A DNA stretch of 64,000 nucleotides, taken from assembly GCA_010692425.1 (NCBI GenBank), contig JAAHHJ010000017.1:62001-126000 (forward strand), read 5' to 3'. A program made the position numbers and the translations under genes. Source of the stretch: Symploca sp. SIO3C6 (lineage in GTDB: Bacteria > Cyanobacteriota > Cyanobacteriia > Cyanobacteriales > Coleofasciculaceae). The notes beneath the pieces are model-generated. The model ran no database searches and was not told the origin of the DNA. It saw only the letters and a program-made list of their open reading frames with translations. Below, one piece after another: positions 1 through 64,000 of the stretch (the first letter of the stretch is position 1; each line of letters starts with the position of its first letter).

Positions 1-506
1 CCACCTAACTTGATTGACCCTGGATAGGCAAAATCTAGACCTCTAAGTAGGTCATTAACTCCGGAGGAGAAGGGATCAGCTAAGAGAATGAATTGGGGCT
101 GATCGGCAGGTGAGACGCCGATTAGTTTCACCCAGGCGTCTGGAGAACTATCTAGATCAGGCAGTTGGTCAGCAAGGATGTGAAAACTATGGACATTGAC
201 ATTGGGCAAGTGAGCTAAGCTAAGAGAAATTGCTGGTTCTCCCACAATTTCCCGCGCTTCCCCCTGTGCATTCATGCCAACGACACCGCCTCCTCCACAG
301 CCAATCAATACTGGTACCGACAAGTACTCCTTCAACAGGGGTATAACGCGGGAATATTCACTGGCGTAAGCAGACGAGATAAATACCAAGCCTAAATCGG
401 CTGGCGTTGGTAATGACTTAAGAACGCATTCTACTACTTCCGCGACTGCCGCCTCCAAAGAAGGACGAGTTGATAGAGCATTGACCCATTTGATTGGATT
501 AGCCAT
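1..506 (-). CDS. FIST-domain sensory protein, N-terminal part (runs off the left edge)
   Basis: My own reverse-strand translation from an ATG at 506 stays open to the window edge and is absent from the ORF track because it is truncated. It begins MANPIKWVNALSTRPSLEAA and contains GLVFISSAYASEYSRVIPLL and VPVLIGCGGGGVVGMN. This pattern of a beta strand ending in an acidic or aliphatic patch, followed by a glycine-rich GCGG turn, fits the FIST N domain, a putative small-ligand sensor found with signalling proteins. In cyanobacteria it often occurs as a stand-alone FIST N + FIST C protein. The missing C-terminal half should hold FIST C. The family call rests on remembered sequence similarity. 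Confidence 0.75.
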   Translation of the reverse strand, partial: MANPIKWVNALSTRPSLEAAVAEVVECVLKSLPTPADLGLVFISSAYASEYSRVIPLLKEYLSVPVLIGCGGGGVVGMNAQGEAREIVGEPAISLSLAHLPNVNVHSFHILADQLPDLDSSPDAWVKLIGVSPADQPQFILLADPFSSGVNDLLRGLDFAYPGSIKLG

Positions 507-1460
507 GGTCTTAGATAAGAGGCGAAAAGGTTGCAAAAGACCTACAAGTGCGTAACAGAAACAAGTTCAGGCGGTAGACACCCATTACAGGAAATCTGAT
601 TATTCCCAAGCTCCCTTCATACGACTTTGACGCATGCCCGTAGGACTATTACCCTAAGGATTAGTGGGAGAAGGCGACCTCTCTATAAAATCGGGCGCGA
701 TTTGCCCTACTCTCATTGCTCAGTTTTTATTGCTTTAATTATGACTAAAGTCCCTCAGACAGGCAATTAATCTTGCCGTAATTAATTAATGCTTGGTTTT
801 GAGACCTTTCCAGTTTAGCATGTTGCATAATTAGGTAAATGTGTCTATTGTAAACTACTCACCCCTACGAGAGTTGAAGGGTAGGTTTTCGGTATCCCTA
901 AGACATACCATAGAGTAAGCCGAGTATATTGCAATTTAGTTCTTATCCTGCAAGGTAATACTTTGCCTCTAGGTCAGTTCATAATCGACCCTTCCTTTTA
1001 AGAGCTATTGGTTCGACCCCTACTACGCCAACGGTGGGGACTACCACGAACCTTTGAATAACTTGAATAACTCAAGAAGCTTAATTGCAAGATTAGGAAG
1101 CCAGCGTTATAATCATCAAGGCTTAGTATCCTTGATTAAGATTTACCTGAGGCTAATATATCAAAGTCAAAACGTAAACTCCTCGCCTTTTGAATCAAAG
1201 ATCATCGGGAGCTGCTTCTATCTAAATGTTTTGAACTAGCATCCAAGCCAGATTAGCGAAATCTTAAAAAATCAAGGTAAATTTCCTGGTTTAAAACATG
1301 TTTGGTGATAATAGAAAGCTGGTGCTGCAATGCTCTCAATCTTAGGGACAATCTCAAAACACAGCTTGATCCCCAGTAGCCTCAACCCTTTAAGGGTTAA
1401 GCAGTTTCGATAAAATAGTTTTCTTGACTTAAGTAGGGTAATTTTAGGAAAAAGTAAACA
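507..1460. other. Long intergenic region upstream of cp12
   Basis: About 950 bases with no convincing gene. The two track ORFs here (1054-1239 plus, 1272-1526 minus) show no recognisable family and the minus one overlaps cp12 antisense. The region holds one copy of a dispersed CCCGTAGG repeat near 634 and several short AT-rich palindromes. The promoter of cp12 should lie in its right part. A tRNA-like string GGTTCGACCCC near 1012 has no cloverleaf around it. Confidence 0.5.
634..664 (+). repeat. Dispersed palindromic repeat, copy 1
   Basis: ATGCCCGTAGGACTATTACC and the following CTAAGGATTAG match a second copy at 48992-49022 with only a few changes (AGGGCTATCACCCGAAGGGTTAG). The unit is an imperfect palindrome, so it may be a REP-like element. 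Confidence 0.6.
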
Positions 1461-1685
1461 ATGAGCGACATTCAAAACAAAATTGAACAAGAAAGGGCAC
1501 AAGCAAGAGAAGTTTGCGATATCCAAGGTGCAAATTCAGGTGATTGTGCAGCAGCTTGGGATGCTGTAGAAGAATTACAAGCAGAAGCATCACACCAGCA
1601 GCAAAAAATTAAGCCCAAAAACTCTTTGGAGAAGTATTGCGACGATAACCCTGAAGCAGATGAGTGTCGGGTTTACGACGACTAA
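1461..1685 (+). CDS. cp12: CP12, redox-controlled Calvin cycle regulator
   Basis: A 74-residue acidic protein with the whole CP12 layout: an N-terminal cysteine pair (C19 and C29), the AWD.VEEL motif at 32-39, and a C-terminal pair (C60 and C69) in CDDNPEADECRVYDD. The family is largely disordered. When oxidised in the dark, the disulfides let CP12 bind GAPDH and then phosphoribulokinase, shutting down both enzymes. The C-terminal tail enters the GAPDH active site. Both cysteine pairs are present, so full GAPDH and PRK complex formation is expected. It stands alone with its own probable promoter and a hairpin terminator just after it. Confidence 0.97.
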   Translation: MSDIQNKIEQERAQAREVCDIQGANSGDCAAAWDAVEELQAEASHQQQKIKPKNSLEKYCDDNPEADECRVYDD

Positions 1686-1705
1686 ACTAATTAGTTAATG
1701 AATTA

Positions 1706-1750
1706 GCCGTAGCTAACTATACCTACCTCTAAAGAGGTGCTAGTTACGGC
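1706..1750 (+). terminator. Hairpin downstream of cp12
   Basis: GCCGTAGCTAAC pairs imperfectly with GCTAGTTACGGC across a loop that itself contains CCTCT/AGAGG. It lies 20 nt after the cp12 stop. No strong T tract follows, so it could also be an mRNA-stabilising 3' hairpin. Confidence 0.5.
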
Positions 1751-1863
1751 AGAACTCTAAATCTAAATTGGAAGCATTAACAAGTAAGCCTTGTTAAAAA
1801 ATTGAGCAAGGTAATTAATCTTAAGGCTGGAAATTTCAGGAAAGGTCATTTTGACAACCAACA

Positions 1864-2457
1864 ATGCAAGATGAAATTGTTCGCTCACTAGTCTGGGCAG
1901 ACTATCGCTTAGCAGTTTTATTTACGGTTTTTATCCCTCTGGTTTTGCTAATTTGGGCTTTTGTTCAGAAGGCAGAGGCAATAGTGCGTCTGCTAATCAT
2001 CTATTGGCGGGTTGCTAGCCTGCTGATGATTACGGTTTACATCTTGATTGCCGGTGGACCAGTGGGTTTTGTTTCTGGTTTTTTAGCGCGTCTTCTGATT
2101 CCTATCTCTCTGTGGTTTTGGGTTGATTTGAATGAGGAAATCCAAGATCGAGCCAATGGCCCCCTGAAGCTAGCAATGACTTCATGGCGCTGGGCAGTTA
2201 CTGTATACTCCACCCTAGGCGCGATCGCCACCATTCCCTTCCTAAGTTGTGCATTTGTCCCTGGGGAAGCTCAGGAGGAGTTTTGCCAATTCTTGAGAGA
2301 GCCACCCTTACTATTTAAGCAGTTTTTCCATCCCAATTCCCAACCAGGATTTTTAGGTTTTATAGGAATAACGGGATTAGTGATTTATATCCTATACCTT
2401 GTCTATTTTGTACTGGTTAGACTAGGCAAACAGGGGCGCTCAGCAATGGAACAGTAA
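1864..2457 (+). CDS. DUF3177 family membrane protein
   Basis: A 197-residue hydrophobic protein with about four or five membrane segments: roughly 17-36, 40-62, 74-88, 108-128 and 160-188. The LNEEIQDRANGPLKLAMTSWRWAVT segment between helices is characteristic of DUF3177, which is found almost only in cyanobacteria and has no assigned function. The start ATG is close to the 5' end of the open frame, with a likely weak ribosome binding site. It runs in the same direction as the following small gene but with a 70-base gap, so co-transcription is possible but unproven. The DUF number is from memory. Confidence 0.75.
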   Translation: MQDEIVRSLVWADYRLAVLFTVFIPLVLLIWAFVQKAEAIVRLLIIYWRVASLLMITVYILIAGGPVGFVSGFLARLLIPISLWFWVDLNEEIQDRANGPLKLAMTSWRWAVTVYSTLGAIATIPFLSCAFVPGEAQEEFCQFLREPPLLFKQFFHPNSQPGFLGFIGITGLVIYILYLVYFVLVRLGKQGRSAMEQ

Positions 2458-2530
2458 AATTAATTGATTATTGATAGCTTTTATTTAAATAAAAATTAAT
2501 AGCAAAATTTAAAGCAAGTCGCAATTTAAG

Positions 2531-2830
2531 ATGGCTGATTTAGTGGGCAAGCGTTTAGAGCAATATACTATTCAAAGACCGCAGGAAGTATTGCTTGTAA
2601 ATGTTGAAATTGCAGGAGATCAGGATCAAATTACAATCTTTAAAGGTTTTTCCAGTTCTTTGATGCGCCCGACATCTTTTGATCCAGATATCCCAGTTAT
2701 GCCAGCAGATACAAAGATTATCAAAATAGACAGAATTGCTGCTCCTTATAATCCCAATTCACCTGATTATCTCGAGCAAGGACTAACCTGGGAAAATATG
2801 CAAAAGTTGTTGCTTGATGCTGGAGTGTGA
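2531..2830 (+). CDS. Conserved cyanobacterial protein, 99 residues
   Basis: A soluble 99-residue protein: MADLVGKRLEQYTIQRPQEV, a short beta-rich segment (VLLVNVEIAGDQDQITIFKG), then DPDIPVMPADTKIIKIDRIA and a helical tail. I believe it is one of the small conserved cyanobacterial families without a known role (a DUF7734-like protein), but I cannot confirm the family. Codon use and amino-acid composition look like a real gene. It lies between the DUF3177 gene and glmM, all on the plus strand. Confidence 0.7.
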   Translation: MADLVGKRLEQYTIQRPQEVLLVNVEIAGDQDQITIFKGFSSSLMRPTSFDPDIPVMPADTKIIKIDRIAAPYNPNSPDYLEQGLTWENMQKLLLDAGV

Positions 2831-2977
2831 CACCTGTTACCAGAAACTTATGCAAAATTTGTTATGCCTTTGAGTTTGAAGTCTTCATAGAGTTTAGTTT
2901 ATATGGATAATAATAGTCCCTATAAGAAGAAAGTGTTATCCTCCACTGTGAGTGTGTTGTGTGAGGAAAACTAGTTT

Positions 2978-4450
2978 ATGGTGACATCTCCGATCCGGAA
3001 AACCCCACAATCAAATCTATCAGAACAATCAAGACATCTTCAGCCAAACTACTCTAGCAATTTCAGTCTGCCAGAAAAAACACTGGCACTACCAACTTCC
3101 CCATTGTTTGGCACCGATGGCATTCGGGGTAAAGCAGGAGAACTTCTCAATGCTGATTTAGCCTTCAAAGTTGGTTTCTGGGGTACTCAGGTGTTACGCT
3201 CCTGTACAACAGCCCCAGGTCCTGTGATCTTGGGATTCGATTCAAGAAACTCAAGCAATTTCTTGGCAAAGGCTTTGAGCGCAGGAATAACTACAGCTGG
3301 TTTAGAGGTATGGAATCTAGGTTTATGCCCAACCCCAGCCGTTGCTCACCTTTGCAAGTCTACTGAGGCTGTGGGAGGGGTGATGATTTCAGCTAGCCAC
3401 AATCCTCCAGAAGATAACGGCATTAAATTTTTTAACTCAGAAGGTACCAAGTTATCATTTGCTTTGCAAAAGCAAATTGAAGCTGGGATTAGAGGTTTTG
3501 CCGAGTGTACTCAAGCTAACAACATTTTGGGAGAGCATTTCCACCGACCCGATTTGCTTAAAGATTACATCGCCTCGCTACAGCTTTCTGTACAATCAAT
3601 TACTGATTTACAGGGAATGCGAATTGTACTGGATTTGGCCTGGGGAGCTTGTTCGCAACTCGCCCAGCAGGTATTTGCTAATTTTGGAGCCGAAATTATC
3701 TGCCTGCATGACCAACCTGATGGCGATAAAATTAATGTCAATTGCGGTTCAACTCACCTCAAGTGTCTGCAAGAAGCTGTACAGGAACTCTCTGCTGACA
3801 TGGGTTTTGCTTTTGATGGTGATGCTGACCGTGTAATTGCCGTAGATGCTCAAGGTCGTGTTGTTGATGGAGATCACATTCTTTATTTGTGGGGTCAAAC
3901 CCTAAGCCAAGTAAAAAAGTTGCCTGAAAATCTGATTGTAGCAACAGTCATGGCGAACTTAGGTTTTGAGCGTGCTTGGGAGCAGTTAGGTTACAAACTG
4001 GTACGCACAAAAGTTGGTGATCAGCATGTTCAAGCCCAAATGCTGCACACCGGAGCAATGCTAGGTGGAGAACAATCGGGACATATTCTCTGCCACCACT
4101 ACAGCTCTACTGGAGATGGTATGCTCACAGCTTTGCATCTAGCGTCTGTGGTGCGCCAGTCTGGTATGTCCTTAACAGAGCTAGTAGACCAAAGCTTTCA
4201 GAAATATCCCCAGTTACTGTTGAATGTAAGAGTAGACAGTAGAGAACGTCGTTGTCATTGGCAAGAGTGTGATGCTCTTACTAAAGAGATAGCTAAAGCT
4301 GAAGTATCTTTGGGAGAGCAAGGAAGAATTTTGGTTCGTGCCTCAGGAACTGAGCCAGTAATTCGAGTTATGGTGGAAGCCATTAGTGCTGAACTTGCTG
4401 ATTATTGGGGTTCTCAACTGACTATGGCAGTGAAAAAACATCTGAGTTAA
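2978..4450 (+). CDS. glmM: Phosphoglucosamine mutase GlmM
   Basis: Converts glucosamine-6-phosphate to glucosamine-1-phosphate on the way to UDP-N-acetylglucosamine for peptidoglycan and glycans. All four family motifs are visible: the LFGTDGIRG start of domain 1 (43-51), the phosphoserine loop [12 protein letters not shown] with S140 as the likely phosphorylated residue, the Mg-binding DGDADR at 280-285, the sugar-binding GGEQSGH loop, and the phosphate-binding [12 protein letters not shown] near the C terminus. It is 490 residues, about 40 longer than bacterial GlmM because of a disordered N-terminal extension, as in other cyanobacteria. A later start is possible but no better candidate with a ribosome binding site is obvious. 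Confidence 0.95.
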
Positions 4451-4481
4451 AGTCTCAACTGATAGATTAGGCGAGGTTCTA

Positions 4482-4510
4482 CCCCGGTAAATCTGCATAT
4501 CATACCGGGG
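4482..4510 (+). terminator. Hairpin after glmM
   Basis: CCCCGGTA pairs perfectly with TACCGGGG around a 13-nt loop, 31 nt after the glmM stop. An A-rich rather than T-rich stretch follows, so termination efficiency is uncertain. Confidence 0.55.
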
Positions 4511-4527
4511 AGCTTAAATAAACGATA

Positions 4528-4547
4528 AACAATGAACAATGAACAAT
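4528..4547 (+). repeat. Heptanucleotide tandem repeat (AACAATG)
   Basis: Nearly three units of AACAATG in tandem (AACAATGAACAATGAACAAT). The complement, CATTGTT, is related to the GTTCATG/GTTCATA repeats at 8743 and 51003, so it resembles cyanobacterial short tandemly repeated repetitive (STRR) DNA. Confidence 0.6.
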
Positions 4548-4636
4548 ACTAGAATCTGGATTACTAATAGTGATACGATAGGAACTTTTGAGTATGTGCC
4601 ACAATCAGAAGTAATGAGCCACTCTTATGCAATGAG

Positions 4637-6394
4637 ATGGTCAAATTAAAGTCAAAAGCTAAAAAGAAGTCAAAGAAAGGAGATTCTTCCTCCGACGCCC
4701 CCGCCCTTAGTCTGAAAGAACAGCTAGCTATCAAGCGCCAAGCTCAAAAAGAGCGCCAAGCTGTGATTCAGTTTGTGATGACGGCGGCATTTATTGGAGG
4801 TATCCTTGGTCTGATTATTGGTCTTGTGGTCGAGCCCAAAATCGGTGTGATCTTGGGAGCTGGGATCTCTAGCATACTTATCTGCAACAAGTATCCTAAG
4901 GCAGGGATTTGGTTCTTTTTCATCTATATGCCCTTTGCCGGTACCATTACCTACGGCATAGGTGGTGGTAACTCTTTATTACAGCTGGCTAAAGATGCTT
5001 TCTATTTCCCTGCCCTCTTTGGTCTAATTCAGCAGTGCAGAAGCAAAAAGCAACCAATTTTAGTTGCCAAAAGTTTACTGCCTACCCTAAGCATCATTTT
5101 GGGATTGTCCCTAGTGACGCTGTTTTTGGTTAATGCCCCCCTTGAATTTCTTTCCTGTCAGGATGCGGGTATACGCTGCAAACCAGGTACTCCTTTTTTC
5201 CCTTTTTTCCAGGGAGTCTTGGGTCTGAAAGTTTTACTCGGCTACGTTCCCTTAATCTTATGCGGCTACTATCTGATTGATGACAAAAAGAAGTTGCTCT
5301 GGCTGGGGCGCTTGTGCCTGATTATCGCCATCATTTGCTGTTCTATTAATATAGTCCAGTATTGGATGCTAGATACAGGCATTTGCCAAGGGACTCGCGG
5401 AGCAACTGGTGATAATCTGTTTAAAGCCAGCATCGAGGCTAGGTGTTTAGCCGGTGGTGCCGTGCTTTTCAGTCCGTCACAGGGGCAGATTCGCTTACCG
5501 GGGACATTTGTTTCTCCCTGGCACTGGGCTTGGTTTTTGATTTCCAATAGCGCTTTGACTTTTGCTGCCGCCTTTAGCGATACTTCACCATTGTGGCGAA
5601 TGGGGGGGTTGGCTGGAATGGCATTGGTGTTTGTCAGCTCTGTGATTTCTGGTCAAAGAATTGCCTTGGCTTTGGTACCAGTTGTGACAGTGACCTTGCT
5701 GTTTCTGACTGGACAGGTAACTAATCTCAAACGGTTTCTCCCCATTGGGGTGGGATTGGGCGTGATTTTAACCATTGCTGTGACTACTAATCCTGAATTG
5801 GTTAGTGAGAGGATCGAGAGTTTTCAGGGTCGTGCCGAGGCTTCACCACCCCAGGCATTTATAGAAGAGCAATTTAAATGGGCTTTTCACCAAAAACCAG
5901 GATTGATTGGAAAAGGTTTAGGACGAGCAACTAATTCCACCCGTATCTTAGGACCAACTAAGCTAGTTGAAACCTTCCACCCCAAACTAATCTATGAAAT
6001 TGGACCTGTGGGGGCCTTGGCCTTTGTCGCTTTCACTACATCAATCACCATCAACACCTTTAAGCAATTCCGATCAACTACTGAAAAAAGTATACGCAGC
6101 TTTGGTTCAAGTTTTTGGGTCTTTATCTTAATAATCAGTTTCTTCCCCTACTGGTATCCCTTAGATACGGATCCAGTGGCAGTTTATTACTGGTTTTTTA
6201 CAGGTGTTATTTTTAAATTGCCAGAAATCGATAAACAGGAACAAGAAAAGCTTCTACTAGCAGAAGAACAGGATCCTCAGGCCAACAAGAAAAAGAAGCG
6301 AGGCAGAAAATCGACCTCTAGAAATCAGGGAAGTTCTAGAACTTCTCGAACGGCCAAATCTAGAAACAGGAGGGTTGCGAGAACAGCTCGCTAG
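4637..6394 (+). CDS. hpsL: O-antigen-ligase/polymerase-like membrane protein, HpsL-like
   Basis: A 585-residue integral membrane protein with a lysine-rich cytoplasmic start (MVKLKSKAKKKSKK), about 12 hydrophobic helices between roughly 50 and 540, a large loop (230-300) and a very basic Arg/Ser/Lys tail (NKKKKRGRKSTSRNQGSSRT). The helix layout and the long loop fit the Wzy/O-antigen ligase superfamily, which joins or polymerises sugar repeat units on the outer side of the membrane. Three glycosyltransferases follow in the same direction. I recall this order and N terminus as the HpsL protein of the hormogonium polysaccharide locus of filamentous cyanobacteria. The specific HpsL assignment is less sure than the superfamily. 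Confidence 0.7.
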   Translation: MVKLKSKAKKKSKKGDSSSDAPALSLKEQLAIKRQAQKERQAVIQFVMTAAFIGGILGLIIGLVVEPKIGVILGAGISSILICNKYPKAGIWFFFIYMPFAGTITYGIGGGNSLLQLAKDAFYFPALFGLIQQCRSKKQPILVAKSLLPTLSIILGLSLVTLFLVNAPLEFLSCQDAGIRCKPGTPFFPFFQGVLGLKVLLGYVPLILCGYYLIDDKKKLLWLGRLCLIIAIICCSINIVQYWMLDTGICQGTRGATGDNLFKASIEARCLAGGAVLFSPSQGQIRLPGTFVSPWHWAWFLISNSALTFAAAFSDTSPLWRMGGLAGMALVFVSSVISGQRIALALVPVVTVTLLFLTGQVTNLKRFLPIGVGLGVILTIAVTTNPELVSERIESFQGRAEASPPQAFIEEQFKWAFHQKPGLIGKGLGRATNSTRILGPTKLVETFHPKLIYEIGPVGALAFVAFTTSITINTFKQFRSTTEKSIRSFGSSFWVFILIISFFPYWYPLDTDPVAVYYWFFTGVIFKLPEIDKQEQEKLLLAEEQDPQANKKKKRGRKSTSRNQGSSRTSRTAKSRNRRVARTAR

Positions 6395-6510
6395 TTGATG
6401 ATTGTGATTGCAGTTGTTAGCTTGGATATAATCAGCAAAAGCTGCAATCGTTTCTTTATTAGGGCGTATCGCCAAACAATTATAACTCATTACCAATAAC
6501 TGAAACAACC

Positions 6511-7536
6511 GTGAACTGGCCTTTGATTTCGGTAATTATCCCCACCTACGGCAGGGAAGACCCTTTGCAGGAGACCCTTGAAGATGTACTCAAGCAAGAC
6601 TATCCCGCCTTTGAGGTACTAGTGGTCGATCAAACCCCAACACACAAGCCACATATCCAACAATATTTGGAGAAATTGGCTAGTGAAGGCAAAATTACAT
6701 GGTTCCGTCTTCAATGGGCAAGTTTACCTGGAGCCAGGAATTATGGGGTGCGCAGATCTTCTGGAGAGATCATTTTATTTATTGATGATGACGTCAAAAT
6801 GCCAGTGGGGTATTTAAAATCCCATGCTCGCAACTATCAGGAACGTCCGGAAGTGGGAGCCATTGCTGGTAGAGTTTTTGACCGCATGAAGCTGGAAGAT
6901 TCCCAAAAATCCCAAACCGGAGATTCGCCCTACGAGATTGAGTATCTGCCATCTGAGGCGATGGATCCGGGAATTGCTTGGTATCACATTGATTTGGTAC
7001 ATACGATTAAACCCCAGCGTGTGATTTCGGCAAGGGGCTGCAATATGTCTTTCCGCCGCGACATCTTTACCAAATATGGACTGCAATTTGATGAAAGATT
7101 TCGGGGTAGTGCCGTCAGGGAAGAGTCAGATTTTTGCCTGCGATTACGCAGCACAGGGTACCAGATTTGGTATGACCCAGAAGCCTACTTGGTGCATTTA
7201 GGGGAAGAGACTGGGGGTTGTCATGATATTAGTACGCGATCGCTCAAATATCAGCGAACCTTTTATCACAATCACTTCCTAATGGCACTTAAAAATCTCA
7301 CTCTCTTCGAGCAACTGCGTCTGTTTGCTCGTCTGTTTGATTGCCATGTTTTAGGGCATCCTCCCTGTAACAAAAGTGGCTCCCCGCTCAAAGTTATCAG
7401 CCGTGCCATTTTTTACACTCTGGGCTTGGTTGAGGCTATCAATACTGTAGTTAAGTCTAGCTGGGATGCTGGTCAAGTTTACACAAAACTTGACCAAGAG
7501 GCAGTGGCACTACCAGATGCTAACCACAATAGCTGA
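6511..7536 (+). CDS. hpsN: GT2 family glycosyltransferase, HpsN-like
   Basis: A GT-A fold glycosyltransferase: MNWPLISVIIPTYGREDPLQ is the nucleotide-sugar strand, IDDDVKMP around residue 92 carries the metal-binding DxD, SARGCNMSFRRDIF and REESDFCLRLRSTGY are the acceptor and catalytic-base regions. The only in-frame start that gives a complete domain is GTG at 6511. The family transfers a sugar from UDP or GDP donors at the cytoplasmic membrane face. It follows the polymerase-like gene by 116 bases and precedes a GT4 gene by 13 bases, indicating one operon for a secreted polysaccharide. The HpsN name comes from gene order and memory. Confidence 0.75.
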   Translation: MNWPLISVIIPTYGREDPLQETLEDVLKQDYPAFEVLVVDQTPTHKPHIQQYLEKLASEGKITWFRLQWASLPGARNYGVRRSSGEIILFIDDDVKMPVGYLKSHARNYQERPEVGAIAGRVFDRMKLEDSQKSQTGDSPYEIEYLPSEAMDPGIAWYHIDLVHTIKPQRVISARGCNMSFRRDIFTKYGLQFDERFRGSAVREESDFCLRLRSTGYQIWYDPEAYLVHLGEETGGCHDISTRSLKYQRTFYHNHFLMALKNLTLFEQLRLFARLFDCHVLGHPPCNKSGSPLKVISRAIFYTLGLVEAINTVVKSSWDAGQVYTKLDQEAVALPDANHNS

Positions 7537-7549
7537 AGGGTGAAGCTTG

Positions 7550-8722
7550 ATGAGAATTTTAGTAGCCAGTCACACCTATATTGTTGACCTCAACTGTGAG
7601 AAGTTGAGGGCATTGGTTCACTTGGAACCTGGTGTTGAAGTAACTGTGGTGGTGCCACGCCGGTGGCGTCCCGGTGGTGTTCAGAACAAGATCATTGAAA
7701 CTAAGCCACTTCAAGAAGGTTCGTTTCGGGTAGTTCCAGTCTCTAATTTTAGCGAAAATAACCAAGGATTGTTGACCTTTGGAACTGATATTATTACCTT
7801 ATTACGTCAGTTTCGACCGCAAATTATTCAGGTGGAACAGGGAGCCAAGTCCTTAGGCTATGCCCAGCTGATTATGCTCAACCAGTTGTTAGGACTGAAG
7901 GCTAAAAACGTCTTCTTTACCTGGTGGAATTTGCCTTATGAGGTTAAATTTCCCCTTTCTTTACTGCATGGATATAACCTGCGCCATACCGATGGTCTGA
8001 TTTCTGGCAATCAGGATGGTGTAGAAGTACTAAGGCAGCATGGTTACCAGGGAGCAGCTAAAGTTTTACCGCAATTGGGTGTAGAGGAAAGTCGCTTCCA
8101 TCCAGAAGCACAACCAGACCTCAAAAGTAAGTTGGGAATTCAAGCTGATGATTTTGTAGTGGGGTTTGTGGGGCGATTTGTTGAGGAAAAAGGTTTACTT
8201 ACCCTCGGCAAAGCGCTAGCTAATCTACAAGGGAAACCTTGGAAATGGTTGTTGCTAGGGCGTGGTCCTTTGGAGTCAATTCTTAAGGAAAAAGTTGTTG
8301 AGTGGGGCATTAAAGACCAGACTATTTTTGTTGAGAGTGTTCCCCATGACCAAGTACCACGCTATATTAACTTGATGAGTACTCTGGTGCTACCTTCAGA
8401 GACAACTTATAAATTTAAAACTCTGACAGCTGCTGGTTGGAAAGAGCAGTTTGGTCATGTGTTGATTGAAGCAATGGCTTCTAAGGTAGCTGTAGTTGGT
8501 TCTAACTCCGGAGAAATTCCTCATGTAATTGCCGATTCTGGTTTAGTATTTCCAGAGGGAGATGAAAGTGCTTTGTGCGATCGCTTAAGTTCACTAATGG
8601 AACAACCAGAGTTAGCTCAGAACTTGGCTAAGTTAGGTTATGAGCGAGCAATGGAGCGTTATACTAATCAGGCTTTAGCCAGAGAGCAACTGAATTTCTA
8701 TAAGCAGTTACTAGAGTCCTAA
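7550..8722 (+). CDS. hpsO: GT4 family glycosyltransferase, HpsO-like
   Basis: A GT-B enzyme of the GT4 retaining family. The N-terminal half starts MRILVASHTYIVDLNCEKLR; the C-terminal half has VVGFVGRFVEEKGLLTL, the donor site, and FGHVLIEAMASKVAVVGSNSGEIPHVI with the EX7E-type catalytic/donor-binding motif. The track starts at TTG (7547), but the ATG three bases later is the better start, with GAAGGGTGA just upstream. The gene lies 13 bases after the GT2 gene. It probably adds one sugar of the same exopolysaccharide. The HpsO name is inferred from the order L-N-O. Confidence 0.75.
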   Translation: MRILVASHTYIVDLNCEKLRALVHLEPGVEVTVVVPRRWRPGGVQNKIIETKPLQEGSFRVVPVSNFSENNQGLLTFGTDIITLLRQFRPQIIQVEQGAKSLGYAQLIMLNQLLGLKAKNVFFTWWNLPYEVKFPLSLLHGYNLRHTDGLISGNQDGVEVLRQHGYQGAAKVLPQLGVEESRFHPEAQPDLKSKLGIQADDFVVGFVGRFVEEKGLLTLGKALANLQGKPWKWLLLGRGPLESILKEKVVEWGIKDQTIFVESVPHDQVPRYINLMSTLVLPSETTYKFKTLTAAGWKEQFGHVLIEAMASKVAVVGSNSGEIPHVIADSGLVFPEGDESALCDRLSSLMEQPELAQNLAKLGYERAMERYTNQALAREQLNFYKQLLES

Positions 8723-8742
8723 TCAGGATTAGGGTTAGGGAT

Positions 8743-8770
8743 GTTCATAGTTCATGGTTCATTGCTCATT
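8743..8770 (+). repeat. GTTCATG/GTTCATA tandem repeat
   Basis: GTTCATAGTTCATGGTTCATTGCTCATTG is a degenerate heptamer array immediately after the GT4 gene. The same motif reappears at 51003-51031. Confidence 0.7.
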
Positions 8771-8801
8771 GAAGCTCATTAAATTGCCATGAACTATGTT
8801 T

Positions 8802-8821
8802 GCGCAGCATGCGGGCTGCGC
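8802..8821. repeat. GC-rich palindrome between convergent genes
   Basis: GCGCAGC and GCTGCGC form a perfect 7-bp stem around ATGCGG. It lies between the convergent hpsO-like and GT2 genes and could act as a bidirectional terminator or be a REP-like element. Confidence 0.5.
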
Positions 8822-8877
8822 GTACCAGGAACAAACTTGATAGGTATTTTACCAGAAATGAGTAGTTTGCAGAAGAG

Positions 8878-9750
8878 CTAAGCTTTGCTTGGTGTTTTCT
8901 TGACGAAGAATTTTTTCCAAGTTCCTGAATAGAAAATATAATGCATGAGTGTACTGAGACAGCGATTGCGCTCATGCCGGTTCAACTGAGCCTGAAAGAT
9001 GGCACATAAGTATCTGAGTGAACCCCTGTTTTTAAAAAATTGTAGTGGTCCAGTGCCTTTAGTATCAATCCAGGTTTTTCGCTCCTGTTGGGATAACCTA
9101 CTTGATTGATCTCCATGACAGCGCCGGAAAAAGAGGGCTTCTGGGATTTCTTTGAGGCGTCCTCTTAGACTAAGTTCAAGGAGCAATAGTCTATCTGAGC
9201 CATAGTAGGGGGCAATTAGTGAAGTTGTCTTCAAAACATCCTTGCGCATCAGCCCAAACACCTCCAAGCACCAAAAATCTGAAATAATTGCCTGAAAGCG
9301 TACATGAGGTTCCCATGAGTCAAGGTTGGCTAGGGAACGTCCTGTCCACCATTTTTCTCCATTTGCCTTGGTGAAGATTGTTTTTGAGTGGCACACAACA
9401 ATTGTAGGATCCTTGTCAAGGACTTCTACGCAACGAGCAAGAAAGGTTGGGGCGCAAACATCATCATAGGAAGCCCACTTAAAGTATTTGCCCCTAGCTA
9501 GCCCAACTATATGATTGAAATTCCAGGCAGCACCTCGATTTTGTTGCTGTCGGTAGTAATGAATGCGTTGATCCTGGGTAGCGTATGCCCTACAAATTTC
9601 CTCGGTTCTATCAGTTGAGGCATTATCTGAAATAATTAGCTCAAAATCCTCAAAAGTCTGAGCCAAAATGGAATCAATGGCTTCTTGGAGAAATCGCTCT
9701 CCATTGTAAACAGGCATGCCAATGCTGATGCGGGGACTGTTTTTACTCAT
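8878..9750 (-). CDS. GT2 family glycosyltransferase
   Basis: A 290-residue GT-A enzyme. PRISIGMPVYNGERFLQEAI is the nucleotide-binding start, LIISDNASTDRTEEICRAYA follows, and ASYDDVC around residue 93 takes the place of DxD. It is on the opposite strand to the rest of the polysaccharide cluster and interrupts it, so it may be a variable sugar-adding gene or a later insertion. The acceptor is unknown. No membrane helices are visible, which is normal for soluble GT2 enzymes working at the membrane face. Confidence 0.85.
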   Translation of the reverse strand: MSKNSPRISIGMPVYNGERFLQEAIDSILAQTFEDFELIISDNASTDRTEEICRAYATQDQRIHYYRQQQNRGAAWNFNHIVGLARGKYFKWASYDDVCAPTFLARCVEVLDKDPTIVVCHSKTIFTKANGEKWWTGRSLANLDSWEPHVRFQAIISDFWCLEVFGLMRKDVLKTTSLIAPYYGSDRLLLLELSLRGRLKEIPEALFFRRCHGDQSSRLSQQERKTWIDTKGTGPLQFFKNRGSLRYLCAIFQAQLNRHERNRCLSTLMHYIFYSGTWKKFFVKKTPSKA

Positions 9751-10412
9751 CTTAACCCTACATTTTTATAAAAGTTAAGAATCCCCAAACTATCCACAAT
9801 TTAAAGATACAATCAAAAAAAATTATGCTTATTCACATATAAATTGAAGATTAGTTTATGGGCATTCTAGTTAAGTTAGTTCTGGTTGAGATCTACATAA
9901 ATAAACTTGAGTTTTCCGGACTCTAAACTCATTATCTTTAGTAATTAATTTTCTAAAATACAATGCTTCCCAGATACTTGAAATAAATAGATAAACTCAG
10001 CATTTTTTAGAATAAAAATCAAAACAAATTAGTGCTATTGGCAATTTATCAGTCTTTACAAGACTTTATATAGTTATGTTTAAGAGATCAAAAGTATCTG
10101 GGAATAAGTTAGGAACCCCAATGATAAGTACCTGCGACCTTGATAAAGGTTACTGGTTGAGGCAGGGTGTGGGGTGTGGGGTATGGGGTGTAGGGTGTAA
10201 GGGAACTCCGGGCGATTTCATAATTGTTTACACAGTTGCTTTTATTTATGTCCGACTACTTAGGAATGAAGTGTTCAACAAATAAAAATTACTTTAATTC
10301 TTCTAGACAAATAGTGAGTACATCCCTGTGTAACTAGTGAAATCCTGAAAACTAGCGGTTATATTGGTGAATATTGCAGCTTCCCGAAGACTCCCTCCAT
10401 TGTGATCACTAA
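9751..10412. other. AT-rich intergenic region between divergent glycosyltransferase genes
   Basis: About 660 bases, mostly A/T-rich, between two divergent genes, so it should contain two promoters. The track ORF 10076-10285 is low quality and overlaps the GGGGTGT array. I see no RNA gene. Confidence 0.5.
10163..10203 (+). repeat. GGGGTGT tandem repeat (STRR-like)
   Basis: About five degenerate heptamers of the form GGGTGTG/GGGTATG/GGGTGTA (AGGGTGTGGGGTGTGGGGTA). A complementary run, CCCACACTCCCCACACC, lies at about 28195. Confidence 0.8.
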
Positions 10413-11612
10413 GTGAACGAACCCCTCAAGATTCTACAAATAGTCCCCTCGATTTCCCCAGTCTATGGCGGTCCTAGCCAGATGGTAAAAAACTTTTCAG
10501 CAGCACTGGCTTCTCAAGGTGTTGAAGTCATGGTGTTGACAACAGACTCCAATGGGGATATTGATCAGCCACCGCTAGATGTTCCTCTGGATACACCGGT
10601 AGAACAGGACGGTTATCAGGTAAGATACTTTCGCTGCTCTCCCTTCCGCCGCTATAAATTTTCCCTTGTTCTTCTGCGTTGGCTGTGGCAACACGCTTCA
10701 GAATATCACCTTGCCCATATCCATGCACTCTTTTCTCCGGTAAGTACAGCGGCAGCAACGGTAGCGCGATGGCGGCAGTTACCATATCTGCTACGTCCCT
10801 TGGGTACTTTAGATCCAGCAGATTTGCAAAAGAAAAAACAAATTAAACAGCTTTATGGGACACTACTAGAAAAACCCAACTTAGCTGGAGCTGCAGGAAT
10901 TCACTTTACTAGTGTTCAAGAAGCCAAAATTTCAGAGCGCTTTGGGACTCAGGCATCGGATGTGGTGATTCCCTTAGGTGTGAAGCCTATAGCAAAGCAA
11001 AGTAAAGGCTTGGCAAGGTCTAAGTGGACAATTGCAGAGGATCTGCCTTTAGTGTTATTTATGTCTCGTATTGACCCGAAAAAGGGTTTAAATCTATTGA
11101 TACCTGCTCTGGAAAAACTTTTAGAATCGAACAGAGATTTTCACTTTGTTCTAGCAGGTACAAATCCTCAAGATCCGGATTATGAACTCCAGATTCAGAA
11201 ACAGTTAAAGAGTTCATCTCTGGCTGGGCGCACCACTATTGCTGGCTTTGTTACCGGTGATTTAAAGGAAGCCTTGTTACAAGATGCAGATTTGTTTGTG
11301 CTGCCCTCCTACTACGAAAACTTCGGTATTGCGGTGGCGGAGGCAATGGTGGCAGGAACACCTGTGGTAATTTCTGACCAAGTTCACATTTGGGAGGAAG
11401 TTAAGAACTCTGAGGCTGGTTGGGTTGGTCCTTGTGAAGTGGAAGCTTTGGCTGAACTTTTGCAGGAGGCTCTTAGCGACCTCGGAGAACTTCACAGGCG
11501 GGGGGAAAATGCCCAACAATGTGCTTTGAGCAATTATAGCTGGAGTGCGATTGCACAGCAAATGATTGAGACTTATCACCAAATTGTAGCAAATAGTCTC
11601 ATTGACAATTGA
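10413..11612 (+). CDS. hpsP: GT4 family glycosyltransferase, HpsP-like
   Basis: A 399-residue GT-B glycosyltransferase beginning at GTG: LKILQIVPSISPVYGGPSQM holds the glycine-rich N-terminal loop, LVLFMSRIDPKKGLNLLIPA the donor half, and YENFGIAVAEAMVAGTPVVI the EX7E donor-binding motif. I recall closely similar N termini in proteins named HpsP in filamentous cyanobacteria, and the position after the L, N and O-like genes supports that. It probably acts on the same exported polysaccharide used for gliding hormogonia. The intervening reverse-strand GT2 gene separates it from the others, so it needs its own promoter. Confidence 0.75.
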   Translation: MNEPLKILQIVPSISPVYGGPSQMVKNFSAALASQGVEVMVLTTDSNGDIDQPPLDVPLDTPVEQDGYQVRYFRCSPFRRYKFSLVLLRWLWQHASEYHLAHIHALFSPVSTAAATVARWRQLPYLLRPLGTLDPADLQKKKQIKQLYGTLLEKPNLAGAAGIHFTSVQEAKISERFGTQASDVVIPLGVKPIAKQSKGLARSKWTIAEDLPLVLFMSRIDPKKGLNLLIPALEKLLESNRDFHFVLAGTNPQDPDYELQIQKQLKSSSLAGRTTIAGFVTGDLKEALLQDADLFVLPSYYENFGIAVAEAMVAGTPVVISDQVHIWEEVKNSEAGWVGPCEVEALAELLQEALSDLGELHRRGENAQQCALSNYSWSAIAQQMIETYHQIVANSLIDN

Positions 11613-11903
11613 AGATTTGAGCTGTTAGTGACATCTACCACCCAGTATCATCTGGATCGTCTCTGTATACTTTTTGTACTAATAAAGTAACTATTTAGTG
11701 TTGACATAGTAATTTGATTGGCATAACATAGGATATAGTATACGAATTACTTTGTACTAACTTTGTTTTACATGTAGGTAACTTCGTCGCAATTTTCCTT
11801 TAACTAAGGTGTATCTAATCTTCATTCTTCACAGCAGAGGTGTGCAAGAAACTGCTGTCGATTTTGCTATTTCAACTTCTCAAGAATCTCAGGAAGCATA
11901 CTG

Positions 11904-12797
11904 ATGAGTGGACTACTCGAAACAATTATCACAAGTTTGCAGGAGCTAGTTGGTAGTGGCATCAAAATTTTGCCTGGACTACTGACAGCACTGATTATTA
12001 TCCTGCTGACTCGCTATGCTGCTGAATTTGTTCAGCAAATAGCTGATAAGTTGGGGACTAAAACAATTAAGAGTTATTCCCTACAACTATTACTGTCAAA
12101 AACTGCTTATGTATCTGCTTGGGTAATTGGAGCTTTATTTGCAGCTGTGGTTGCTTTTCCAGGCTTGGAGTTAGGAGATATCATTGCCACGTTAGGACTT
12201 AGTTCTGTCGCAGTTGGTTTTGCCTTCCAAGATATTTTTAAAAACTTTCTTGCTGGAGTGCTGCTGTTGTTGCAAGAGCCTTTCCGCATCAATGACCAAG
12301 TAATAATTGGTGATTATGAAGGCACTGTTGAGCGCATCGATATTCGCACTACACAAATTCGTACCTATACTGGAGAGCAGGTTATTTTACCCAATGCTAC
12401 TGTGTTTACCAGTGCAGTGCAAGTGAGAACTGCTTTTGAAAGCAGACGTACTGATTTAGGAGTGGGTGTGGATTACAATACATCCCTACCTGAAGCGACT
12501 AAAGTTTTGCTGGCAACCATCACAGATATTGACGGAATTTTAACTTCTCCTGCCCCAGAAGTAGACATTGAAAGTTTTGGTGATAGCTCAATTGACTTGG
12601 TAGTACGCTACTGGACATTACCCCAGAAAACAGAAGTTCGTCGTACTCAAACTAAGGCAATTGTGGCGATTAAGAAGGCTTTTGATTTGGTCAATATTAG
12701 TATTCCTTACCCCATTCGTACAGTTTACCACTACGACCAACAACAGTTTAATGATTATCTTCCTGTTAACGGGAAGGATAATGCTCCACATAACTGA
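11904..12797 (+). CDS. Small-conductance mechanosensitive channel, MscS family
   Basis: A 297-residue inner-membrane channel that opens on hypo-osmotic stress. Two N-terminal helices (about 18-35 and 65-88) precede the pore helix region LGLSSVAVGFAFQDIFKNFL, the standard MscS signature, then the beta domain (EPFRINDQVIIGDYEGTVER) and the alpha/beta cytoplasmic cage domain. Length matches E. coli MscS (286). ATG with an AGGAAG ribosome binding site (CAGGAAGCATACTGATG). It is flanked by unrelated genes and looks monocistronic. Confidence 0.93.
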   Translation: MSGLLETIITSLQELVGSGIKILPGLLTALIIILLTRYAAEFVQQIADKLGTKTIKSYSLQLLLSKTAYVSAWVIGALFAAVVAFPGLELGDIIATLGLSSVAVGFAFQDIFKNFLAGVLLLLQEPFRINDQVIIGDYEGTVERIDIRTTQIRTYTGEQVILPNATVFTSAVQVRTAFESRRTDLGVGVDYNTSLPEATKVLLATITDIDGILTSPAPEVDIESFGDSSIDLVVRYWTLPQKTEVRRTQTKAIVAIKKAFDLVNISIPYPIRTVYHYDQQQFNDYLPVNGKDNAPHN

Positions 12798-12887
12798 GTT
12801 CAATATCAGGAGATATAGCGCTTGTCAGGGTGCTTAGAACAGATTAAAGTAGCCAATATAAAAGAATAAGATATAATGCGGTACTAG

Positions 12888-13331
12888 TTATTCAGAAGAG
12901 GTTCCCAGTTTGTATCCCAGAGCCTTTTTCTTCATCGTCTGAAAAATGTTGTAAAAGCCGTTAGCACGGGAAGGAGTCAAGCTGACGTTTAAACCAGTCT
13001 CTTGAATAAAATCTGGAGACACTTGTAAAATTTCGTCCGGGGTAAGTCCATTAAGTCCTTCAATTAAAAGTGCCACCAAGCCTTTTACCAACTGAGCATC
13101 CGAGTCCCCTAGATACCAAACTTTACCATCTTCCAGGTTAGCAGTCAGGAAAACCTGAGATGTGCAGCCAGGAACTTTATTGGCTGAAACTTTATCTTCT
13201 TCTGGCATCTGTTTAAGCTTCTTAGCATAAGACAGCAGCTGAGCGTAACGCTGCTTAGGATCTGTCCTCCGCTTAAAGCGTTCAACAATTTTGGCGAGGG
13301 CATCTGGAAGAGGAGTTGAGGCTGATGACAT
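12888..13331 (-). CDS. sufE: SufE, sulfur acceptor for Fe-S cluster assembly
   Basis: A 147-residue SufE-family protein. It takes persulfide from the cysteine desulfurase SufS and passes it to the SufBCD scaffold. The acceptor cysteine is C56 in NKVPGCTSQVFL, and the downstream SDAQLVKGLVALLIEGLNGLTPDEIL segment is the conserved helical part. Length is as usual for the family (about 140). No other suf genes are in the window; in cyanobacteria sufE is commonly separate from sufBCDS. Confidence 0.95.
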   Translation of the reverse strand: MSSASTPLPDALAKIVERFKRRTDPKQRYAQLLSYAKKLKQMPEEDKVSANKVPGCTSQVFLTANLEDGKVWYLGDSDAQLVKGLVALLIEGLNGLTPDEILQVSPDFIQETGLNVSLTPSRANGFYNIFQTMKKKALGYKLGTSSE

Positions 13332-13402
13332 ACCCAGTGTAAGATCAGTATTAATTATTTTGATCCTAACAAGATAAGAGCAATAGTCCGTGCTACTTTA
13401 CA

Positions 13403-14176
13403 CTAAGGGGCAAATAATCTCAATAGCAGTGAGCCAACCGATACTAAAGCATCTCCAAAGGATGATTTAGCTTTAAACTCAGGTGGATGCTGAGCAATTT
13501 CTATGCGCTGAATCAAATTTTGAGATATCTGGTATCCCTCTATATCCCCTTGCTCTGTAAAGAGTGTACCTGCGATTTGAGCATCTGCGATCGCTCCCGA
13601 TTCATCTCCAAGCTTGTAGCGGGCAACTCCGCGAGCCATAATCGCTCTGGCAAAGTCAGGCTTGAGGCTTAAGGCTCGGTTAAAATTCTCAATTGCCACA
13701 GTATAGTTGCCTCTTTGGGCTTCAACCACACCCCAGGCGTGGAAATCTTCAGAAGTTCCAGCATACTGAGGAATACCAATTGCTCCCCGCACATAAGCAG
13801 TCTTCAGGTTAATACCGAATAATTTAGCATCGACAAGAAAAGCATCTCGAAGGTCAGTACCATTAAGATTAGCACCGCTGAGGTTAGCACCACTGAGATT
13901 AGCTCCATGGAGAGAGGCACCACTAAGGTTAGCTCCAGTCAAGTCTGCCTCAGTTAAATTGGCTCGGGAGAGATTAGCGCGACTCAAATCTGCTCCCCTC
14001 AGATTAGCCCCTGCCAAATCTGCCATAATCAAACCAGCTCCCCTGAGACTACATTGCTGACAGTCTCTAGTTGAAAGTAACTGCTGGATATTTTGTAGAT
14101 TTTCAGCAGTAGCAATTGCACTCAAGCTGGTTGTAGTTAGTAGAGCCACTGTAGTCAGAATTATGCCTTTGATCAT
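13403..14176 (-). CDS. Exported pentapeptide-repeat and TPR protein
   Basis: 257 residues with a signal peptide (MIKGIILTTVALLTTTSLSAIATA). An adjacent C-x2-C pair (CQQC) is followed by about 10 pentapeptide repeats of A(D/N)LXX type, from ADLAGANLRGADLSRANL to about residue 125; these form a right-handed quadrilateral beta helix. Two TPR-like units follow (YTVAIENFNRALSLKPDFAR). Both repeat types mediate protein contacts; no enzymatic motif is visible. Such proteins are common in cyanobacteria and poorly characterised. Location in the periplasm or thylakoid lumen is inferred from the signal peptide. Confidence 0.88.
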   Translation of the reverse strand: MIKGIILTTVALLTTTSLSAIATAENLQNIQQLLSTRDCQQCSLRGAGLIMADLAGANLRGADLSRANLSRANLTEADLTGANLSGASLHGANLSGANLSGANLNGTDLRDAFLVDAKLFGINLKTAYVRGAIGIPQYAGTSEDFHAWGVVEAQRGNYTVAIENFNRALSLKPDFARAIMARGVARYKLGDESGAIADAQIAGTLFTEQGDIEGYQISQNLIQRIEIAQHPPEFKAKSSFGDALVSVGSLLLRLFAP

Positions 14177-14342
14177 CTCTTCGCAGTGGGGGATCCTCTC
14201 TCAAGACATTAGGAACGCATAGTTATGCGCTCCTATCCAGGAAGGAACACCACGCCCTCCATAATGTTGACAATCGGCAGATTGAGCGTTTGTAGTTAAT
14301 TACAATTATTTTATCCCCGATTAGCAGTTGCAGTAGATGATC

Positions 14343-14543
14343 CTACTGATTAGCCCTAGTATCACGAACCGCTGCCCAAAAAAAGAAGCCACTCAAAGGA
14401 ATGCTAGCTGCCAGAATAATCCCAGTAATTAAGAAACCATACTGGGGGTGTCCATAGGAGAGCTCGAAAACTGAACCGACAGCGGCAATCGCGGCGACAC
14501 AGGACATCATCAAAAATAAACCGCTTTTGGGAGTCATCATCAT
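14343..14543 (-). CDS. Small two-helix membrane protein
   Basis: A 66-residue protein with two hydrophobic segments (about 9-27 and 36-56) separated by ELSYGHPQYG. I do not recognise a named family. The frame starts with three consecutive ATG codons, so the exact start is uncertain by up to two residues. It begins 14 bases after the peptide deformylase stop and is probably translated from the same message. Confidence 0.65.
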   Translation of the reverse strand: MMMTPKSGLFLMMSCVAAIAAVGSVFELSYGHPQYGFLITGIILAASIPLSGFFFWAAVRDTRANQ

Positions 14544-14557
14544 AGTGGGCAGATGCT

Positions 14558-15121
14558 TTACTTAATTGGTTTGACTGCTTGCACTGAGAAACCGTTTTTT
14601 TGCAGTTCCTCTGTTAGTACTAAACCATTTTGCACGCGATCAACAAACATTACACCTTTGAGGTGATCCATTTCATGCTGAATGACCCGAGATAATAGCT
14701 CTGTAGCTTTTAATATTTTTGGGCGTCCATTTTCATCTTTGTAGGCAACTTCAATTGCTTCTGGACGTCTGACATCAAGGTAGACACCGGGAATGCTCAG
14801 GCAGCCTTCTTGACCATCACACATACTGCTACTATAGCTCTTGATTACCGGGTTAATTAGAACCAAGGGTGGATTTTCTGGGTTATCTGGTTCACAGTCA
14901 ATGACAATAATCTGCTTATTAATCCCTATCTGAGGTGCAGCTAGACCAATACCATCGGCACTGTACATAGTTTGCAGCATCTGCTGAGCCAACTGCCGGA
15001 TTTTTTGGTCTACCTTTGCCACTCGCTTGGCAGGCTGGCGCAGAACGCGCTCACCAAGGTAATGAATTTGTAAAGGCGGATTTTTTAACTTTTGCTTATC
15101 GAAAACTACTTGGGGGGTCAT
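14558..15121 (-). CDS. def: Peptide deformylase
   Basis: Removes the formyl group from the N-terminal methionine of nascent proteins. All three metal and substrate motifs are present: GIGLAAPQIG (57-66), EGCLSIPG with the metal-binding C107, and QHEMDHLKG with H149 and H153. 187 residues is normal for the family. The N-terminal lead of about 16 residues before LQIHYLGERVLRQPA is common in cyanobacteria. A small membrane protein gene follows directly. Confidence 0.97.
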   Translation of the reverse strand: MTPQVVFDKQKLKNPPLQIHYLGERVLRQPAKRVAKVDQKIRQLAQQMLQTMYSADGIGLAAPQIGINKQIIVIDCEPDNPENPPLVLINPVIKSYSSSMCDGQEGCLSIPGVYLDVRRPEAIEVAYKDENGRPKILKATELLSRVIQHEMDHLKGVMFVDRVQNGLVLTEELQKNGFSVQAVKPIK

Positions 15122-15388
15122 GGGATTAAGGGTTAGAGAATGACACTTATTTTTCCAAAGTGTAATCGATCTTCATACTAGCATTTTTACTTAAATGGTC
15201 TCTATCGAGGGAATTATCGTTTTTATGTCTTAAGAATGAGGAATGATCCTCTTGGTCAACGAGATCAACTAATTACCTTTAACTCACACAAAATAAAAAT
15301 ATTATTGAAGTTGTAAAATTCTATGGCTGTGATGCCTCCATTAGAGATGAAAGAATTGCCAAGCCGCCCTGAATTCAAATTCTAGACA

Positions 15389-16306
15389 ATGTTACAATTA
15401 CTCACCAAAATTGATTATCTCTGGCGCGAAACTTTATTAGGGATACAGCGCGGTGGGACAATGAACTGGGCAGCAGTGAGTACTGTCACTGTTTTATTGT
15501 TTCTATTTGGCTTGAGTTTACAGATATCTTGGCAGTTAGAGGGAATGCTTAGTCAATTGGGCAATCGGCTGCAAGTTTCTGTCTATCTTGAACCAGGGGC
15601 GCAACTAGAAATGGTGATGCCAGCAGTTAAGAAACTACCACAAGTCAGTGAAATCAAAACCATTTCTAAACAAGAAGCTTGGGTCTCTTTAGTTGAGGAA
15701 TTGGAACTTTCTAATCTTGAAGCTGCCACTCAACAGTTGGAAGGTAATCCCTTAGTGGATGAACTCAAGGTGAAGGTTAAAAAACCACAAAATGTGCCAA
15801 TTATTGCTCAGCAACTGTCTCAGATAGAAGGAATCGATGAAGTCATCTATCTGGATGAGGAACTTCAGAGTCTGCAAGAAATCAATCGAGGTTTAGTATG
15901 GGTGAGCTTTAGTATTATTGCACTTCTAGGTATGACTAGTTTGGCAGTGATCACAATCACAATTCGTCTAATTGCGATCGCTAGACGCCGTGAAATTGAG
16001 ATTATGCAGTTAGTTGGTGCAACCTCTGCCTGGATTTATCTGCCGTTTATTTTGCAGGGTATGAGCTTTGGTGTTGTTGGTGCTACAATTGCTTGGCTTT
16101 TGATTGTCAGTATTGAGCATTTTCTAGTCAACTTGCTGGCTACTGGCCCAGATTTACTCAAATTCATTGCTACAGTTTTGCAACCACAGCCTCTACAACT
16201 ATTAATCATGCCACTGTTACTGATGAGTCTTGGAGGTTTAGTAGGCTTGATGGGAAGCTTTTTGGCAGTTCATCAGGAAACTCTCAAACTAGGAAAAAAT
16301 TTGTGA
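15389..16306 (+). CDS. ftsX: FtsX-like cell division permease
   Basis: A 305-residue membrane protein with the FtsX order: one N-terminal helix (about 27-47), an extracytoplasmic domain carrying VSVYLEPGAQLEMVMPAVKK and the ISKQEAW motif, and three C-terminal helices (about 175-197, 215-240, 265-292) with ARRREIEIMQLVGATSAWI, the FtsX permease signature. FtsX with the ATPase FtsE activates peptidoglycan hydrolases during division. ftsE is not adjacent, which is usual in cyanobacteria. Confidence 0.92.
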   Translation: MLQLLTKIDYLWRETLLGIQRGGTMNWAAVSTVTVLLFLFGLSLQISWQLEGMLSQLGNRLQVSVYLEPGAQLEMVMPAVKKLPQVSEIKTISKQEAWVSLVEELELSNLEAATQQLEGNPLVDELKVKVKKPQNVPIIAQQLSQIEGIDEVIYLDEELQSLQEINRGLVWVSFSIIALLGMTSLAVITITIRLIAIARRREIEIMQLVGATSAWIYLPFILQGMSFGVVGATIAWLLIVSIEHFLVNLLATGPDLLKFIATVLQPQPLQLLIMPLLLMSLGGLVGLMGSFLAVHQETLKLGKNL

Positions 16307-16308
16307 GT

Positions 16309-16406
16309 ATAGCAGTACGTATTAAGGTTAGGACATACTAAATCGCTAAAACTTTGTCAATTTCTGCCTTCTGCCTTCTGCCTTCTGCCTTGCGCGTAGC
16401 GCTATA
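16309..16406 (+). repeat. Dispersed small element, copy with TGCCTTC insert
   Basis: The sequence from TATAGCAGTACGTATTAAGG through TTAGGACA, CTAAAACTTTGTCAA and TGCGCGTAGCGCTATA recurs at 53834-53915. Here it carries three to four tandem TGCCTTC heptamers that the other copy lacks. It has no coding capacity. Confidence 0.8.
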
Positions 16407-16461
16407 CCTCCCGAAAAAGCCCAAAATTACTTTCAGGTCAATAGAGTTAATTGAAAAAAAT

Positions 16462-16859
16462 ATGACTGTCAAAATTTCTATTCAAGGGATAGAAATTACC
16501 ACTGGTAGTGTTATTAATACTCAAAATCTTTCTTGGCAAGATTTTGAAGAAACTCTTGCTGAACTAGGAGAAAAACATGGATTTAGAACAATATCTTCCA
16601 CCTGACCTTGCTATTGAACCTGACATTACTTATAAAACTACCCTAGAGGTTTATGCTGTTATCAGTGTGCCTGAAGTCTGGAGTTGATAGTAACCAACAA
16701 CTGAAAACTTACACTTTTTTAGATGGAAATTACACTGAAACCATTACCAGTGAAATATTTCCTAATATACCCTTAATTAGAAGGATACCATAACTAGTAC
16801 AACAAGCAATTGAGCAAGGTACTAGCAAAATGTTGAGAGAATTCAAAGGCAAACTGTGA
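16462..16859 (+). pseudogene. Uma2-family (DUF820) nuclease pseudogene
   Basis: Three pieces of one Uma2 protein lie in order but in different frames. The intact-looking 47-codon ORF 16462-16605 is the normal Uma2 N terminus (NLSWQDFEETLAELGEKHG). A second frame from 16577 reads LEQYLPPDLAIEPDITYKTT then LEVYAVISVPEVWS before a stop. A third frame gives LKTYTFLDGNYTETITSEIF, an in-frame stop, and IEQGTSKMLREFKGKL. The whole middle of the PD-(D/E)XK domain is missing, so the gene is dead. Its 3' end overlaps the start of the next gene by four bases. Confidence 0.8.
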
Positions 16860-17722
16860 ATTTACAAATACGAACGCAATGGGAATCACACCTACAAAAT
16901 CTCGGGGAATGGCACGGTTCATTTACCCGCCTCTCACCACAAGGTCAACAGCTAGAAGATACACCCAGCATACTCATTTTAGAACAACTTAACGATAAGC
17001 AACAAGCTCGCTTGACTCTGCGCCGCTTCCGAGAGAATCTGCCAGTAAATGAACTAGTCTATGAATACAGTTCTATAGAAAGAAATCTCCTTTTCTTTGA
17101 AAATGGCGCTTTTTCCCGAGGCGCACTACAGTGGGGAGCATATTCTGAATTTTGGGCAGAATTTGGCTTAATCGAAGCTAATCGCCGCCTGCGTATGGTG
17201 CAGCAATATAACCGAGACTCTCAACTGAGGGCACTGACTTTAATTAGAGAAAAACTTGTTGGTACAGACACTCCGGAGCGCCCTCAACTAACTTTTGAAC
17301 AGCTACTGGGTGAATGGGAGGGAAAAGCAATAACCATTTATCCTGAGCTACAAGGAGCAAGTAACTCCGAGGCAGAATCACCCCACAGTTATCCTACTAA
17401 GCTAAAAATAGAATACCAAGGAAATAATCATTTAGTGCAGCAACTCACTTTTGAGACTGGCACCTCAGCCCGCACTATTACCTCTACCGCTAGGATAGAT
17501 GGCTCAATTCTCCACTTTGAGCATAGTCCCTTACCTACTCAGGTGTTGCTATTACCTGATGGGGCATCTTGCAACTGTCCTTTAGAAATTAAACCTGGTA
17601 GTGTTTTTGTTCTAGAACTAGGTTGGTTATTGCAACCTAACAAGCGTCAACGACTAATTCGCACCTACAATGATCAGGGGGAATGGTTAAGTTTAACTTT
17701 TGTCGAGGAATATAAACTTTAA
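16856..17722 (+). CDS. DUF3598 family (lipocalin-like) protein
   Basis: 288 residues starting at a GTG. LQNLGEWHGSFTRLSPQGQQ at 14-33 is the start I recognise as DUF3598, a cyanobacterial and plastid family with a calycin/lipocalin-like barrel related to CpcS-type bilin lyases. A second, similar unit begins with LLGEWEGKAITIYPEL near 150, so the protein is probably two tandem barrels. Ligand and function are unknown. The GTG lies inside the end of the Uma2 pseudogene. Confidence 0.8.
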   Translation: MNLQIRTQWESHLQNLGEWHGSFTRLSPQGQQLEDTPSILILEQLNDKQQARLTLRRFRENLPVNELVYEYSSIERNLLFFENGAFSRGALQWGAYSEFWAEFGLIEANRRLRMVQQYNRDSQLRALTLIREKLVGTDTPERPQLTFEQLLGEWEGKAITIYPELQGASNSEAESPHSYPTKLKIEYQGNNHLVQQLTFETGTSARTITSTARIDGSILHFEHSPLPTQVLLLPDGASCNCPLEIKPGSVFVLELGWLLQPNKRQRLIRTYNDQGEWLSLTFVEEYKL

Positions 17723-17892
17723 TTCCCATAGCTATAAAAAATTTAATAACAATCCGGCGATAAAATGCCGAAACTTTAACATTTATACAAATTTTGTCAT
17801 CCGGAATTCATGTATTTTAGATTGAAGTTAGGAACTGAAGGATAACTCCTTGGCTTTAAATAGCCACAGAGACTATTAGTGAGGAAATAAAG

Positions 17893-18009
17893 ATGACATC
17901 TGAACTAACTCAAGTTCTATTAATCGTGTTGATCGTTTCTGTTGCCTGTACCGTATTATCTCCTGTGTTATGCTGGCTTCTGCCCAATAGAGCAGCTAAC
18001 CAAGTTTAA
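17893..18009 (+). CDS. 38-residue single-helix membrane protein
   Basis: Too short for the ORF track. It reads MTSELTQVLLIVLIVSVACT and continues to WLLPNRAANQV: one hydrophobic helix (about 8-30) and a short polar tail. Support for a real gene: a GAGGAAATAAAG ribosome binding site at the correct spacing and a clear GC-rich hairpin terminator 77 bases after the stop. Size and build resemble small photosynthetic or NDH-1 complex subunits, but the sequence does not match any I remember, so no name is given. Confidence 0.6.
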   Translation: MTSELTQVLLIVLIVSVACTVLSPVLCWLLPNRAANQV

Positions 18010-18085
18010 CGAAATATTACAGAAGGCAATAGATTAAGCAATGTATCGGGGTCAGTAACAGTTTGCCAAAAAATAAACAATCTTA

Positions 18086-18104
18086 CCCACCTTATCTAGG
18101 TGGG
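18086..18104 (+). terminator. Terminator after the 38-residue ORF
   Basis: CCCACC pairs with GGTGGG around TTATCTA and is followed by TTAATTATTT, a good intrinsic terminator. Confidence 0.75.
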
Positions 18105-18406
18105 TTAATTATTTGAGGGTAGCAATTTTTTGAGCAGCTTAATTTTAAAACTACATTCCTGATCCACCATTTTAAGTTTCCAGAGATTTTGTGGTGAACC
18201 AAAGAGACTGAGGTGCGTGCTAGTGGTTAACAAAGTGATTTCAACCAATACAGAAACTAAGTGAAAAAATCTGGAGCATCTAAGATTAGTAGCGGGAATC
18301 ATCAAGGGCTAATTTTAATTTTGAAAATCCTTACGCTCTGTACAGTTTTCAACAATCAGTTTCGGATGAGTGCCAATTTTTTCAAAAACTATGCCCTCTC
18401 TAAGAA

Positions 18407-18516
18407 AGTATCCCATATTCTCTAAAACGAATCGCCCAACCAGAAGAAATTGCTTCGATGATGGCTTTCCTATTTTCAGGAACAATTCCATCGGCAACTG
18501 TGTTCAGTATTGAGAT
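18407..18516 (+). pseudogene. Remnant of a short-chain dehydrogenase C terminus
   Basis: One plus-strand frame reads PYSLKRIAQPEEIASMMAFL followed by FSGTIPSATVFSIE. R-x-x-x-PEEIA-x-x-x-AFL is the conserved alpha-G region of SDR enzymes and the downstream VFSI fits the following strand. No upstream Rossmann motif or YxxxK is present, so this is a fossil. It runs straight into a TTACTTA repeat array. The overlapping reverse ORF 18315-18497 is a shadow. Confidence 0.55.
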
Positions 18517-18520
18517 TAAT

Positions 18521-18580
18521 TTACTTATTACTTATTACTTATTACTTATTACTTATTACTTATTACTTATTACTTATTAC
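18521..18580 (+). repeat. TTACTTA heptanucleotide array, 8 units
   Basis: A near-perfect run of TTACTTA (ATTACTTATTACTTATTACT). The same heptamer, on one or other strand, is found at 53786-53818 and 62003-62034. It ends three bases before the stop codon of the reverse-strand gene at 18584. Confidence 0.95.
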
Positions 18581-18583
18581 ACT

Positions 18584-20527
18584 TCAAGGCTTCTTAGGTC
18601 CAGATAATTGAAAAACTAAATCACCAACCTCAACACTAAGATTACCTGTCTTCCAACCTAAATAAATTGGAGCTTTACCTTGAACAGGTTTGTAGAGTTC
18701 AAAATGTTGTGACCAGTTATGCTTGACACCATTACGAACAATAATTGGTAAATCATGTTGAGAATTATGTGTTAGTTTAAGACTGTTATTTTTGGTGCCA
18801 GTAAATTGCACTATCCCCTGAGAAACTTCACTTAAGTTTAATTTGCTTTTTGCCTTTACAGCTTGTTTAAAATCCTCATAACTGTCATGAGATTCCTTTT
18901 CACCGACTTCTAGGGCAAAACCAGCATAACCATTGCCCTTAGTTATTGCTTTGAGGGTTCGCTCTTGCTCATACTCCCTAGCAAACTTCTTTCTAGAAAT
19001 GGCAACTTCAGTATAGGAATTAAGATTAATTGGGCGTACAGCTAACCAGGTTTTCTCCAATTCAAAAAACCAAAAACCCTCTTCAGTCTCAGCTGTGGCA
19101 GTCTTAGGTAATTGAAAGAAAAATGGTTGATCTGAACTTGGTCTCAACCAAATAACTAAGTTACGATATTGCCCAATTTGATCACCTCGGTTTTTTCCTG
19201 GCTGAACCCACCCACCGCCAGTGTTAGCAACGAAATAATCAACACCGCGCTCAGAATTATCAGCCATCAACTTAAAAGTGCCAACATCACCATCACTGAA
19301 AGCACCTGCTAAGCTTCCTAGTTGATAGCTATTACCAAAGAAAGTTGTTTCCCAATAACCTGGCTGATCTTCTCCCCCTGGTTTCCAATTTTCATATACA
19401 GGTTTACTACTAAAGATTTCTATCGGCTTATCAAATTGCTTACGCGCTAAAGCTACAATTGCTTGTGGAGGTCGATAGTTACTGGTAATGACATGAATTG
19501 AATCTGGTTCTGGCTTAGGATTAGCAATGGCAGTATCACCAAAATAGAGCCAAAATAAACGGGCTGCCGTGGAACCATAAACTACATTAGCTCTACCGTA
19601 ATCGCGCTTAGTTGGGCCTCCCATACCACCACGATAATATTTAACAGCAGCAGCTGCTGACATCCAATCCAAGGCAGCTTTGCCCATTTGTTTCACTTCT
19701 GGGTCTTTGGCAAAATCGTAGAGATTGAGATAGGCAGCAAAGGTATGTCCGAGGTAATTCTCTGAATCCCATTCCCCCATACCAATGTTGTAAAGCGCCC
19801 AGACATAGCGTTGAATTTTCTGTTTATAGAGAAGCTTGGTGTCTTCATTACCAGTTTCCTCTGCCATCAAATAAACCGCTACCTCTCGCATTGCCCTGAG
19901 ATTGTCAGTATTGCGCCCATCTACCCAACCACCCCGCACATCAGGCCCCCAGCCATCGCCGCCTTTGCCCTTACCATAGATAGGGTGGGGCCGTCCTTTG
20001 GGTTCTGTTTCCGTCCACACCTTAGCCCCATCAAACATCCGTTGTTTATAGGTAGGATCGAGAAATTGACCCCAGAGAAAATATTTTCTCATTTGCCCTT
20101 TTAAGGTAAAAGAATAGTAGTAATCTATCCCTTCCGTATGTTTGTTATCATTAGTTTGGGCATCTTCTGATTGTAAAAATTTCAGCGCCTGTTGACGGTT
20201 GCCTGCTAGAAAGTCGAACATGGCACGGGGGTAAGAACGCTTCTCATTTTCCCCATTATTATTGCCATAGCTTTGACCAGCATAGTATTTAATTACTTCT
20301 TGAGCGCGATTTTGAAATTCTGCTTCTAACTCTGGAGTCCACTGGTTCTTATACTCGGACTCAATAGTTGCAGCTTCAATACCAATTATTTTAGCTGTGG
20401 AAGCTTTAACTGCCGTTTCTGTTTCCACAGATTTTGTCGTAGAGACGACTTGATCACTACAGCTAAGTATTGCACATGCTAATACAGAGGCTGCTATTGG
20501 ATAACGAGAAATACCTAGACTTTTCAT
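18584..20527 (-). CDS. Large secreted or lipid-anchored protein, possible alpha/alpha-toroid polysaccharide-active enzyme
   Basis: 647 residues. The N terminus (MKSLGISRYPIAASVLACAILSCSDQ) is a signal peptide with a cysteine after ILS, a poor but possible lipobox. Residues about 60-330 are helical and rich in W, Y, H and G (GDGWGPDVRGGWVDGRNTDN, WDSENYLGHTFAAYLNLYDF), and about 380-640 are beta-rich with many W/G pairs. This helical toroid plus beta-sandwich build resembles heparinase II/III- and alginate-lyase-like enzymes, but no catalytic motif can be assigned with confidence, so function is not proven. It is monocistronic and starts 136 bases after the preceding txlA-like gene stop on the same strand. 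Confidence 0.75.
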   Translation of the reverse strand: MKSLGISRYPIAASVLACAILSCSDQVVSTTKSVETETAVKASTAKIIGIEAATIESEYKNQWTPELEAEFQNRAQEVIKYYAGQSYGNNNGENEKRSYPRAMFDFLAGNRQQALKFLQSEDAQTNDNKHTEGIDYYYSFTLKGQMRKYFLWGQFLDPTYKQRMFDGAKVWTETEPKGRPHPIYGKGKGGDGWGPDVRGGWVDGRNTDNLRAMREVAVYLMAEETGNEDTKLLYKQKIQRYVWALYNIGMGEWDSENYLGHTFAAYLNLYDFAKDPEVKQMGKAALDWMSAAAAVKYYRGGMGGPTKRDYGRANVVYGSTAARLFWLYFGDTAIANPKPEPDSIHVITSNYRPPQAIVALARKQFDKPIEIFSSKPVYENWKPGGEDQPGYWETTFFGNSYQLGSLAGAFSDGDVGTFKLMADNSERGVDYFVANTGGGWVQPGKNRGDQIGQYRNLVIWLRPSSDQPFFFQLPKTATAETEEGFWFFELEKTWLAVRPINLNSYTEVAISRKKFAREYEQERTLKAITKGNGYAGFALEVGEKESHDSYEDFKQAVKAKSKLNLSEVSQGIVQFTGTKNNSLKLTHNSQHDLPIIVRNGVKHNWSQHFELYKPVQGKAPIYLGWKTGNLSVEVGDLVFQLSGPKKP

Positions 20528-20663
20528 CTTTCAATCCCTGCTGGGGATTATATACCGCTGAAAATGCTTAAGTAATAGACGAAAAGCTAGTCAAATTTGT
20601 TTCATCCTAACAATTAGATTTATTCTGAACTCCTGTAACTCTTGAACTCCACTCAACGATAAA

Positions 20664-21266
20664 TCACTGCTTAACTTGAGCTCCATGACTGCGAGGATCA
20701 TCCTGACTAGTTGTTTGGGTCGATACAGGAGACTCAAAAGTAGAAACTTCTCCGCTACCTTGGGTATAAGGTAGAGGTAAACTAGCTACCAAAGCATCTA
20801 AATTTGCCTTCAGAATTGTCTTGGGCTGTTCCCCAATCGTCTGGGCAATAACTTGTCCATCTTCACCTAAAAACACAAAATGAGGAATTCCATCCACCCG
20901 ATAATTGAGAATTTCTGGTAGCCACTTACTGTTATCCACATTCAACATCACAAAATTCACCGAGTCAGCATACTCCTGTTTCAGCTCCCCCAAATCCTGC
21001 GCCATGGCCTGACAAGTGCTACACCAGTTAGCATAAAACTCCATTAACGTTGGTTTACCACTGCTGAGTGCTACTGGCAGTGGCGTGGCTTCTTTTGCTT
21101 GGGCTTCAAGGGAAGCCACACCAGTCTCAGTTTTCAATCCCAAGAAGAGAGTAACACCAAGAGCGATCGCTACCATGGCAATCAGAAAATTTCTGATCCT
21201 AGTGCCACTAGAGATTTCAGATTTCTGGAGGGATGTGGTTTCTGAGTCAGAGGAATTCGCTGTCAT
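20664..21266 (-). CDS. txlA: Membrane-anchored thioredoxin-like protein (TxlA/HCF164 type)
   Basis: A 200-residue protein with one N-terminal transmembrane anchor (about 26-45) and a thioredoxin fold facing the lumen or periplasm. The redox motif is WCSTC in FYANWCSTCQAMAQDL, and VDGIPHFVFLGEDGQ holds the cis-proline. In cyanobacteria and plastids (HCF164) this type delivers reducing power across the thylakoid membrane, needed for cytochrome b6f assembly. The short Ser/Thr-rich C-terminal tail is unstructured. The TxlA assignment is by architecture. Confidence 0.85.
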   Translation of the reverse strand: MTANSSDSETTSLQKSEISSGTRIRNFLIAMVAIALGVTLFLGLKTETGVASLEAQAKEATPLPVALSSGKPTLMEFYANWCSTCQAMAQDLGELKQEYADSVNFVMLNVDNSKWLPEILNYRVDGIPHFVFLGEDGQVIAQTIGEQPKTILKANLDALVASLPLPYTQGSGEVSTFESPVSTQTTSQDDPRSHGAQVKQ

Positions 21267-21336
21267 GGTTAATCCAACTTATAGGTGCTAAATATGATTT
21301 ATCTAAAAGTATCTACCAGAATTACTGTAACAATTT

Positions 21337-21741
21337 ATGAAAAAACGGTTAACACTAATCTTTCCTAAAAACACTGTTCAGATGCCAATTACCTATCGGC
21401 TAGCAAAGGATTTCAATGTCGCAGCAAATATTATTCGCGCCCAAGTTGCACCCAATCGCATGGGCACCCTGGTGGTAGAACTTTTGGGTGATATTGATCA
21501 GTTAGATGCTGCAATAGAATGGATGCGCTCAATTGATGTTAATGTTTCCCTGGTTGGTCGTGAGATTGTAATTGATGAAGATTCCTGTGTTGATTGCGGC
21601 TTATGCACTGGTGTCTGTCCCACCCAAGCCCTAACTCTTGACCAGAAGACATTTAAGCTCAATTTTAATCGCTCCCGTTGCATTGTGTGCGAGCAATGCG
21701 TTCCTACCTGTCCAGTTCAAGCAATTTCTACCAATCTCTAG
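21337..21741 (+). CDS. NIL-domain 2x[4Fe-4S] ferredoxin
   Basis: 134 residues. Residues 1-75 form a NIL (ACT-like) domain as in MetN C termini (KKRLTLIFPKNTVQMPITYR), and 85-134 hold two CxxCxxCxxxCP clusters: CVDCGLCTGVCP and CIVCEQCVPTCP. These stand-alone NIL-ferredoxins are widespread in cyanobacteria; a role in sulfur or methionine metabolism is proposed for the family but unproven. It is divergent from txlA with 70 bases between starts and shares a terminator hairpin with the convergent gene that follows. Confidence 0.92.
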   Translation: MKKRLTLIFPKNTVQMPITYRLAKDFNVAANIIRAQVAPNRMGTLVVELLGDIDQLDAAIEWMRSIDVNVSLVGREIVIDEDSCVDCGLCTGVCPTQALTLDQKTFKLNFNRSRCIVCEQCVPTCPVQAISTNL

Positions 21742-21772
21742 TTGTTGCTGAGGATATTATTAGCAAACAACT

Positions 21773-21810
21773 AATGGCTAAGATTTTTCGCTAAAAAAAT
21801 CTTAGCCATT
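21773..21810. terminator. Bidirectional terminator
   Basis: AATGGCTAAGATTTTT and AAAAAAATCTTAGCCATT form a 14-bp or longer stem around CGCT, with T runs in both directions. It serves the NIL-ferredoxin gene on the plus strand and overlaps the end of the convergent coiled-coil gene. Confidence 0.85.
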
Positions 21811-22401
21811 GTTGTTAGAGAGCCATTTAACCAGCAAAAACCCAGAGCCAAATGCTGTCAGTAAAATTGTGATAATAACCACAACCAACAGCCAACCATT
21901 TACATCTGAACTTCCCTCTGAGGAATTAGGACGACGGTAACGCTCTTCTTCCTGTTCAAATACTAATGTTTCTCCATATGGGGAAGTATTTGTTTCCGAT
22001 TGATGGGACTCTCTGGGAAACTCAACCTCTGGAGTTGCTGTTGTATTTCGAGGCAAAGGTGCGGTTGTAGCTGGCGGTGATGGCGACGGTATAGCTGAAC
22101 CATCACTAGACTTTCCGTGCTGGCTAACTGGTTTTAGGGAAGCTACAACCTGCTGTAAATGCTGGGCTGACTTAACGACTTTTTCAACTTCCTGGTGCAG
22201 TAGTTGGTTTTGTTTGACTAATTGCTGATTTTGATTGTTCAGGGATTCAAGCCTTGCCCGTGCCGTCTGCAACTCAGCTGCCAATTCTCGATAGACGGAA
22301 ATTGGTACTGAAGGGCGATAGGAACTAGCTACTGTTGATGGCTTCATGCTTTCAGCCACAGGTTTTGCCATAGAAGTATTGATCTGAGAATGGGAGGTCA
22401 T
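21802..22401 (-). CDS. Coiled-coil protein with C-terminal membrane anchor
   Basis: 199 residues. A heptad-rich segment at 37-92 (ELAAELQTARARLESLNNQN and following QQLVKQNQLLHQEVEKVV) is a coiled coil; 95-165 is disordered and rich in Ser, Pro and Thr; a single helix (WLLVVVIITILLTAFGSGFLL, about 170-190) ends the chain near the membrane. A tail-anchored scaffold role is possible; I do not recognise the family. Its start codon is 8 bases from the end of an IS200/IS605 remnant, so its promoter region has been replaced. Confidence 0.75.
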   Translation of the reverse strand: MTSHSQINTSMAKPVAESMKPSTVASSYRPSVPISVYRELAAELQTARARLESLNNQNQQLVKQNQLLHQEVEKVVKSAQHLQQVVASLKPVSQHGKSSDGSAIPSPSPPATTAPLPRNTTATPEVEFPRESHQSETNTSPYGETLVFEQEEERYRRPNSSEGSSDVNGWLLVVVIITILLTAFGSGFLLVKWLSNNNG

Positions 22402-22408
22402 AGGAAAT

Positions 22409-22690
22409 TTGACATCTTCCCAGCGCTAAAAGCGCGGGATTCCTAAACCTCGCGATTTAGGTTTCTGCTTCTTCCACATCTGCGTACACTACCAACTCGC
22501 GTTAGTTATGTCCCCGTCTTACATCATGTCCACAGACTTTCGACCCATTGCAGAGTCCCGATTCCGCAAGCCCTGCGGTACGGAGTCTTACAAGAGTGGT
22601 ACTTGTTGCTTAGGCTTTTTACCAAGCTTTGCATTCCTAGCCGGAACGCCCTAAACCTAGTTTTTCAAGGTGCTAATACCTACTGCTTGG
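22409..22690 (-). mobile_element. IS200/IS605 (TnpB-type) 3' end remnant
   Basis: Read on the minus strand, this ends in CCTAAATCGCGAGGTTTAGG, then AATCCCGCGCTTTTAGCGCT and GGGAAGATGTCAA. Double hairpins ending in GATGTCA are the form of right ends in cyanobacterial tnpB elements, and the 49.3 kb remnant ends in the same way (GGGGAGGATGTCAC). For TnpB elements, this end encodes the omega RNA scaffold and the guide is the flanking sequence. No functional tnpB frame remains. It abuts, tail to tail, an IscB/IsrB remnant on the plus strand. Confidence 0.65.
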
Positions 22691-22789
22691 TTTTCGCGCT
22701 TCGGTATCTCTCGATTGTACAACGGCGGTGGAGGCGCGGCTTTCCTCCCATCAGTAAAACCGAGGGTTGACCGCCGCGAAATTAGATGA
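22691..22789 (+). pseudogene. IscB/IsrB C-terminal remnant with element right end
   Basis: The frame FSRFGISRLYNGGGGAAFLP then SVKPRVDRREIR and stop matches the last residues of the intact IsrB at 37.7 kb (GGAAFLPSLKARGDRREER). The DNA matches too: GGCGCGGCTTTCCTCCC and GACCGCCGCGAA are identical in both. Only the terminal about 30 codons and the end hairpin survive. Confidence 0.8.
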
Positions 22790-22889
22790 AAACGCATGTA
22801 AGGCAAGAATAGTTTAACTACCCGGATCTAGCAAAGCTTAATCACGAAAATGATCTCCTAACTCGGATGAATCAGAGACTCCTTCTTCT

Positions 22890-23708
22890 TCAAGTTTGCA
22901 AAAGTGGAAAGAAATGTCCCAGCGGACCACAGCCTTGACCTATATCCAGGGCGTATTTCAGAGCAGTTGTCACATAATCCTTTGCTAATCGTACTGCAGT
23001 GAGTGGTTCCTTTCCTAGTGCCAGATTGGCTGCGATCGCACTACTGAGAGTACAACCAGTACCATGAGTATTAGATGTCTCCACTAGCTCTGTTTCAAGG
23101 GTTAATAACTCTTTACCATCAAACCAGATATCAACACCACGATTTTTACCAGTCATTGCTCCCCCTTTAACTAAAACTGCCTGCGGGCCTAATTGATAAA
23201 TGTCTTTGGCAGCTGTACACATATCATCAAAGGTATTAATCGCCAAACCGCTTAGTATTTGTGCTTCGTAGAAATTTGGCGTCACAATTGTAGCCATCGG
23301 GATCACTATATCCCTTAAACAAGCTACGGCATGATCATCAATCAGTTGATCCCCAGTACGTGATACCATTACTGGGTCAACCACCAAATTATTCAAACCC
23401 AGACTTTTCCAAGTCGATGCCACGGCATTCATAATTTCCTGGTTGAGCAACATCCCAGTTTTAGCTGCTTGTACGCCAAGATCACTAACAACCGCCTCAA
23501 TTTGGGAAACTACTGCTGCGCTGGGTAAAGCCTCAACTCGGGTAACGCTGTGAGTATTCTGTGAAGTCACACAAGTTAGAGCACTGGTGCCATGAACGCA
23601 ATGAAAAGCAAATGTCTTCAAATCTGCCTGAATGCCAGCACCGCCACCGCTATCGGAACCAGCAATTGTGAGAACAATCGGTATATTGGATTGAGCTTGG
23701 TGCCTCAT
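22890..23708 (-). CDS. thiD: Hydroxymethylpyrimidine/phosphomethylpyrimidine kinase
   Basis: Phosphorylates HMP and HMP-phosphate in thiamine biosynthesis. IAGSDSGGGAGIQADLKTFA at 15-34 is the ribokinase-fold substrate loop; VVDPVMVSRTGDQLI and ETSNTHGTGCTLSSAIAANL hold the ATP/phosphate site with the GTGC anion hole. 272 residues is the normal size for the single-domain enzyme. No other thi genes are adjacent and no TPP riboswitch is visible upstream. Confidence 0.96.
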   Translation of the reverse strand: MRHQAQSNIPIVLTIAGSDSGGGAGIQADLKTFAFHCVHGTSALTCVTSQNTHSVTRVEALPSAAVVSQIEAVVSDLGVQAAKTGMLLNQEIMNAVASTWKSLGLNNLVVDPVMVSRTGDQLIDDHAVACLRDIVIPMATIVTPNFYEAQILSGLAINTFDDMCTAAKDIYQLGPQAVLVKGGAMTGKNRGVDIWFDGKELLTLETELVETSNTHGTGCTLSSAIAANLALGKEPLTAVRLAKDYVTTALKYALDIGQGCGPLGHFFPLLQT

Positions 23709-23880
23709 ATAGTAGCAGTTTTGATAATTACACTAATCCTGGTTTTGAGGCTTTGAGGCAACAAACAGGATTTTTATATATTCCACTAAATTACTTCTAC
23801 GCCATAACAAAAAAATTCCCCGACTTTCAGCTGTGAGGATAAAATAAAGTAAGAATTCCTATAAGTGCTACTGATTATCC

Positions 23881-25146
23881 CTATCTCTTGGGACGACGCC
23901 TTTGCAGAAATTCTGGAATATCCAGGTCTGTTGTTCTACCCTTAGGATCTGGTGCAACCGCAGGTGGTCTAGGGGGCGTTTCCAAAAATCTCCTTCCTGG
24001 ACGTGAAGCTTCCTTCGTAACTGGCGCAGGGGGAGCTTCGTTGCTAAAACCAGTGGCAATTACAGTAATTACAATCTCGCCTTGGAGCCTATCATCAATC
24101 ACCGCTCCAAAGATAATATTGGCATTGGGATCAACAACTTCATAGATAGTTTCAGCAGCGTCGTTAACTTCATGCAGGGTTAAATCACCACCCCCAGTAA
24201 TATTAAGTACAACGCCTCTGGCTCCTTCTATTGAAGACTCAATGAGGGGAGAATTAATCGCTGCAGTGGCTGCCTCTCTAGCGCGGGACTTGCCGGAACC
24301 AGTACCGATCCCCATCAAAGCTGAACCGGCATCTGCCATTACTGCTCGGACATCAGCAAAGTCAACGTTTACCAAACCAGGAATCGTAATAATATCAGAA
24401 ATCCCTTGTACCCCTTGACGTAGAATATCGTCGGCAACTGTAAATGCTTGCTGTACTGGCATTTCGGCAGGAATAACCGATAAAAGTTGATTGTTAGGAA
24501 TAACAATCAAGGTATCCACTCTACTTTGCAATGCCGCAATTCCCTCTTCTGCTTGAGAGGTACGACGGCGTCCCTCAAAGGTAAAAGGGCGGGTAACTAC
24601 ACCCACGGTTAAGGCACCCATTTCCTTCGCCACTTCTGCTACTATCGGCGCTGCACCTGTACCTGTGCCCCCTCCCATGCCAGCAGTAATGAATACGAGG
24701 TCACTACCCTCTAGAGCATGGGCAATTTCTTCGCGAGATTCTTCAGCAGCTTTCTGACCAATTGCTGGATTACCACCTGCACCCAAACCTCGCGTCAATT
24801 TTTGACCCATTTGCAAGCGTTTGGGGGAAGATGTTTGAGCAAGTGCTTGAGCATCTGTGTTGATTGACCAAAACTCAACCCCAGCAACCTCACTAGCGAT
24901 CATGCGGTTAACTGCATTCCCGCCACCCCCACCGACACCAATGACTTTAATTTTCGCAACGCTACCTGGCACGATATTGTTACTCCTAGTTTCTTCCCTA
25001 GGTATCCCCTGAGAATCAGGCATTTTGCCAAATTGCAGACCAGAGTTACTGAAGGGATGAGTATTATCCACTTCAACTGAGAGTTCGGATTGCCCGTTGA
25101 TACGAGAGCTTTGATAGTCCAGCTTTAGTTTACTATTAAGCGTCAT
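23881..25146 (-). CDS. ftsZ: Cell division GTPase FtsZ
   Basis: The tubulin-like Z-ring protein. [17 protein letters not shown] starts the GTPase domain at about 66, the tubulin signature GGGTGTG is at 158-164, and [20 protein letters not shown] is the T7 loop region that completes the neighbouring subunit's active site. A 60-residue non-conserved N-terminal extension, typical of cyanobacterial FtsZ, precedes it. The C-terminal tail [15 protein letters not shown] is the conserved peptide that binds partners. ftsQ is upstream on the same strand, separated by 307 bases. Confidence 0.98.
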
Positions 25147-25453
25147 TGCAATAGGTCAGGGTCATTAATTAACTTTATCAGTTAAGGGTAACAATCTGAG
25201 TTAACTATAGAGTAAGTTGATAGAAAAACCAACGAAGGTTGAAGCCAAAGTCTTTCGTCTTTAAAAGCAGGTGGCAGGAATTACCGGAGTACAATCTTCG
25301 AGCTAGTCACCAAAACATAGTCAAGATCAGGTACAGTACCGTATATGTTATACTAGGTAGCTATCTAGATTTACCGGGAAAGAGCCTCACCATATATAGC
25401 TTGTCTGGCAATCCCTCCCCAACCTCTTCCGTAGGGAAGTGTAGGGAACTTTA
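25147..25453. other. ftsQ-ftsZ intergenic region
   Basis: About 300 bases between ftsQ and ftsZ, probably with the ftsZ promoter. The 72-residue plus-strand track ORF here has no recognisable features. No strong hairpin is seen. Confidence 0.5.
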
Positions 25454-26293
25454 CTAATTGCTAGCTTCGACAAGCTCATTTCCATTGGTCATTTGAATCG
25501 CTGGAAAGTCGGGATCATTGAGGTCAATATAGGCCATTTGGCTTGGTTGCACGTGAGTTGGTAATTCTCGCATGCGGTCTAGGATGCCTAATTGTTCGGT
25601 AAATCGTGAAGTGTAAGGACCAAAATGCACGTCTCCTAAATCGGTTTTCAGAATTAAATTGTCTGGGTTTTGCCAATCGATCTCGAACACCTGGATTGGA
25701 GAACGACTTACAGCTTGGTAAAGTTCTTTCCAGTGAGGGCGATATTGCTGCCAAGAACCAATAATTTTAAGTTTAGGTAAATCTAGATTTTCTTCAAGTG
25801 AGCTATAGCTCTTAGCTGGCATCCAGACGCCACCTTCATCTAGCAAACCCAATTGTGATCCAGAATTGGTAGTTTCGGTGTTTTGGGTGAAACTAGGTTG
25901 AGCAATTGCCACTGGTAAACGCTCTTTAACTCGTATCTTCAGTCCTGGTGGTACAAGTTGGCGGCTAACAGTAGCCTCGGCAATGGGAACTTGAGACTCC
26001 AGGGAAGCAGCTAGATTTTGCGGTTCAACTCGCAATAAAGATTGAGGGTAAGACAAGGGCAGTAGTGAGCGAATAGCCCTCTTAGAAAGCAAGCTGTTGC
26101 CTTCTATAATTATCTGTTCCGGCTGACTAATCACCCAATCTGGCAAGGTAATCGCCCAAATCAAGCTACTTGCCATACCGCCAACCAATAGAGAGCGCCA
26201 AATTGCCTGGCAGGATTTAATCTGGCGTGTTCGCTGTAGCTTTTTGCGCCTGCTGACCATTTGTGCGTGAGAAACTGATGCAATGTTTGCCAT
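25454..26293 (-). CDS. ftsQ: FtsQ/DivIB-type division protein
   Basis: 279 residues: a basic cytoplasmic head (RRKKLQRTRQIKSCQ), one transmembrane helix (about 32-52), then a POTRA domain starting IIIEGNSLLSKRAIRSLLPL and the FtsQ region with LLDEGGVWMPAKSYSS. FtsQ links early and late divisome proteins. The family is weakly conserved, but the domain order and the position just upstream of ftsZ support the call. Confidence 0.9.
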   Translation of the reverse strand: MANIASVSHAQMVSRRKKLQRTRQIKSCQAIWRSLLVGGMASSLIWAITLPDWVISQPEQIIIEGNSLLSKRAIRSLLPLSYPQSLLRVEPQNLAASLESQVPIAEATVSRQLVPPGLKIRVKERLPVAIAQPSFTQNTETTNSGSQLGLLDEGGVWMPAKSYSSLEENLDLPKLKIIGSWQQYRPHWKELYQAVSRSPIQVFEIDWQNPDNLILKTDLGDVHFGPYTSRFTEQLGILDRMRELPTHVQPSQMAYIDLNDPDFPAIQMTNGNELVEASN

Positions 26294-26768
26294 CTATTAC
26301 CGACGGGTTCAACAAGGATGTAAATTCAAAGATGTTGTTTTTCCTTAAAGGTAGAGTAAAAAGGCGCTGGTTGTAACCCTGGCGACCTTACTTATCTGAA
26401 CTAATTAGCCGTTGATTAACCCACGATACTTTTATCATTTAACCACCCCTTTTCCAGAGTGTCGTAAATTATGTCAACTATTGCGATTAAATCGATTAAC
26501 TCTGGTAATGACCATCATTTGCATCTTGTTGAAAAGAACCCAATCATAGCACCATAACTATGGTGGCTATAATACTAGACCTCTGGTTAAAAGATTCTTT
26601 GGCAAAAGGCAAGGGCAAGGAACCAGCTTAAAAAGCAAGGGACTTGCTATGACCTTTCCCCAACTCAATTAACTTCGACAATGGGGCCCTTAGCGTCCAT
26701 CAAAAAGTCTACTCTCAGTTGCAGGCGCTAAAAATCAGGTTTAACTCCTGCAACTGGCTCCCAGATTA
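26294..26768. other. Intergenic region between ftsQ and the NTPase pair
   Basis: 475 bases between divergent genes. It holds a near-perfect hairpin at 26546-26570 (ATAGCACCATA with TATGGTGGCTAT). I see no gene. Two promoters are expected. Confidence 0.45.
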
Positions 26769-28124
26769 GTGAGTACTCAAGACTCCTGCATGAATATGAC
26801 CATGAAACTGCATCTACCAACATTTTTCAAAGCTTGTAACCCTGCTAAAACTCTAGTTATGGGTAATCCGTCCGATTCCCAGTACTATATAGATTTTTCT
26901 TCTGTACGGGGCGGCAAGATTATCGAAGCTTTAGGTCGAACTATCACCCGTCTCTCTCCAGACGAACCCACCTGTCAACTGTTTACAGGACATATTGGTT
27001 GCGGTAAATCCACAGAATTGTTTCGACTTAAAGCTCAGTTGGAACAGGAAGATTTTCATGTAGTTTATTTTGAGTCCTCTCAAGATTTAGATATGGCCGA
27101 TGTTGATATCAGCGATATTTTGCTCAGCATCGCCAGATCCGTCAGCGAAAGCCTCGAAGAAATTGGCATTCACTTGAAACCAGGGTACTTTAGCAATTTA
27201 TTCAACGACATCAAAAACTTTTTGCAAACTCCGATTGAACTCTCAGCTGAGGCTGAACTTTCTGTAGGAATTGGCAAAATAACTGCCAAAACTAAAGACA
27301 GCCCTCAGATGCGTGAACAACTCAGACAACACTTGGAGCCACGTACCCAAGGCATTTTGAGTGCTATTAATGAAGAAGTCCTCGCTCAAGGTATTAAACA
27401 ACTAAAGCGGCGTGGCAAACAGGGTTTAGTGGTAATTATTGATAATCTTGATCGGGTTGATCCCCGACCTGTACATGGTAAGCGATCGCAACCAGAATAC
27501 CTCTTTATCGACCGTGGTTCTCAGTTGCGTAGTTTAAACTGTCATGTTGTTTACACCTTGCCCTTAGCTTTGATGTTCTCTAACGAATACGAAGCTTTAA
27601 AAAATCGTGTAGGGGGTGGTGTTGCTCCCAAGGTATTGCCGATGGTGCCGATACAATCACGAGATGGTAGTGAGTTGCCCGAAGGTATGGGTTTGTTACG
27701 ACAGTTAGTACTGGCAAGGGCTTTTCCTCAGGTAAAACCCCAACAACGGCTGCAATTAATTCCAGAGGTTTTTGATCATCCTGATACTCTTGACCGTATG
27801 TGCCGTATCAGTGGTGGTCATGTCCGCAACTTGTTAGGGCTATTATATAACTGCTTGCAACAGGAAGACCCACCCTTCTCTCGCAGTTGCTTAGAGAGTG
27901 TGATTAAGGGCTACCGCGATGATCTGACTCTCGCAGTTGATGAGATGGAATGGGAGTTATTATCTCAAGTTGTACAGCAGCAAAATGTCAAGGGTGAAAA
28001 AGAATATCAAACCTTATTGCGGAGTATGTTTGTCTATGAATATCGGGATGAATTAGGGCGCTGGTTTGGGATCAACCCAGCTTTAGCAGAAACAGGCAAA
28101 ATTCCAGTTATGGGTAAACTTTGA
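26769..28124 (+). CDS. P-loop NTPase (AAA/STAND-like), partner of the WD40 NTPase
   Basis: 451 residues. Walker A is GHIGCGKS at 74-81; Walker B is GLVVIIDNLDRVD ending near 231, with a DxxDR-type extension; a helical region lies between them and a winged-helix-like C-terminal region follows. The fold is that of AAA/STAND switch ATPases. The track starts at GTG; two ATGs at codons 8 and 10-12 are equally possible. The next gene on the same strand is a giant nSTAND-WD40 protein. I recall such ATP-binding proteins beside WD40 proteins in many filamentous cyanobacteria, but the job of the pair is unknown. Confidence 0.8.
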   Translation: MSTQDSCMNMTMKLHLPTFFKACNPAKTLVMGNPSDSQYYIDFSSVRGGKIIEALGRTITRLSPDEPTCQLFTGHIGCGKSTELFRLKAQLEQEDFHVVYFESSQDLDMADVDISDILLSIARSVSESLEEIGIHLKPGYFSNLFNDIKNFLQTPIELSAEAELSVGIGKITAKTKDSPQMREQLRQHLEPRTQGILSAINEEVLAQGIKQLKRRGKQGLVVIIDNLDRVDPRPVHGKRSQPEYLFIDRGSQLRSLNCHVVYTLPLALMFSNEYEALKNRVGGGVAPKVLPMVPIQSRDGSELPEGMGLLRQLVLARAFPQVKPQQRLQLIPEVFDHPDTLDRMCRISGGHVRNLLGLLYNCLQQEDPPFSRSCLESVIKGYRDDLTLAVDEMEWELLSQVVQQQNVKGEKEYQTLLRSMFVYEYRDELGRWFGINPALAETGKIPVMGKL

Positions 28125-28714
28125 AGCCTTAAAAAGGTTAAAGGGGATGAACGAAATTTTTGGTAGGACTTCTAGCTAAGTATTTAAAGAATTCCCCCAC
28201 ACTCCCCACACCTCCCACCCCTTTTTTCGCTCACCCGGTTAAAGGGACGAAAAGCACCTTTGTTTTTAACCCTTTAACCTTTGTCCAAAAAAATATTAAC
28301 ATGCATTTTTACAACGAATTAAGGGTATCAGAACAAGACTGACCTGATTTATGTTACATTCGTTTACAAGTTAATAATTTATTCAGAAAATAGTTGATAT
28401 GACTGATATTAAGGCTTAAGCCTTGAGGTAGAGTCACAGGCTATATCATTACTCTAAACTACGGCTAAATATGTTATTGGCTGAGTTAGCAAAATTTCAT
28501 TGCTCAACTAACGCAAATCCACAACATATTCTAGTATCTGGCACTGGCAATTATCGGCAATTAATTTTGATTAATGCCTCAAAGGCAATTCATTGATAAA
28601 ATCTAGGCTGTAAAGCCTGGGTAAAGCCAAATTGTCATTTTCCTCCACATATGCAAATAAGACCTGGTTGCTGGTTTTTAAACACCAGTAAAACTCAAAA
28701 GTTTTGATGATTGA
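28125..28714. other. Intergenic region with a foldback element
   Basis: 590 bases between the two NTPase genes. A 13-bp perfect inverted repeat (AAAGGTTAAAGGG at 28133 and its complement at 28270) encloses a CCCCACACTCCCCACACC tract. The track ORF 28160-28342 lies inside this element and is not convincing. Confidence 0.55.
28133..28282. repeat. 150-bp foldback (MITE-like) element
   Basis: Terminal 13-bp perfect inverted repeats AAAGGTTAAAGGG/CCCTTTAACCTTT, an internal partial copy GGTTAAAGGG, and a heptamer-like CCCCACA tract. It starts 9 nt after the stop of the first NTPase gene. It could be a small mobile element or the terminator of that gene. Confidence 0.55.
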
Positions 28715-31700
28715 ATGAGGGAGCAAAATCCACAACAATATCCACATCCACTAGAGCAAGTGGCGAAAGCTAATGAAAGAGCACTGTCAACACTATCTCG
28801 TGCCATTTCTCTTTCTCAAGGGCAATTCGCGATTATCTTAGTGCGCTGCAATTATGAGTCTTGCAAAGAGCAAATGCGACAACAGCTGCAAGAACTAACT
28901 AAGATGTCACTGAGTGAACTAGTGTTACAAGAATCAACTTTAGCGCTATACTCTAGCATTCTCAAGGCACGAAAAGGTAAACAGACATCAGCCTTGATTG
29001 TCTTCGGTTTAGATTCAGTAGCAGCATTAGACCAATTGCTAATTTCGACTAACCAAGTTCGAGATGAATTCCGCAAAACTTTGAGCTTCCCGATAGTATT
29101 GTGGATATCCGACGAAGTACTACAGAAATTAGCGAGATTTGCCCCTGATTTCAAGAGTTGGGCTGCTACTTCCATTAAGTTTGAACTGGCCACTGAGAAT
29201 TTACTAAGTTTGTGGAAGCAAACAGCAGATGAATTATTTACGACTATTGTAGAGAGGGATTTAGGAGAGTTTGTACCTAACAAAACTATCGGTTTAGCAC
29301 CTTCGTGTCGCCGACGCCAGGAGCTCGAATCGGCCTTGAGAGACTTACACTCCCGGGAAATTAGTTTAGAACCAGAATTAATCGCCAGCTGGCAATTTAT
29401 TCTGGGGCGAGATGCTTTTAGCGACAATCAAATCGAACTTGCCTTAGATCAATATCAGCATAGCCTAAATTTTTGGCAGCAACAATGGGAGAGTAGAGTA
29501 GAAATTCCGCTTCAGTTGCCGGAAAACAGATATACCTACCAATTTAGGAATGGGCTACACTCTAATGTTGAGGAAACAGATTTTGTTGGGTTTAATCACA
29601 ACAGTAACTCCAATTCTATCGATCAAGCTGATACCCCTTCTTTTTCAAAGCGCATTGGAATACTACTCCACCACATCAGCTTGTGCTATTGCCGCCAAGC
29701 TCAATTACAAAGATTTGCTAGTAGCAGCAAGTGGGAGCAAGCTAGGGATGCTTTGAGTAAAGGCATTGAAACCTTTGCTGCCGGTGGCTGTTTGGAACAA
29801 GTTGCTCAGTTGACGATTGTACTCGGCGAAGTACTCCAAAAGTTGCAAAGCTGGACAGAACTACAGGCTTTAGCTCTCAAGTCTCTGGAGTTGCCATTCA
29901 TCCACAATAATCGAGTAAAACTGGCTCAAGTCTACGGCTTTCTTGCAGCTGTTGCTCAAGGGCAATCAAATTGGGAAGATGCCAGAGACTTAGCCACAGT
30001 TGCCCTACAACAACTATCACAATCCCAACTACCTGTACCTCAGTATCGAGGATTATATCTGCTGCTGAAGGCAAAAGCGCAACGGCACTTAGGTCTTTCA
30101 TCAGCAGCAATTTCAGCTCTAGAGGAAGCTCTTAACCTAGAGCCTTTGCTGAGATACCAAACCCAAGGTAGAGTTTTTGTACAGGAACATCCACAGCTTT
30201 ACATTGATATTTTAGAAGAATTGCGATCGCTCTATCTAGAGCAAAAACAATACCTAAGAGCCTTTGAACTTAAGCAAGAGCGACGCTCACTAGAGCAAAA
30301 GTATGGATTTTCTCCATTCCTGGGTGCTGCCCCTCTACAGCCCCAATGGCACAACAGAATAGTTGGCGAATTCATACCCGCAATTCACTCAGGACAATTG
30401 CCTGTACAAATTGCGGCAGCTGGACGTCAACCTGATGTCAATCGTTTGCTGGAGCGTCTGAGCCGCAATGACCACAAACTTACAGTAATTCACGGTTGTT
30501 CTGGCGTTGGCAAAAGTTCTTTGATAAATGCAGGCTTAGTACCAGCCTTAGAACAACGAATTATTGGTGCCAGAATAGCAGTGCCTGTGGTACAGAAAGT
30601 CTACAAGGATTGGATTGGCGAGTTAGAAGCACAACTGACACAAGCTTTAGATAAAAAGCCAGTATCAACAGCCGATATTACCAATTATCAATCCCTACCT
30701 GGGCAAAAGCCTAATTCCTTGGAGAGTTTCCAGGGAAATTCTTCGCCCACTACTCCAGCCTCTAAGCTCCGAAAAATGTTACTAAAGCTGCGACAAGCTG
30801 GTGAGCAACATTTGCTAACAGTACTAATTTTCGACCAGTTTGAAGAGTTTTTTTTTGTGTGTGAAAATCTCGTCGAACGGCGTCAATTTTATGATTTTTT
30901 GAGCGATTGCCTGAACCTGCCCTTCGTGAAATTAATCTTGTCGCTACGGGAAGATTATCTGCATTATCTATTGGAATGTGAACGCTATAGCAATCTCAAA
31001 GCAATCGATAACAATATTCTGGATCGAAAGCTACGTTACCCTCTAGGAAACCTATCCCCAGAAGATGCTAAAAACGTGATTTACACTTTAGCAACAGCCT
31101 CTCAGTTTCAATTAGAAGCTTCTCTGATTGAAAGGTTAGTAAGGGATTTAACAGGCAATTCAGGGACAGTACGCCTAATCGAATTACAAGTAGTGGGTGC
31201 CGAGCTACAAGCAGAAAAAATTACCACCCTCAAGCAATACCAGGCGCTTGGTTCCTATCCTATCGCTATTCTCGTTGAGCGTACCCTCTCCAATCTAATT
31301 AAAGATTGTGGAGCTGACAACGAAGATACACTCTGGCAAGTTTTATTTTCCTTGACTGATGAGAGAGGTACTAGACCATTAAAAACTCAAGCTGAGTTGG
31401 CTAATAGTATTTCCTGTTCTCCTGCTGTTGTACCTAATCTGGCAGATAATCAGTTAGTTAACAACGGCAAGGGTACTCGCTGGGAGCATTGGAGGGGAAA
31501 CAATAACCTCACTCAAAACTGTGCTGAAAAACTTGACTTAATTTTGAAGATCTTGATAGGTTCTGGTTTAGTATTCCGAGTACGCTCACAACCAGACCGA
31601 TATCAGTTAGTTCACGATTATCTAGTTGAACCAATTCGCCTCAAATCCAAGCAGAGGTCTCAATCGCAACTGTTAGCACAGCTAGAAGGAAGTGCAACTG

Positions 31701-34054
31701 AACTCTCGCGGGTGCGCAGACAGCGACTGCGGGCAATGGCAGTTGGTGCGGCAATGGCAATTATGGCGTTTACTTCTGCTGGCTTGGGATGGCGAGCAGA
31801 GATGTTAAGGAAGCAGGCAGATGAACTCTGGATTAATGCTCACCTAAGTGCCTTGAGTGCCTCTTCGGAGGCTCTTTTTGTTTCTAATAAGAAATTCGAT
31901 GCTTTGCTGGAAGGACTAAGAGCAGCCAGATTCTTGCAAGGAAAAGAGGCTGATTCAGTAAGGGTGAAACCAGATGTCCGTCTGCAAGTGATAACTGCCC
32001 TCTCACAAGCTGTTTACGGAGCCTCAGAGCGCAATCGTCTTGAAGGACATAGCGATATAGTCGCCAATGTCAGTTTTTCCCCCGATGGTCAATTAATTGC
32101 CTCTGCTAGCCGAGACAAAACTGTCAAACTTTGGCATCCAGATGGCACTTTAGTTGCTACCCTTAAGGGTCATCTCTCCAGCGTAACTAGCGTGGCTTTT
32201 AGTCGAGATAGTCAGCTGATTGCTTCTGGCAGTTGGGATAGTACCCTCAGGATTTGGCGTCGAGATGGCACTCAAATGCAAAGTTTTAGAGGGCATGTTG
32301 GTCACATCTACAGCATTAGTTTTAGTCCCAATGGGCAAATGCTTGCTTCTGCTGGTGGCGATGGCACTGTCAAACTTTGGACGATTAACGGCAAGTTAGT
32401 TAAAACTTTTCAAGGTCACAAGGGCGTCGTCAAGTGGGTAAGCTTTAGTCCTAATGGTCAGCTCATCGCTTCTGCCGGAGAAGATCAGACGATTAAATTG
32501 TGGACGCTGACAGGCAAATTGGTGCAAACGCTGGCAGGGCACAGTGGTAAAGTTAACTCTGTAGCTTTCTCTCCTGATGGTCAGCTAATTGTTTCTGGCA
32601 GTGATGACCGCACTGTCAAACTGTGGAATAACAAAGGTAAGCTGCTGAGAACCTTCCCCAAGCATCAGCGTTGGGTATTTGGAGTTGCTTTTAGTGCTGA
32701 TGGTCGCTTGATTGCCTCTGCCAGTGCTGAAAATGCTGTTAAGCTTTGGGACCTCAGCGGCAATTTATTAAAAACTTTTAAAGGGCACAGTGATAGTGCT
32801 ACTGCTGTGAGTTTTAGTCCAGTTAATAATTGGGGATTACCAATTTTAAATTTTGGATTAGGTGAATTTGCTCAACAACTAAGCACTGGTGAATCTGAGC
32901 AACACTTCAAAAATCTCCAATCCCCAATCCCTAACCCTAAATCCCCAACCCTAAATCCCCAATCCCCAATCCCCAAACCTCAATTAGAACTCTTAAAAGT
33001 CCCGACTATCGCCTCAGCCAGTAATGACAAAACAGTTAAACTGTGGAGTTTTAGAGAGCAGTCTCGACTGATTTTGCAGGGGCATCAGGATGATGTTAGA
33101 GATGTGGAATTTTCTCCAGATGGCGAACTAATTGCTACAGCCAGTAATGACGGTACGATCAAGCTTTGGGAGCGCAACAGTACGCTCCTCAAAACCTTAA
33201 AAGGTCATCAAGATCGTATCTATAGCATCAGTTTCTCTCCTGATGGTCAGTTGATTGCTTCTGCTAGCAGGGATAAAACTCTCAAACTTTGGAACCGCCA
33301 AGGTAATTTACTGGCAACCCTGAAGGGACATCAGGACTGGGTATTAGATGTTAGCTTCTCTGCTGATAGTCAGTTAATTGCTTCTGCTAGTCGAGACAAA
33401 ACTGCTAAACTTTGGGATCTTCAGGGCAATTTACTCAAGACTCTCACAGGGCATCAGCAGCGTGTCAATGCAATTAGTTTTAGCCCTGATGGTAAACTCC
33501 TAGCCTCAGCTAGTGACGATAATACCGTCAAACTGTGGACACCCCAGGGAAAATTACTGAAAACTTTGAAGGGTCATAGCAATTGGGTATTAGATGTCAG
33601 TTTTGCGCCTGACTCCCAACAGTTAGCCTCAGCTAGTTATGACAATACAGTTAAACTCTGGAGTACTCAGGGAGAACTCAAGTCAACCTTAGCAGGGCAT
33701 ACTGATAGTGTTGCCAAAGTTAGTTTTAGCCCTGATGGCGAAATTTTGGCAACAACTAGTTGGGATAACAAGGTACAGCTATGGCGGCTTGATGACACTT
33801 TGATTAAAACTTTAGCAGGACACTCAGAACGTTTAACTAGTGTCAACTGGAGCAGTGACGGTAAAGCTTTAGCTTCAGCTAGTCAAGACAATAAGGTAAT
33901 TGTTTGGAATTTGGATTTGGAAGATCTCCTAGACAAAAGCTGTAGTTGGCTGCAAGACTATTTAGAAACTAACAAAAAAGTTAGGCAAAGTGATCGGCAT
34001 CTGTGTGTTCCAAGGGAGCAAACATCGAGTCTCTCACCTCCGGAGGCTAAGTGA
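28715..34054 (+). CDS. nSTAND NTPase with N-terminal adaptor, TPR-like helices and 14 WD40 repeats
   Basis: 1779 residues. About 1-190: an alpha/beta domain (FAIILVRCNYESCKEQMRQQ, ALIVFGLDSVAALDQLL) that looks like a P-loop-type fold without Walker A. About 210-550: TPR-like helices. About 560-1000: nSTAND NTPase with Walker A GCSGVGKS near 597 and Walker B LIFDQFEEFFF near 703. About 1008-1027: one transmembrane helix. From about 1108: 14 WD40 repeats, enough for two seven-bladed propellers. Repeat 7 carries an insert of about 60 residues encoded partly by heptamer DNA. STAND proteins are signal-gated switches used in regulation and, for some families, in antiphage defence; WD40 is the likely sensor part. 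The start is GTG/ATG-poor, so the exact N terminus is uncertain. Confidence 0.88.
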   Translation: MREQNPQQYPHPLEQVAKANERALSTLSRAISLSQGQFAIILVRCNYESCKEQMRQQLQELTKMSLSELVLQESTLALYSSILKARKGKQTSALIVFGLDSVAALDQLLISTNQVRDEFRKTLSFPIVLWISDEVLQKLARFAPDFKSWAATSIKFELATENLLSLWKQTADELFTTIVERDLGEFVPNKTIGLAPSCRRRQELESALRDLHSREISLEPELIASWQFILGRDAFSDNQIELALDQYQHSLNFWQQQWESRVEIPLQLPENRYTYQFRNGLHSNVEETDFVGFNHNSNSNSIDQADTPSFSKRIGILLHHISLCYCRQAQLQRFASSSKWEQARDALSKGIETFAAGGCLEQVAQLTIVLGEVLQKLQSWTELQALALKSLELPFIHNNRVKLAQVYGFLAAVAQGQSNWEDARDLATVALQQLSQSQLPVPQYRGLYLLLKAKAQRHLGLSSAAISALEEALNLEPLLRYQTQGRVFVQEHPQLYIDILEELRSLYLEQKQYLRAFELKQERRSLEQKYGFSPFLGAAPLQPQWHNRIVGEFIPAIHSGQLPVQIAAAGRQPDVNRLLERLSRNDHKLTVIHGCSGVGKSSLINAGLVPALEQRIIGARIAVPVVQKVYKDWIGELEAQLTQALDKKPVSTADITNYQSLPGQKPNSLESFQGNSSPTTPASKLRKMLLKLRQAGEQHLLTVLIFDQFEEFFFVCENLVERRQFYDFLSDCLNLPFVKLILSLREDYLHYLLECERYSNLKAIDNNILDRKLRYPLGNLSPEDAKNVIYTLATASQFQLEASLIERLVRDLTGNSGTVRLIELQVVGAELQAEKITTLKQYQALGSYPIAILVERTLSNLIKDCGADNEDTLWQVLFSLTDERGTRPLKTQAELANSISCSPAVVPNLADNQLVNNGKGTRWEHWRGNNNLTQNCAEKLDLILKILIGSGLVFRVRSQPDRYQLVHDYLVEPIRLKSKQRSQSQLLAQLEGSATELSRVRRQRLRAMAVGAAMAIMAFTSAGLGWRAEMLRKQADELWINAHLSALSASSEALFVSNKKFDALLEGLRAARFLQGKEADSVRVKPDVRLQVITALSQAVYGASERNRLEGHSDIVANVSFSPDGQLIASASRDKTVKLWHPDGTLVATLKGHLSSVTSVAFSRDSQLIASGSWDSTLRIWRRDGTQMQSFRGHVGHIYSISFSPNGQMLASAGGDGTVKLWTINGKLVKTFQGHKGVVKWVSFSPNGQLIASAGEDQTIKLWTLTGKLVQTLAGHSGKVNSVAFSPDGQLIVSGSDDRTVKLWNNKGKLLRTFPKHQRWVFGVAFSADGRLIASASAENAVKLWDLSGNLLKTFKGHSDSATAVSFSPVNNWGLPILNFGLGEFAQQLSTGESEQHFKNLQSPIPNPKSPTLNPQSPIPKPQLELLKVPTIASASNDKTVKLWSFREQSRLILQGHQDDVRDVEFSPDGELIATASNDGTIKLWERNSTLLKTLKGHQDRIYSISFSPDGQLIASASRDKTLKLWNRQGNLLATLKGHQDWVLDVSFSADSQLIASASRDKTAKLWDLQGNLLKTLTGHQQRVNAISFSPDGKLLASASDDNTVKLWTPQGKLLKTLKGHSNWVLDVSFAPDSQQLASASYDNTVKLWSTQGELKSTLAGHTDSVAKVSFSPDGEILATTSWDNKVQLWRLDDTLIKTLAGHSERLTSVNWSSDGKALASASQDNKVIVWNLDLEDLLDKSCSWLQDYLETNKKVRQSDRHLCVPREQTSSLSPPEAK
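32916..32980 (+). repeat. In-frame CCCCAAT/CCCTAAA heptamer array inside the WD40 gene
   Basis: CCAATCCCCAATCCCTAACC continues for about nine degenerate 7-mers and is read in frame as QSPIPNPKSPTLNPQSPIPK within WD40 repeat 7. Because 7-mers shift frame unless present in multiples of three, the array length matters for protein integrity. Confidence 0.9.
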
Positions 34055-34195
34055 GATTCCGGATCAGGTGTTGCTTAGATAGAAAGTATAAAGTATGTGC
34101 TTTAGAGGCTTCCTACTATAGCCTGTGCCACTATAGCCTGTGTTAGAGTGAGCTTAACTCCTTTGCATTATGTTTCCTCCAGCTCAAAAAGGATT

Positions 34196-35494
34196 ATGGT
34201 GATTACAAAACGTGGTCTCGTTCTTGGTGCGACAGCAGTAGTCTTATCCACTGTTGCTGTTACAGGTGCTGGTCTTCATTTATCTCAAAGTCAAGCATTC
34301 TTTCGCGAAAGCCCTACAGAACTTGTTGATGAAGTTTGGCAAATTATCGACCGCGAGTATGTCGATGCCACTTTCAATCAAGTGGATTGGGAAGCAATTC
34401 GCACTGACTACGTGAAGAACCGCTCTTACAACTCTAAGAAAGATGCCTACAAAGCCATCCGAGAAATGCTAGAGACGCTGGAGGATCCTTACACTCGGTT
34501 CATGGACCCCCAAGAGTTCAAGAATATGCAGATTGATACTTCTGGGGAATTAACAGGCGTAGGTATCCAAATTGCTTTGGATGAAGAAACCAAGAAATTA
34601 ATGGTAATTTCTCCCATTGAGGATACGCCAGCTTTTGAGGCTGGTATCCTTGCCAAGGATATAATTACTGAAATTGACGGTCAAAGTACCGAGGGCATGG
34701 ATGTCAACGATGCCGTACTACTGATTCGAGGCAAACCAGGGACTAAGGTAACACTAACCATTGAGCGGGGGAACCAAAAGGTAGATTATACAATCACGCG
34801 GGCTCGAATCGAAATTCATCCTGTACGCTACAGTTATCGCCCCGAACCTGAAGGTGACATTGGCTATATTCGTCTCAATCAATTCAGTGCTATCGCTGCC
34901 CAGGAAATGCGCGAAGCCATCAAAGATTTAGAAAAGAAGCAGGTCAAGGGTTATATTTTAGATATACGCTCTAACCCAGGCGGCTTACTTTACTCAAGTA
35001 TTGAAATTGCCGGAATGTTGCTCAATGAAGGTACTATTGTCTCGACAGTGAACCGACAGGGCAAAAGTAAATCTGAAGCTGCAAATAATCGCCCACTGAC
35101 TGATAAACCACTGGTGGTGCTGGTGGATGGCGGTTCAGCCAGTGCCAGCGAAATTCTTTCCGGAGCACTACAGGATAATCAACGAGCTATCTTGGTGGGG
35201 ACTCAGACTTTTGGGAAAGGTTTAGTCCAGTCAGTTAAAGGGTTACACTCGGATGAGTCTGGTTTAGCTGTTACCATCGCTAAGTATCTAACTCCCAGTG
35301 GTCGTGATATTAATAAGGCCGGAATTGCTCCGGATGTCGTCGTAGAATTGACAGAATCGCAACGCAAGGAATTGCAGCGTGACCGTACCCAAGTCGGCAC
35401 TAAAGCTGACCCTCAGTATGTCAAAGCTTTTCAAGTCCTTAAGCAAGAGATTGCACAACAGAAGAATTCAAGGGCTGCTTCCAGCAATCGCTAG
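34196..35494 (+). CDS. ctp: Carboxyl-terminal processing protease (S41 family)
   Basis: A 432-residue S41A protease with an N-terminal signal or anchor, a PDZ domain (about ELTGVGIQI to RGKPGTKVTLTI) and the tail-specific protease domain. The catalytic dyad is the middle serine of GGSASASEI (S316) and lysine of TFGKG (K341), spaced 25 apart as in Tsp; FSAIAAQEMREAI and RSNPGGLL are family motifs. The track starts at a GTG 16 codons earlier; I prefer ATG at 34196 because homologues begin MVITK and the signal peptide fits. CtpA matures the D1 protein; other paralogues (CtpB, CtpC) have unclear substrates, and I cannot tell which this is. Confidence 0.92.
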   Translation: MVITKRGLVLGATAVVLSTVAVTGAGLHLSQSQAFFRESPTELVDEVWQIIDREYVDATFNQVDWEAIRTDYVKNRSYNSKKDAYKAIREMLETLEDPYTRFMDPQEFKNMQIDTSGELTGVGIQIALDEETKKLMVISPIEDTPAFEAGILAKDIITEIDGQSTEGMDVNDAVLLIRGKPGTKVTLTIERGNQKVDYTITRARIEIHPVRYSYRPEPEGDIGYIRLNQFSAIAAQEMREAIKDLEKKQVKGYILDIRSNPGGLLYSSIEIAGMLLNEGTIVSTVNRQGKSKSEAANNRPLTDKPLVVLVDGGSASASEILSGALQDNQRAILVGTQTFGKGLVQSVKGLHSDESGLAVTIAKYLTPSGRDINKAGIAPDVVVELTESQRKELQRDRTQVGTKADPQYVKAFQVLKQEIAQQKNSRAASSNR

Positions 35495-35635
35495 AGTTGT
35501 AATTGCAAAACAAAAGATTGGAATAATGAAAACAAGGATAAAGTGACCAGTGGGCAGAAACTTTACCTTGTCTCCCAATCTCTAGATCTGAGGCAAACTT
35601 AGGGCATAATTAGCTAACTCTGGCTCTACTCTAAG

Positions 35636-37735
35636 TTATTTTCTGGGTTTACCATTGCCATTACCATTGCCGTTACCGTTACCGTTGCTGCGACCAGTAG
35701 TTTTCAGGACTCCTGTAGCTAGCTTACCGGGGACTTCCTGAAGATGATTATACTCCCATTTGAAGAAACCAGTACCGAGAGTAAGCGATCGCAACTCCAC
35801 AATGAAGTCATGCATCTCGGCTTGAGGGAGATAGCCACAGACACAATCCCAGCCTTTCCAATCGGAAATCGCTTCATAGCCGAGAATTTGCCCGCGACGC
35901 CCAGTTATTAGTTGGAGGACTTTAGAGGTAAATTCTATCGGTGCCTTGACTTCAATCGCCATAATTGGCTCAAGAAGCATTGGTTGGCAATTAGGCATGC
36001 CTTGCGTCATTGCTAAGCGTGCTGCTTGCTTAAAAGCCTGTTCGGAGCTATCAACGGAGTGGTAAGAGCCATTAGTCAGTGTTACTGCTACATCCACCAC
36101 TGGAAAACCTAGAGGTCCTTGTGATAAATACTCTCGAACACCAGTTTCTACACCAGGAATATATTGCTTCGGTACTACACCACCGACAATAGTGTCCGAG
36201 AAATCGAAGCCTTCACCACGATGCTGGGGTTTAATCTCAAGGTAAACATCACCAAATTGACCATGACCACCACTTTGATGCTTGTAGCGCCCATGAGAAG
36301 AGGTGGTTTTACGGATAGTTTCCTTATAGGGAACTTGTGGCCAACCTGTAGTCATTGGTAGGTTATACTTACGCCGCAGTCGGTCTAGAGCCACCTTGAG
36401 GTGAATGTCTCCTTGCCCCCAGAGGATAATTTCATTTGTATCGCCATGTTGCTCCCAGGCTAGAGAAGGGTCTTCTTCCAGCATCTTAGTTAAAGCCCCA
36501 GAGAGCTTGACTTCGTCTTTGCGCTTCTCTGGGGCAATTGCTAGGGCATAAACTGGCTTAATTGGTTCAGCTTGCGATAATTTCACGCCTGAATTATCAC
36601 CGCTAGCAACTAAGGTAGCCCCAGTTTGGATACCTTCTAAGCGTCCTAGGGCAATAATTTCACCGGCTGATGCCTTTGATATTGACTGAGATTGTTGACC
36701 CTGTAAGCGATACAAGCCACTGGGACGAACCTGATTGAGAATTATACCCTCGGTAAGTTGACCTTGCCAAAGGCGCACTAGTGAGAGTCTTCCACCTTGG
36801 GGAGTGTAATAGGTTTTAAGTACCTGTGCCACTACTTTCTCAGAATTACCATCAATTCCCCGTCGCTTAGCAGTAGTTTCAGGTGCTGGTGCTTCCCGCA
36901 AGAGGGCATCAATTAGATGCCTGACGCCATAATCTCGCTCAGCTACGCCCATAAACACTGGCACAATTAGGTCACAGCCCAATTCCATTTTCAGGTCTTG
37001 AAGAATTTCTTCCTGAGGCGGTTCAATTTCTTCTAATAGTTCTTCTAGGAGATGGTCATCAAAATCTGCTAAGGTTTCGAGTAATTGCGCCCTTGCTTCC
37101 TGCTCCTGCTCCTTCAAAGACTCAGGCAATGGTACCAGATCAGCTGGGGCATCAGGGTGGTACTGATAGGCTTGTTCACTAACTAAATCAATAAATCCTG
37201 TGACTTTGTCCCCTGTGCCAATGGGGTACTGGTGCAGCACTAAAGGACGGGCTGAGACTGATTTAATCGCTGCTAATAATTCTCGATAAGAGCTGCCCCA
37301 AGCACCACCATTACAGCTAAATCGGTCTACTTTGTTAATAAATAATAGGTGCGGAATTTCCCAATCATCGAGAAACTTAAATAGGGGAGACAGCGTTAGG
37401 ACGCGCTCAATTACTGGTTCACAAACAACGATCGCGGCATCGACGCCAATTAAAGCATTGTAGGTTTCTTGGGCAAACTCAATTGAGCCTGGGCAATCTA
37501 GAAAGGTGAAGTCAATACCCCGATATTGGGTAGTAGCGACAGTTACCTCCACGCTCATGTGGCGCTCGCGTGCTTCGGCTGCACTATCACCTACTGTATT
37601 GCCGTCTTTAATATTGCCTTTGCGAGAAATCGCACCAGTCACAGACAATAAGCTCTCCAACAAAGTGGTTTTGCCACTTAAATAGGGACCGACAATTGCC
37701 ACATTACGGGTAGCAGAAACGACTTTTTCGTTCAT
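35636..37735 (-). CDS. EF-G-like translation GTPase
   Basis: 699 residues with five EF-G domains: the GTPase with G1 GPYLSGKTT, G3 DCPG, G4 NKVD; domain II (VLKTYYTPQGGRLSLVRLW); domain IV (SHGRYKHQSGGHGQFGDVYL); domain V (EPIMAIEVKAPIEFTSKVLQ). It belongs to the second EF-G-like branch found in cyanobacteria and plastid-related lineages rather than the str-operon EF-G, because G1 has LSGKTT and the effector loop differs. The C terminus ends in an Asn-Gly repeat (SNGNGNGNGNGNGKPRK) from hexanucleotide DNA. The start ATG overlaps the stop of the isrB gene by four bases, so its original 5' region has been replaced by a mobile element. Confidence 0.9.
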   Translation of the reverse strand: MNEKVVSATRNVAIVGPYLSGKTTLLESLLSVTGAISRKGNIKDGNTVGDSAAEARERHMSVEVTVATTQYRGIDFTFLDCPGSIEFAQETYNALIGVDAAIVVCEPVIERVLTLSPLFKFLDDWEIPHLLFINKVDRFSCNGGAWGSSYRELLAAIKSVSARPLVLHQYPIGTGDKVTGFIDLVSEQAYQYHPDAPADLVPLPESLKEQEQEARAQLLETLADFDDHLLEELLEEIEPPQEEILQDLKMELGCDLIVPVFMGVAERDYGVRHLIDALLREAPAPETTAKRRGIDGNSEKVVAQVLKTYYTPQGGRLSLVRLWQGQLTEGIILNQVRPSGLYRLQGQQSQSISKASAGEIIALGRLEGIQTGATLVASGDNSGVKLSQAEPIKPVYALAIAPEKRKDEVKLSGALTKMLEEDPSLAWEQHGDTNEIILWGQGDIHLKVALDRLRRKYNLPMTTGWPQVPYKETIRKTTSSHGRYKHQSGGHGQFGDVYLEIKPQHRGEGFDFSDTIVGGVVPKQYIPGVETGVREYLSQGPLGFPVVDVAVTLTNGSYHSVDSSEQAFKQAARLAMTQGMPNCQPMLLEPIMAIEVKAPIEFTSKVLQLITGRRGQILGYEAISDWKGWDCVCGYLPQAEMHDFIVELRSLTLGTGFFKWEYNHLQEVPGKLATGVLKTTGRSNGNGNGNGNGNGKPRK

Positions 37736-38865
37736 CTTTCTTCGCGGCGGTCGCCCCTCGCTTTTAGCGACGGGAGGAAAGCCGCGCCTCCGACTAATGG
37801 TTTACAAATTAATCCTGTGCTACGTCTTAGTAGCTTGGTTTTCTTGACAGAAAACTGCCCTAATCGCTTCGAGTTAAAATCTGATACCGAAACTTGTGTT
37901 TTGGTGTCTCCCGATACCCAGCCCCGATATTTAACCCCTTTGCGCTCTGTCTCGACGAAGTCTCCCTTTCTAAGACCGTGGCAAGTTACTGTCGCGCCAT
38001 ATTTGCGACGCTTTCCACCCTTGGCGAACACCATTAGATGTAGCTGTCTACGGCTAACGGGAGGTCGCTTAACGACTAAAAACGGAGCTGGGGTAACTTG
38101 ACAAATACCTTGCCAGTAACCGTATTTACCTCTCAACTCTTTCCATCTCAAAAAGTAATGAGCGGCTAGAGCGATACCATCAACAGCATGAGTGGCAGGT
38201 GTTTGATTAGCCTTGTTGGATTTGTCTTTAGTCAAACCCAAGTATTGCCTGAGGTTTGAAGTTTCCCAGCCATACCTGGTAGTAACTGGCGCTAGTTGTG
38301 GCAACCACTCCTCAATCATGACTTTTTGACCTACCATTGCTGGACTAAAGCCTTTGTTCCCCTTAGCCTTAATGTATTCGTACACAATACCGCTAACTGG
38401 AAACAGCTCGGTTAATTCTTTAACGACACGGTACTCAAGTTGTCTATTGGAACGAATACTAGGAGGGAGCTTTCTAGCCTTGCGATTGTTAAAGCGTACT
38501 TGTCTATGTGAACGTTGGTTGTAGGGTAACTTGCGATTAATTCGTCTGCCTCTACGCCCACGCCGCATCATTCTACGGTCTGACATTCGCTTTGTAACAC
38601 TCTTAAAAGGTAACTCAAGATGGGCAGTAAAAAGGGTTGCTTTGACAGATTGAACACCTATCCCAGTAAATAGTTTTCCAGGGTCAATACCAACAGCTAT
38701 AGGTTGGGTTTTAGTATCAGCATCTATTGTTAATTGGATAGCAAACTGTTGCAGGTCATTCCGGTAGATTCGTGCCTTACCTTCCTTTAGCCATCGCCTT
38801 GCACGACTAGGCTTGGTCGGCATTAAAGGCTTGCCGAATTTACTGATAACGGGTACACGATACAT
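37732..38865 (-). CDS. isrB: IsrB-type RNA-guided nickase (RuvC only, no HNH)
   Basis: 377 residues of the IscB/IsrB ancestor family of Cas9. The N-terminal PLMP/RRXRR domain is GKPLMPTKPSRARRWLKEGK (11-30). RuvC-I is GIDPGKLFTGIG with D61; the Arg-rich bridge helix is RRMMRRGRRGRRINRK (97-112); RuvC-II is IVYEYIKAKG with E163; RuvC-III is ATHAVDGIALAA with H226 and D229. Only about 60 residues lie between RuvC-II and III, leaving no room for an HNH domain, which defines IsrB and predicts nicking of the non-target strand. All catalytic residues are present, so it may be active. The last about 20 codons overlap the element's end hairpin. Confidence 0.9.
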   Translation of the reverse strand: MYRVPVISKFGKPLMPTKPSRARRWLKEGKARIYRNDLQQFAIQLTIDADTKTQPIAVGIDPGKLFTGIGVQSVKATLFTAHLELPFKSVTKRMSDRRMMRRGRRGRRINRKLPYNQRSHRQVRFNNRKARKLPPSIRSNRQLEYRVVKELTELFPVSGIVYEYIKAKGNKGFSPAMVGQKVMIEEWLPQLAPVTTRYGWETSNLRQYLGLTKDKSNKANQTPATHAVDGIALAAHYFLRWKELRGKYGYWQGICQVTPAPFLVVKRPPVSRRQLHLMVFAKGGKRRKYGATVTCHGLRKGDFVETERKGVKYRGWVSGDTKTQVSVSDFNSKRLGQFSVKKTKLLRRSTGLICKPLVGGAAFLPSLKARGDRREER

Positions 38866-39075
38866 GGTGATAAACCTTTCGTGAAAAAGTTAAAAGTCCC
38901 CTCGACCACGCTTAACAAGATGTCCCTTCTACAGGCGCAACTAGTAAGGTTGCTTGTAAATAATCTGAGCTGGGGAAGCACTCAGAAGTACGTGCCAGTT
39001 AAGCGCTCAATGGTAAGCGTCAAATCTCTGTAAGGCTTACCTCTTACAAGCCCTCGCTAGAAGCGAGGGTTATTG
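37736..39075 (-). mobile_element. IS200/IS605-related element carrying isrB and its RNA
   Basis: The right-end hairpin (CCTCCCGTCGC/GCGAGGGG region near 37755-37790) and the left-end hairpin (CCCTCGCTAGAAGCGAGGG at 39051-39069) delimit about 1.3 kb. No tnpA transposase is present, so movement would need one in trans. The right end is shared with the 22.7 kb remnant. Exact cleavage sites cannot be set without a second intact copy or an empty site. Confidence 0.65.
38870..39075 (-). ncRNA. Probable omega RNA of IsrB
   Basis: The 205 bases upstream of isrB are non-coding and rich in hairpins: GCAAC/GTTGC at 38940, CTGAG/CTCAG at 38967-38988, GGTAAGC/GCTTACC at 39012-39041, and the strong CCCTCGCT/AGCGAGGG at 39051-39069. 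In IscB and IsrB systems, the RNA lies directly upstream of the gene with its guide at the 5' end, taken from sequence outside the element. The guide would then be about TTTGGGGGAAAGTAGTCAAT just beyond 39070. Boundaries are estimated. Confidence 0.65.
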
Positions 39076-39123
39076 ACTACTTTCCCCCAAAATCATTAAT
39101 ATTCAACTAATAAAGACTTGTAC

Positions 39124-39440
39124 TCAGTTTTGCAGCAATGCCCGCAAAAAGTTATAACTGAGTTGCTTTTTCCCACTTGATTCTGAAGGCGAAGGCGCTG
39201 CTCCAGTCTGTAGGGCAAACACGGCTCAACGACGCACGTGAGCAAAATTAGTGGTGGTATTTAAGTCTCTGTCACCAGCAAAGCCGCACTTGTTGAGAGT
39301 TAAATCTGCGCTCATCTAGTGCTAGAGACGGTTTCTTCTTTCTACAGTTTGAGCAAGTTTTGGATGAAGGCATCCATCAATTAACCACTATCAACTTGAA
39401 GTTGTATAGCTGGTATCTATATTTCAACCCTGAGCTTAGC
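39124..39440 (-). pseudogene. TnpB C-terminal pseudogene
   Basis: Minus-strand reading gives LKYRYQLYNFKLIVVN, a stop in place of the expected Arg (TGA, consistent with CGA to TGA), WMPSSKTCSNCRKKKPSLAL and DERRFN, then, after a frameshift, KCGFAGDRDLNTTTNFAHVR. This is the TnpB RuvC-III/zinc-ribbon end with both CxxC knuckles partly kept and the terminal D of RDLN. Tail: ALQTGAAPSPSESSGKK to a stop near 39124. The N-terminal two thirds are gone. It lies directly upstream of the IsrB omega RNA on the same strand. Confidence 0.85.
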
Positions 39441-39622
39441 GCGTTCTGCTCTCGAGTAAACCACAACCGTAATCTCTTTTAAGAGAAACATTATTAAAAA
39501 TTAAGTTAAACTAAATATAGTAAATACAACTAAACTTTTATTAATTTAAATAACTAATTGCAACGAATTTTCTCAAAGAGAAACAGAAATTGGCAAAGGC
39601 AAGCAGATCATTGTTCCACAGT

Positions 39623-40552
39623 ATGGAAAGTCGTAGAAAAGGTTTCTGTGTAGGCTTGAGTTTGCTGTTGCTTGGTAGCAGTATGATGCTAGTAACTCTA
39701 CCACTTGCGGCACAAACCTCATCGCCTGCCATTCCAACCATAGAGCCAACACAACCGGCAGCACTTGAGCAGCTAAATCAAGGACTGGCATGGATTGAAC
39801 AGGGCAAATTACCAGAAGCGATCGCAGCGTTTAGACAGGCGGTTCAACTTAATCGGCAGCTGGCACCTGCCTACTACAATTTAGGGTTAGCCTTACGCCA
39901 GTTGGGGCAATTGCAGGAGTCAGAACAGGCTTTTTACCAAGCAACACAAACTGACCCCAGCTTTGCCTTAGCTTTTGCTAACTTGGGAGCAGCACGCTTG
40001 GAACTTCAAAACCTAGCTCAGGCGCAGGCTGATTTGTTACAAGCACTAGAACTTGACCCTAATCTTGGAGTTGCTCATTACAATTTAGGTTTAGTACTCT
40101 CCAAAACAGGAGAACTAGAGCAAGCGATTAGGGCATTTAATAGGGCGATGCAATTGAGTAGAAACGCCCCAGAGCCAGCATATCATCTAGGCATCACCTA
40201 TTGGCAACAGGGAAAAATAGAACTAGCAAGAAAGGCGCTACAGCGTGCGATTCAAATCAACCCCCAATACTCAGAAGCACACTACAGTTTAGGTTCAATT
40301 TGGTTTAACCAAGGAGAGTTTGAGGCAGCTCTCGATGCTTTCCGGCAAGCTGCAACTGCCAACTCTAACTACGCTAATGCCTATTATGCTGCTGGTTTAG
40401 TATTTCTACGCCAGAACCGATTTAGTGACGCCGAGCAAATGTTGCAATACGCCAGAGATCTTTACAAAGCCCAAGGCAATTGGCAGTGGGCGACAAAAGC
40501 AGAGCAAGGACTCGAAGCAGCACGTAACTCTATCCCGCAGGAGCTACGCTAG
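39623..40552 (+). CDS. Exported tetratricopeptide-repeat protein
   Basis: 309 residues from ATG 39623 (the track starts 11 codons earlier at TTG). The signal peptide is MESRRKGFCVGLSLLLLGSS through AQTSS, then about seven TPR units follow (AFRQAVQLNRQLAPAYYNLG, ALELDPNLGVAHYNLGLVLS, and so on) to about residue 290. TPR superhelices bind peptides or proteins; no catalytic motif is seen. The earlier TTG would put charged residues before the signal and is less likely. Upstream lies the TnpB remnant; downstream is a convergent operon. Confidence 0.88.
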   Translation: MESRRKGFCVGLSLLLLGSSMMLVTLPLAAQTSSPAIPTIEPTQPAALEQLNQGLAWIEQGKLPEAIAAFRQAVQLNRQLAPAYYNLGLALRQLGQLQESEQAFYQATQTDPSFALAFANLGAARLELQNLAQAQADLLQALELDPNLGVAHYNLGLVLSKTGELEQAIRAFNRAMQLSRNAPEPAYHLGITYWQQGKIELARKALQRAIQINPQYSEAHYSLGSIWFNQGEFEAALDAFRQAATANSNYANAYYAAGLVFLRQNRFSDAEQMLQYARDLYKAQGNWQWATKAEQGLEAARNSIPQELR

Positions 40553-40659
40553 CTGAGGTTGAAGTAATTCAACTTGGATTATTTGACCAAACTAATTTAG
40601 TGGAATTGGAATCATCTTCTTATCCTGGAGATCGTTGAGTATCTAACGTATTGGTTGAG

Positions 40660-41265
40660 TTAATGCTTCAAAACAGCGTGCGATGATTGACGGCTGGTAT
40701 CCCAGAGCAAAATGCTGTGAAGACAACCAACAGCGATCGCCCATACCGCATTTCCCGCAAAAACGCCCCACAAAATTGGCAGGGTAAATCCTTCAACACC
40801 TCCCAAGGCAAATCCCGCCAGCAAAATGACACACTCATACAGAACATATCCTCCCATTAAAGCGACAGCCAACCATAGATAATGACTTCCCATAGGAGAA
40901 CGACCGAAGCTAGGTTTGATAGATGTTAGGAGTGTGACCAACAGCGTCCCTAATCCTAGTACCAATCCCCAGGTAAAGGTGTTGAGAGTCTGAGGATAGC
41001 TGTGAATGGTAAACCCCAAAAGTTGGTTGACAAACCACATAGTCATCATAGTTGCAATAGCACGGCGATGGGGAAGAGTCGCTCCAGCGATCACACCAAA
41101 ACCCACCAGAGGAACTGTGCAGGTATAAACAACATTACTGAGACTGCCTAGGGCGGTAAGCAAGAGGAACCAGAATTTACTCTGGGACACAGAACGGTAA
41201 GCTACCTCCCAACGAGCTGATAGCTTAAGTAACGGTGAATGGCTAGCAATTTTGCTGTAATGCAT
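40660..41265 (-). CDS. Unknown multi-helix membrane protein in the B12-riboswitch operon
   Basis: 201 residues with about five or six membrane helices (roughly 32-50, 54-68, 72-90, 98-118, 132-155, 162-185). The segment LLAGFALGGVEGFTLPILWG is glycine-rich and could line a pore. I do not recognise a named family. It is the last gene of a three-gene operon (26-base gap) behind a cobalamin riboswitch and a TonB receptor, so a role in corrinoid or cobalt movement across the inner membrane is a reasonable guess, not shown by motifs. Confidence 0.8.
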   Translation of the reverse strand: MHYSKIASHSPLLKLSARWEVAYRSVSQSKFWFLLLTALGSLSNVVYTCTVPLVGFGVIAGATLPHRRAIATMMTMWFVNQLLGFTIHSYPQTLNTFTWGLVLGLGTLLVTLLTSIKPSFGRSPMGSHYLWLAVALMGGYVLYECVILLAGFALGGVEGFTLPILWGVFAGNAVWAIAVGCLHSILLWDTSRQSSHAVLKH

Positions 41266-41291
41266 AGAGAAAACTCCTTTTCTAGAAAAAC

Positions 41292-42188
41292 TTAACTTTT
41301 TGGAGGATAGAGGTGGGCTGTTAGTTTGCGACCATTAACCAAATGTTCCTGTACAATTTGCCGTGCCACCTCTGGTTTAACTCGCGTGTACCAGGTTTGT
41401 TGGCGCAGTTCGGGAGAGCGATCATCCCCTGAGTAGTACACCACCGGTCCTAACTTGCAAACCTCCAGACAACCAGAGCTAATTACATTTACTTCTAGTC
41501 CCGCTTCTGCCACCGCTTGCTGCATTGCCTCACAGACAGGCTGCCAGTTACGCGAAGGATAGCAGCGACTAGAACGACAGACGGATAAATAGGGGCGCTT
41601 GAGGGGATTAGTGGTGTAAGGAATCGGACGGATTCCTTGAACGTAGATTTGTCGTAGTTCTTCGTAAAGTGCCAGCTTCTCCAGACAGGGCTTATTTTCC
41701 GGCAGTAGGTCTTCTTCCTCACCCAGAAACGGATTGGGCAAAAACAGATTCATCATCTTTTCCCCCGTCCCATTCCAGAACTGAATCCCCCAACTGCGTG
41801 CTTTACCATGTTCATTGAGGCTGCGATATAAGGCGGCGCGACCAACTAGACGCTGTTGGCGTAGATTGGGTGGGGTTTTCTGATGTGGACCACCCAGGTT
41901 TTCTTCTACGCACAAATGCAGATGCCAGGATTCGGTAGCAACAGTGAGATACCCATCGTAAACCACGCAAATTTTAGGGGGTTGGCTAAACTCCAACTCC
42001 AGAACGCTACCCTCAACCACATGCCCTAGCTGCACTTCCTGCCAACGTTCTTGAAACAGAGTGTACAATATCGGACCAAGTACATCGATCTGAGGGGAAA
42101 AATCTTCGTATTCAATCGTACCGCTTCTGGAGGCAGGTTCTGTATCCCGGCAGTTGAGCGGCGTGACCCAACGATTAAATGCACTCAT
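41292..42188 (-). CDS. (2Fe-2S) thioredoxin-like ferredoxin domain protein
   Basis: 298 residues. The first about 195 residues form an unassigned alpha/beta domain with YDGYLTVATESWHLHLCVEE and GPHQKTPPNLRQQRLVGRAA. The C-terminal about 85 residues are a thioredoxin-like [2Fe-2S] ferredoxin: SVCRSSRCYPSRNW gives C-x4-C and SSGCLEVCKLGPVVYY gives C-x3-C, the expected four ligands. Two-part proteins of this kind occur beside cobalamin-regulated receptors in cyanobacteria, and a redox role in cobalamin or cobalt handling is likely but unproven. It is 12 bases behind the TonB receptor gene. Confidence 0.85.
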   Translation of the reverse strand: MSAFNRWVTPLNCRDTEPASRSGTIEYEDFSPQIDVLGPILYTLFQERWQEVQLGHVVEGSVLELEFSQPPKICVVYDGYLTVATESWHLHLCVEENLGGPHQKTPPNLRQQRLVGRAALYRSLNEHGKARSWGIQFWNGTGEKMMNLFLPNPFLGEEEDLLPENKPCLEKLALYEELRQIYVQGIRPIPYTTNPLKRPYLSVCRSSRCYPSRNWQPVCEAMQQAVAEAGLEVNVISSGCLEVCKLGPVVYYSGDDRSPELRQQTWYTRVKPEVARQIVQEHLVNGRKLTAHLYPPKS

Positions 42189-42200
42189 CAGCTACTCTCC

Positions 42201-44312
42201 TTAAAATTCTGAACTCAGACCAATGCGAAAACTGCTACCTACCCCTGGAAAACCAGGAAATTCTTCATACTGTTGATCAAAAATATTGTCCCAACTGGCA
42301 TTGAATACCAGATTACTACTTACAGGCAATCGCAGTTTCAAATCCAAGGTAGTGTATCCCGGCAGAGATTCTGTATTGGTATTGTTAGTAAAAAACTCAC
42401 TAAGATGACGCAGCAGTAATCCAACATAGAGTCCTCGGTTGGTTTCATATGCTAGTCCTAAATTCAGACTATCAGCTCCACGGAAACTCAATTCATTACT
42501 TTCGAGACCCGGATTGCTATCTTCCAAAATCTCAGGGTCATTCAAAGTATAGTTAGCGAAGGCATAGAGATTGTTGGCTAGTTGGGCATTTAGCTCGGCC
42601 TCAATCCCCGTTGTCCGCACTTTGCCAATATTTGTGTAGGTACTAGGAGAGCCAAACTCAAAATTTATTAAATCGGAGATGGTATTGACGAAGAATGTTA
42701 AACGCAGTAAACCAAGATCTCCCAATTGCTGGTCAACACCAATATCAAAACTATTGCCTCGTTCAGGTTGCAAATCGGGATTGCCGACTACGTTAAAAGC
42801 CGCCAATCCTTCCTGGTTAACTATTTGAGGAGCTCTAAAACTTTTAGCATAGTTAGTTCTGAGGGTAGTAGATTTTCCTAAAGCCAGACGTACTCCCAAA
42901 CTAGGAGAAGTGAATGAACCATTTTCTAGGCTATTAAAATCTTGGCGTAGTCCCAAATTGAAGCTAAAACTAGGAGATAAATCAATATCATAAAGAGCAA
43001 AAATTGCTCCTTGGCTAATATTGCCGTCATAGTTCTCGGTGTTAGTTTCAGTGGCGAAACTGAAAGTATTATTTTCAGCATTAATATTACGATAATCAAA
43101 GCCATAGGTCAGGCTTTGGTTGGCAGCTAATTGCCAGTTATGTTGCACCTGTAGTCCTAGGTTGGTTCGCTCAATATCATCTTTTGTTCCAAAGGTATTG
43201 GGGTCAGGGTTGGTGAAATTGTAATCGAGAAAATCGGCGTAAATTCTACTGGTTAGCAGAGAATCATCTGCCTGTCCCAATTTAGCTTGCCAGCTTAGAT
43301 CTAGTAGGACTTCTTCCGTGTACTGCCTCGCCTCAGGGGTAAGGTTATTAAATTCTCCGGCACTGCCATCAATAGGAATGGGAACACCCCCAGCCACACC
43401 GAAATCTTTAGTGAGATATAAAGCATTGAAAATGAGACGGTTGCGATCGCCTAAGTTCGTCTCTAGTTTCAAATTGAGGTTGTTGTACAGAACATCGGCG
43501 TTTTCACGCTCATCTTCCAAATCAATTCTGTCAATCTCGAAAGGGAAGTCGTTCTCCGACTCCGTGCGATTGTAACTCAAAAACCAACCGATATCCCCAG
43601 TGCGACCATTGGTCTGAACCACCTGTTGATTGAAACCAAAACTACCCAAACCGACAGTAGGTTTGGCTTCAATCTCTTGTTGTTTAGGCACAACACGGGT
43701 AATGATGTTAATCACTCCACCAACAGCATCAGAACCATAGAGGGTTGAACCACCACCGGGAACTACCTCAATCTGTTCTACTACGTCGGTGGTAAATTCC
43801 GAGAGATCGAAGCCACCAAAAAAGCCAACATCATTAATCGGTCGTCCATCTAACAAAATTAAGGTCTGAGCGGTATTACCGCCACGGATGAATTGAGAAC
43901 TAGACGCTCCCAACTGCCCCCCTGCTGTACCATCACTGAGAATTCCCGGTAAGAATTTGAGGGCTTCTTGTACTGTACTGGCACCTTGAGCTTCAATTTG
44001 TTCCCGGTTGATTATATAAGCTGGACGGCTAGAGTCTCTGAGGGTGCCTTCCTGACGAAATGGAGTGTAGAGCGGTTGAGTTAATAGCTCCTCGGTTACC
44101 GTAATTTCAATTTCTTCTGCTTGTTCCTCAACTAATGGTTCTTTTTCCGCTTCGGTTTCTGAGTTAGTTGTCGGTTCCGGAGAGGATTGTTGAGCGTAAA
44201 GTGGTTCTTGAGCCTTAACTTCACAGCCCCCCATAAACATCATTGTTAACCCACTTAAACTCAGGCAGATACAGTTAGTTAACCAAGCAATAACGGCAAG
44301 GTTAGTATACAT
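42201..44312 (-). CDS. TonB-dependent outer-membrane receptor (BtuB-like)
   Basis: 703 residues. A signal peptide (MYTNLAVIAWLTNCICLSLS) leads to an acidic linker and the TonB box EIEITVTEEL. The plug domain runs from SRPAYIINREQIEAQGASTV to GSDAVGGVINIITRV; a 22-strand barrel with alternating hydrophobic residues ends in GLSSEF with the terminal aromatic. The cobalamin riboswitch upstream identifies the substrate as vitamin B12 or a precursor, making BtuB the best match. It is the first gene of a three-gene operon. Siderophore receptors look alike, but would not be under a B12 switch. Confidence 0.9.
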   Translation of the reverse strand: MYTNLAVIAWLTNCICLSLSGLTMMFMGGCEVKAQEPLYAQQSSPEPTTNSETEAEKEPLVEEQAEEIEITVTEELLTQPLYTPFRQEGTLRDSSRPAYIINREQIEAQGASTVQEALKFLPGILSDGTAGGQLGASSSQFIRGGNTAQTLILLDGRPINDVGFFGGFDLSEFTTDVVEQIEVVPGGGSTLYGSDAVGGVINIITRVVPKQQEIEAKPTVGLGSFGFNQQVVQTNGRTGDIGWFLSYNRTESENDFPFEIDRIDLEDERENADVLYNNLNLKLETNLGDRNRLIFNALYLTKDFGVAGGVPIPIDGSAGEFNNLTPEARQYTEEVLLDLSWQAKLGQADDSLLTSRIYADFLDYNFTNPDPNTFGTKDDIERTNLGLQVQHNWQLAANQSLTYGFDYRNINAENNTFSFATETNTENYDGNISQGAIFALYDIDLSPSFSFNLGLRQDFNSLENGSFTSPSLGVRLALGKSTTLRTNYAKSFRAPQIVNQEGLAAFNVVGNPDLQPERGNSFDIGVDQQLGDLGLLRLTFFVNTISDLINFEFGSPSTYTNIGKVRTTGIEAELNAQLANNLYAFANYTLNDPEILEDSNPGLESNELSFRGADSLNLGLAYETNRGLYVGLLLRHLSEFFTNNTNTESLPGYTTLDLKLRLPVSSNLVFNASWDNIFDQQYEEFPGFPGVGSSFRIGLSSEF

Positions 44313-44689
44313 TAAGGTTATTTTCCTTCTGGTTAATGGTTATGACCAGTAATTTCCAGTGATTGATTGCCAAAACTGTTACAACTCCCCTAGCATCTGA
44401 GCAAAATAGCGAAATTAGTTGCACTCAAACTTGCTCTAAGTACAGAGAATTATGCTTAGTTGTCACAAATTTTGTTGGGAAGTAGTTTGATACCCAGGAT
44501 GAAATCTTGCAAGGACTATGTACCTGATACAACCACTGATCAATAAACTTATAGTGGTTTGTCAGAGTGATCTACTTAGTAAGCCCTGCTATCTGATTGA
44601 GTTGCAAAGCTTTCTTTCTACCAACAGCTTCACAATCCGAGAATGATAAACTCTTAAGCTTTTTAACTAGCCAGTTAGTCATTACCTGT

Positions 44690-44850
44690 ACCTCGCAGAT
44701 AAATATGGATAAACTTCATCGGCGGGCATTCTGACTCAGAGACATTAAGCTCATCACAGCTGCGGGACAGCGCCGGATTTACACCGAACTTTCCCCCTTT
44801 CCTCCAACGGCTGCTCCTCGTTGGAACCGATAATCTTGCTTATGCCAGGA
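44690..44850 (-). promoter_or_regulatory. Cobalamin riboswitch
   Basis: The minus strand carries the B12-box core GCCGGATTTACACCG read as CGGTGTAAATCCGGCGCTGT, followed by CCCGCAGCTGTGATGAGC and GTCAGAATGCCCGCCGATGA. This series is the conserved core of AdoCbl/Cbl riboswitches. It lies about 380 bases before the TonB receptor start and should switch the operon off when cobalamin is plentiful. The long spacer would hold the expression platform; I see no clear terminator stem in it. Confidence 0.95.
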
Positions 44851-44865
44851 TATCATACCAAATCC

Positions 44866-44932
44866 ATACCTTAATACATACTGCTGTATTTAGGAAATTG
44901 GTATTAGATATATAGCGCTGCGCGCTGGTGTG
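44866..44932 (-). repeat. Diverged copy of the dispersed small element
   Basis: The minus strand reads GCGCAGCGCTATATATCTAA and ends ATACAGCAGTATGTATTAAGG, which resembles both ends of the element at 16309 and 53834 (TATAGCAGTACGTATTAAGG and TAGCGCTATA) in rearranged order. It separates the riboswitch promoter region from the divergent 45.2 kb gene. Confidence 0.45.
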
Positions 44933-45022
44933 TTTACAAATCACAAATCGAGCCTTGATGAGCAAAGACTTAGAACACTTGTACTGTAAATAGACGAGAG
45001 CGCACTGCTATAGGAGATAAGC

Positions 45023-45113
45023 AAAACTATCTTGAAACCTTGATTTTTCGTAGCATTAATTCATGAATTAATACTACCTCCGACGCTTTTTGCATAAGTC
45101 CTGAGATAGTTTT
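45023..45113. repeat. Foldback element with central 28-bp palindrome
   Basis: Perfect 10-bp ends AAAACTATCT and AGATAGTTTT enclose 71 bases whose centre, 45050-45077 (GTAGCATTAATTCATGAATT then AATACTAC), is a palindrome with one mismatch pair. This nested symmetry suggests a small mobile element or a large operator. It sits about 90 bases upstream of the secreted-protein gene at 45203. Confidence 0.75.
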
Positions 45114-45202
45114 ATTTAACTTAGTTCACAAAGAAACAGTTCAGAATAGTGCTATTCTGAAACCCAGTTAAATGCAAATTAACTCAACTCAGGAGAAAAT
45201 GC

Positions 45203-45577
45203 ATGAAGCGAGTCGTAAGTTTCTTGATTTCTTTGATTGCTCTACTAGTATTAATCGCGCCCCCAGCTCACGCTGATTATATAAGGGCGGGACAAACCAC
45301 GCCAGGGGCTACAAACTGGATGGTATATGAAGATAATTCTATCTATGTTGAGGTTGACACCACTGATGCTGACTTCTCTAATACCCCTATTTACATCACA
45401 TCACTTGGGGGCGATGGTGCTCACTTTACAACTGTAGGAGCTTCATCTATTTATAAACCCACTCCCACAAGTTTCCGTATTTTCCTAAAGAAAATAAGTG
45501 GAGCAAACCTTACTCCAGATTTTGCTAACGAGATGAAATGGTACATAAATTGGATTGGAATAGATCCGAATAGTTGA
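45203..45577 (+). CDS. Small secreted protein of unknown function
   Basis: 124 residues. The signal peptide is MKRVVSFLISLIALLVLIAP with cleavage after AHA (AHA|DYIRAG). The mature about 100 residues are beta-rich with aromatic and glycine positions (ITSLGGDGAHFTTVGASSIY, MKWYINWIGIDPNS), suggesting a compact sandwich or lectin-like fold. The ribosome binding site CTCAGGAGAAAATGC before ATG is strong and an intrinsic terminator follows, so this is a real monocistronic gene. I recognise no family. Confidence 0.8.
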   Translation: MKRVVSFLISLIALLVLIAPPAHADYIRAGQTTPGATNWMVYEDNSIYVEVDTTDADFSNTPIYITSLGGDGAHFTTVGASSIYKPTPTSFRIFLKKISGANLTPDFANEMKWYINWIGIDPNS

Positions 45578-45596
45578 TCTCTTGGAACTCCTCAAT

Positions 45597-45621
45597 AAGG
45601 GGAGAGAAACTCTCTCCCCTT
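45597..45621. terminator. Terminator between the secreted-protein gene and topA
   Basis: AAGGGGAGAG pairs perfectly with CTCTCCCCTT around AAACT, 20 bases after the stop. It can serve both the plus-strand gene and, in reverse, topA. Confidence 0.85.
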
Positions 45622-45652
45622 GCCTCTCCTACCTGAGTAACTCTGTTCACCG

Positions 45653-48307
45653 TTATTTGGTTTTGGTACTTTTTTTAGCAGTTGTCTTCTTAGTAGTTGA
45701 GGAAGTCTTACTCTTACTCGAAGTAGTTGACTTTTTCGATTTAGAGCTAGATTTCTTAGTAGCTTCTTTAGCCGCTAAAAGCTCCAGCGCTATTTCTAAA
45801 GTAATATCTTCCACCTGCTTACCCTCAGGGAGAGAGGCATTAGTTTTGCCATGTTTAACATAGGGACCATAGGGACCATTGTAGATATTTACCGGCTCCT
45901 CACTATCAGGATGAGAACCCAATTCCCTTAAGGGAGTCTTAGATTGGCTACGGCTACCGCCCCGCGTTTTCTTGGGTTGTGCCAATAGTTCCAAGGCTCG
46001 TTCAAGGTTAACTGTCAAAACATCATCACCAGCTTTGAGGGAGCGGTAATCCTTTCCTTCCTTACCCTGGTTGTGAACCACATAGGGACCAAATCTACCC
46101 AGTCCTGCTTGGATTTTACAGCCTGTCTCTGGATGAAGACCTAGTTCACGGGGCAAAGAAAGCAAGCCCACTGCTATTTCCAAAGTCACATTTTCTACAG
46201 TCAGGCCCTTGGTGAGGGAAGCCCGTTTAGGTTTTTTATTGTCCTCTGAGGCTTCGCCCAACTGCACATAAGGACCATAGCTACCAAGCATGATATAAAT
46301 TGGCTCACCTGTTTCTGGATGAAATCCCAATTTGTCAGGCCCTTCAGTTTTTTGCCGCAGTAAGGTTTCTACTTGCTCTGGGTCTAATTCTGCTGGTGTT
46401 AAGTCTTTGGGAATTGAAGCAGAGACGCGCCCGTCGTCATTTTCAGTCTCAATGTAGGGACCATAGCGACCAATACGGACTTTAGCATCCAGGTTATCTA
46501 GTTCAACGGTACGGGCTTGATTGGGGTCAATAAGGCTCTCTTGTTCTTTCACCTGAGTCTCTAGTCCCTTTTCTCCAAGGTAAAATTCTTGTAAGTAAGG
46601 AAGGGATTGAGCTTCACCAGTAGAAATTTCGTCAAGGGTTTGCTCCATCTTTGAGGTGAAGCTGTTATCTACTAGATTGGGAAAGTATTGCTCTAGAAGA
46701 CCTGTAACTGCAAAAGCGGTGAAGGTGGGAACCAGAGCATTGCCCTGGGGCTGAACATAGCCTCGATCAATGATTGTGCCAATAATGCTGGCGTAGGTAC
46801 TAGGACGCCCAATGCCTTCACTTTCAAGGGTTTTAACTAAAGAGGCTTCCGTATAACGTGCTGGTGGTTGAGTTTCGTGACCAACAGCTTCGAGTGCCTT
46901 GCAGTTGGGGTGATCCCCTACCTTCAGAGGGGGTAAAATCACTTCTTGGTCTTCTAGGGCTGCATCTGGGTCATCAGAACCTTCGACATAGGCTCGCAAG
47001 AAACCAGGAAAGTCAATGCGTTTGCCGGTGGAGCGAAAACCAGCTTCTTCCACTTGTAGCCCGACAGAGATCATAGTTTGCTGGGAGTCTGCCATTTGTG
47101 AGGCAACAGTGCGCTTCCAAATTAGGTCATAGAGAGCCAACTCTTGAGCTGCCAAACCAGTTTGCTTGGGTGTGCGAAAGGTGCTGCCTGCAGGACGAAT
47201 TGCTTCGTGGGCTTCTTGAGCGCCCTTGCTTTTAGTGTTGTACTGGCGGGGTTTAGGGCTCAGATATTGGGATCCGTATTTTTCCTCAACGCAGCTACGA
47301 GCCGCCGCAATCGCTTGTTCTGACAAATGTACTGAATCTGTCCGCATGTAGGTAATAAAACCTTGCTCATAGAGATTTTGAGCAATCCGCATCGTCTCCC
47401 GAGCGCCCAAGCGCAGTTTCCGGTTCGCTTCTTGTTGTAGAGTCGAGGTGGTAAAGGGTGCAGAAGGTTTGCGAGTAACTGGTCGTTCGTCTAACTCGCT
47501 AACTGTCCAAGTTTTGTCTAGAAGTCGCTCGCGAAGTTCTCTGGCTTCAGCTTCATTGAGTAATCTAACCCTACGACCTTCGATAATTTGACCAGTGTTG
47601 GGGTCAAAATCGCTGCCTGTAGCAACTTTCGTACCTGCTAAGGTAACTAACTTGGCATCAAAGGGGTTTTTTTCCTGCTCTAAGAGGGCTTTGAGGTCCC
47701 AGTAGCTACCTTTGCGGAAAGCCCGTCGCTGACGTTCTTTGTTAACTAACAACCTAACAGCAACCGACTGCACCCGCCCAGCAGATAAGCCAAAGGCGAT
47801 TTTTTTCCATAGCAGGGGCGAGAGAGTATAACCCACTAGTCGGTCTAAAATTCGCCTAGTTTCCTGTGCCTGTACCAGTGGCTCATGGATACTCCGGCAG
47901 TTTCGTAGTGCTTTTTGGATGGCTTCTTTGGTAATTTCATGAAATACCATTCGCTTGGTAGGGACTTTTGGCTTGAGCAGTTGCAATAAATGCCAACTAA
48001 TGCTTTCCCCTTCGCGGTCTTCGTCTGTGGCGAGAACCAGCTCATCAGCTTCTTTAAGCGCATCTTTGAGCTGCTGAACCACTTTCTTTTTGGCTTTGGG
48101 AACTACGTACAAGGGTTCAAAGTTCGACTCCACATTCACCCCTAGCTGCGCCCATTTTTCATCTTTTAGGGATGCAGGAATTTCAGTGGCGGACTGAGGT
48201 AGATCGCGAACATGTCCCATCGAAGCCTCTACACGGTAGTTAGAGGGCAAGTAGTTGCGAATGGTACGTGCTTTGGTGGGAGATTCGACGATGACGAGGG
48301 TTGTCAT
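45653..48307 (-). CDS. topA: DNA topoisomerase I
   Basis: 884 residues. Toprim domain at the N terminus ([35 protein letters not shown] holds the acidic DxD-type triad). [19 protein letters not shown] and [20 protein letters not shown] carry the active-site Tyr in YMRTDS. The C-terminal part has four repeats with G(S/P/R)YGPYV ([36 protein letters not shown]), then a Lys/Ser-rich tail with [20 protein letters not shown]. This C-terminal form, without zinc fingers, is usual in cyanobacteria. It relaxes negative supercoils. Confidence 0.97.
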
Positions 48308-48900
48308 AGGAATTTTTTGAAAATAGCAGCTAAGCTGAACAGTTTAATCCAAGTAAACTTTGCAAGATTTCAAGTAAGTTAAGCGGTGTACAAGGGCAAT
48401 TTACTCAACACTATATAGCTGGCGTGTAGACTTCACATCGCGAGTGCTTGAGTGAGGGAAGCCCGGATGTACCCTTTGTTGATACTAAGCTAACTTTGCC
48501 TCCCCCAGATTGTGCAAAAGTTGACGAGGAGAGGGCAGCACTCAGTGTTCCCGGAAGGAAATCTAAGCAAGGGTTTTAGACTTTTCGTTTCACCTAGCTA
48601 CTCAATTATTGAAGTCTCTTAATTTCTCTTATATCTGATGAAGGTGAAGTGACTCTTATTTTTCCAGATTGTGCCAGAATTGTGGCTAAACCTGGTCATG
48701 GCTCAAAAATTTAACAGGTATATTAGATTTATGCTGAAAAGCTAAGGCACTCTTTTATCCTGGAGAAACAGTTAAGCAGTAAGCAAGATATGGTGAAAAT
48801 GTCGGCAATTAGGATAAAGAAATATTTGTCGAGAGTTAATAAGATTTCCTAGGCGCAAGGGTGAGTACATCCTCTACACTGTAACCACGCTGATTAGGCT
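48308..48900. other. Intergenic region upstream of topA
   Basis: About 590 bases containing the topA promoter at its left end. I see nothing further that I can support; no RNA gene or strong hairpin is obvious. Confidence 0.4.
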
Positions 48901-48991
48901 CGTGAACCAATCTTTGCATAACAACTATCGGGTATGCAAGGGCGTTGGGTAGCAGGGCTACTAAAAGCCTACACTCTAAAGCCTTTGGTCT

Positions 48992-49022
48992 ATGCCCGTA
49001 GGGCTATCACCCGAAGGGTTAG
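48992..49022 (+). repeat. Dispersed palindromic repeat, copy 2
   Basis: ATGCCCGTAGGGCTATCACC and CGAAGGGTTAG match the copy at 634-664. The palindromic core is CCCGTAGGGCTATCACCCGAAGGG. It lies within the ORF 48934-49191, which is therefore not trusted as a gene. Confidence 0.65.
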
Positions 49023-49149
49023 TAGCAGGAATGCGTTACTAGGTGCAATTCGCTACACAAGGAGTTGCCATCATCGATATGATAAAAAAGTTAATCTCAC
49101 AATAAACTCTAAAAATGGGTTTCAAGCTCTGCCCTATAAGGGTGGCTTG

Positions 49150-49344
49150 GTTCTAGGCGAGGATATAATTCTTAAAGTCCCAGGCGGATAGCCTGAGACT
49201 TTAAACAGACGAGTCCCAAGCGTAAGACTATCGTAAAAGTTAGCAGCATCCAAGGAAGCGTCAACCTACCCTCCAAATTCATACGGCTGTCGCTGTTTGG
49301 GTAGATGGGAATCCCTGCGCCTTCTAGGTTGGGGAGGATGTCAC
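49150..49344 (+). mobile_element. IS200/IS605 (TnpB-type) right end upstream of ndhB
   Basis: The plus strand ends with GGGAATCCCTGCGCCTTCTA then GGTTGGGGAGGATGTCAC, matching the end form of the 22.4 kb remnant (GGAATCCCGCGC and GGGAAGATGTCAA). The preceding about 150 bases (AGACGAGTCCCAAGCGTAAG and on) look like omega RNA scaffold sequence. No tnpB frame remains. It ends 28 bases before the ndhB start. Confidence 0.6.
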
Positions 49345-49372
49345 ATAACCATAGACTATAAAAGTAAAAACT

Positions 49373-50947
49373 ATGGATTTTGCCAGTGTTGCTGCCCAGC
49401 TTAATGCTGGGGTGATTTTGCCAGAGGGGATCGTTATTATCACCCTCTTGCTAGTTTTAGTGATTGACCTGATTGCTGGCAGGAGTGCTGTAAAAGTAAT
49501 TCCTTACGTCGCAATTGGGGGTTTATTAATTTCCATATTAGCCCTGTGCTACCAATGGGATGTTGTTAATCCTATTGCCTTTCTTGGGGGATTTAATGGT
49601 GATACCCTGAGTGTTGCTTTCCGAGGCATCATTGCTCTGTCGGCTGCTGTAACGATTATGATGTCTATATCTTACGTGCAGCAGTCTGGTACGTCCTTGG
49701 CAGAATTTATTGGAATTTTGCTGACTGCTACTTTGGGAGGGATGTTTCTTTCTGGGGCCCAGGAGTTGGTGACAATTTTTGTTTCCCTGGAAACCTTGAG
49801 TATTTCTTCCTATATGATCACGGGCTATATGAAGCGTGATCCTCGCTCCAATGAGGCAGCTTTAAAATATTTGCTGATTGGAGCAGCAAGTTCTGCAGTC
49901 TTCCTTTATGGTGTATCTTTGCTATACGGTTTGTCTGGAGGAGAGACGAACTTGATGGCAATCGCGCAGGGCATTGCTGATTTAAAATCTGGTCAATCCC
50001 TAGGGATTTTGATTGCTCTGGTATTTGCGATCGCTGGCATTGCCTTTAAAATTTCAGCAGTTCCCTTCCACCAATGGACACCTGATGTCTACGAAGGTTC
50101 TCCTACTCCTGTAGTTGCCTTTCTCTCGGTTGGTTCTAAAGCTGCTGGCTTTGCCCTGGCGATTCGCTTACTAACTACTGCCTTCCCCCTAGTCAGCGAA
50201 GAATGGCACTTAATCTTCACTGCCCTGGCTGTGTTAAGCATGGTATTAGGGAATGTGGTTGCCCTCACCCAAACCAGCATGAAGCGGTTACTAGCCTATT
50301 CTTCCATTGCTCAGGCTGGGTTCGTAATGATTGGTTTAATTGCTGGTACTGATGCCGGTTACTCCAGCATGATTTTTTACTTGCTGGTTTATTTATTCAT
50401 GAACTTGGGTGGTTTCATCTGCGTGATTCTCTTCACCTTGCGTACTGGCACTGACCAAATTAGTGAGTACGCTGGACTATATCATAAAGACCCACTAGTG
50501 ACTTTAGGCTTAAGTATTTGTTTACTATCCTTGGGAGGGATTCCACCTCTGGCAGGGTTTTTCGGTAAAATTTACTTGTTCTGGGCAGGTTGGCAAGCGG
50601 GATTGTATGGTTTAGTACTCTTAGGTCTGATTACTAGCGTAATCTCGATTTACTATTACATCCGCGTGGTCAAAATGATGGTGGTGAAAGAACCCCAGGA
50701 AATGTCTGAGTCTGTGAAAAATTATCCAGAAATTAGCTGGACTCTTCCTGGTATGCGTCCTCTGCAAGTGGGTTTAGTGTTGTCGGTATTTGCTACTTCT
50801 GTAGTAGGAATTCTTTCTAACCCACTATTTACACTGGCGAATGATTCTGTTACTAAAACTCAGATTTTGCAATCGCAAGTGGTAGAAATGCAAACAGTTG
50901 GCTCTGTTGTTGGGGAACGGAGTCTATCTTTGTATCCCAAGGATTAA
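49373..50947 (+). CDS. ndhB: NAD(P)H-quinone oxidoreductase subunit 2 (NdhB)
   Basis: 524 residues with about 14 membrane helices. It belongs to the antiporter-like proton channel family (NdhB/NuoN): the helix pair around [20 protein letters not shown] and [21 protein letters not shown] contains the conserved Lys and the [14 protein letters not shown] loop; [16 protein letters not shown] and [20 protein letters not shown] are further signatures. NdhB is part of the membrane arm of the NDH-1 complexes used in cyclic electron flow and CO2 uptake. An IS-type end lies just upstream, inside its leader or promoter. Confidence 0.98.
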
Positions 50948-50960
50948 TTTCTCTAAAAAA

Positions 50961-50995
50961 GCAAACCCTGCTCTACTCCAAGGGTAGGGTTTTGC
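50961..50995 (+). terminator. Terminator after ndhB
   Basis: GCAAACCCT pairs with AGGGTTTTGC (one bulge) 13 bases after the stop; an internal CTACTCCAAGGGTAG segment can also pair. It is followed by CTTTG rather than a pure T run. Confidence 0.65.
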
Positions 50996-51002
50996 CTTTG
51001 AT

Positions 51003-51031
51003 GGTTCATGGTTCATGGTTCATAGTTCATT
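51003..51031 (+). repeat. GTTCATG tandem repeat
   Basis: GGTTCATGGTTCATGGTTCA then TAGTTCATTG: four heptamers of the same motif as at 8743-8770. Confidence 0.85.
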
Positions 51032-51125
51032 GCTATAGCAACGGAGATGTCAGTTAGGACATTCTATATTTGTTCAAGGGAACAGGGAACAAGGAAGTGT
51101 CCTAACAGCTGTGGCGACTGCTATA
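51032..51125. repeat. Inverted-repeat element (MITE-like) with TATAGCA ends
   Basis: The left end GCTATAGCAACGGAGATGTC plus AGTTAGGACA is mirrored on the right by TGTCCTAACAGCTGTGGCGA plus CTGCTATA. The two ends pair over about 25 bases with few mismatches. TATAGCA and GTTAGGACA are also the two ends of the left part of the repeat at 16309, so the families are related. Confidence 0.75.
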
Positions 51126-51231
51126 TTAACGATGAGCAAAGGCGATAAATTATGTTACATACTTGTAATTAATTGGGGTTAAAATCAAGATTAAATAGCT
51201 ATAAAGTAGGATAGATAAGGGATCAATAGTT

Positions 51232-51459
51232 ATGGAATCGAAAGTAAAATCTGACTATGAAACTGCTTCGTTACCACCTAAGATTCCAGGAACAGCTGAG
51301 GGCATATCCAGAGTAATTTGCCTGCTAGGTAATCGTACCAAAGCTGAACTTAAGCGCAAGGCTCAGCAGGAGTTGATTGATTTAATTGGAACTTATCCTA
51401 ATATCCAGCAAGCAGCTGAATGGAAAAAGTCTCTGCGGCAACTGTCTAAATCTGAATGA
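51232..51459 (+). CDS. Small hypothetical protein, 75 residues
   Basis: 75 residues, basic and helical, with KAELKRKAQQELIDLIGTYP in the middle. An AAGGGA stretch about 12 bases before the ATG could bind the ribosome. I recognise no family. No partner gene is adjacent; the flanks are repeat-rich. Confidence 0.55.
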   Translation: MESKVKSDYETASLPPKIPGTAEGISRVICLLGNRTKAELKRKAQQELIDLIGTYPNIQQAAEWKKSLRQLSKSE

Positions 51460-51634
51460 TATACCAAAAATAACTTTAAACGAGAAATAGCCAGCTGTAA
51501 TTGTTAATTATTGAAGCGTCGCGGTGCGTGCTTTTAAACCGCTCCGCAACATTGGCTTAGAATCGGCGTTTTTCAAAGCGCTCCAGATGTTAATACCTGT
51601 GAAATATTCCCCTCTATAAAAATAGAAAATAGCT

Positions 51635-53590
51635 TTGCTGTTCAATGATTTCCAACCCCTAGCTGCGATCGCTACTACCCCTGTAGCTGCTCAAAAACTA
51701 CAATCGATGTGTCAAACTGCTGGGGCGACACTTTGGGTGCCAGAGTCTCTCAATCACCTCAAACTTAAACAGATTAAGTTCTATAGTGGCTCACTTAAAG
51801 ACCATATTGCCTCGCTGTGGTTCCAAAATCGCGCTTTGGTTTTCTGCTTGGCAACTGGAGCAGTGGTGCGCTTAATTGCTCCTCTGCTAGAGGATAAATC
51901 CCGTGATCCAGCAATAGTGGTGGTAGAGCAAGGAGGACGTTTTGTAATAAGTTTGTGCAGCTCTCATCAAAGGGGTGCTAACCAGTTGGCACAGTTAGTT
52001 GCTCATCAACTGGGAGCAGTACCAATCTTAACAGGAGCTGCTGCTGATTTAGGGATACCAGGTATTGATGTATTAGGTATTCCCTTCGGTTGGCTTCGTG
52101 GAGAGGGGAATTGGACAGGTGTTAGTGCAGCGGCAGCACGTGGTGAGTCTATAGAGGTGATTCAGGAAGCTGGTTCGATTTTGTGGCAAAGTCATCTTAA
52201 AGAAGGACATCCCTTTGAGTTTGGCGCATCTGGAGACTCTAAAGCTAGAATTTGGATTAGTTCCCAAGTTAAATCTCCTCAAGCATCTCTAGAAATAGAA
52301 AAGGGGAAAGGGGAAGGGGAAGGGGTAAAGGTTTTTAAAAATAAAAATAGCATTCAAAATCCATTGCTCATCCCAGAGGTGCAGTGGCATCCAAGGGTAT
52401 TATGGGTTGGAATTGGATGCGAGCGTGGAACTTCAAAAGAACTTTTAGTAACAGCAATTGAGCAGACTTGTCAGCGCTATCAGTTAGCAACAGCAGCGAT
52501 CGCAGCAATTGCTACTATTGATCTCAAAGCTGATGAAGTGGGTTTGGTGGAATTGTGCGCAGAGCATAATTGGCCGTTACGAACTTTTCCAGCTGAAGTA
52601 CTCGGCGGTGTAAGTGTACCTAATCCTTCTCGAATTGTGAAGAAAGAAGTAGGAACCCCCAGCGTAGCCGAGGCGGCGGCTCTACTAGCAGCGTCATCTC
52701 AAACTCTTTTGGTATCTAAACAAATTTTCCGCTCTCAAAGCCTAAATTTAGATATTGCCAAGCTAGAGGGAGATAACAACATCCACAATTACCAAGGAGC
52801 AGTAACGGTAGCGATCGCTCAATCTGAATTAGAATACACTGGTCGTAATGGGCAATTGTTCTTAGTTGGCACTGGTCCTGGTCAACTTGACCAAATGACC
52901 CCGGCAGCCCAAACTGCTGTTACCAAAGCCGATGCTGTAATTGGTTATTCCCTATATATAGATTTAATCACAGCTTTGAGGCGTCCAGGGCAAATTATTG
53001 AGGCCCTACCAATTACCAAGGAGCGCCAACGGGCGCAAAGAGCAATTGAATTAGCTGAGTGGGGGTTATCTGTGGCAGTTATTTCCTCCGGTGATTGTGG
53101 TATCTATGGCATGGCAGGGTTAGTCTTTGAAGAGCTCCGCAATCAGGGATGGGATGGCAAAAAGCCAGAGATACAGTTGTTTCCTGGTATCAGCGCTCTG
53201 CAAGCTGCTGCTTCTCGCGTTGGTGCTCCGTTAATGCACGATTTCTGTGCCATTAGTTTGAGTGATCTGTTAACGCCCTGGAAGGTGATAGAAAAACGTC
53301 TAGAAGCAGCAGCGCAGGCGGATTTTGTCACAGCATTATATAATCCGCAATCACGTAAACGAACTCAACAAATTGCGATCGCTCAAGATATATTTCTTAA
53401 ATATCGTCATCCTCATACTCCTGTGGCAATTGTGCGCTCTGCCTATCGAGAGGATGAGCAAGTAACTCTGACAACTCTCGACAAATTTCTAGATCTACCC
53501 ATTGATATGCTCTCAACTGTGCTCATTGGCAATCAGAGTACTGATATCTATTCTAATTGGATGATTACCCCGCGGGGATACTTAGGATAA
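51635..53590 (+). CDS. cobJ: CbiG/CobJ fusion: cobalamin biosynthesis CbiG and precorrin-3B C17-methyltransferase
   Basis: 651 residues. About 1-190 is the CbiG N-terminal and central region (LVFCLATGAVVRLIAPLLED, SSHQRGANQLAQLVAHQLGA); about 250-400 the CbiG C domain (WVGIGCERGTSKELLVTAIE); 408-651 the SAM-dependent methyltransferase CobJ/CbiH (LFLVGTGPGQLDQMTPAAQT, VAVISSGDCGIYGMAGLVFE, FCAISLSDLLTPW). It acts in corrin-ring contraction. The fusion is usual in cyanobacteria. A heptamer-encoded KGKGEGEG stretch is inserted near residue 225. The start is TTG in the track; no ATG gives the conserved N terminus, so TTG is accepted with reserve. Confidence 0.92.
   Translation: MLFNDFQPLAAIATTPVAAQKLQSMCQTAGATLWVPESLNHLKLKQIKFYSGSLKDHIASLWFQNRALVFCLATGAVVRLIAPLLEDKSRDPAIVVVEQGGRFVISLCSSHQRGANQLAQLVAHQLGAVPILTGAAADLGIPGIDVLGIPFGWLRGEGNWTGVSAAAARGESIEVIQEAGSILWQSHLKEGHPFEFGASGDSKARIWISSQVKSPQASLEIEKGKGEGEGVKVFKNKNSIQNPLLIPEVQWHPRVLWVGIGCERGTSKELLVTAIEQTCQRYQLATAAIAAIATIDLKADEVGLVELCAEHNWPLRTFPAEVLGGVSVPNPSRIVKKEVGTPSVAEAAALLAASSQTLLVSKQIFRSQSLNLDIAKLEGDNNIHNYQGAVTVAIAQSELEYTGRNGQLFLVGTGPGQLDQMTPAAQTAVTKADAVIGYSLYIDLITALRRPGQIIEALPITKERQRAQRAIELAEWGLSVAVISSGDCGIYGMAGLVFEELRNQGWDGKKPEIQLFPGISALQAAASRVGAPLMHDFCAISLSDLLTPWKVIEKRLEAAAQADFVTALYNPQSRKRTQQIAIAQDIFLKYRHPHTPVAIVRSAYREDEQVTLTTLDKFLDLPIDMLSTVLIGNQSTDIYSNWMITPRGYLG
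52300..52330 (+). repeat. In-frame GGGGAAA/GGGGAAG array inside the CbiG/CobJ gene
   Basis: AAAGGGGAAAGGGGAAGGGG then AAGGGG is read in frame as EKGKGEGEG, between the CbiG central and C domains. Confidence 0.75.
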
Positions 53591-53785
53591 AGCACTTCCA
53601 CATAAATTACTCATCAACCTCACCCAAAAAACTTATTCAGCAAACTCTAAGTATCATTAATTTTTGTTACAACAGAATCTAGTTGATTTTTATGAAGTGT
53701 AGGAATATTTTTAGGAAGAGATATCATCAACAAAGAGATTGCTATATCTACTCTTTAAATTTGTCATAACTCGAGTTCATTTTTT

Positions 53786-53818
53786 TAAGTAATAAGTAAT
53801 AAGTAATAAGTAATAAAT
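53786..53818 (-). repeat. TTACTTA array (complement), 4 units
   Basis: TAAGTAATAAGTAATAAGTA and TAATAAAT: the complement of the heptamer at 18521 and 62003. Confidence 0.9.
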
Positions 53819-53833
53819 ATTCTTACTATTATA

Positions 53834-53915
53834 ACAGTACGTATTAAGGTTAGGACAAGCTAAATCCCTAAAACTTTGTCAAATTCTGCCCTGGAGCCTT
53901 GCGCGTAGCGCTATA
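53834..53915 (+). repeat. Dispersed small element, copy without the TGCCTTC array
   Basis: ACAGTACGTATTAAGGTTAG, then GACAAGCTAAATCCCTAAAA, CTTTGTCAAATTCTGCC and CCTTGCGCGTAGCGCTATA. It matches 16309-16406, except that CTGGAG replaces the heptamers. Confidence 0.85.
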
Positions 53916-54068
53916 TTACTATCATTTACGTCGTTTATGTATGGTGTTTCTCAAATTGGTGAGTTACAATTCTTAGACTTTAGATAGTAGGTAAGAACAT
54001 GGGGTGTATCTCACGCTAGAAAGATAATTGCTATATTACTTGCAGTAAAACTATTTATAGCATTTTTT

Positions 54069-55106
54069 CTATTCGAGAGAAGATTGAGTCGTTTCAGGTG
54101 GAGTTATATCCACTACTGCTTTTATACCGGGCTCGCTAGATTCTAAACCTGGTTTGCTGTTATTGATAGATTCTTCTGCTTGAGGAGAAATTGACGAATG
54201 AGAAGGATTATGAAGCTCAACATAATTATTTGGTGTTGTCGGTTTTGAAATCCAACTTAGTCCTCCTATAGCTCCGGCAATTAGGGCTATGTAGCCTAAA
54301 TACAAATGAACTGAGTTAATATGTAATTTTAACGCTGAGTTTTTTTGAAACCAAGAGGTGGCTGTAGATGTAACTCGTTCATTTTCTGCTAAGGAAGCAG
54401 CTAGCTGTACACCATTGATACCTAAAGCTTCACCCAGTTTACATATGAAACCGCGAATGTAAATATCCTCTGGTAATTGCTCTATATTACCAGCTTCCAA
54501 AGCCCGAATCTGATGAACTGGCACTAGGGTTTGAGCATGAAGTTCTTGCACAGAGAGTGAGTGATTTTGCCTAATTTGGCGAAGTTGTTGACCAATTTGA
54601 CGTAGAAGCATCTCTCTTTCTGAGGCTACTTTTGAAACTGTATTTCGGTAATCAAGTTTTTTGTTAGTTTTAGACTTACCTATCGTTCTATTACTAGAAC
54701 TAGGTAGATAATTAGTATCCACTAAATTAGTGACTTGGGTACTACAATTGGTGTGGGAAGTTGATTCTGTTTTGGTTGGGTGATGTTCCTGAAAAGCAGA
54801 AACATTTAAATTATGCTTGTCACCATCATCAGTTTCTTCAGAAATTATAGGTATGACACTATAATTTGCCATTATTTCTTTTAAAGTTAATCGGATTGCT
54901 TCTCGCCCTACTGCTTTGACTAGAACTTGACCTATTTCAAAAGTTTCTGCCAAAAGTTTCTCTAAACCAGCCATTGTACGGCAATAAATTTCACTGCCCT
55001 GAAGTTCTATTTCGATCTTGTTAATGAGAGAATGCAATTCTTGTTGAGATATTTTTATGTTTGGGGAATTTATAAAATTACTATCAATTTCAGGCTGGAA
55101 GATCAT
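54069..55106 (-). CDS. RodZ-like helix-turn-helix membrane protein
   Basis: 345 residues. An N-terminal alpha/beta segment (about 15-80, INKIEIELQGSEIYCRTMAG) is followed by a disordered linker, a Cro/CI-type HTH of the HTH_25 class (IGQQLRQIRQNHSLSVQELH, EDIYIRGFICKLGEALGI, about 165-240), one transmembrane helix (about 268-288) and a Ser/Pro-rich outer tail. The HTH-TM order is that of RodZ, which links MreB to the wall machinery, but the N-terminal domain is extra, so it may be a cyanobacterial variant. Codon use looks ordinary. Confidence 0.8.
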   Translation of the reverse strand: MIFQPEIDSNFINSPNIKISQQELHSLINKIEIELQGSEIYCRTMAGLEKLLAETFEIGQVLVKAVGREAIRLTLKEIMANYSVIPIISEETDDGDKHNLNVSAFQEHHPTKTESTSHTNCSTQVTNLVDTNYLPSSSNRTIGKSKTNKKLDYRNTVSKVASEREMLLRQIGQQLRQIRQNHSLSVQELHAQTLVPVHQIRALEAGNIEQLPEDIYIRGFICKLGEALGINGVQLAASLAENERVTSTATSWFQKNSALKLHINSVHLYLGYIALIAGAIGGLSWISKPTTPNNYVELHNPSHSSISPQAEESINNSKPGLESSEPGIKAVVDITPPETTQSSLE

Positions 55107-55363
55107 CTGTCTTTTTCTTCTTAGTTTAATTTAGTGTTTAATTGAGTTGATATGCTCCCCTGTCTATGTGCTTCAAGCAAGTTACTGCAATACAGTATAC
55201 CTCTTGCACAAAACATTGTTGCAAGAAGTTTATTCAATATCTAGATAATCTTTTCGGTTCAATTAGGCAAAAATCAGGATATTGATGTGACTAAAATAAC
55301 TAAAAACCACCTCTTATTTCACGCAAGAGATGGCTTTGTTGGCACGCGATTTAGATAATTTTA

Positions 55364-55748
55364 TGGAGCCTACGGGAATCGAACCCGTGTCCGCCTTGGG
55401 TATTAACTTATCGCTCATTCACAGGCTTAGCCCCTCTAACCCTCAGGGCGGGAACCATCCATTATCCCGGATGACAGGATGCTTTGGTGGTTTTCTTAGC
55501 TAATAAGCTTACCAAAGACAGCTTACTAGAGCATCCGTTGGGGTTTGGTCTATAGTCCTTAACGGAGTCAAACTATAGACGCTCGAACCTGTAAGAGGTG
55601 TTTAGGCAACAGCAGCTGCCTTACGAGCAAAAGGAACGATGTTGTTCGCAGTTACGTTTTTTTGAGTCCGGTATTTACGAGAGAAGACTCACTCTCGACC
55701 TGAATCACGGGTTAGCTTTCGCCAACACGTCGAAACCATTAAGGCCCC
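55364..55748 (-). ncRNA. ssrA: Transfer-messenger RNA
   Basis: The 5' acceptor strand GGGGCCT (from 55748) pairs with the 3' AGGCTCC plus discriminator A at 55364; CCA is not encoded. The T arm GGGTTCGATTCCCG is present. The tag frame reads (A)NNIVPFARKAAAVA followed by TAA, a cyanobacterial tag ending in AVA. The length of 385 nt is normal. It rescues stalled ribosomes and marks the products for proteolysis. Confidence 0.97.
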
Positions 55749-55824
55749 CCGTTTACTAGATCCATATCCCTATTATAATAAAATATTTGGCTGTTGGTAG
55801 AGATTGAAGAGGGAAAGCTATTTT

Positions 55825-55900
55825 GTCCCCGTGTCCCCGTGTCTCCGTGTCTCCGTGTCTCCGTGTCTCCGTGTCTCCGTGTCTCCGTATCTCCGCGTCT
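55825..55900 (-). repeat. TGTCTCCG octamer array
   Basis: About nine units of 8 bases (CCGTGTCTCCGTGTCTCCGT). It lies just past the 3' end of the kinase gene on the minus strand. Unlike the other arrays here its period is 8. Confidence 0.9.
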
Positions 55901-55916
55901 TTAATGTCACCCCAAT

Positions 55917-57404
55917 CTAATTGGGTTCCAGCTTTTTCCTTGGTCTTATCCCTTCTGGTGGGGGTTGGAATTGTGGTGATTTAAATGTCTCTACGCCTGG
56001 ATTTGTTGGTGTAGGTGACTCTGGTGAATTGGTAGAAGTTGGTACTTGTGCTGGTGGCTGAGATTGCTCAGAGGAAGATTCTGGTGTAGGAGAGCTAGAT
56101 TCATTTGTCAGTGCTGGGGTAGTCTTTTGGAGCTTTGGCGAAGCAGGGGTAGTTTCTTCCGGCTGTGATGAAGGCGATTGATTGCTTGGCTTGGGCAACG
56201 GCAAAGGCTTGACTTGCGGCGTAGCTCGTCTGGGGGTAGGGGTAGGGGTATTATTTTTCTCTACTGTTTGAGGGGGAGCCTGCTCTACTTCCTGAGTCTG
56301 CTCATCTTCGAGCAAGGGCAAAGGTAGTATAGTCGGTTCAGTTGTGGGTGAGACTTCTGGCTGCTTAGATCCAAACAAAATAGTACCTAAGGCAAATACC
56401 ACACCACTGAATAGGGCTGCTGCTGAGAAAAGTAAACCAGGAACAACCCACCAAGGACGCATGGAGTCAATCGCAACTCGTTTCGACTTACCTTGAGATT
56501 GGGAGTGTTGCTGAGGTTTGAGGGCAATAGTTGCTCTAGTTGGGGATGAGTTTGATTGAGATTGAGTATGATTACTACTAGTTGGCTCAACCTGAGGTTC
56601 AGGTAACAGCGAGAGCCACTCATCAACCGTTTCAGGTCGAAAATGAGCATCAACTGCCATACCTCTCATCACGGCTTGACTAAGAGCTGCACTTAGCTGA
56701 GGTTGTAATTGGCGGGGAGCTGTTAGCGGTTGGCGATTGCGAAGTGCTGACGGTACAGGCACTTGTGCCGTCAACAGTGCATAGAGTGTCGCTGCTAAAC
56801 CGTAAACATCTGTAGCTGGCGTGCGTTTTTCCTTGGGCAAATACTGTTCAATGGGGGCGTAACCTTCAGAAACCATGCCCGTGTGAGTCTGAGTTGAGTT
56901 GGGCGTAAACTCCCGAGCAATGCCAAAGTCAATCAATACTACTTCATCAGTGCCTTGACGCCGGATGATATTGGCTGGTTTAATATCCCGATGCAGTAAT
57001 CCCTTTTGATGGACAACTTTTAAGGCTTCTCCAATTTGCTGAATGTAATTAATAGCATTTTTTTCGCTCAAGGGTTTTTCTGGAAACACCAACTCTTGCA
57101 AATCCTGACCAGGGATATAGTCCATGACCATGAAGGGCAAGCCAGCTTCGACAAAGAAGTCACTAACTCTGACAATATTGGGGTGGATACACAAAGCTAG
57201 ACGCCGTGCTTCGTCCTGAAACTGACGTCTAAACCGCTCAAATTCTGGGTGTTGGTGCAGTGATTCATTGAGAGTTTTAATCACCACCACTTGACCTAAG
57301 TAGTGATGGATGGCTTTATAGGTAACGCCAAAACCTCCTCTGCCCAGTTCTTGCTCTAAAGTATATTTACCGCCCTGTAAGGTTTTGCCAACTATAGAGG
57401 TCAT
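55917..57404 (-). CDS. Serine/threonine protein kinase (Hanks type)
   Basis: 495 residues. Kinase domain 1-270: glycine loop [14 protein letters not shown], Lys in VVIKTL, catalytic [15 protein letters not shown] in [11 protein letters not shown] and a [13 protein letters not shown] activation-loop region. One transmembrane helix (about 318-345, [20 protein letters not shown]) separates it from a 150-residue Pro/Thr/Ser-rich outer tail with no folded domain. This layout is common among cyanobacterial eukaryote-like kinases; the substrate is unknown. All catalytic residues are kept. Confidence 0.95.
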
Positions 57405-57618
57405 ACAGCAAGATGTTTTTGAGTTTTTGCCTATTATCTGGAGTTTGAACTAACGATAAACTAACAGAACTGTTGCCTAAAACAACTACCCACAGAAAGA
57501 ATAATCCGGAAGCTTGGTATAGATTGAGTTTGATATGTCATAAAGGAGTTTAGAGGGAGGAGTACTCTGTAGCTTCTAAGTTCTGAACTTTTGTTCAATT
57601 AGTATAGTCTCAAAAACT

Positions 57619-58314
57619 GTGTTTCCTATTAGTGATGACAATCCAACACGCATTCGACCCTATGTAACCTATGCACTGATTGCGATCAACATCGTGGTGT
57701 TTTTACATGAAATGAGTTTAGCACCACCTCAGTTGCAAGCTTTCTTTCATCTCTATGCTGTGGTTCCAAAGGAGTTGACCGCTAGTTTAAATGGTATCCC
57801 TGTGAATCAGCCAGTGCCAGAACCACTGACGTTGGTAACTTCCCAATTCTTACATGGTGGTTTTATGCACATTGCTGGTAATATGCTGTTTTTATGGATT
57901 TTTGGCAATAATGTTGAAGATAAACTCGGTCACGTCAAGTACATAATTTTTTACATTACCTGTGGCATCTTAGCGGCTTTAGCTCAGTGGATTTTCTCAG
58001 TACAATCAGGAATTCCTTCCCTAGGTGCCAGTGGCGCGATTGCAGGCGTCATGGGCGCTTATATTCTGAGGTTTCCCAAGGCAAGAATCCGGACTTTAAT
58101 TTTCTTAGGCTATTTTGTCACTAGTTGGGAAATACCAGCAGTCTTTTTCCTTGGTTTTTGGTTTGTACAACAAGCTTTCAATAGCTTTGCTAGTCTAGCA
58201 GTACAGACTGATGTCGGCATGGAGACTGGAGGCATTGCCTACTGGGCCCATGCTGGGGGATTCGTTTTCGGGGCAATTCTAGGTCCACTAATGGGACTAC
58301 TTAATTCTGATTGA
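57619..58314 (+). CDS. Rhomboid-family intramembrane serine protease
   Basis: 231 residues with six or seven helices. The catalytic serine is S138 in GASGAIAG; the histidine is H211 in AYWAHAGGFVFG; HGGFMHIAGNMLFLWIFGNN (79-98) is the conserved helix 2 motif. The start is GTG. Rhomboids cut single-pass membrane proteins inside the bilayer; the substrate is unknown. It is divergent from the kinase gene with 215 bases between. Confidence 0.95.
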   Translation: MFPISDDNPTRIRPYVTYALIAINIVVFLHEMSLAPPQLQAFFHLYAVVPKELTASLNGIPVNQPVPEPLTLVTSQFLHGGFMHIAGNMLFLWIFGNNVEDKLGHVKYIIFYITCGILAALAQWIFSVQSGIPSLGASGAIAGVMGAYILRFPKARIRTLIFLGYFVTSWEIPAVFFLGFWFVQQAFNSFASLAVQTDVGMETGGIAYWAHAGGFVFGAILGPLMGLLNSD

Positions 58315-58336
58315 TAGGTTTGAACATAACACAGGT

Positions 58337-58372
58337 GAGCAGGGTAAAAAAATATTTTTAAAAACTCTGCTC
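58337..58372 (+). terminator. Terminator after the rhomboid gene
   Basis: GAGCAGGGT pairs with ACTCTGCTC, with an A/T-rich loop that can extend the stem, 23 bases after the stop and before TTAGTTGCTTT. Confidence 0.75.
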
Positions 58373-58463
58373 TTAGTTGCTTTCGGTTTTAACTGCTGCG
58401 GTAGCCCTGATCATAGTAACTTGACAATACATCCCTAGTTTTTTAGTCTATGACGCTCTTACT

Positions 58464-59174
58464 TTAAAGACGCTGGAGCAAACTTAAGCCGTGGGTATCA
58501 GTGCCACAGGTATTAAGCAGATTGTAAGAGGCACTAAGCTGTTTGACCTGTTGAGTTTGCTTCTGACTTGGTTGCCAGGGTTTGGGATTGGCATAGGCGT
58601 AGTAGGTTTCAACGCCATCAATACCCAACTCAGCTGCCAAGGGAATTAACTCCTTGGCTGAGCGCCGATAGCGAGCTGGGTGAGCCAAAACTGCCAAGCC
58701 ACCTGCTTGATGAATAGCAATAATTGCAGACTCTGCCTTAGCCTCGCTGTTTTGAGGTGCACTACCTTGTAGATAAGTATGTAAAGCTGGGTGTTCAGGA
58801 TCGAAGGCATAGCCTAGGATATGGACTTCAGAACCCAAGAGTTCAGCTGTAATTTCCATACCTGTCCAGAGTTGAGGAACTTGGGTAGTAGAGGGTATTT
58901 GTTGCTGCCAATCCTCTAACCAGCTTTGAGCTACCTGATAGCCATTAATGGTATGGTGATCCGTAATCGCAAGCCCTTTGAGACCAATAGCAACTGCCTG
59001 CTCGATCAATTCTTCTGGCTTAAGTCGCCCATCAGAGCAGATAGTGTGCATGTGGAAGTTGTAGGAATAAGGGCAGCTATCTGGCTGTATAGTCTTCCAA
59101 ACCTCTGTGAGGGTTTGTTTATCTGGTGCTGCCACCTTAGGTATAGTCAGAGTTTGAGTAGTGTTTAGTGCCAT
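58464..59174 (-). CDS. PHP-domain metal-dependent phosphoesterase
   Basis: 236 residues of the PHP superfamily. YNFHMHTICSDGRLKPEELI gives the HxH and D of motif I, GLAITDHHTINGY the TDH motif II, GMEITAE motif III with the acidic ligand, VLAHPARYRRSAKELI motif IV, and NTCGTDTHG the final D-x-H. It is a likely trinuclear-metal phosphatase, similar to YciV/RNase AM or histidinol-phosphatase-like enzymes; the substrate cannot be given. Confidence 0.92.
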   Translation of the reverse strand: MALNTTQTLTIPKVAAPDKQTLTEVWKTIQPDSCPYSYNFHMHTICSDGRLKPEELIEQAVAIGLKGLAITDHHTINGYQVAQSWLEDWQQQIPSTTQVPQLWTGMEITAELLGSEVHILGYAFDPEHPALHTYLQGSAPQNSEAKAESAIIAIHQAGGLAVLAHPARYRRSAKELIPLAAELGIDGVETYYAYANPKPWQPSQKQTQQVKQLSASYNLLNTCGTDTHGLSLLQRL

Positions 59175-59349
59175 AAGTTTTTGTTGTCAATTGCCTGAAG
59201 GTGAGCGATTAGATGCAGTTTTGGGCTGCGAATTTCCATACTCAAGTAGGAAGGTATGTTGTTGAAGTTTGTAATTGTTAACATTACCTTAGCAAAAGTA
59301 GAGACAATCAACCTCTTGGCACTATTGAGTTACTACTACTGAGTTACTA

Positions 59350-60558
59350 CTACTCATTTCCCGGTATTGAGTTACGAGTTTTCCAAGCTAATGACAACAG
59401 CTGAGTCCACTGCTTTTTCACCTTGTTGGGCGTGATTTTTAGCACTTTGGCAATCTCGATCTCACTCTTGTGAGCTTGTTTGAGGGACAACAGTTTTTGC
59501 ATGGGCTCATTAAGCTGAGCCACAAATATTTCCCACTGCTGGGATGACATGCCCAGTTTTTGGTCAATGTCTGCTCCCAGCCATTGGTGCACCAGTTTCC
59601 AGTGACTGGAGCGAGAAAATTTTTCTACATGGTACTTAAAACGTTGTTGCAGATAGTCCCGCTGTCGGGGTGTCAAACCCAGGATTTCGTCAATCTCTGG
59701 TGCTGCTAAGTCTTGCAGCTTTAAGACTAAGTAATCTGCACAGTCAGAGTGACCCTGTTCCTCAAGATATTTTACCAGCTCTGTAACTACGCGATCGCGC
59801 AACACAGCATCGCTGGGATCATCTGTTTGAGCAATGAGGCGAGAGCGCACCTGTTGCATTGCTGGTGAGCGTCTTTGCTCCTGTGCCTCTTCGCTTTTGG
59901 CAAACTCAACTGCTTGTTCAATATCGAGGGAGGTTTCGCTGGGTAGGCGTCTGGCAAAGCTTTGAGCCCTCAGTACAATTAGCTGTTGGCTATTGCCATT
60001 GGGCAGACTGATGCGCCGCTTAGCATATTGTTCTGTAAACGCCATGTATTCAGCTAGTTCTATCTGAGTGCGGGGACTATATCCGCCCTCAAGCTGATTT
60101 TCTCGCCGAAAGGCTTTGAGAGATTCAGCATAAAAATCTTGCAAAAAGTCCTCAATTAAGTTACAACGAGCAGAAAACTGTAAGTGGGATTGAGGTAGGG
60201 CTACATGGCGATAAACCATGACACTGAGATTGCTGTGTAACTCAACACGACCTTGCCTAGAACCCAGTTGATAGTAATCCAGGCACTTTTGCAGCCGATG
60301 GCGCGCCAAGCTTAATTGCCAAGAGCCGATTTGACCACTGCTTTGGATGCGATAACTCTTACAACAAATCCGCATCACTTCTAAGGCTATTCGATGAGCC
60401 ACTGCCAAAGCGCTGTTTGAGGTTGAATTCAGTTGCGCTTGCATTTGTGATTGCAACAGTTTCGTCAGCGCTTCTACATTAGTTTCTGTTGTAATTTCCG
60501 GAGCATGAAACTTGATCTGGGAAATTTGATGAATAGACTCAGGAGTTTTAACTGGCAT
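59350..60558 (-). CDS. HetZ-family regulator
   Basis: 402 residues. The central block SVMVYRHVALPQSHLQFSAR, then IEDFLQDFYAESLKAFRREN and YSPRTQIELAEYMAFTEQYA matches my memory of HetZ and its paralogues (HetZ-related protein). The C-terminal third (LGLTPRQRDYLQQRFKYHVE, AHKSEIEIAKVLKITPNKVKK) has two helix-turn-helix-like units similar to sigma region 4. In Anabaena HetZ acts early in heterocyst differentiation; paralogues also occur in non-heterocystous filamentous species, where the role is unclear. I cannot decide between HetZ and the paralogue. Confidence 0.7.
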   Translation of the reverse strand: MPVKTPESIHQISQIKFHAPEITTETNVEALTKLLQSQMQAQLNSTSNSALAVAHRIALEVMRICCKSYRIQSSGQIGSWQLSLARHRLQKCLDYYQLGSRQGRVELHSNLSVMVYRHVALPQSHLQFSARCNLIEDFLQDFYAESLKAFRRENQLEGGYSPRTQIELAEYMAFTEQYAKRRISLPNGNSQQLIVLRAQSFARRLPSETSLDIEQAVEFAKSEEAQEQRRSPAMQQVRSRLIAQTDDPSDAVLRDRVVTELVKYLEEQGHSDCADYLVLKLQDLAAPEIDEILGLTPRQRDYLQQRFKYHVEKFSRSSHWKLVHQWLGADIDQKLGMSSQQWEIFVAQLNEPMQKLLSLKQAHKSEIEIAKVLKITPNKVKKQWTQLLSLAWKTRNSIPGNE

Positions 60559-61080
60559 GGTATTGCCCCTAAAGACGACAGTTATGGGTTGTGAGGATAC
60601 CGACGGAAGGAAGGTTTGATGAGGTTTTTAAAGTAGGTGCTATCTACTGGGTTTATTTTGATGTTGCTGTCTGTTACTTAAATTTAGACAGCTACTTCTA
60701 ACCCCAGTTGTTAGTGGGTTGATGTTCTCGAATTGCCTACAATCTGACGATGCTTACCGACAGCTATTGACAGACAGGACTGAGTTTGTAAATCCCTGCT
60801 GTGCAAGCAGTTTCAGGATTTACACTGTGCCTGTTTGTCCGAGAAATCTAACATTGGTTTTAGTAGGCCAATCTTGGCAGTGGCTGAGAATTGCCACTCC
60901 TCCCTAATTGAGGTAGCAATCTTTGCCACCTGCTAACAGTGATAAGGAGATCAAGATGGAAGTAAATTGTAAACCCTACATTTTCAGCAAATCTGACTGT
61001 TTTGAAGAGTGTTGCCAGCAGTTTTGCTAGCTGTGTATTGGCTTTTAAAAGATTAGGATGACACTTATACATTGAAGATG
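60559..61080. other. Intergenic region between the HetZ-like and Sua5-like genes
   Basis: About 520 bases with no convincing gene; the two track ORFs here are short and unremarkable. The HetZ-like gene promoter is expected at the left end. Direct CAGACAG-type repeats near 60770 are weak. Confidence 0.4.
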
Positions 61081-61248
61081 CTATGATAGTTTTTTCTCCA
61101 GTTGTTGGATGAGTTGCTCGAAACTACTGGTAAGTGCCCCTAACCCAACTTTAGGTCGTAAGTTAGCGATCGCCAACCCTTGTACTGGTCTTGAGCTTAA
61201 TGCCGCCCTTGGATTGCAGGCTGAATCCAAGCCTCGGCTGTCTCCCAT
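61081..61248 (-). CDS. Possible small protein downstream of the Sua5/YciO gene (55 residues)
   Basis: Below the track cut-off. An open frame from ATG at 61248, overlapping the yciO end by 52 bases in another frame, reads GLAIANLRPKVGLGALTSSF and EQLIQQLEKKLS to a TAG at 61081. The C-terminal 40 residues look like a plausible helical protein, while the overlapping part does not, so a later non-ATG start is possible. No ribosome binding site decides the start. Confidence 0.25.
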   Translation of the reverse strand: MGDSRGLDSACNPRAALSSRPVQGLAIANLRPKVGLGALTSSFEQLIQQLEKKLS

Positions 61249-61862
61249 TGCAGACCTTGACGAACAATTATAGGTTCATCACCAGTCATGTCGATGATGG
61301 TTGACACTTCAAAGCCAGGTTCTAAACCGTGGTCAACAATTATATCCACCAGAGCATCAAGAGAATCAAATAGTTTTGCCTTCTCTAGCCCAACTGTTGG
61401 GGTTTTACCATCCTCATCTGGTAGATGGGCGGAGGTAGAAATAATTGGATTGCCCAAAGCTGCAAGCAACTCCTGACACACCTGATGATCTGGAACACGG
61501 ATACCACTGGTTCGGCGTTTGGGACTCATCACTAATCTGGGTACTAACTTCGTTGCTGGTAGCAAGAAAGTGTAGGGCCCAGGGACTAGGTGCTTCATAA
61601 TGCGGTAAGCCTGGTTGCTTACTCTAGCATATTGGGCAATGTTTGACAGAGAAGAACAAAGAAAGGTCAGAGGCTTATCATTAGATAGTTGCTTCAAACG
61701 TCTAACTCTTTGTACTGCTGACTTGACATTGAGATCACACCCAATTGCATAGACGGTGTCTGTAGGATATAGCATCACAGCACCATCTTGCAGGGCGTCC
61801 CTTATTTTCTCTATTCGGCGTCTTTGCGGTGTTTCCGGATGGACGGTATAAATAATAGCCAT
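61197..61862 (-). CDS. Threonylcarbamoyl-AMP synthase-like protein (Sua5/YciO/YrdC)
   Basis: 221 residues. AVMLYPTDTVYAIGCDLNVK at 29-48 is the YrdC nucleotide/threonine site, RRLKQLSNDKPLTFLCSSLS the KRP-like motif, GPYTFLLPATKLVPRLVMSP and SGIRVPDHQVCQELL the rest of the core, and STSAHLP the conserved turn. It makes the threonylcarbamoyl group of t6A in ANN-decoding tRNAs, or acts in the related but less clear YciO branch, which this length and C-terminal resemble. Confidence 0.92.
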   Translation of the reverse strand: MAIIYTVHPETPQRRRIEKIRDALQDGAVMLYPTDTVYAIGCDLNVKSAVQRVRRLKQLSNDKPLTFLCSSLSNIAQYARVSNQAYRIMKHLVPGPYTFLLPATKLVPRLVMSPKRRTSGIRVPDHQVCQELLAALGNPIISTSAHLPDEDGKTPTVGLEKAKLFDSLDALVDIIVDHGLEPGFEVSTIIDMTGDEPIIVRQGLQWETAEAWIQPAIQGRH

Positions 61863-62002
61863 TAGATTTTTCTCTTGCTGTAAACAATCAACTCATCAAA
61901 ATTACCAGATCCCGCTCACCAAGCCTGATGTAGTTGTAACAGCAGCTCCCTCTTATTCCGGCAATCTACTACTAAAGTATGATTTTTAATCAATCCTCTA
62001 AA

Positions 62003-62034
62003 CTTATTACTTATTACTTATTACTTATTACTTA
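62003..62034 (+). repeat. TTACTTA array, 4 units
   Basis: TTATTACTTATTACTTATTA then CTTATTACTTA, the same heptamer as at 18521, 20 bases before the larC start. Confidence 0.9.
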
Positions 62035-62054
62035 AAATAAGCACTTGCCACTGT

Positions 62055-63437
62055 ATGATTAAACTCGCCTATCTAGATTGTCCAACAGGAATTGCCGGTG
62101 ATATGTGCCTGGGGGCACTGGTGGCAGCGGGTGTGCCTCTTGAATATTTAACCGATAAGCTTAAGGGTCTTGGCATTGAGCAAGAATATCGGTTGTGGGC
62201 AGAAAATGTCCACCGCAATGGTCAGTTGGCAACAAAAGCCCATGTGGATTTACTGGATTCTGCCTCCTATAAGCACCAGCAGGCTTCGGCTCTCAAGGGT
62301 AATGGCAAACATCAGGAAGTGCACCACCATGATGCTGAATATGCTTCTGCCAGACATTTGCCGGAAATTGAGCGCTTAATTATGGCAGCAGAGTTACCAG
62401 AGCGAGTATGCCAATGGAGTCTGGCTGTCTTCCGTAGACTAGCAGAAGCCGAAGGGGCGGTACATGGTATTGCACCAGAACAAGTTCATTTCCATGAAGT
62501 AGGTGCTACTGATGCCATTGTAGATATTGTCGGCACCTGTTTGGGGCTAGATTGGCTAGAAATTGATCAATTATACTGTTCAGCTTTACCAACTGGCGGT
62601 GGTACTGTCTGGACACAACATGGTTGGCTACCTGTACCTGTGCCAGCTACGCTGAAATTGTGGGAAACTCGTCAGGTGCCTGTTTACAGTAATGGTATTG
62701 AGCGGGAATTAGTTACGCCGACTGGTGCTGCCCTGGCTGTTACCCTTGCCACTAGTTTTGGTGCTCCACCAGCAATGACTATCAATAAAGTTGGTAATGG
62801 TGCCGGCTCACGCCAGTTACGGCTGCCGAATATGCTCAGACTGTGGATTGGTGAGTCATTAGCAGCAAGAGGAGAAAATTGGCATAAGGGTAGTACTTTT
62901 CAAGTTAATTTTGGGAACAAGCAACAACTAAAGCAGTCTCTGAATAAAACTCACTCACACTCTCATCCCTCAGATTCTTGTTTAGAAGATATCTGTGTGC
63001 TAGAAACTCAAATTGATGATTTAAATCCTCAAGCTATTGGTTATGTTTTTGAGGCGCTTTTTGGTGTCGGTGCTGTGGATGTTTTTACACAGGCAATTGG
63101 GATGAAAAAATCTCGCCCTGGGATTTTGCTTACTGTTATTTGTCCTACAGAAAAGTTAACAGCTTGTCAGGAAGTTTTATTCCGAGAAACTACTACTTTG
63201 GGAATTCGTCGTCGCACCCAACAAAGAGCGATTTTACAACGGGAAATTCAGGAAGTTGAGACGGATTACGGTTGTGTGCGCGTTAAGGTTGCTACTGGCG
63301 AAGATGCTGGAAAAAAGAAGATTATGAATGTGCAACCAGAATACGAAGATTGTGCTTCGATAGCGCGGCAATATCATCTGCCTTGGCGGGAGGTGCATCA
63401 ATTAGCACTTGATGCTTGGTATCGTCAGATTCAGTAA
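62055..63437 (+). CDS. larC: Nickel-pincer cofactor biosynthesis protein LarC
   Basis: 460 residues, the full LarC1+LarC2 in one frame. Start [60 protein letters not shown] and [19 protein letters not shown] are in the N-terminal half; [20 protein letters not shown] starts the C-terminal half, which binds CTP. LarC inserts nickel into the pincer cofactor of lactate racemase-type enzymes. His-rich stretches ([11 protein letters not shown] and [11 protein letters not shown]) may hold nickel. larB and larE are not in the window. Confidence 0.95.
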
Positions 63438-63440
63438 TAT

Positions 63441-64000
63441 TTAATATTCGCAGTCGGTTTCATCGCTATTGCTATCTTCAATTAGTTTAAAACCAAAACT
63501 GGAACCATGGGGAGCAGGCGCATTTTTATCAACTTGAACTAGGCTAGATTCTCTATCAGGGTTGCCATCTGCCCAAAACTTGAGTCTATCCCCCGATGTC
63601 TCTTTGCATGAAAGCTCTAAAGATTTCAGGTTATTAAGTACTGTATTGTTTGAGGCATTTATAGATAGCGCTTTAATAAAAGCCCAGGTTGCATCATAAC
63701 TGGCGGCAGTGCGCCAGCTAATTGTTTCTTTCCATCGCTCCTTTGCTGCTTTAGCATAGGCAGAGTTTTGGTCATACCAAGGTATAACTAAAGTCAAGCC
63801 CTCAACTGCAGAGCCTCCCTGTATTAAGGTTTCAGAGCTATATAGCGCACCACCACCAAATAGCTGCAACCTTTGCTGCTGTGGTAGTTGGGCATTGATA
63901 TGAGCAATTGAAATAGCAATAGAAGTTGTTTCTACACTAGGAATCAAAACCAGAGCTTTTGCCTGATTCTGATGCACAATATCTTTGATTTCATCCTCAA
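63441..64000 (-). CDS. Periplasmic binding-protein type 1 (ABC/receptor ligand-binding), C-terminal part
   Basis: The frame continues past the track's start to the window edge (LEDEIKDIVHQNQAKALVLI), so the protein is truncated on the right. ALVLIPSVETTSIAISIAHI, LFGGGALYSSETLIQGGSAV and ASYDATWAFIKALS are the second lobe of a Leu/Ile/Val-binding-like fold. In cyanobacteria such lobes are found alone or fused to kinases or WD40 and caspase-like domains; the N-terminal part outside the window would decide. It converges on larC with three bases between stops. Confidence 0.75.
   Translation of the reverse strand, partial: EDEIKDIVHQNQAKALVLIPSVETTSIAISIAHINAQLPQQQRLQLFGGGALYSSETLIQGGSAVEGLTLVIPWYDQNSAYAKAAKERWKETISWRTAASYDATWAFIKALSINASNNTVLNNLKSLELSCKETSGDRLKFWADGNPDRESSLVQVDKNAPAPHGSSFGFKLIEDSNSDETDCEY

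Follow-up and report, generated by a model that had tools for sequence, protein, structure and literature searches.

A candidate solo corrinoid importer encoded in cobalamin-riboswitch operons of cyanobacteria and alphaproteobacteria

A cobalamin-riboswitch operon of the cyanobacterium Symploca sp. SIO3C6 ends in a gene for a small membrane protein (TM), which is likely to be a solo inner-membrane corrinoid importer, similar to BtuM in its working but with no detectable homology to it. The operon lies in the stretch of DNA that we analysed, 64,000 nt of contig JAAHHJ010000017.1 (the window). We propose that it would serve for corrinoid uptake under repression by B12: its BtuB-like receptor would carry corrinoids across the outer membrane, TM alone would take them across the inner membrane in place of BtuFCD, as proposed for Thiobacillus BtuM, and a DUF7676/2Fe-2S protein would act on the incoming corrinoid in the cytoplasm, with either transporter. 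It is an open question how many bacteria take up B12 through the inner membrane by means other than BtuCD. The question becomes directly testable with a family that occupies the very slot of BtuFCD and that is, in several genomes with BtuB, the sole candidate seen.

Results

A riboswitch operon without btuFCD

The operon is encoded on the minus strand, in the order riboswitch, TonB receptor, DUF7676/Fe-S gene, TM. The cobalamin riboswitch aptamer (RF00174; positions 44704–44846) scored 63.4 bits in cmscan, against a gathering threshold of 31.5 (E = 2.5e-13), and a leader of ~390 nt separates it from the first start codon of the operon. The first gene (42201–44312) encodes a BtuB-like TonB-dependent receptor of 703 aa, with Plug and TonB_dep_Rec_b-barrel domains over their Pfam cut-offs. 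The second (41292–42188) encodes a 298 aa protein that combines DUF7676 (PF24724; 222.6 bits against 27) with a C-terminal thioredoxin-like 2Fe-2S domain. The third (40660–41265) encodes TM, the candidate corrinoid importer, a protein of 201 aa with six membrane helices and a Cys50-x-x-Pro motif in loop L1 of its AlphaFold2 model. The intergenic gaps are 12 and 26 bases. This succession of riboswitch, TonB receptor, 2Fe-2S protein and membrane protein had been proposed in a sequence-only reading of the window, and is confirmed by cmscan, Pfam and the coordinates. The same reading held that the usual BtuCDF genes were missing, which is correct for the operon itself: neither the list of open reading frames nor Pfam revealed a btuF, btuC or btuD gene within it.

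The best NCBIfam model for the receptor is TIGR01779 (TonB-B12; E = 1.1e-52). Since the score of 179.5 bits is far below the equivalog cut-off of 599.7 bits, we call the receptor BtuB-like only. It is ~49–58% identical to the receptors of riboswitch-btuFCD operons. A role in cobalamin transport has been demonstrated for BtuB2 of Anabaena, a different protein from the receptor in the window (PMC10878165).

Elsewhere in the window, 7 kb from the operon, positions 51635–53590 (plus strand) encode what by eye is a CbiG-CobJ type fusion for synthesis of the corrin ring; this suggests that corrinoids are also made by the organism itself. Positions 37732–38865 (minus strand) encode an RRXRR-domain protein (PF14239; E = 8.5e-47), of a kind known from IscB-like mobile-element proteins.

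TM genes are linked to cobalamin riboswitches in two phyla

We found TM homologues in 5 of 292 genomes of cyanobacteria and in 17 of 385 of alphaproteobacteria; another 27 loci, mostly from cyanobacteria, with a few from Pseudomonadota, came from scanning species genomes. The family does not occur mainly outside B12-related contexts: a cobalamin riboswitch lies upstream on the same strand in 36 of the 50 TM loci (22 of 30 cyanobacterial, 14 of 20 alphaproteobacterial), at a median distance of 2.35 kb and at most 5.7 kb. On the DNA examined, no upstream riboswitch was seen in the other 14, some of which are short contigs that lack upstream DNA. These 14 loci are what would be expected if TM were a chance neighbour unrelated to B12. 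However, the linkage spans two phyla, and the 7.5 Mb Symploca genome has only three RF00174 matches, two of which lead to TM copies; we give a chance association almost no credence.

The second TM of the Symploca genome, which has His rather than Cys in L1 (see below), sits behind its own cobalamin riboswitch (contig C1; locus L015, 9427–13235). It is followed by genes for a methyltransferase that has a membrane segment at its N-terminus and recurs in several such operons, and for an FAD monooxygenase. In the cyanobacterial genome G129, which has an intact TM elsewhere, a TM remnant with internal stops lies directly behind a cobalamin riboswitch (contig C6; locus L016, 9192–9639). Two genes encoding ~690 aa each lie directly downstream of TM in loci L013 (10357–14516) and L039 (6714–10909); the one that was scanned (L013, 10357–12420) encodes an ArsA-type ATPase.

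TM replaces BtuFCD in a cyanobacterial operon

DUF7676 is present in 18 of the 292 cyanobacterial genomes. Fourteen of these have the order receptor, DUF7676/Fe-S gene, BtuF-type gene; in 13 of the 14 operons, a FecCD permease comes after the BtuF-type gene, mostly together with an ABC ATPase, and a riboswitch lies upstream in 11 of the 14, within the stretch examined. In the remaining four genomes (G000, G056, G129 and G177), TM occupies the slot of BtuF. TM is absent from all 14 genomes with the BtuF-type operon, and the two never share the slot. Random assignment, with relatedness ignored, would give 4/4 versus 0/14 with a probability of 1 in 3060. The operon of Anabaena sp. PCC 7120 (alr4027-btuB2-alr4030-btuF-btuC-btuD), in which BtuB2 and BtuD matter experimentally for cobalamin uptake, has a ferredoxin-like protein in the place of the Fe-S gene (PMC10878165); judging from its position and the reported ferredoxin similarity, Alr4030 would be the DUF7676/Fe-S protein.

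We also considered BtuCDF genes elsewhere in the genome. G129 has no FecCD permease over cut-off. The Symploca genome has four strong FecCD permeases outside the operon, so that the objection anticipated in the sequence-only reading, BtuCDF encoded elsewhere and sufficient, is borne out in part. Their neighbours hint at putative substrates: one lies beside a siderophore-type receptor (contig C228), two are in tandem (C46) and one is accompanied by an IsdE-like binding protein (C235), which suggests siderophore or heme transport. As candidates for a hidden BtuC, none groups with the operon type: all 13 operon BtuC proteins stand apart from the four in a phylogenetic tree (100/100). However, this tree joins several long branches and puts E. 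coli BtuC on the opposite side of the split. Hence, the tree shows no orthologue of the operon BtuC in this genome, while transport of B12 by any of the four permeases is still conceivable.

Alphaproteobacteria with TM as the only candidate seen

In 11 alphaproteobacterial loci, a BtuB-like receptor lies between the riboswitch and TM; in three, the riboswitch directly precedes TM. Six genomes with the arrangement riboswitch-BtuB-TM (G313, G376, G430, G440, G533 and G699) have no clear BtuC-type permease: FecCD matches are absent or weak (23–29 bits against a cut-off of 26.5), the weak ones probably being zinc-type permeases, and EcfT was found in none of the six. TM is the only inner-membrane candidate seen in these genomes, which may be incomplete, in a search that covered FecCD and EcfT. 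Most alphaproteobacterial TM hosts lack EcfT, whereas all cyanobacterial hosts searched have it.

These genomes bear on the idea that TM helps another permease by processing or binding corrinoids at the membrane, for example as a decyanase. The other FecCD permeases of the Symploca genome would provide such a partner, and the conserved Cys or His of TM recalls the decyanation chemistry of BtuM (PMC6072759). However, no partner of the FecCD or EcfT type is evident in the six alphaproteobacteria, and TM and BtuFCD are mutually exclusive in the slot; we regard this role as very unlikely.

One locus (L043) has the order riboswitch, BtuB, TonB-like gene, CobT, CobC-like gene, CobS, TM, where CobT and CobS exceed their curated cut-offs and CobC does not. 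The three Cob genes directly upstream could mean that TM, like CblT, takes up a precursor of the lower ligand (dimethylbenzimidazole or alpha-ribazole). We consider this extremely unlikely for the family, since at most loci TM is accompanied by BtuB or MetE and adjoined by no lower-ligand genes, and since its interchange with BtuFCD speaks for the whole corrinoid. In three further loci (L113, L115 and L118), a gene for a BtuF-like binding protein follows TM. By eye, BtuF-like proteins next to or near TM have no evident signal peptide (L113, 8201–8998; L115, 9057–9854; L118, 9297–10067; L110, 5089–5880), and a cytoplasmic corrinoid-binding role is possible for them.

The sequence-only reading had suggested that the last gene of the operon encodes either a corrinoid permease or a cobalt channel. 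Comparative genomics supports the permease well, given the riboswitch linkage (36/50), the occupation of the BtuFCD slot, the co-occurrence with BtuB, CobT, CobC, CobS and BtuF-like proteins, and the genomes with no other candidate. Cobalt is still a rival substrate, and is weighed below with the His-type loci.

TM has a conserved Cys or His in a loop that may face the periplasm

Searches of Pfam and NCBIfam with TM gave no family above cut-off; a match to BC10 was at chance level. PDB sequence searches with TM and with profiles of 5 and 28 members matched nothing at E 10. There is thus no sequence link between TM and a solved structure, and therefore none was seen to BtuM, assuming that the chains searched include the BtuM entry. 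Kinship with CbiM/NikM was rejected (hhalign probability 1.7 with a CbiM profile of three sequences; no Pfam hit). A comparison of alphaproteobacterial TM with plasmids gave no match, a scan for promoters and terminators added no information, and we found no description of the family in the literature.

The AlphaFold2 model of TM (pLDDT 90.6, pTM 0.85) has six helices (residues 30–46, 53–63, 66–86, 94–114, 124–154 and 162–200) after an amphipathic N-terminal helix. Positive charges at residues 64–68 and 115–123 would place those loops inside, and L1 (47–52) and L3 (87–93) would therefore be periplasmic; in this orientation, Cys50 in L1 and the conserved Tyr90-Pro91 in L3 would face the periplasm. 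The best-scoring Foldseek matches of the model are ECF S-components (PanT probability 0.66, TM-score 0.46–0.49, best E = 1.6), with PanT and FolT next by probability. Because every E-value is >1, we treat the ECF S-component fold as a lead only.

P52, Q81, G84 and Y90 do not vary across the 50 TM sequences, and N80 and W99 are almost invariant. L1 contains either a Cys (CxxP; 31 sequences) or a His (HxP; 19 sequences), such that one or the other is present in all 50. The His group forms one side of a single branch in a maximum-likelihood tree (98/93), so the Cys/His exchange needs only one change. Among these sequences, the Cys type occurs in both phyla and the His type only in cyanobacteria; Cys is probably the older state.

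His-type loci and the case for a metal substrate

Cys-clade TM genes mostly occur with a BtuB-like receptor and, in cyanobacteria, also with DUF7676. The neighbours of His-clade TM genes include MetE and NrdAB, both B12-independent enzymes, as well as CobW, DUF1636 and a methyltransferase, usually with no TonB receptor; L021, L023 and L026 have the DUF7676/Fe-S gene and lack the receptor. Such a neighbour set is expected under shortage of B12 or of cobalt, and leaves room for a metal substrate. Hence, in the His clade and perhaps in the whole family, TM might transport cobalt or another metal ion and be induced at low B12 for the cell's own B12 synthesis.

Several loci are consistent with a metal transporter, beginning with the His-clade riboswitch-TM loci that have MetE, CobW, DUF1636 or NrdAB and mostly no receptor. 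Single-pass proteins that recall nickel/cobalt accessory subunits are encoded upstream of TM in L034 (with a His-containing stretch) and in L040 (YtkA-like), and the third riboswitch of the Symploca genome precedes a HupE gene. On a Gloeocapsopsis dulcis plasmid (L091, 1983–14453), a receptor-FeS-TM unit with no riboswitch lies after thrS and before folE and hisI; DUF1636, two GTP-binding proteins and cysS are further neighbours, and a Zur-box-like sequence lies upstream of thrS. However, the Cys clade mostly follows BtuB and exchanges with BtuFCD, TM ends the CobT-CobC-CobS salvage operon of L043, and L028 (148–3882) encodes, on one strand, a riboswitch, CbiM, a 95-aa ORF, CbiQ, CbiO and then TM. 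TM follows a CbiM-CbiQ-CbiO cobalt transporter there, and has no profile similarity to CbiM. On balance, we consider cobalt, or another metal ion, an improbable substrate, and favour corrinoid import by TM.

The Gloeocapsopsis gene set resembles zinc-starvation clusters. Together with the Zur-box-like sequence, these neighbours suggest that the receptor-FeS-TM unit, a B12-type uptake unit, may also come under zinc control there. Should the choice between Cys and His reflect specificity for corrinoid or for metal, or else two ways of holding cobalt, the family would be a natural experiment. Some genes are found repeatedly in those B12-riboswitch operons of cyanobacteria that contain MetE (L021, 862–4014; L023, 3033–4552; L030, 9087–9560; L034, 6635–10324): two families with no Pfam match (one of ~150 aa, the other of ~315 aa and with a tail of PEP-CTERM-like type) and a folate-related protein that is CADD/TenA-like.

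The DUF7676/Fe-S protein accompanies either transporter

DUF7676 spans residues 18–182 of the 298-aa protein, and the thioredoxin-like 2Fe-2S domain residues ~198–294. In phmmer searches of the PDB, the latter matches the N-termini of HydB/NiFe hydrogenase subunit B (E = 1.2e-6) and also the Aquifex 2Fe-2S ferredoxin, which Foldseek matches as well (1m2a; E = 4.6e-6). C204-x4-C209 and C240-x3-C244 are conserved in every homologue that has the domain. With the four ligand cysteines and the fold present, we assign it to the thioredoxin-like 2Fe-2S ferredoxins; its PF01257 score is below the Pfam cut-off (11.7 against 24.8). To call this a novel two-part 2Fe-2S protein, as the sequence-only reading did, was an overstatement: the DUF7676 family is already described in Pfam, and one homologue carries the RefSeq label '(Fe-S)-binding protein'. 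The DUF7676 part of the AlphaFold model has a mean pLDDT of 64.6, too uncertain for function to be read from it.

The suggestion that the Fe-S protein reduces Co(III) corrinoids on entry found no direct support. By eye, the protein has no evident signal peptide and is therefore probably cytoplasmic, and it occurs equally with BtuFCD. Moreover, DUF7676 is also present in two riboswitch-BtuB-TM loci of alphaproteobacteria, where the protein of Methylosinus (L041; 190 aa) lacks the Fe-S domain and that of L120 has only 202 aa. With either importer, the protein probably acts on corrinoid in the cytoplasm, and cobalt reduction is one possibility among several for its role. A more specific scheme, which we put forward tentatively and think is rather less likely to be right than wrong, is that of an uncharacterised solo-importer family with no sequence kinship to BtuM, in which the Cys of L1 (His in a derived cyanobacterial clade) would hold the corrin cobalt and the DUF7676/Fe-S partner would reduce or strip the corrinoid in the cytoplasm.

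Comparison with known systems

The Fe-S domain shares CX4C ... CX3C and the fold with thioredoxin-like 2Fe-2S ferredoxins and the NuoE-HoxE domain; unlike these, it is fused to DUF7676, and its absence in Methylosinus indicates that it is dispensable. TM resembles the ECF S-components that are its best-scoring fold matches (PanT, 4rfs_S and 6zg3_C; FolT, 7nnt_C) in having six helices with a short second one, but the E-values are >1, the TM-scores <0.5, and no sequence similarity was found. BtuN, a SEED/RAST name used in Rhodocyclus (PMC8954225) and Methylobacterium (PMC7038796), denotes a predicted B12 transporter that clusters with BtuB in Rhodocyclus (PMC8954225). By name and gene context, BtuN may be a designation that the proteobacterial branch of TM already bears, which would limit the novelty of the family.

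BtuM of Thiobacillus denitrificans is a small (~22 kDa), BtuB-linked inner-membrane protein of six helices that is thought to act alone, with a conserved Cys80 in loop L3 proposed to reach the corrin cobalt (PMC6072759). TM is likewise a small six-helix protein linked to BtuB, has a conserved Cys (or His), and in most alphaproteobacterial hosts occurs without EcfT. By contrast, its Cys50 is in L1 rather than L3, 19 of the 50 sequences have His instead, and the cyanobacterial hosts have EcfT. We do not class TM with BtuM, either by sequence (PDB profile search) or by the invariant Cys in L3. The closest match in gene order is the BtuFCD operon of Anabaena PCC 7120, where riboswitch, BtuB-type receptor and ferredoxin-like protein come in the same order as in the window, and where btuF, btuC and btuD stand in place of the single TM gene.
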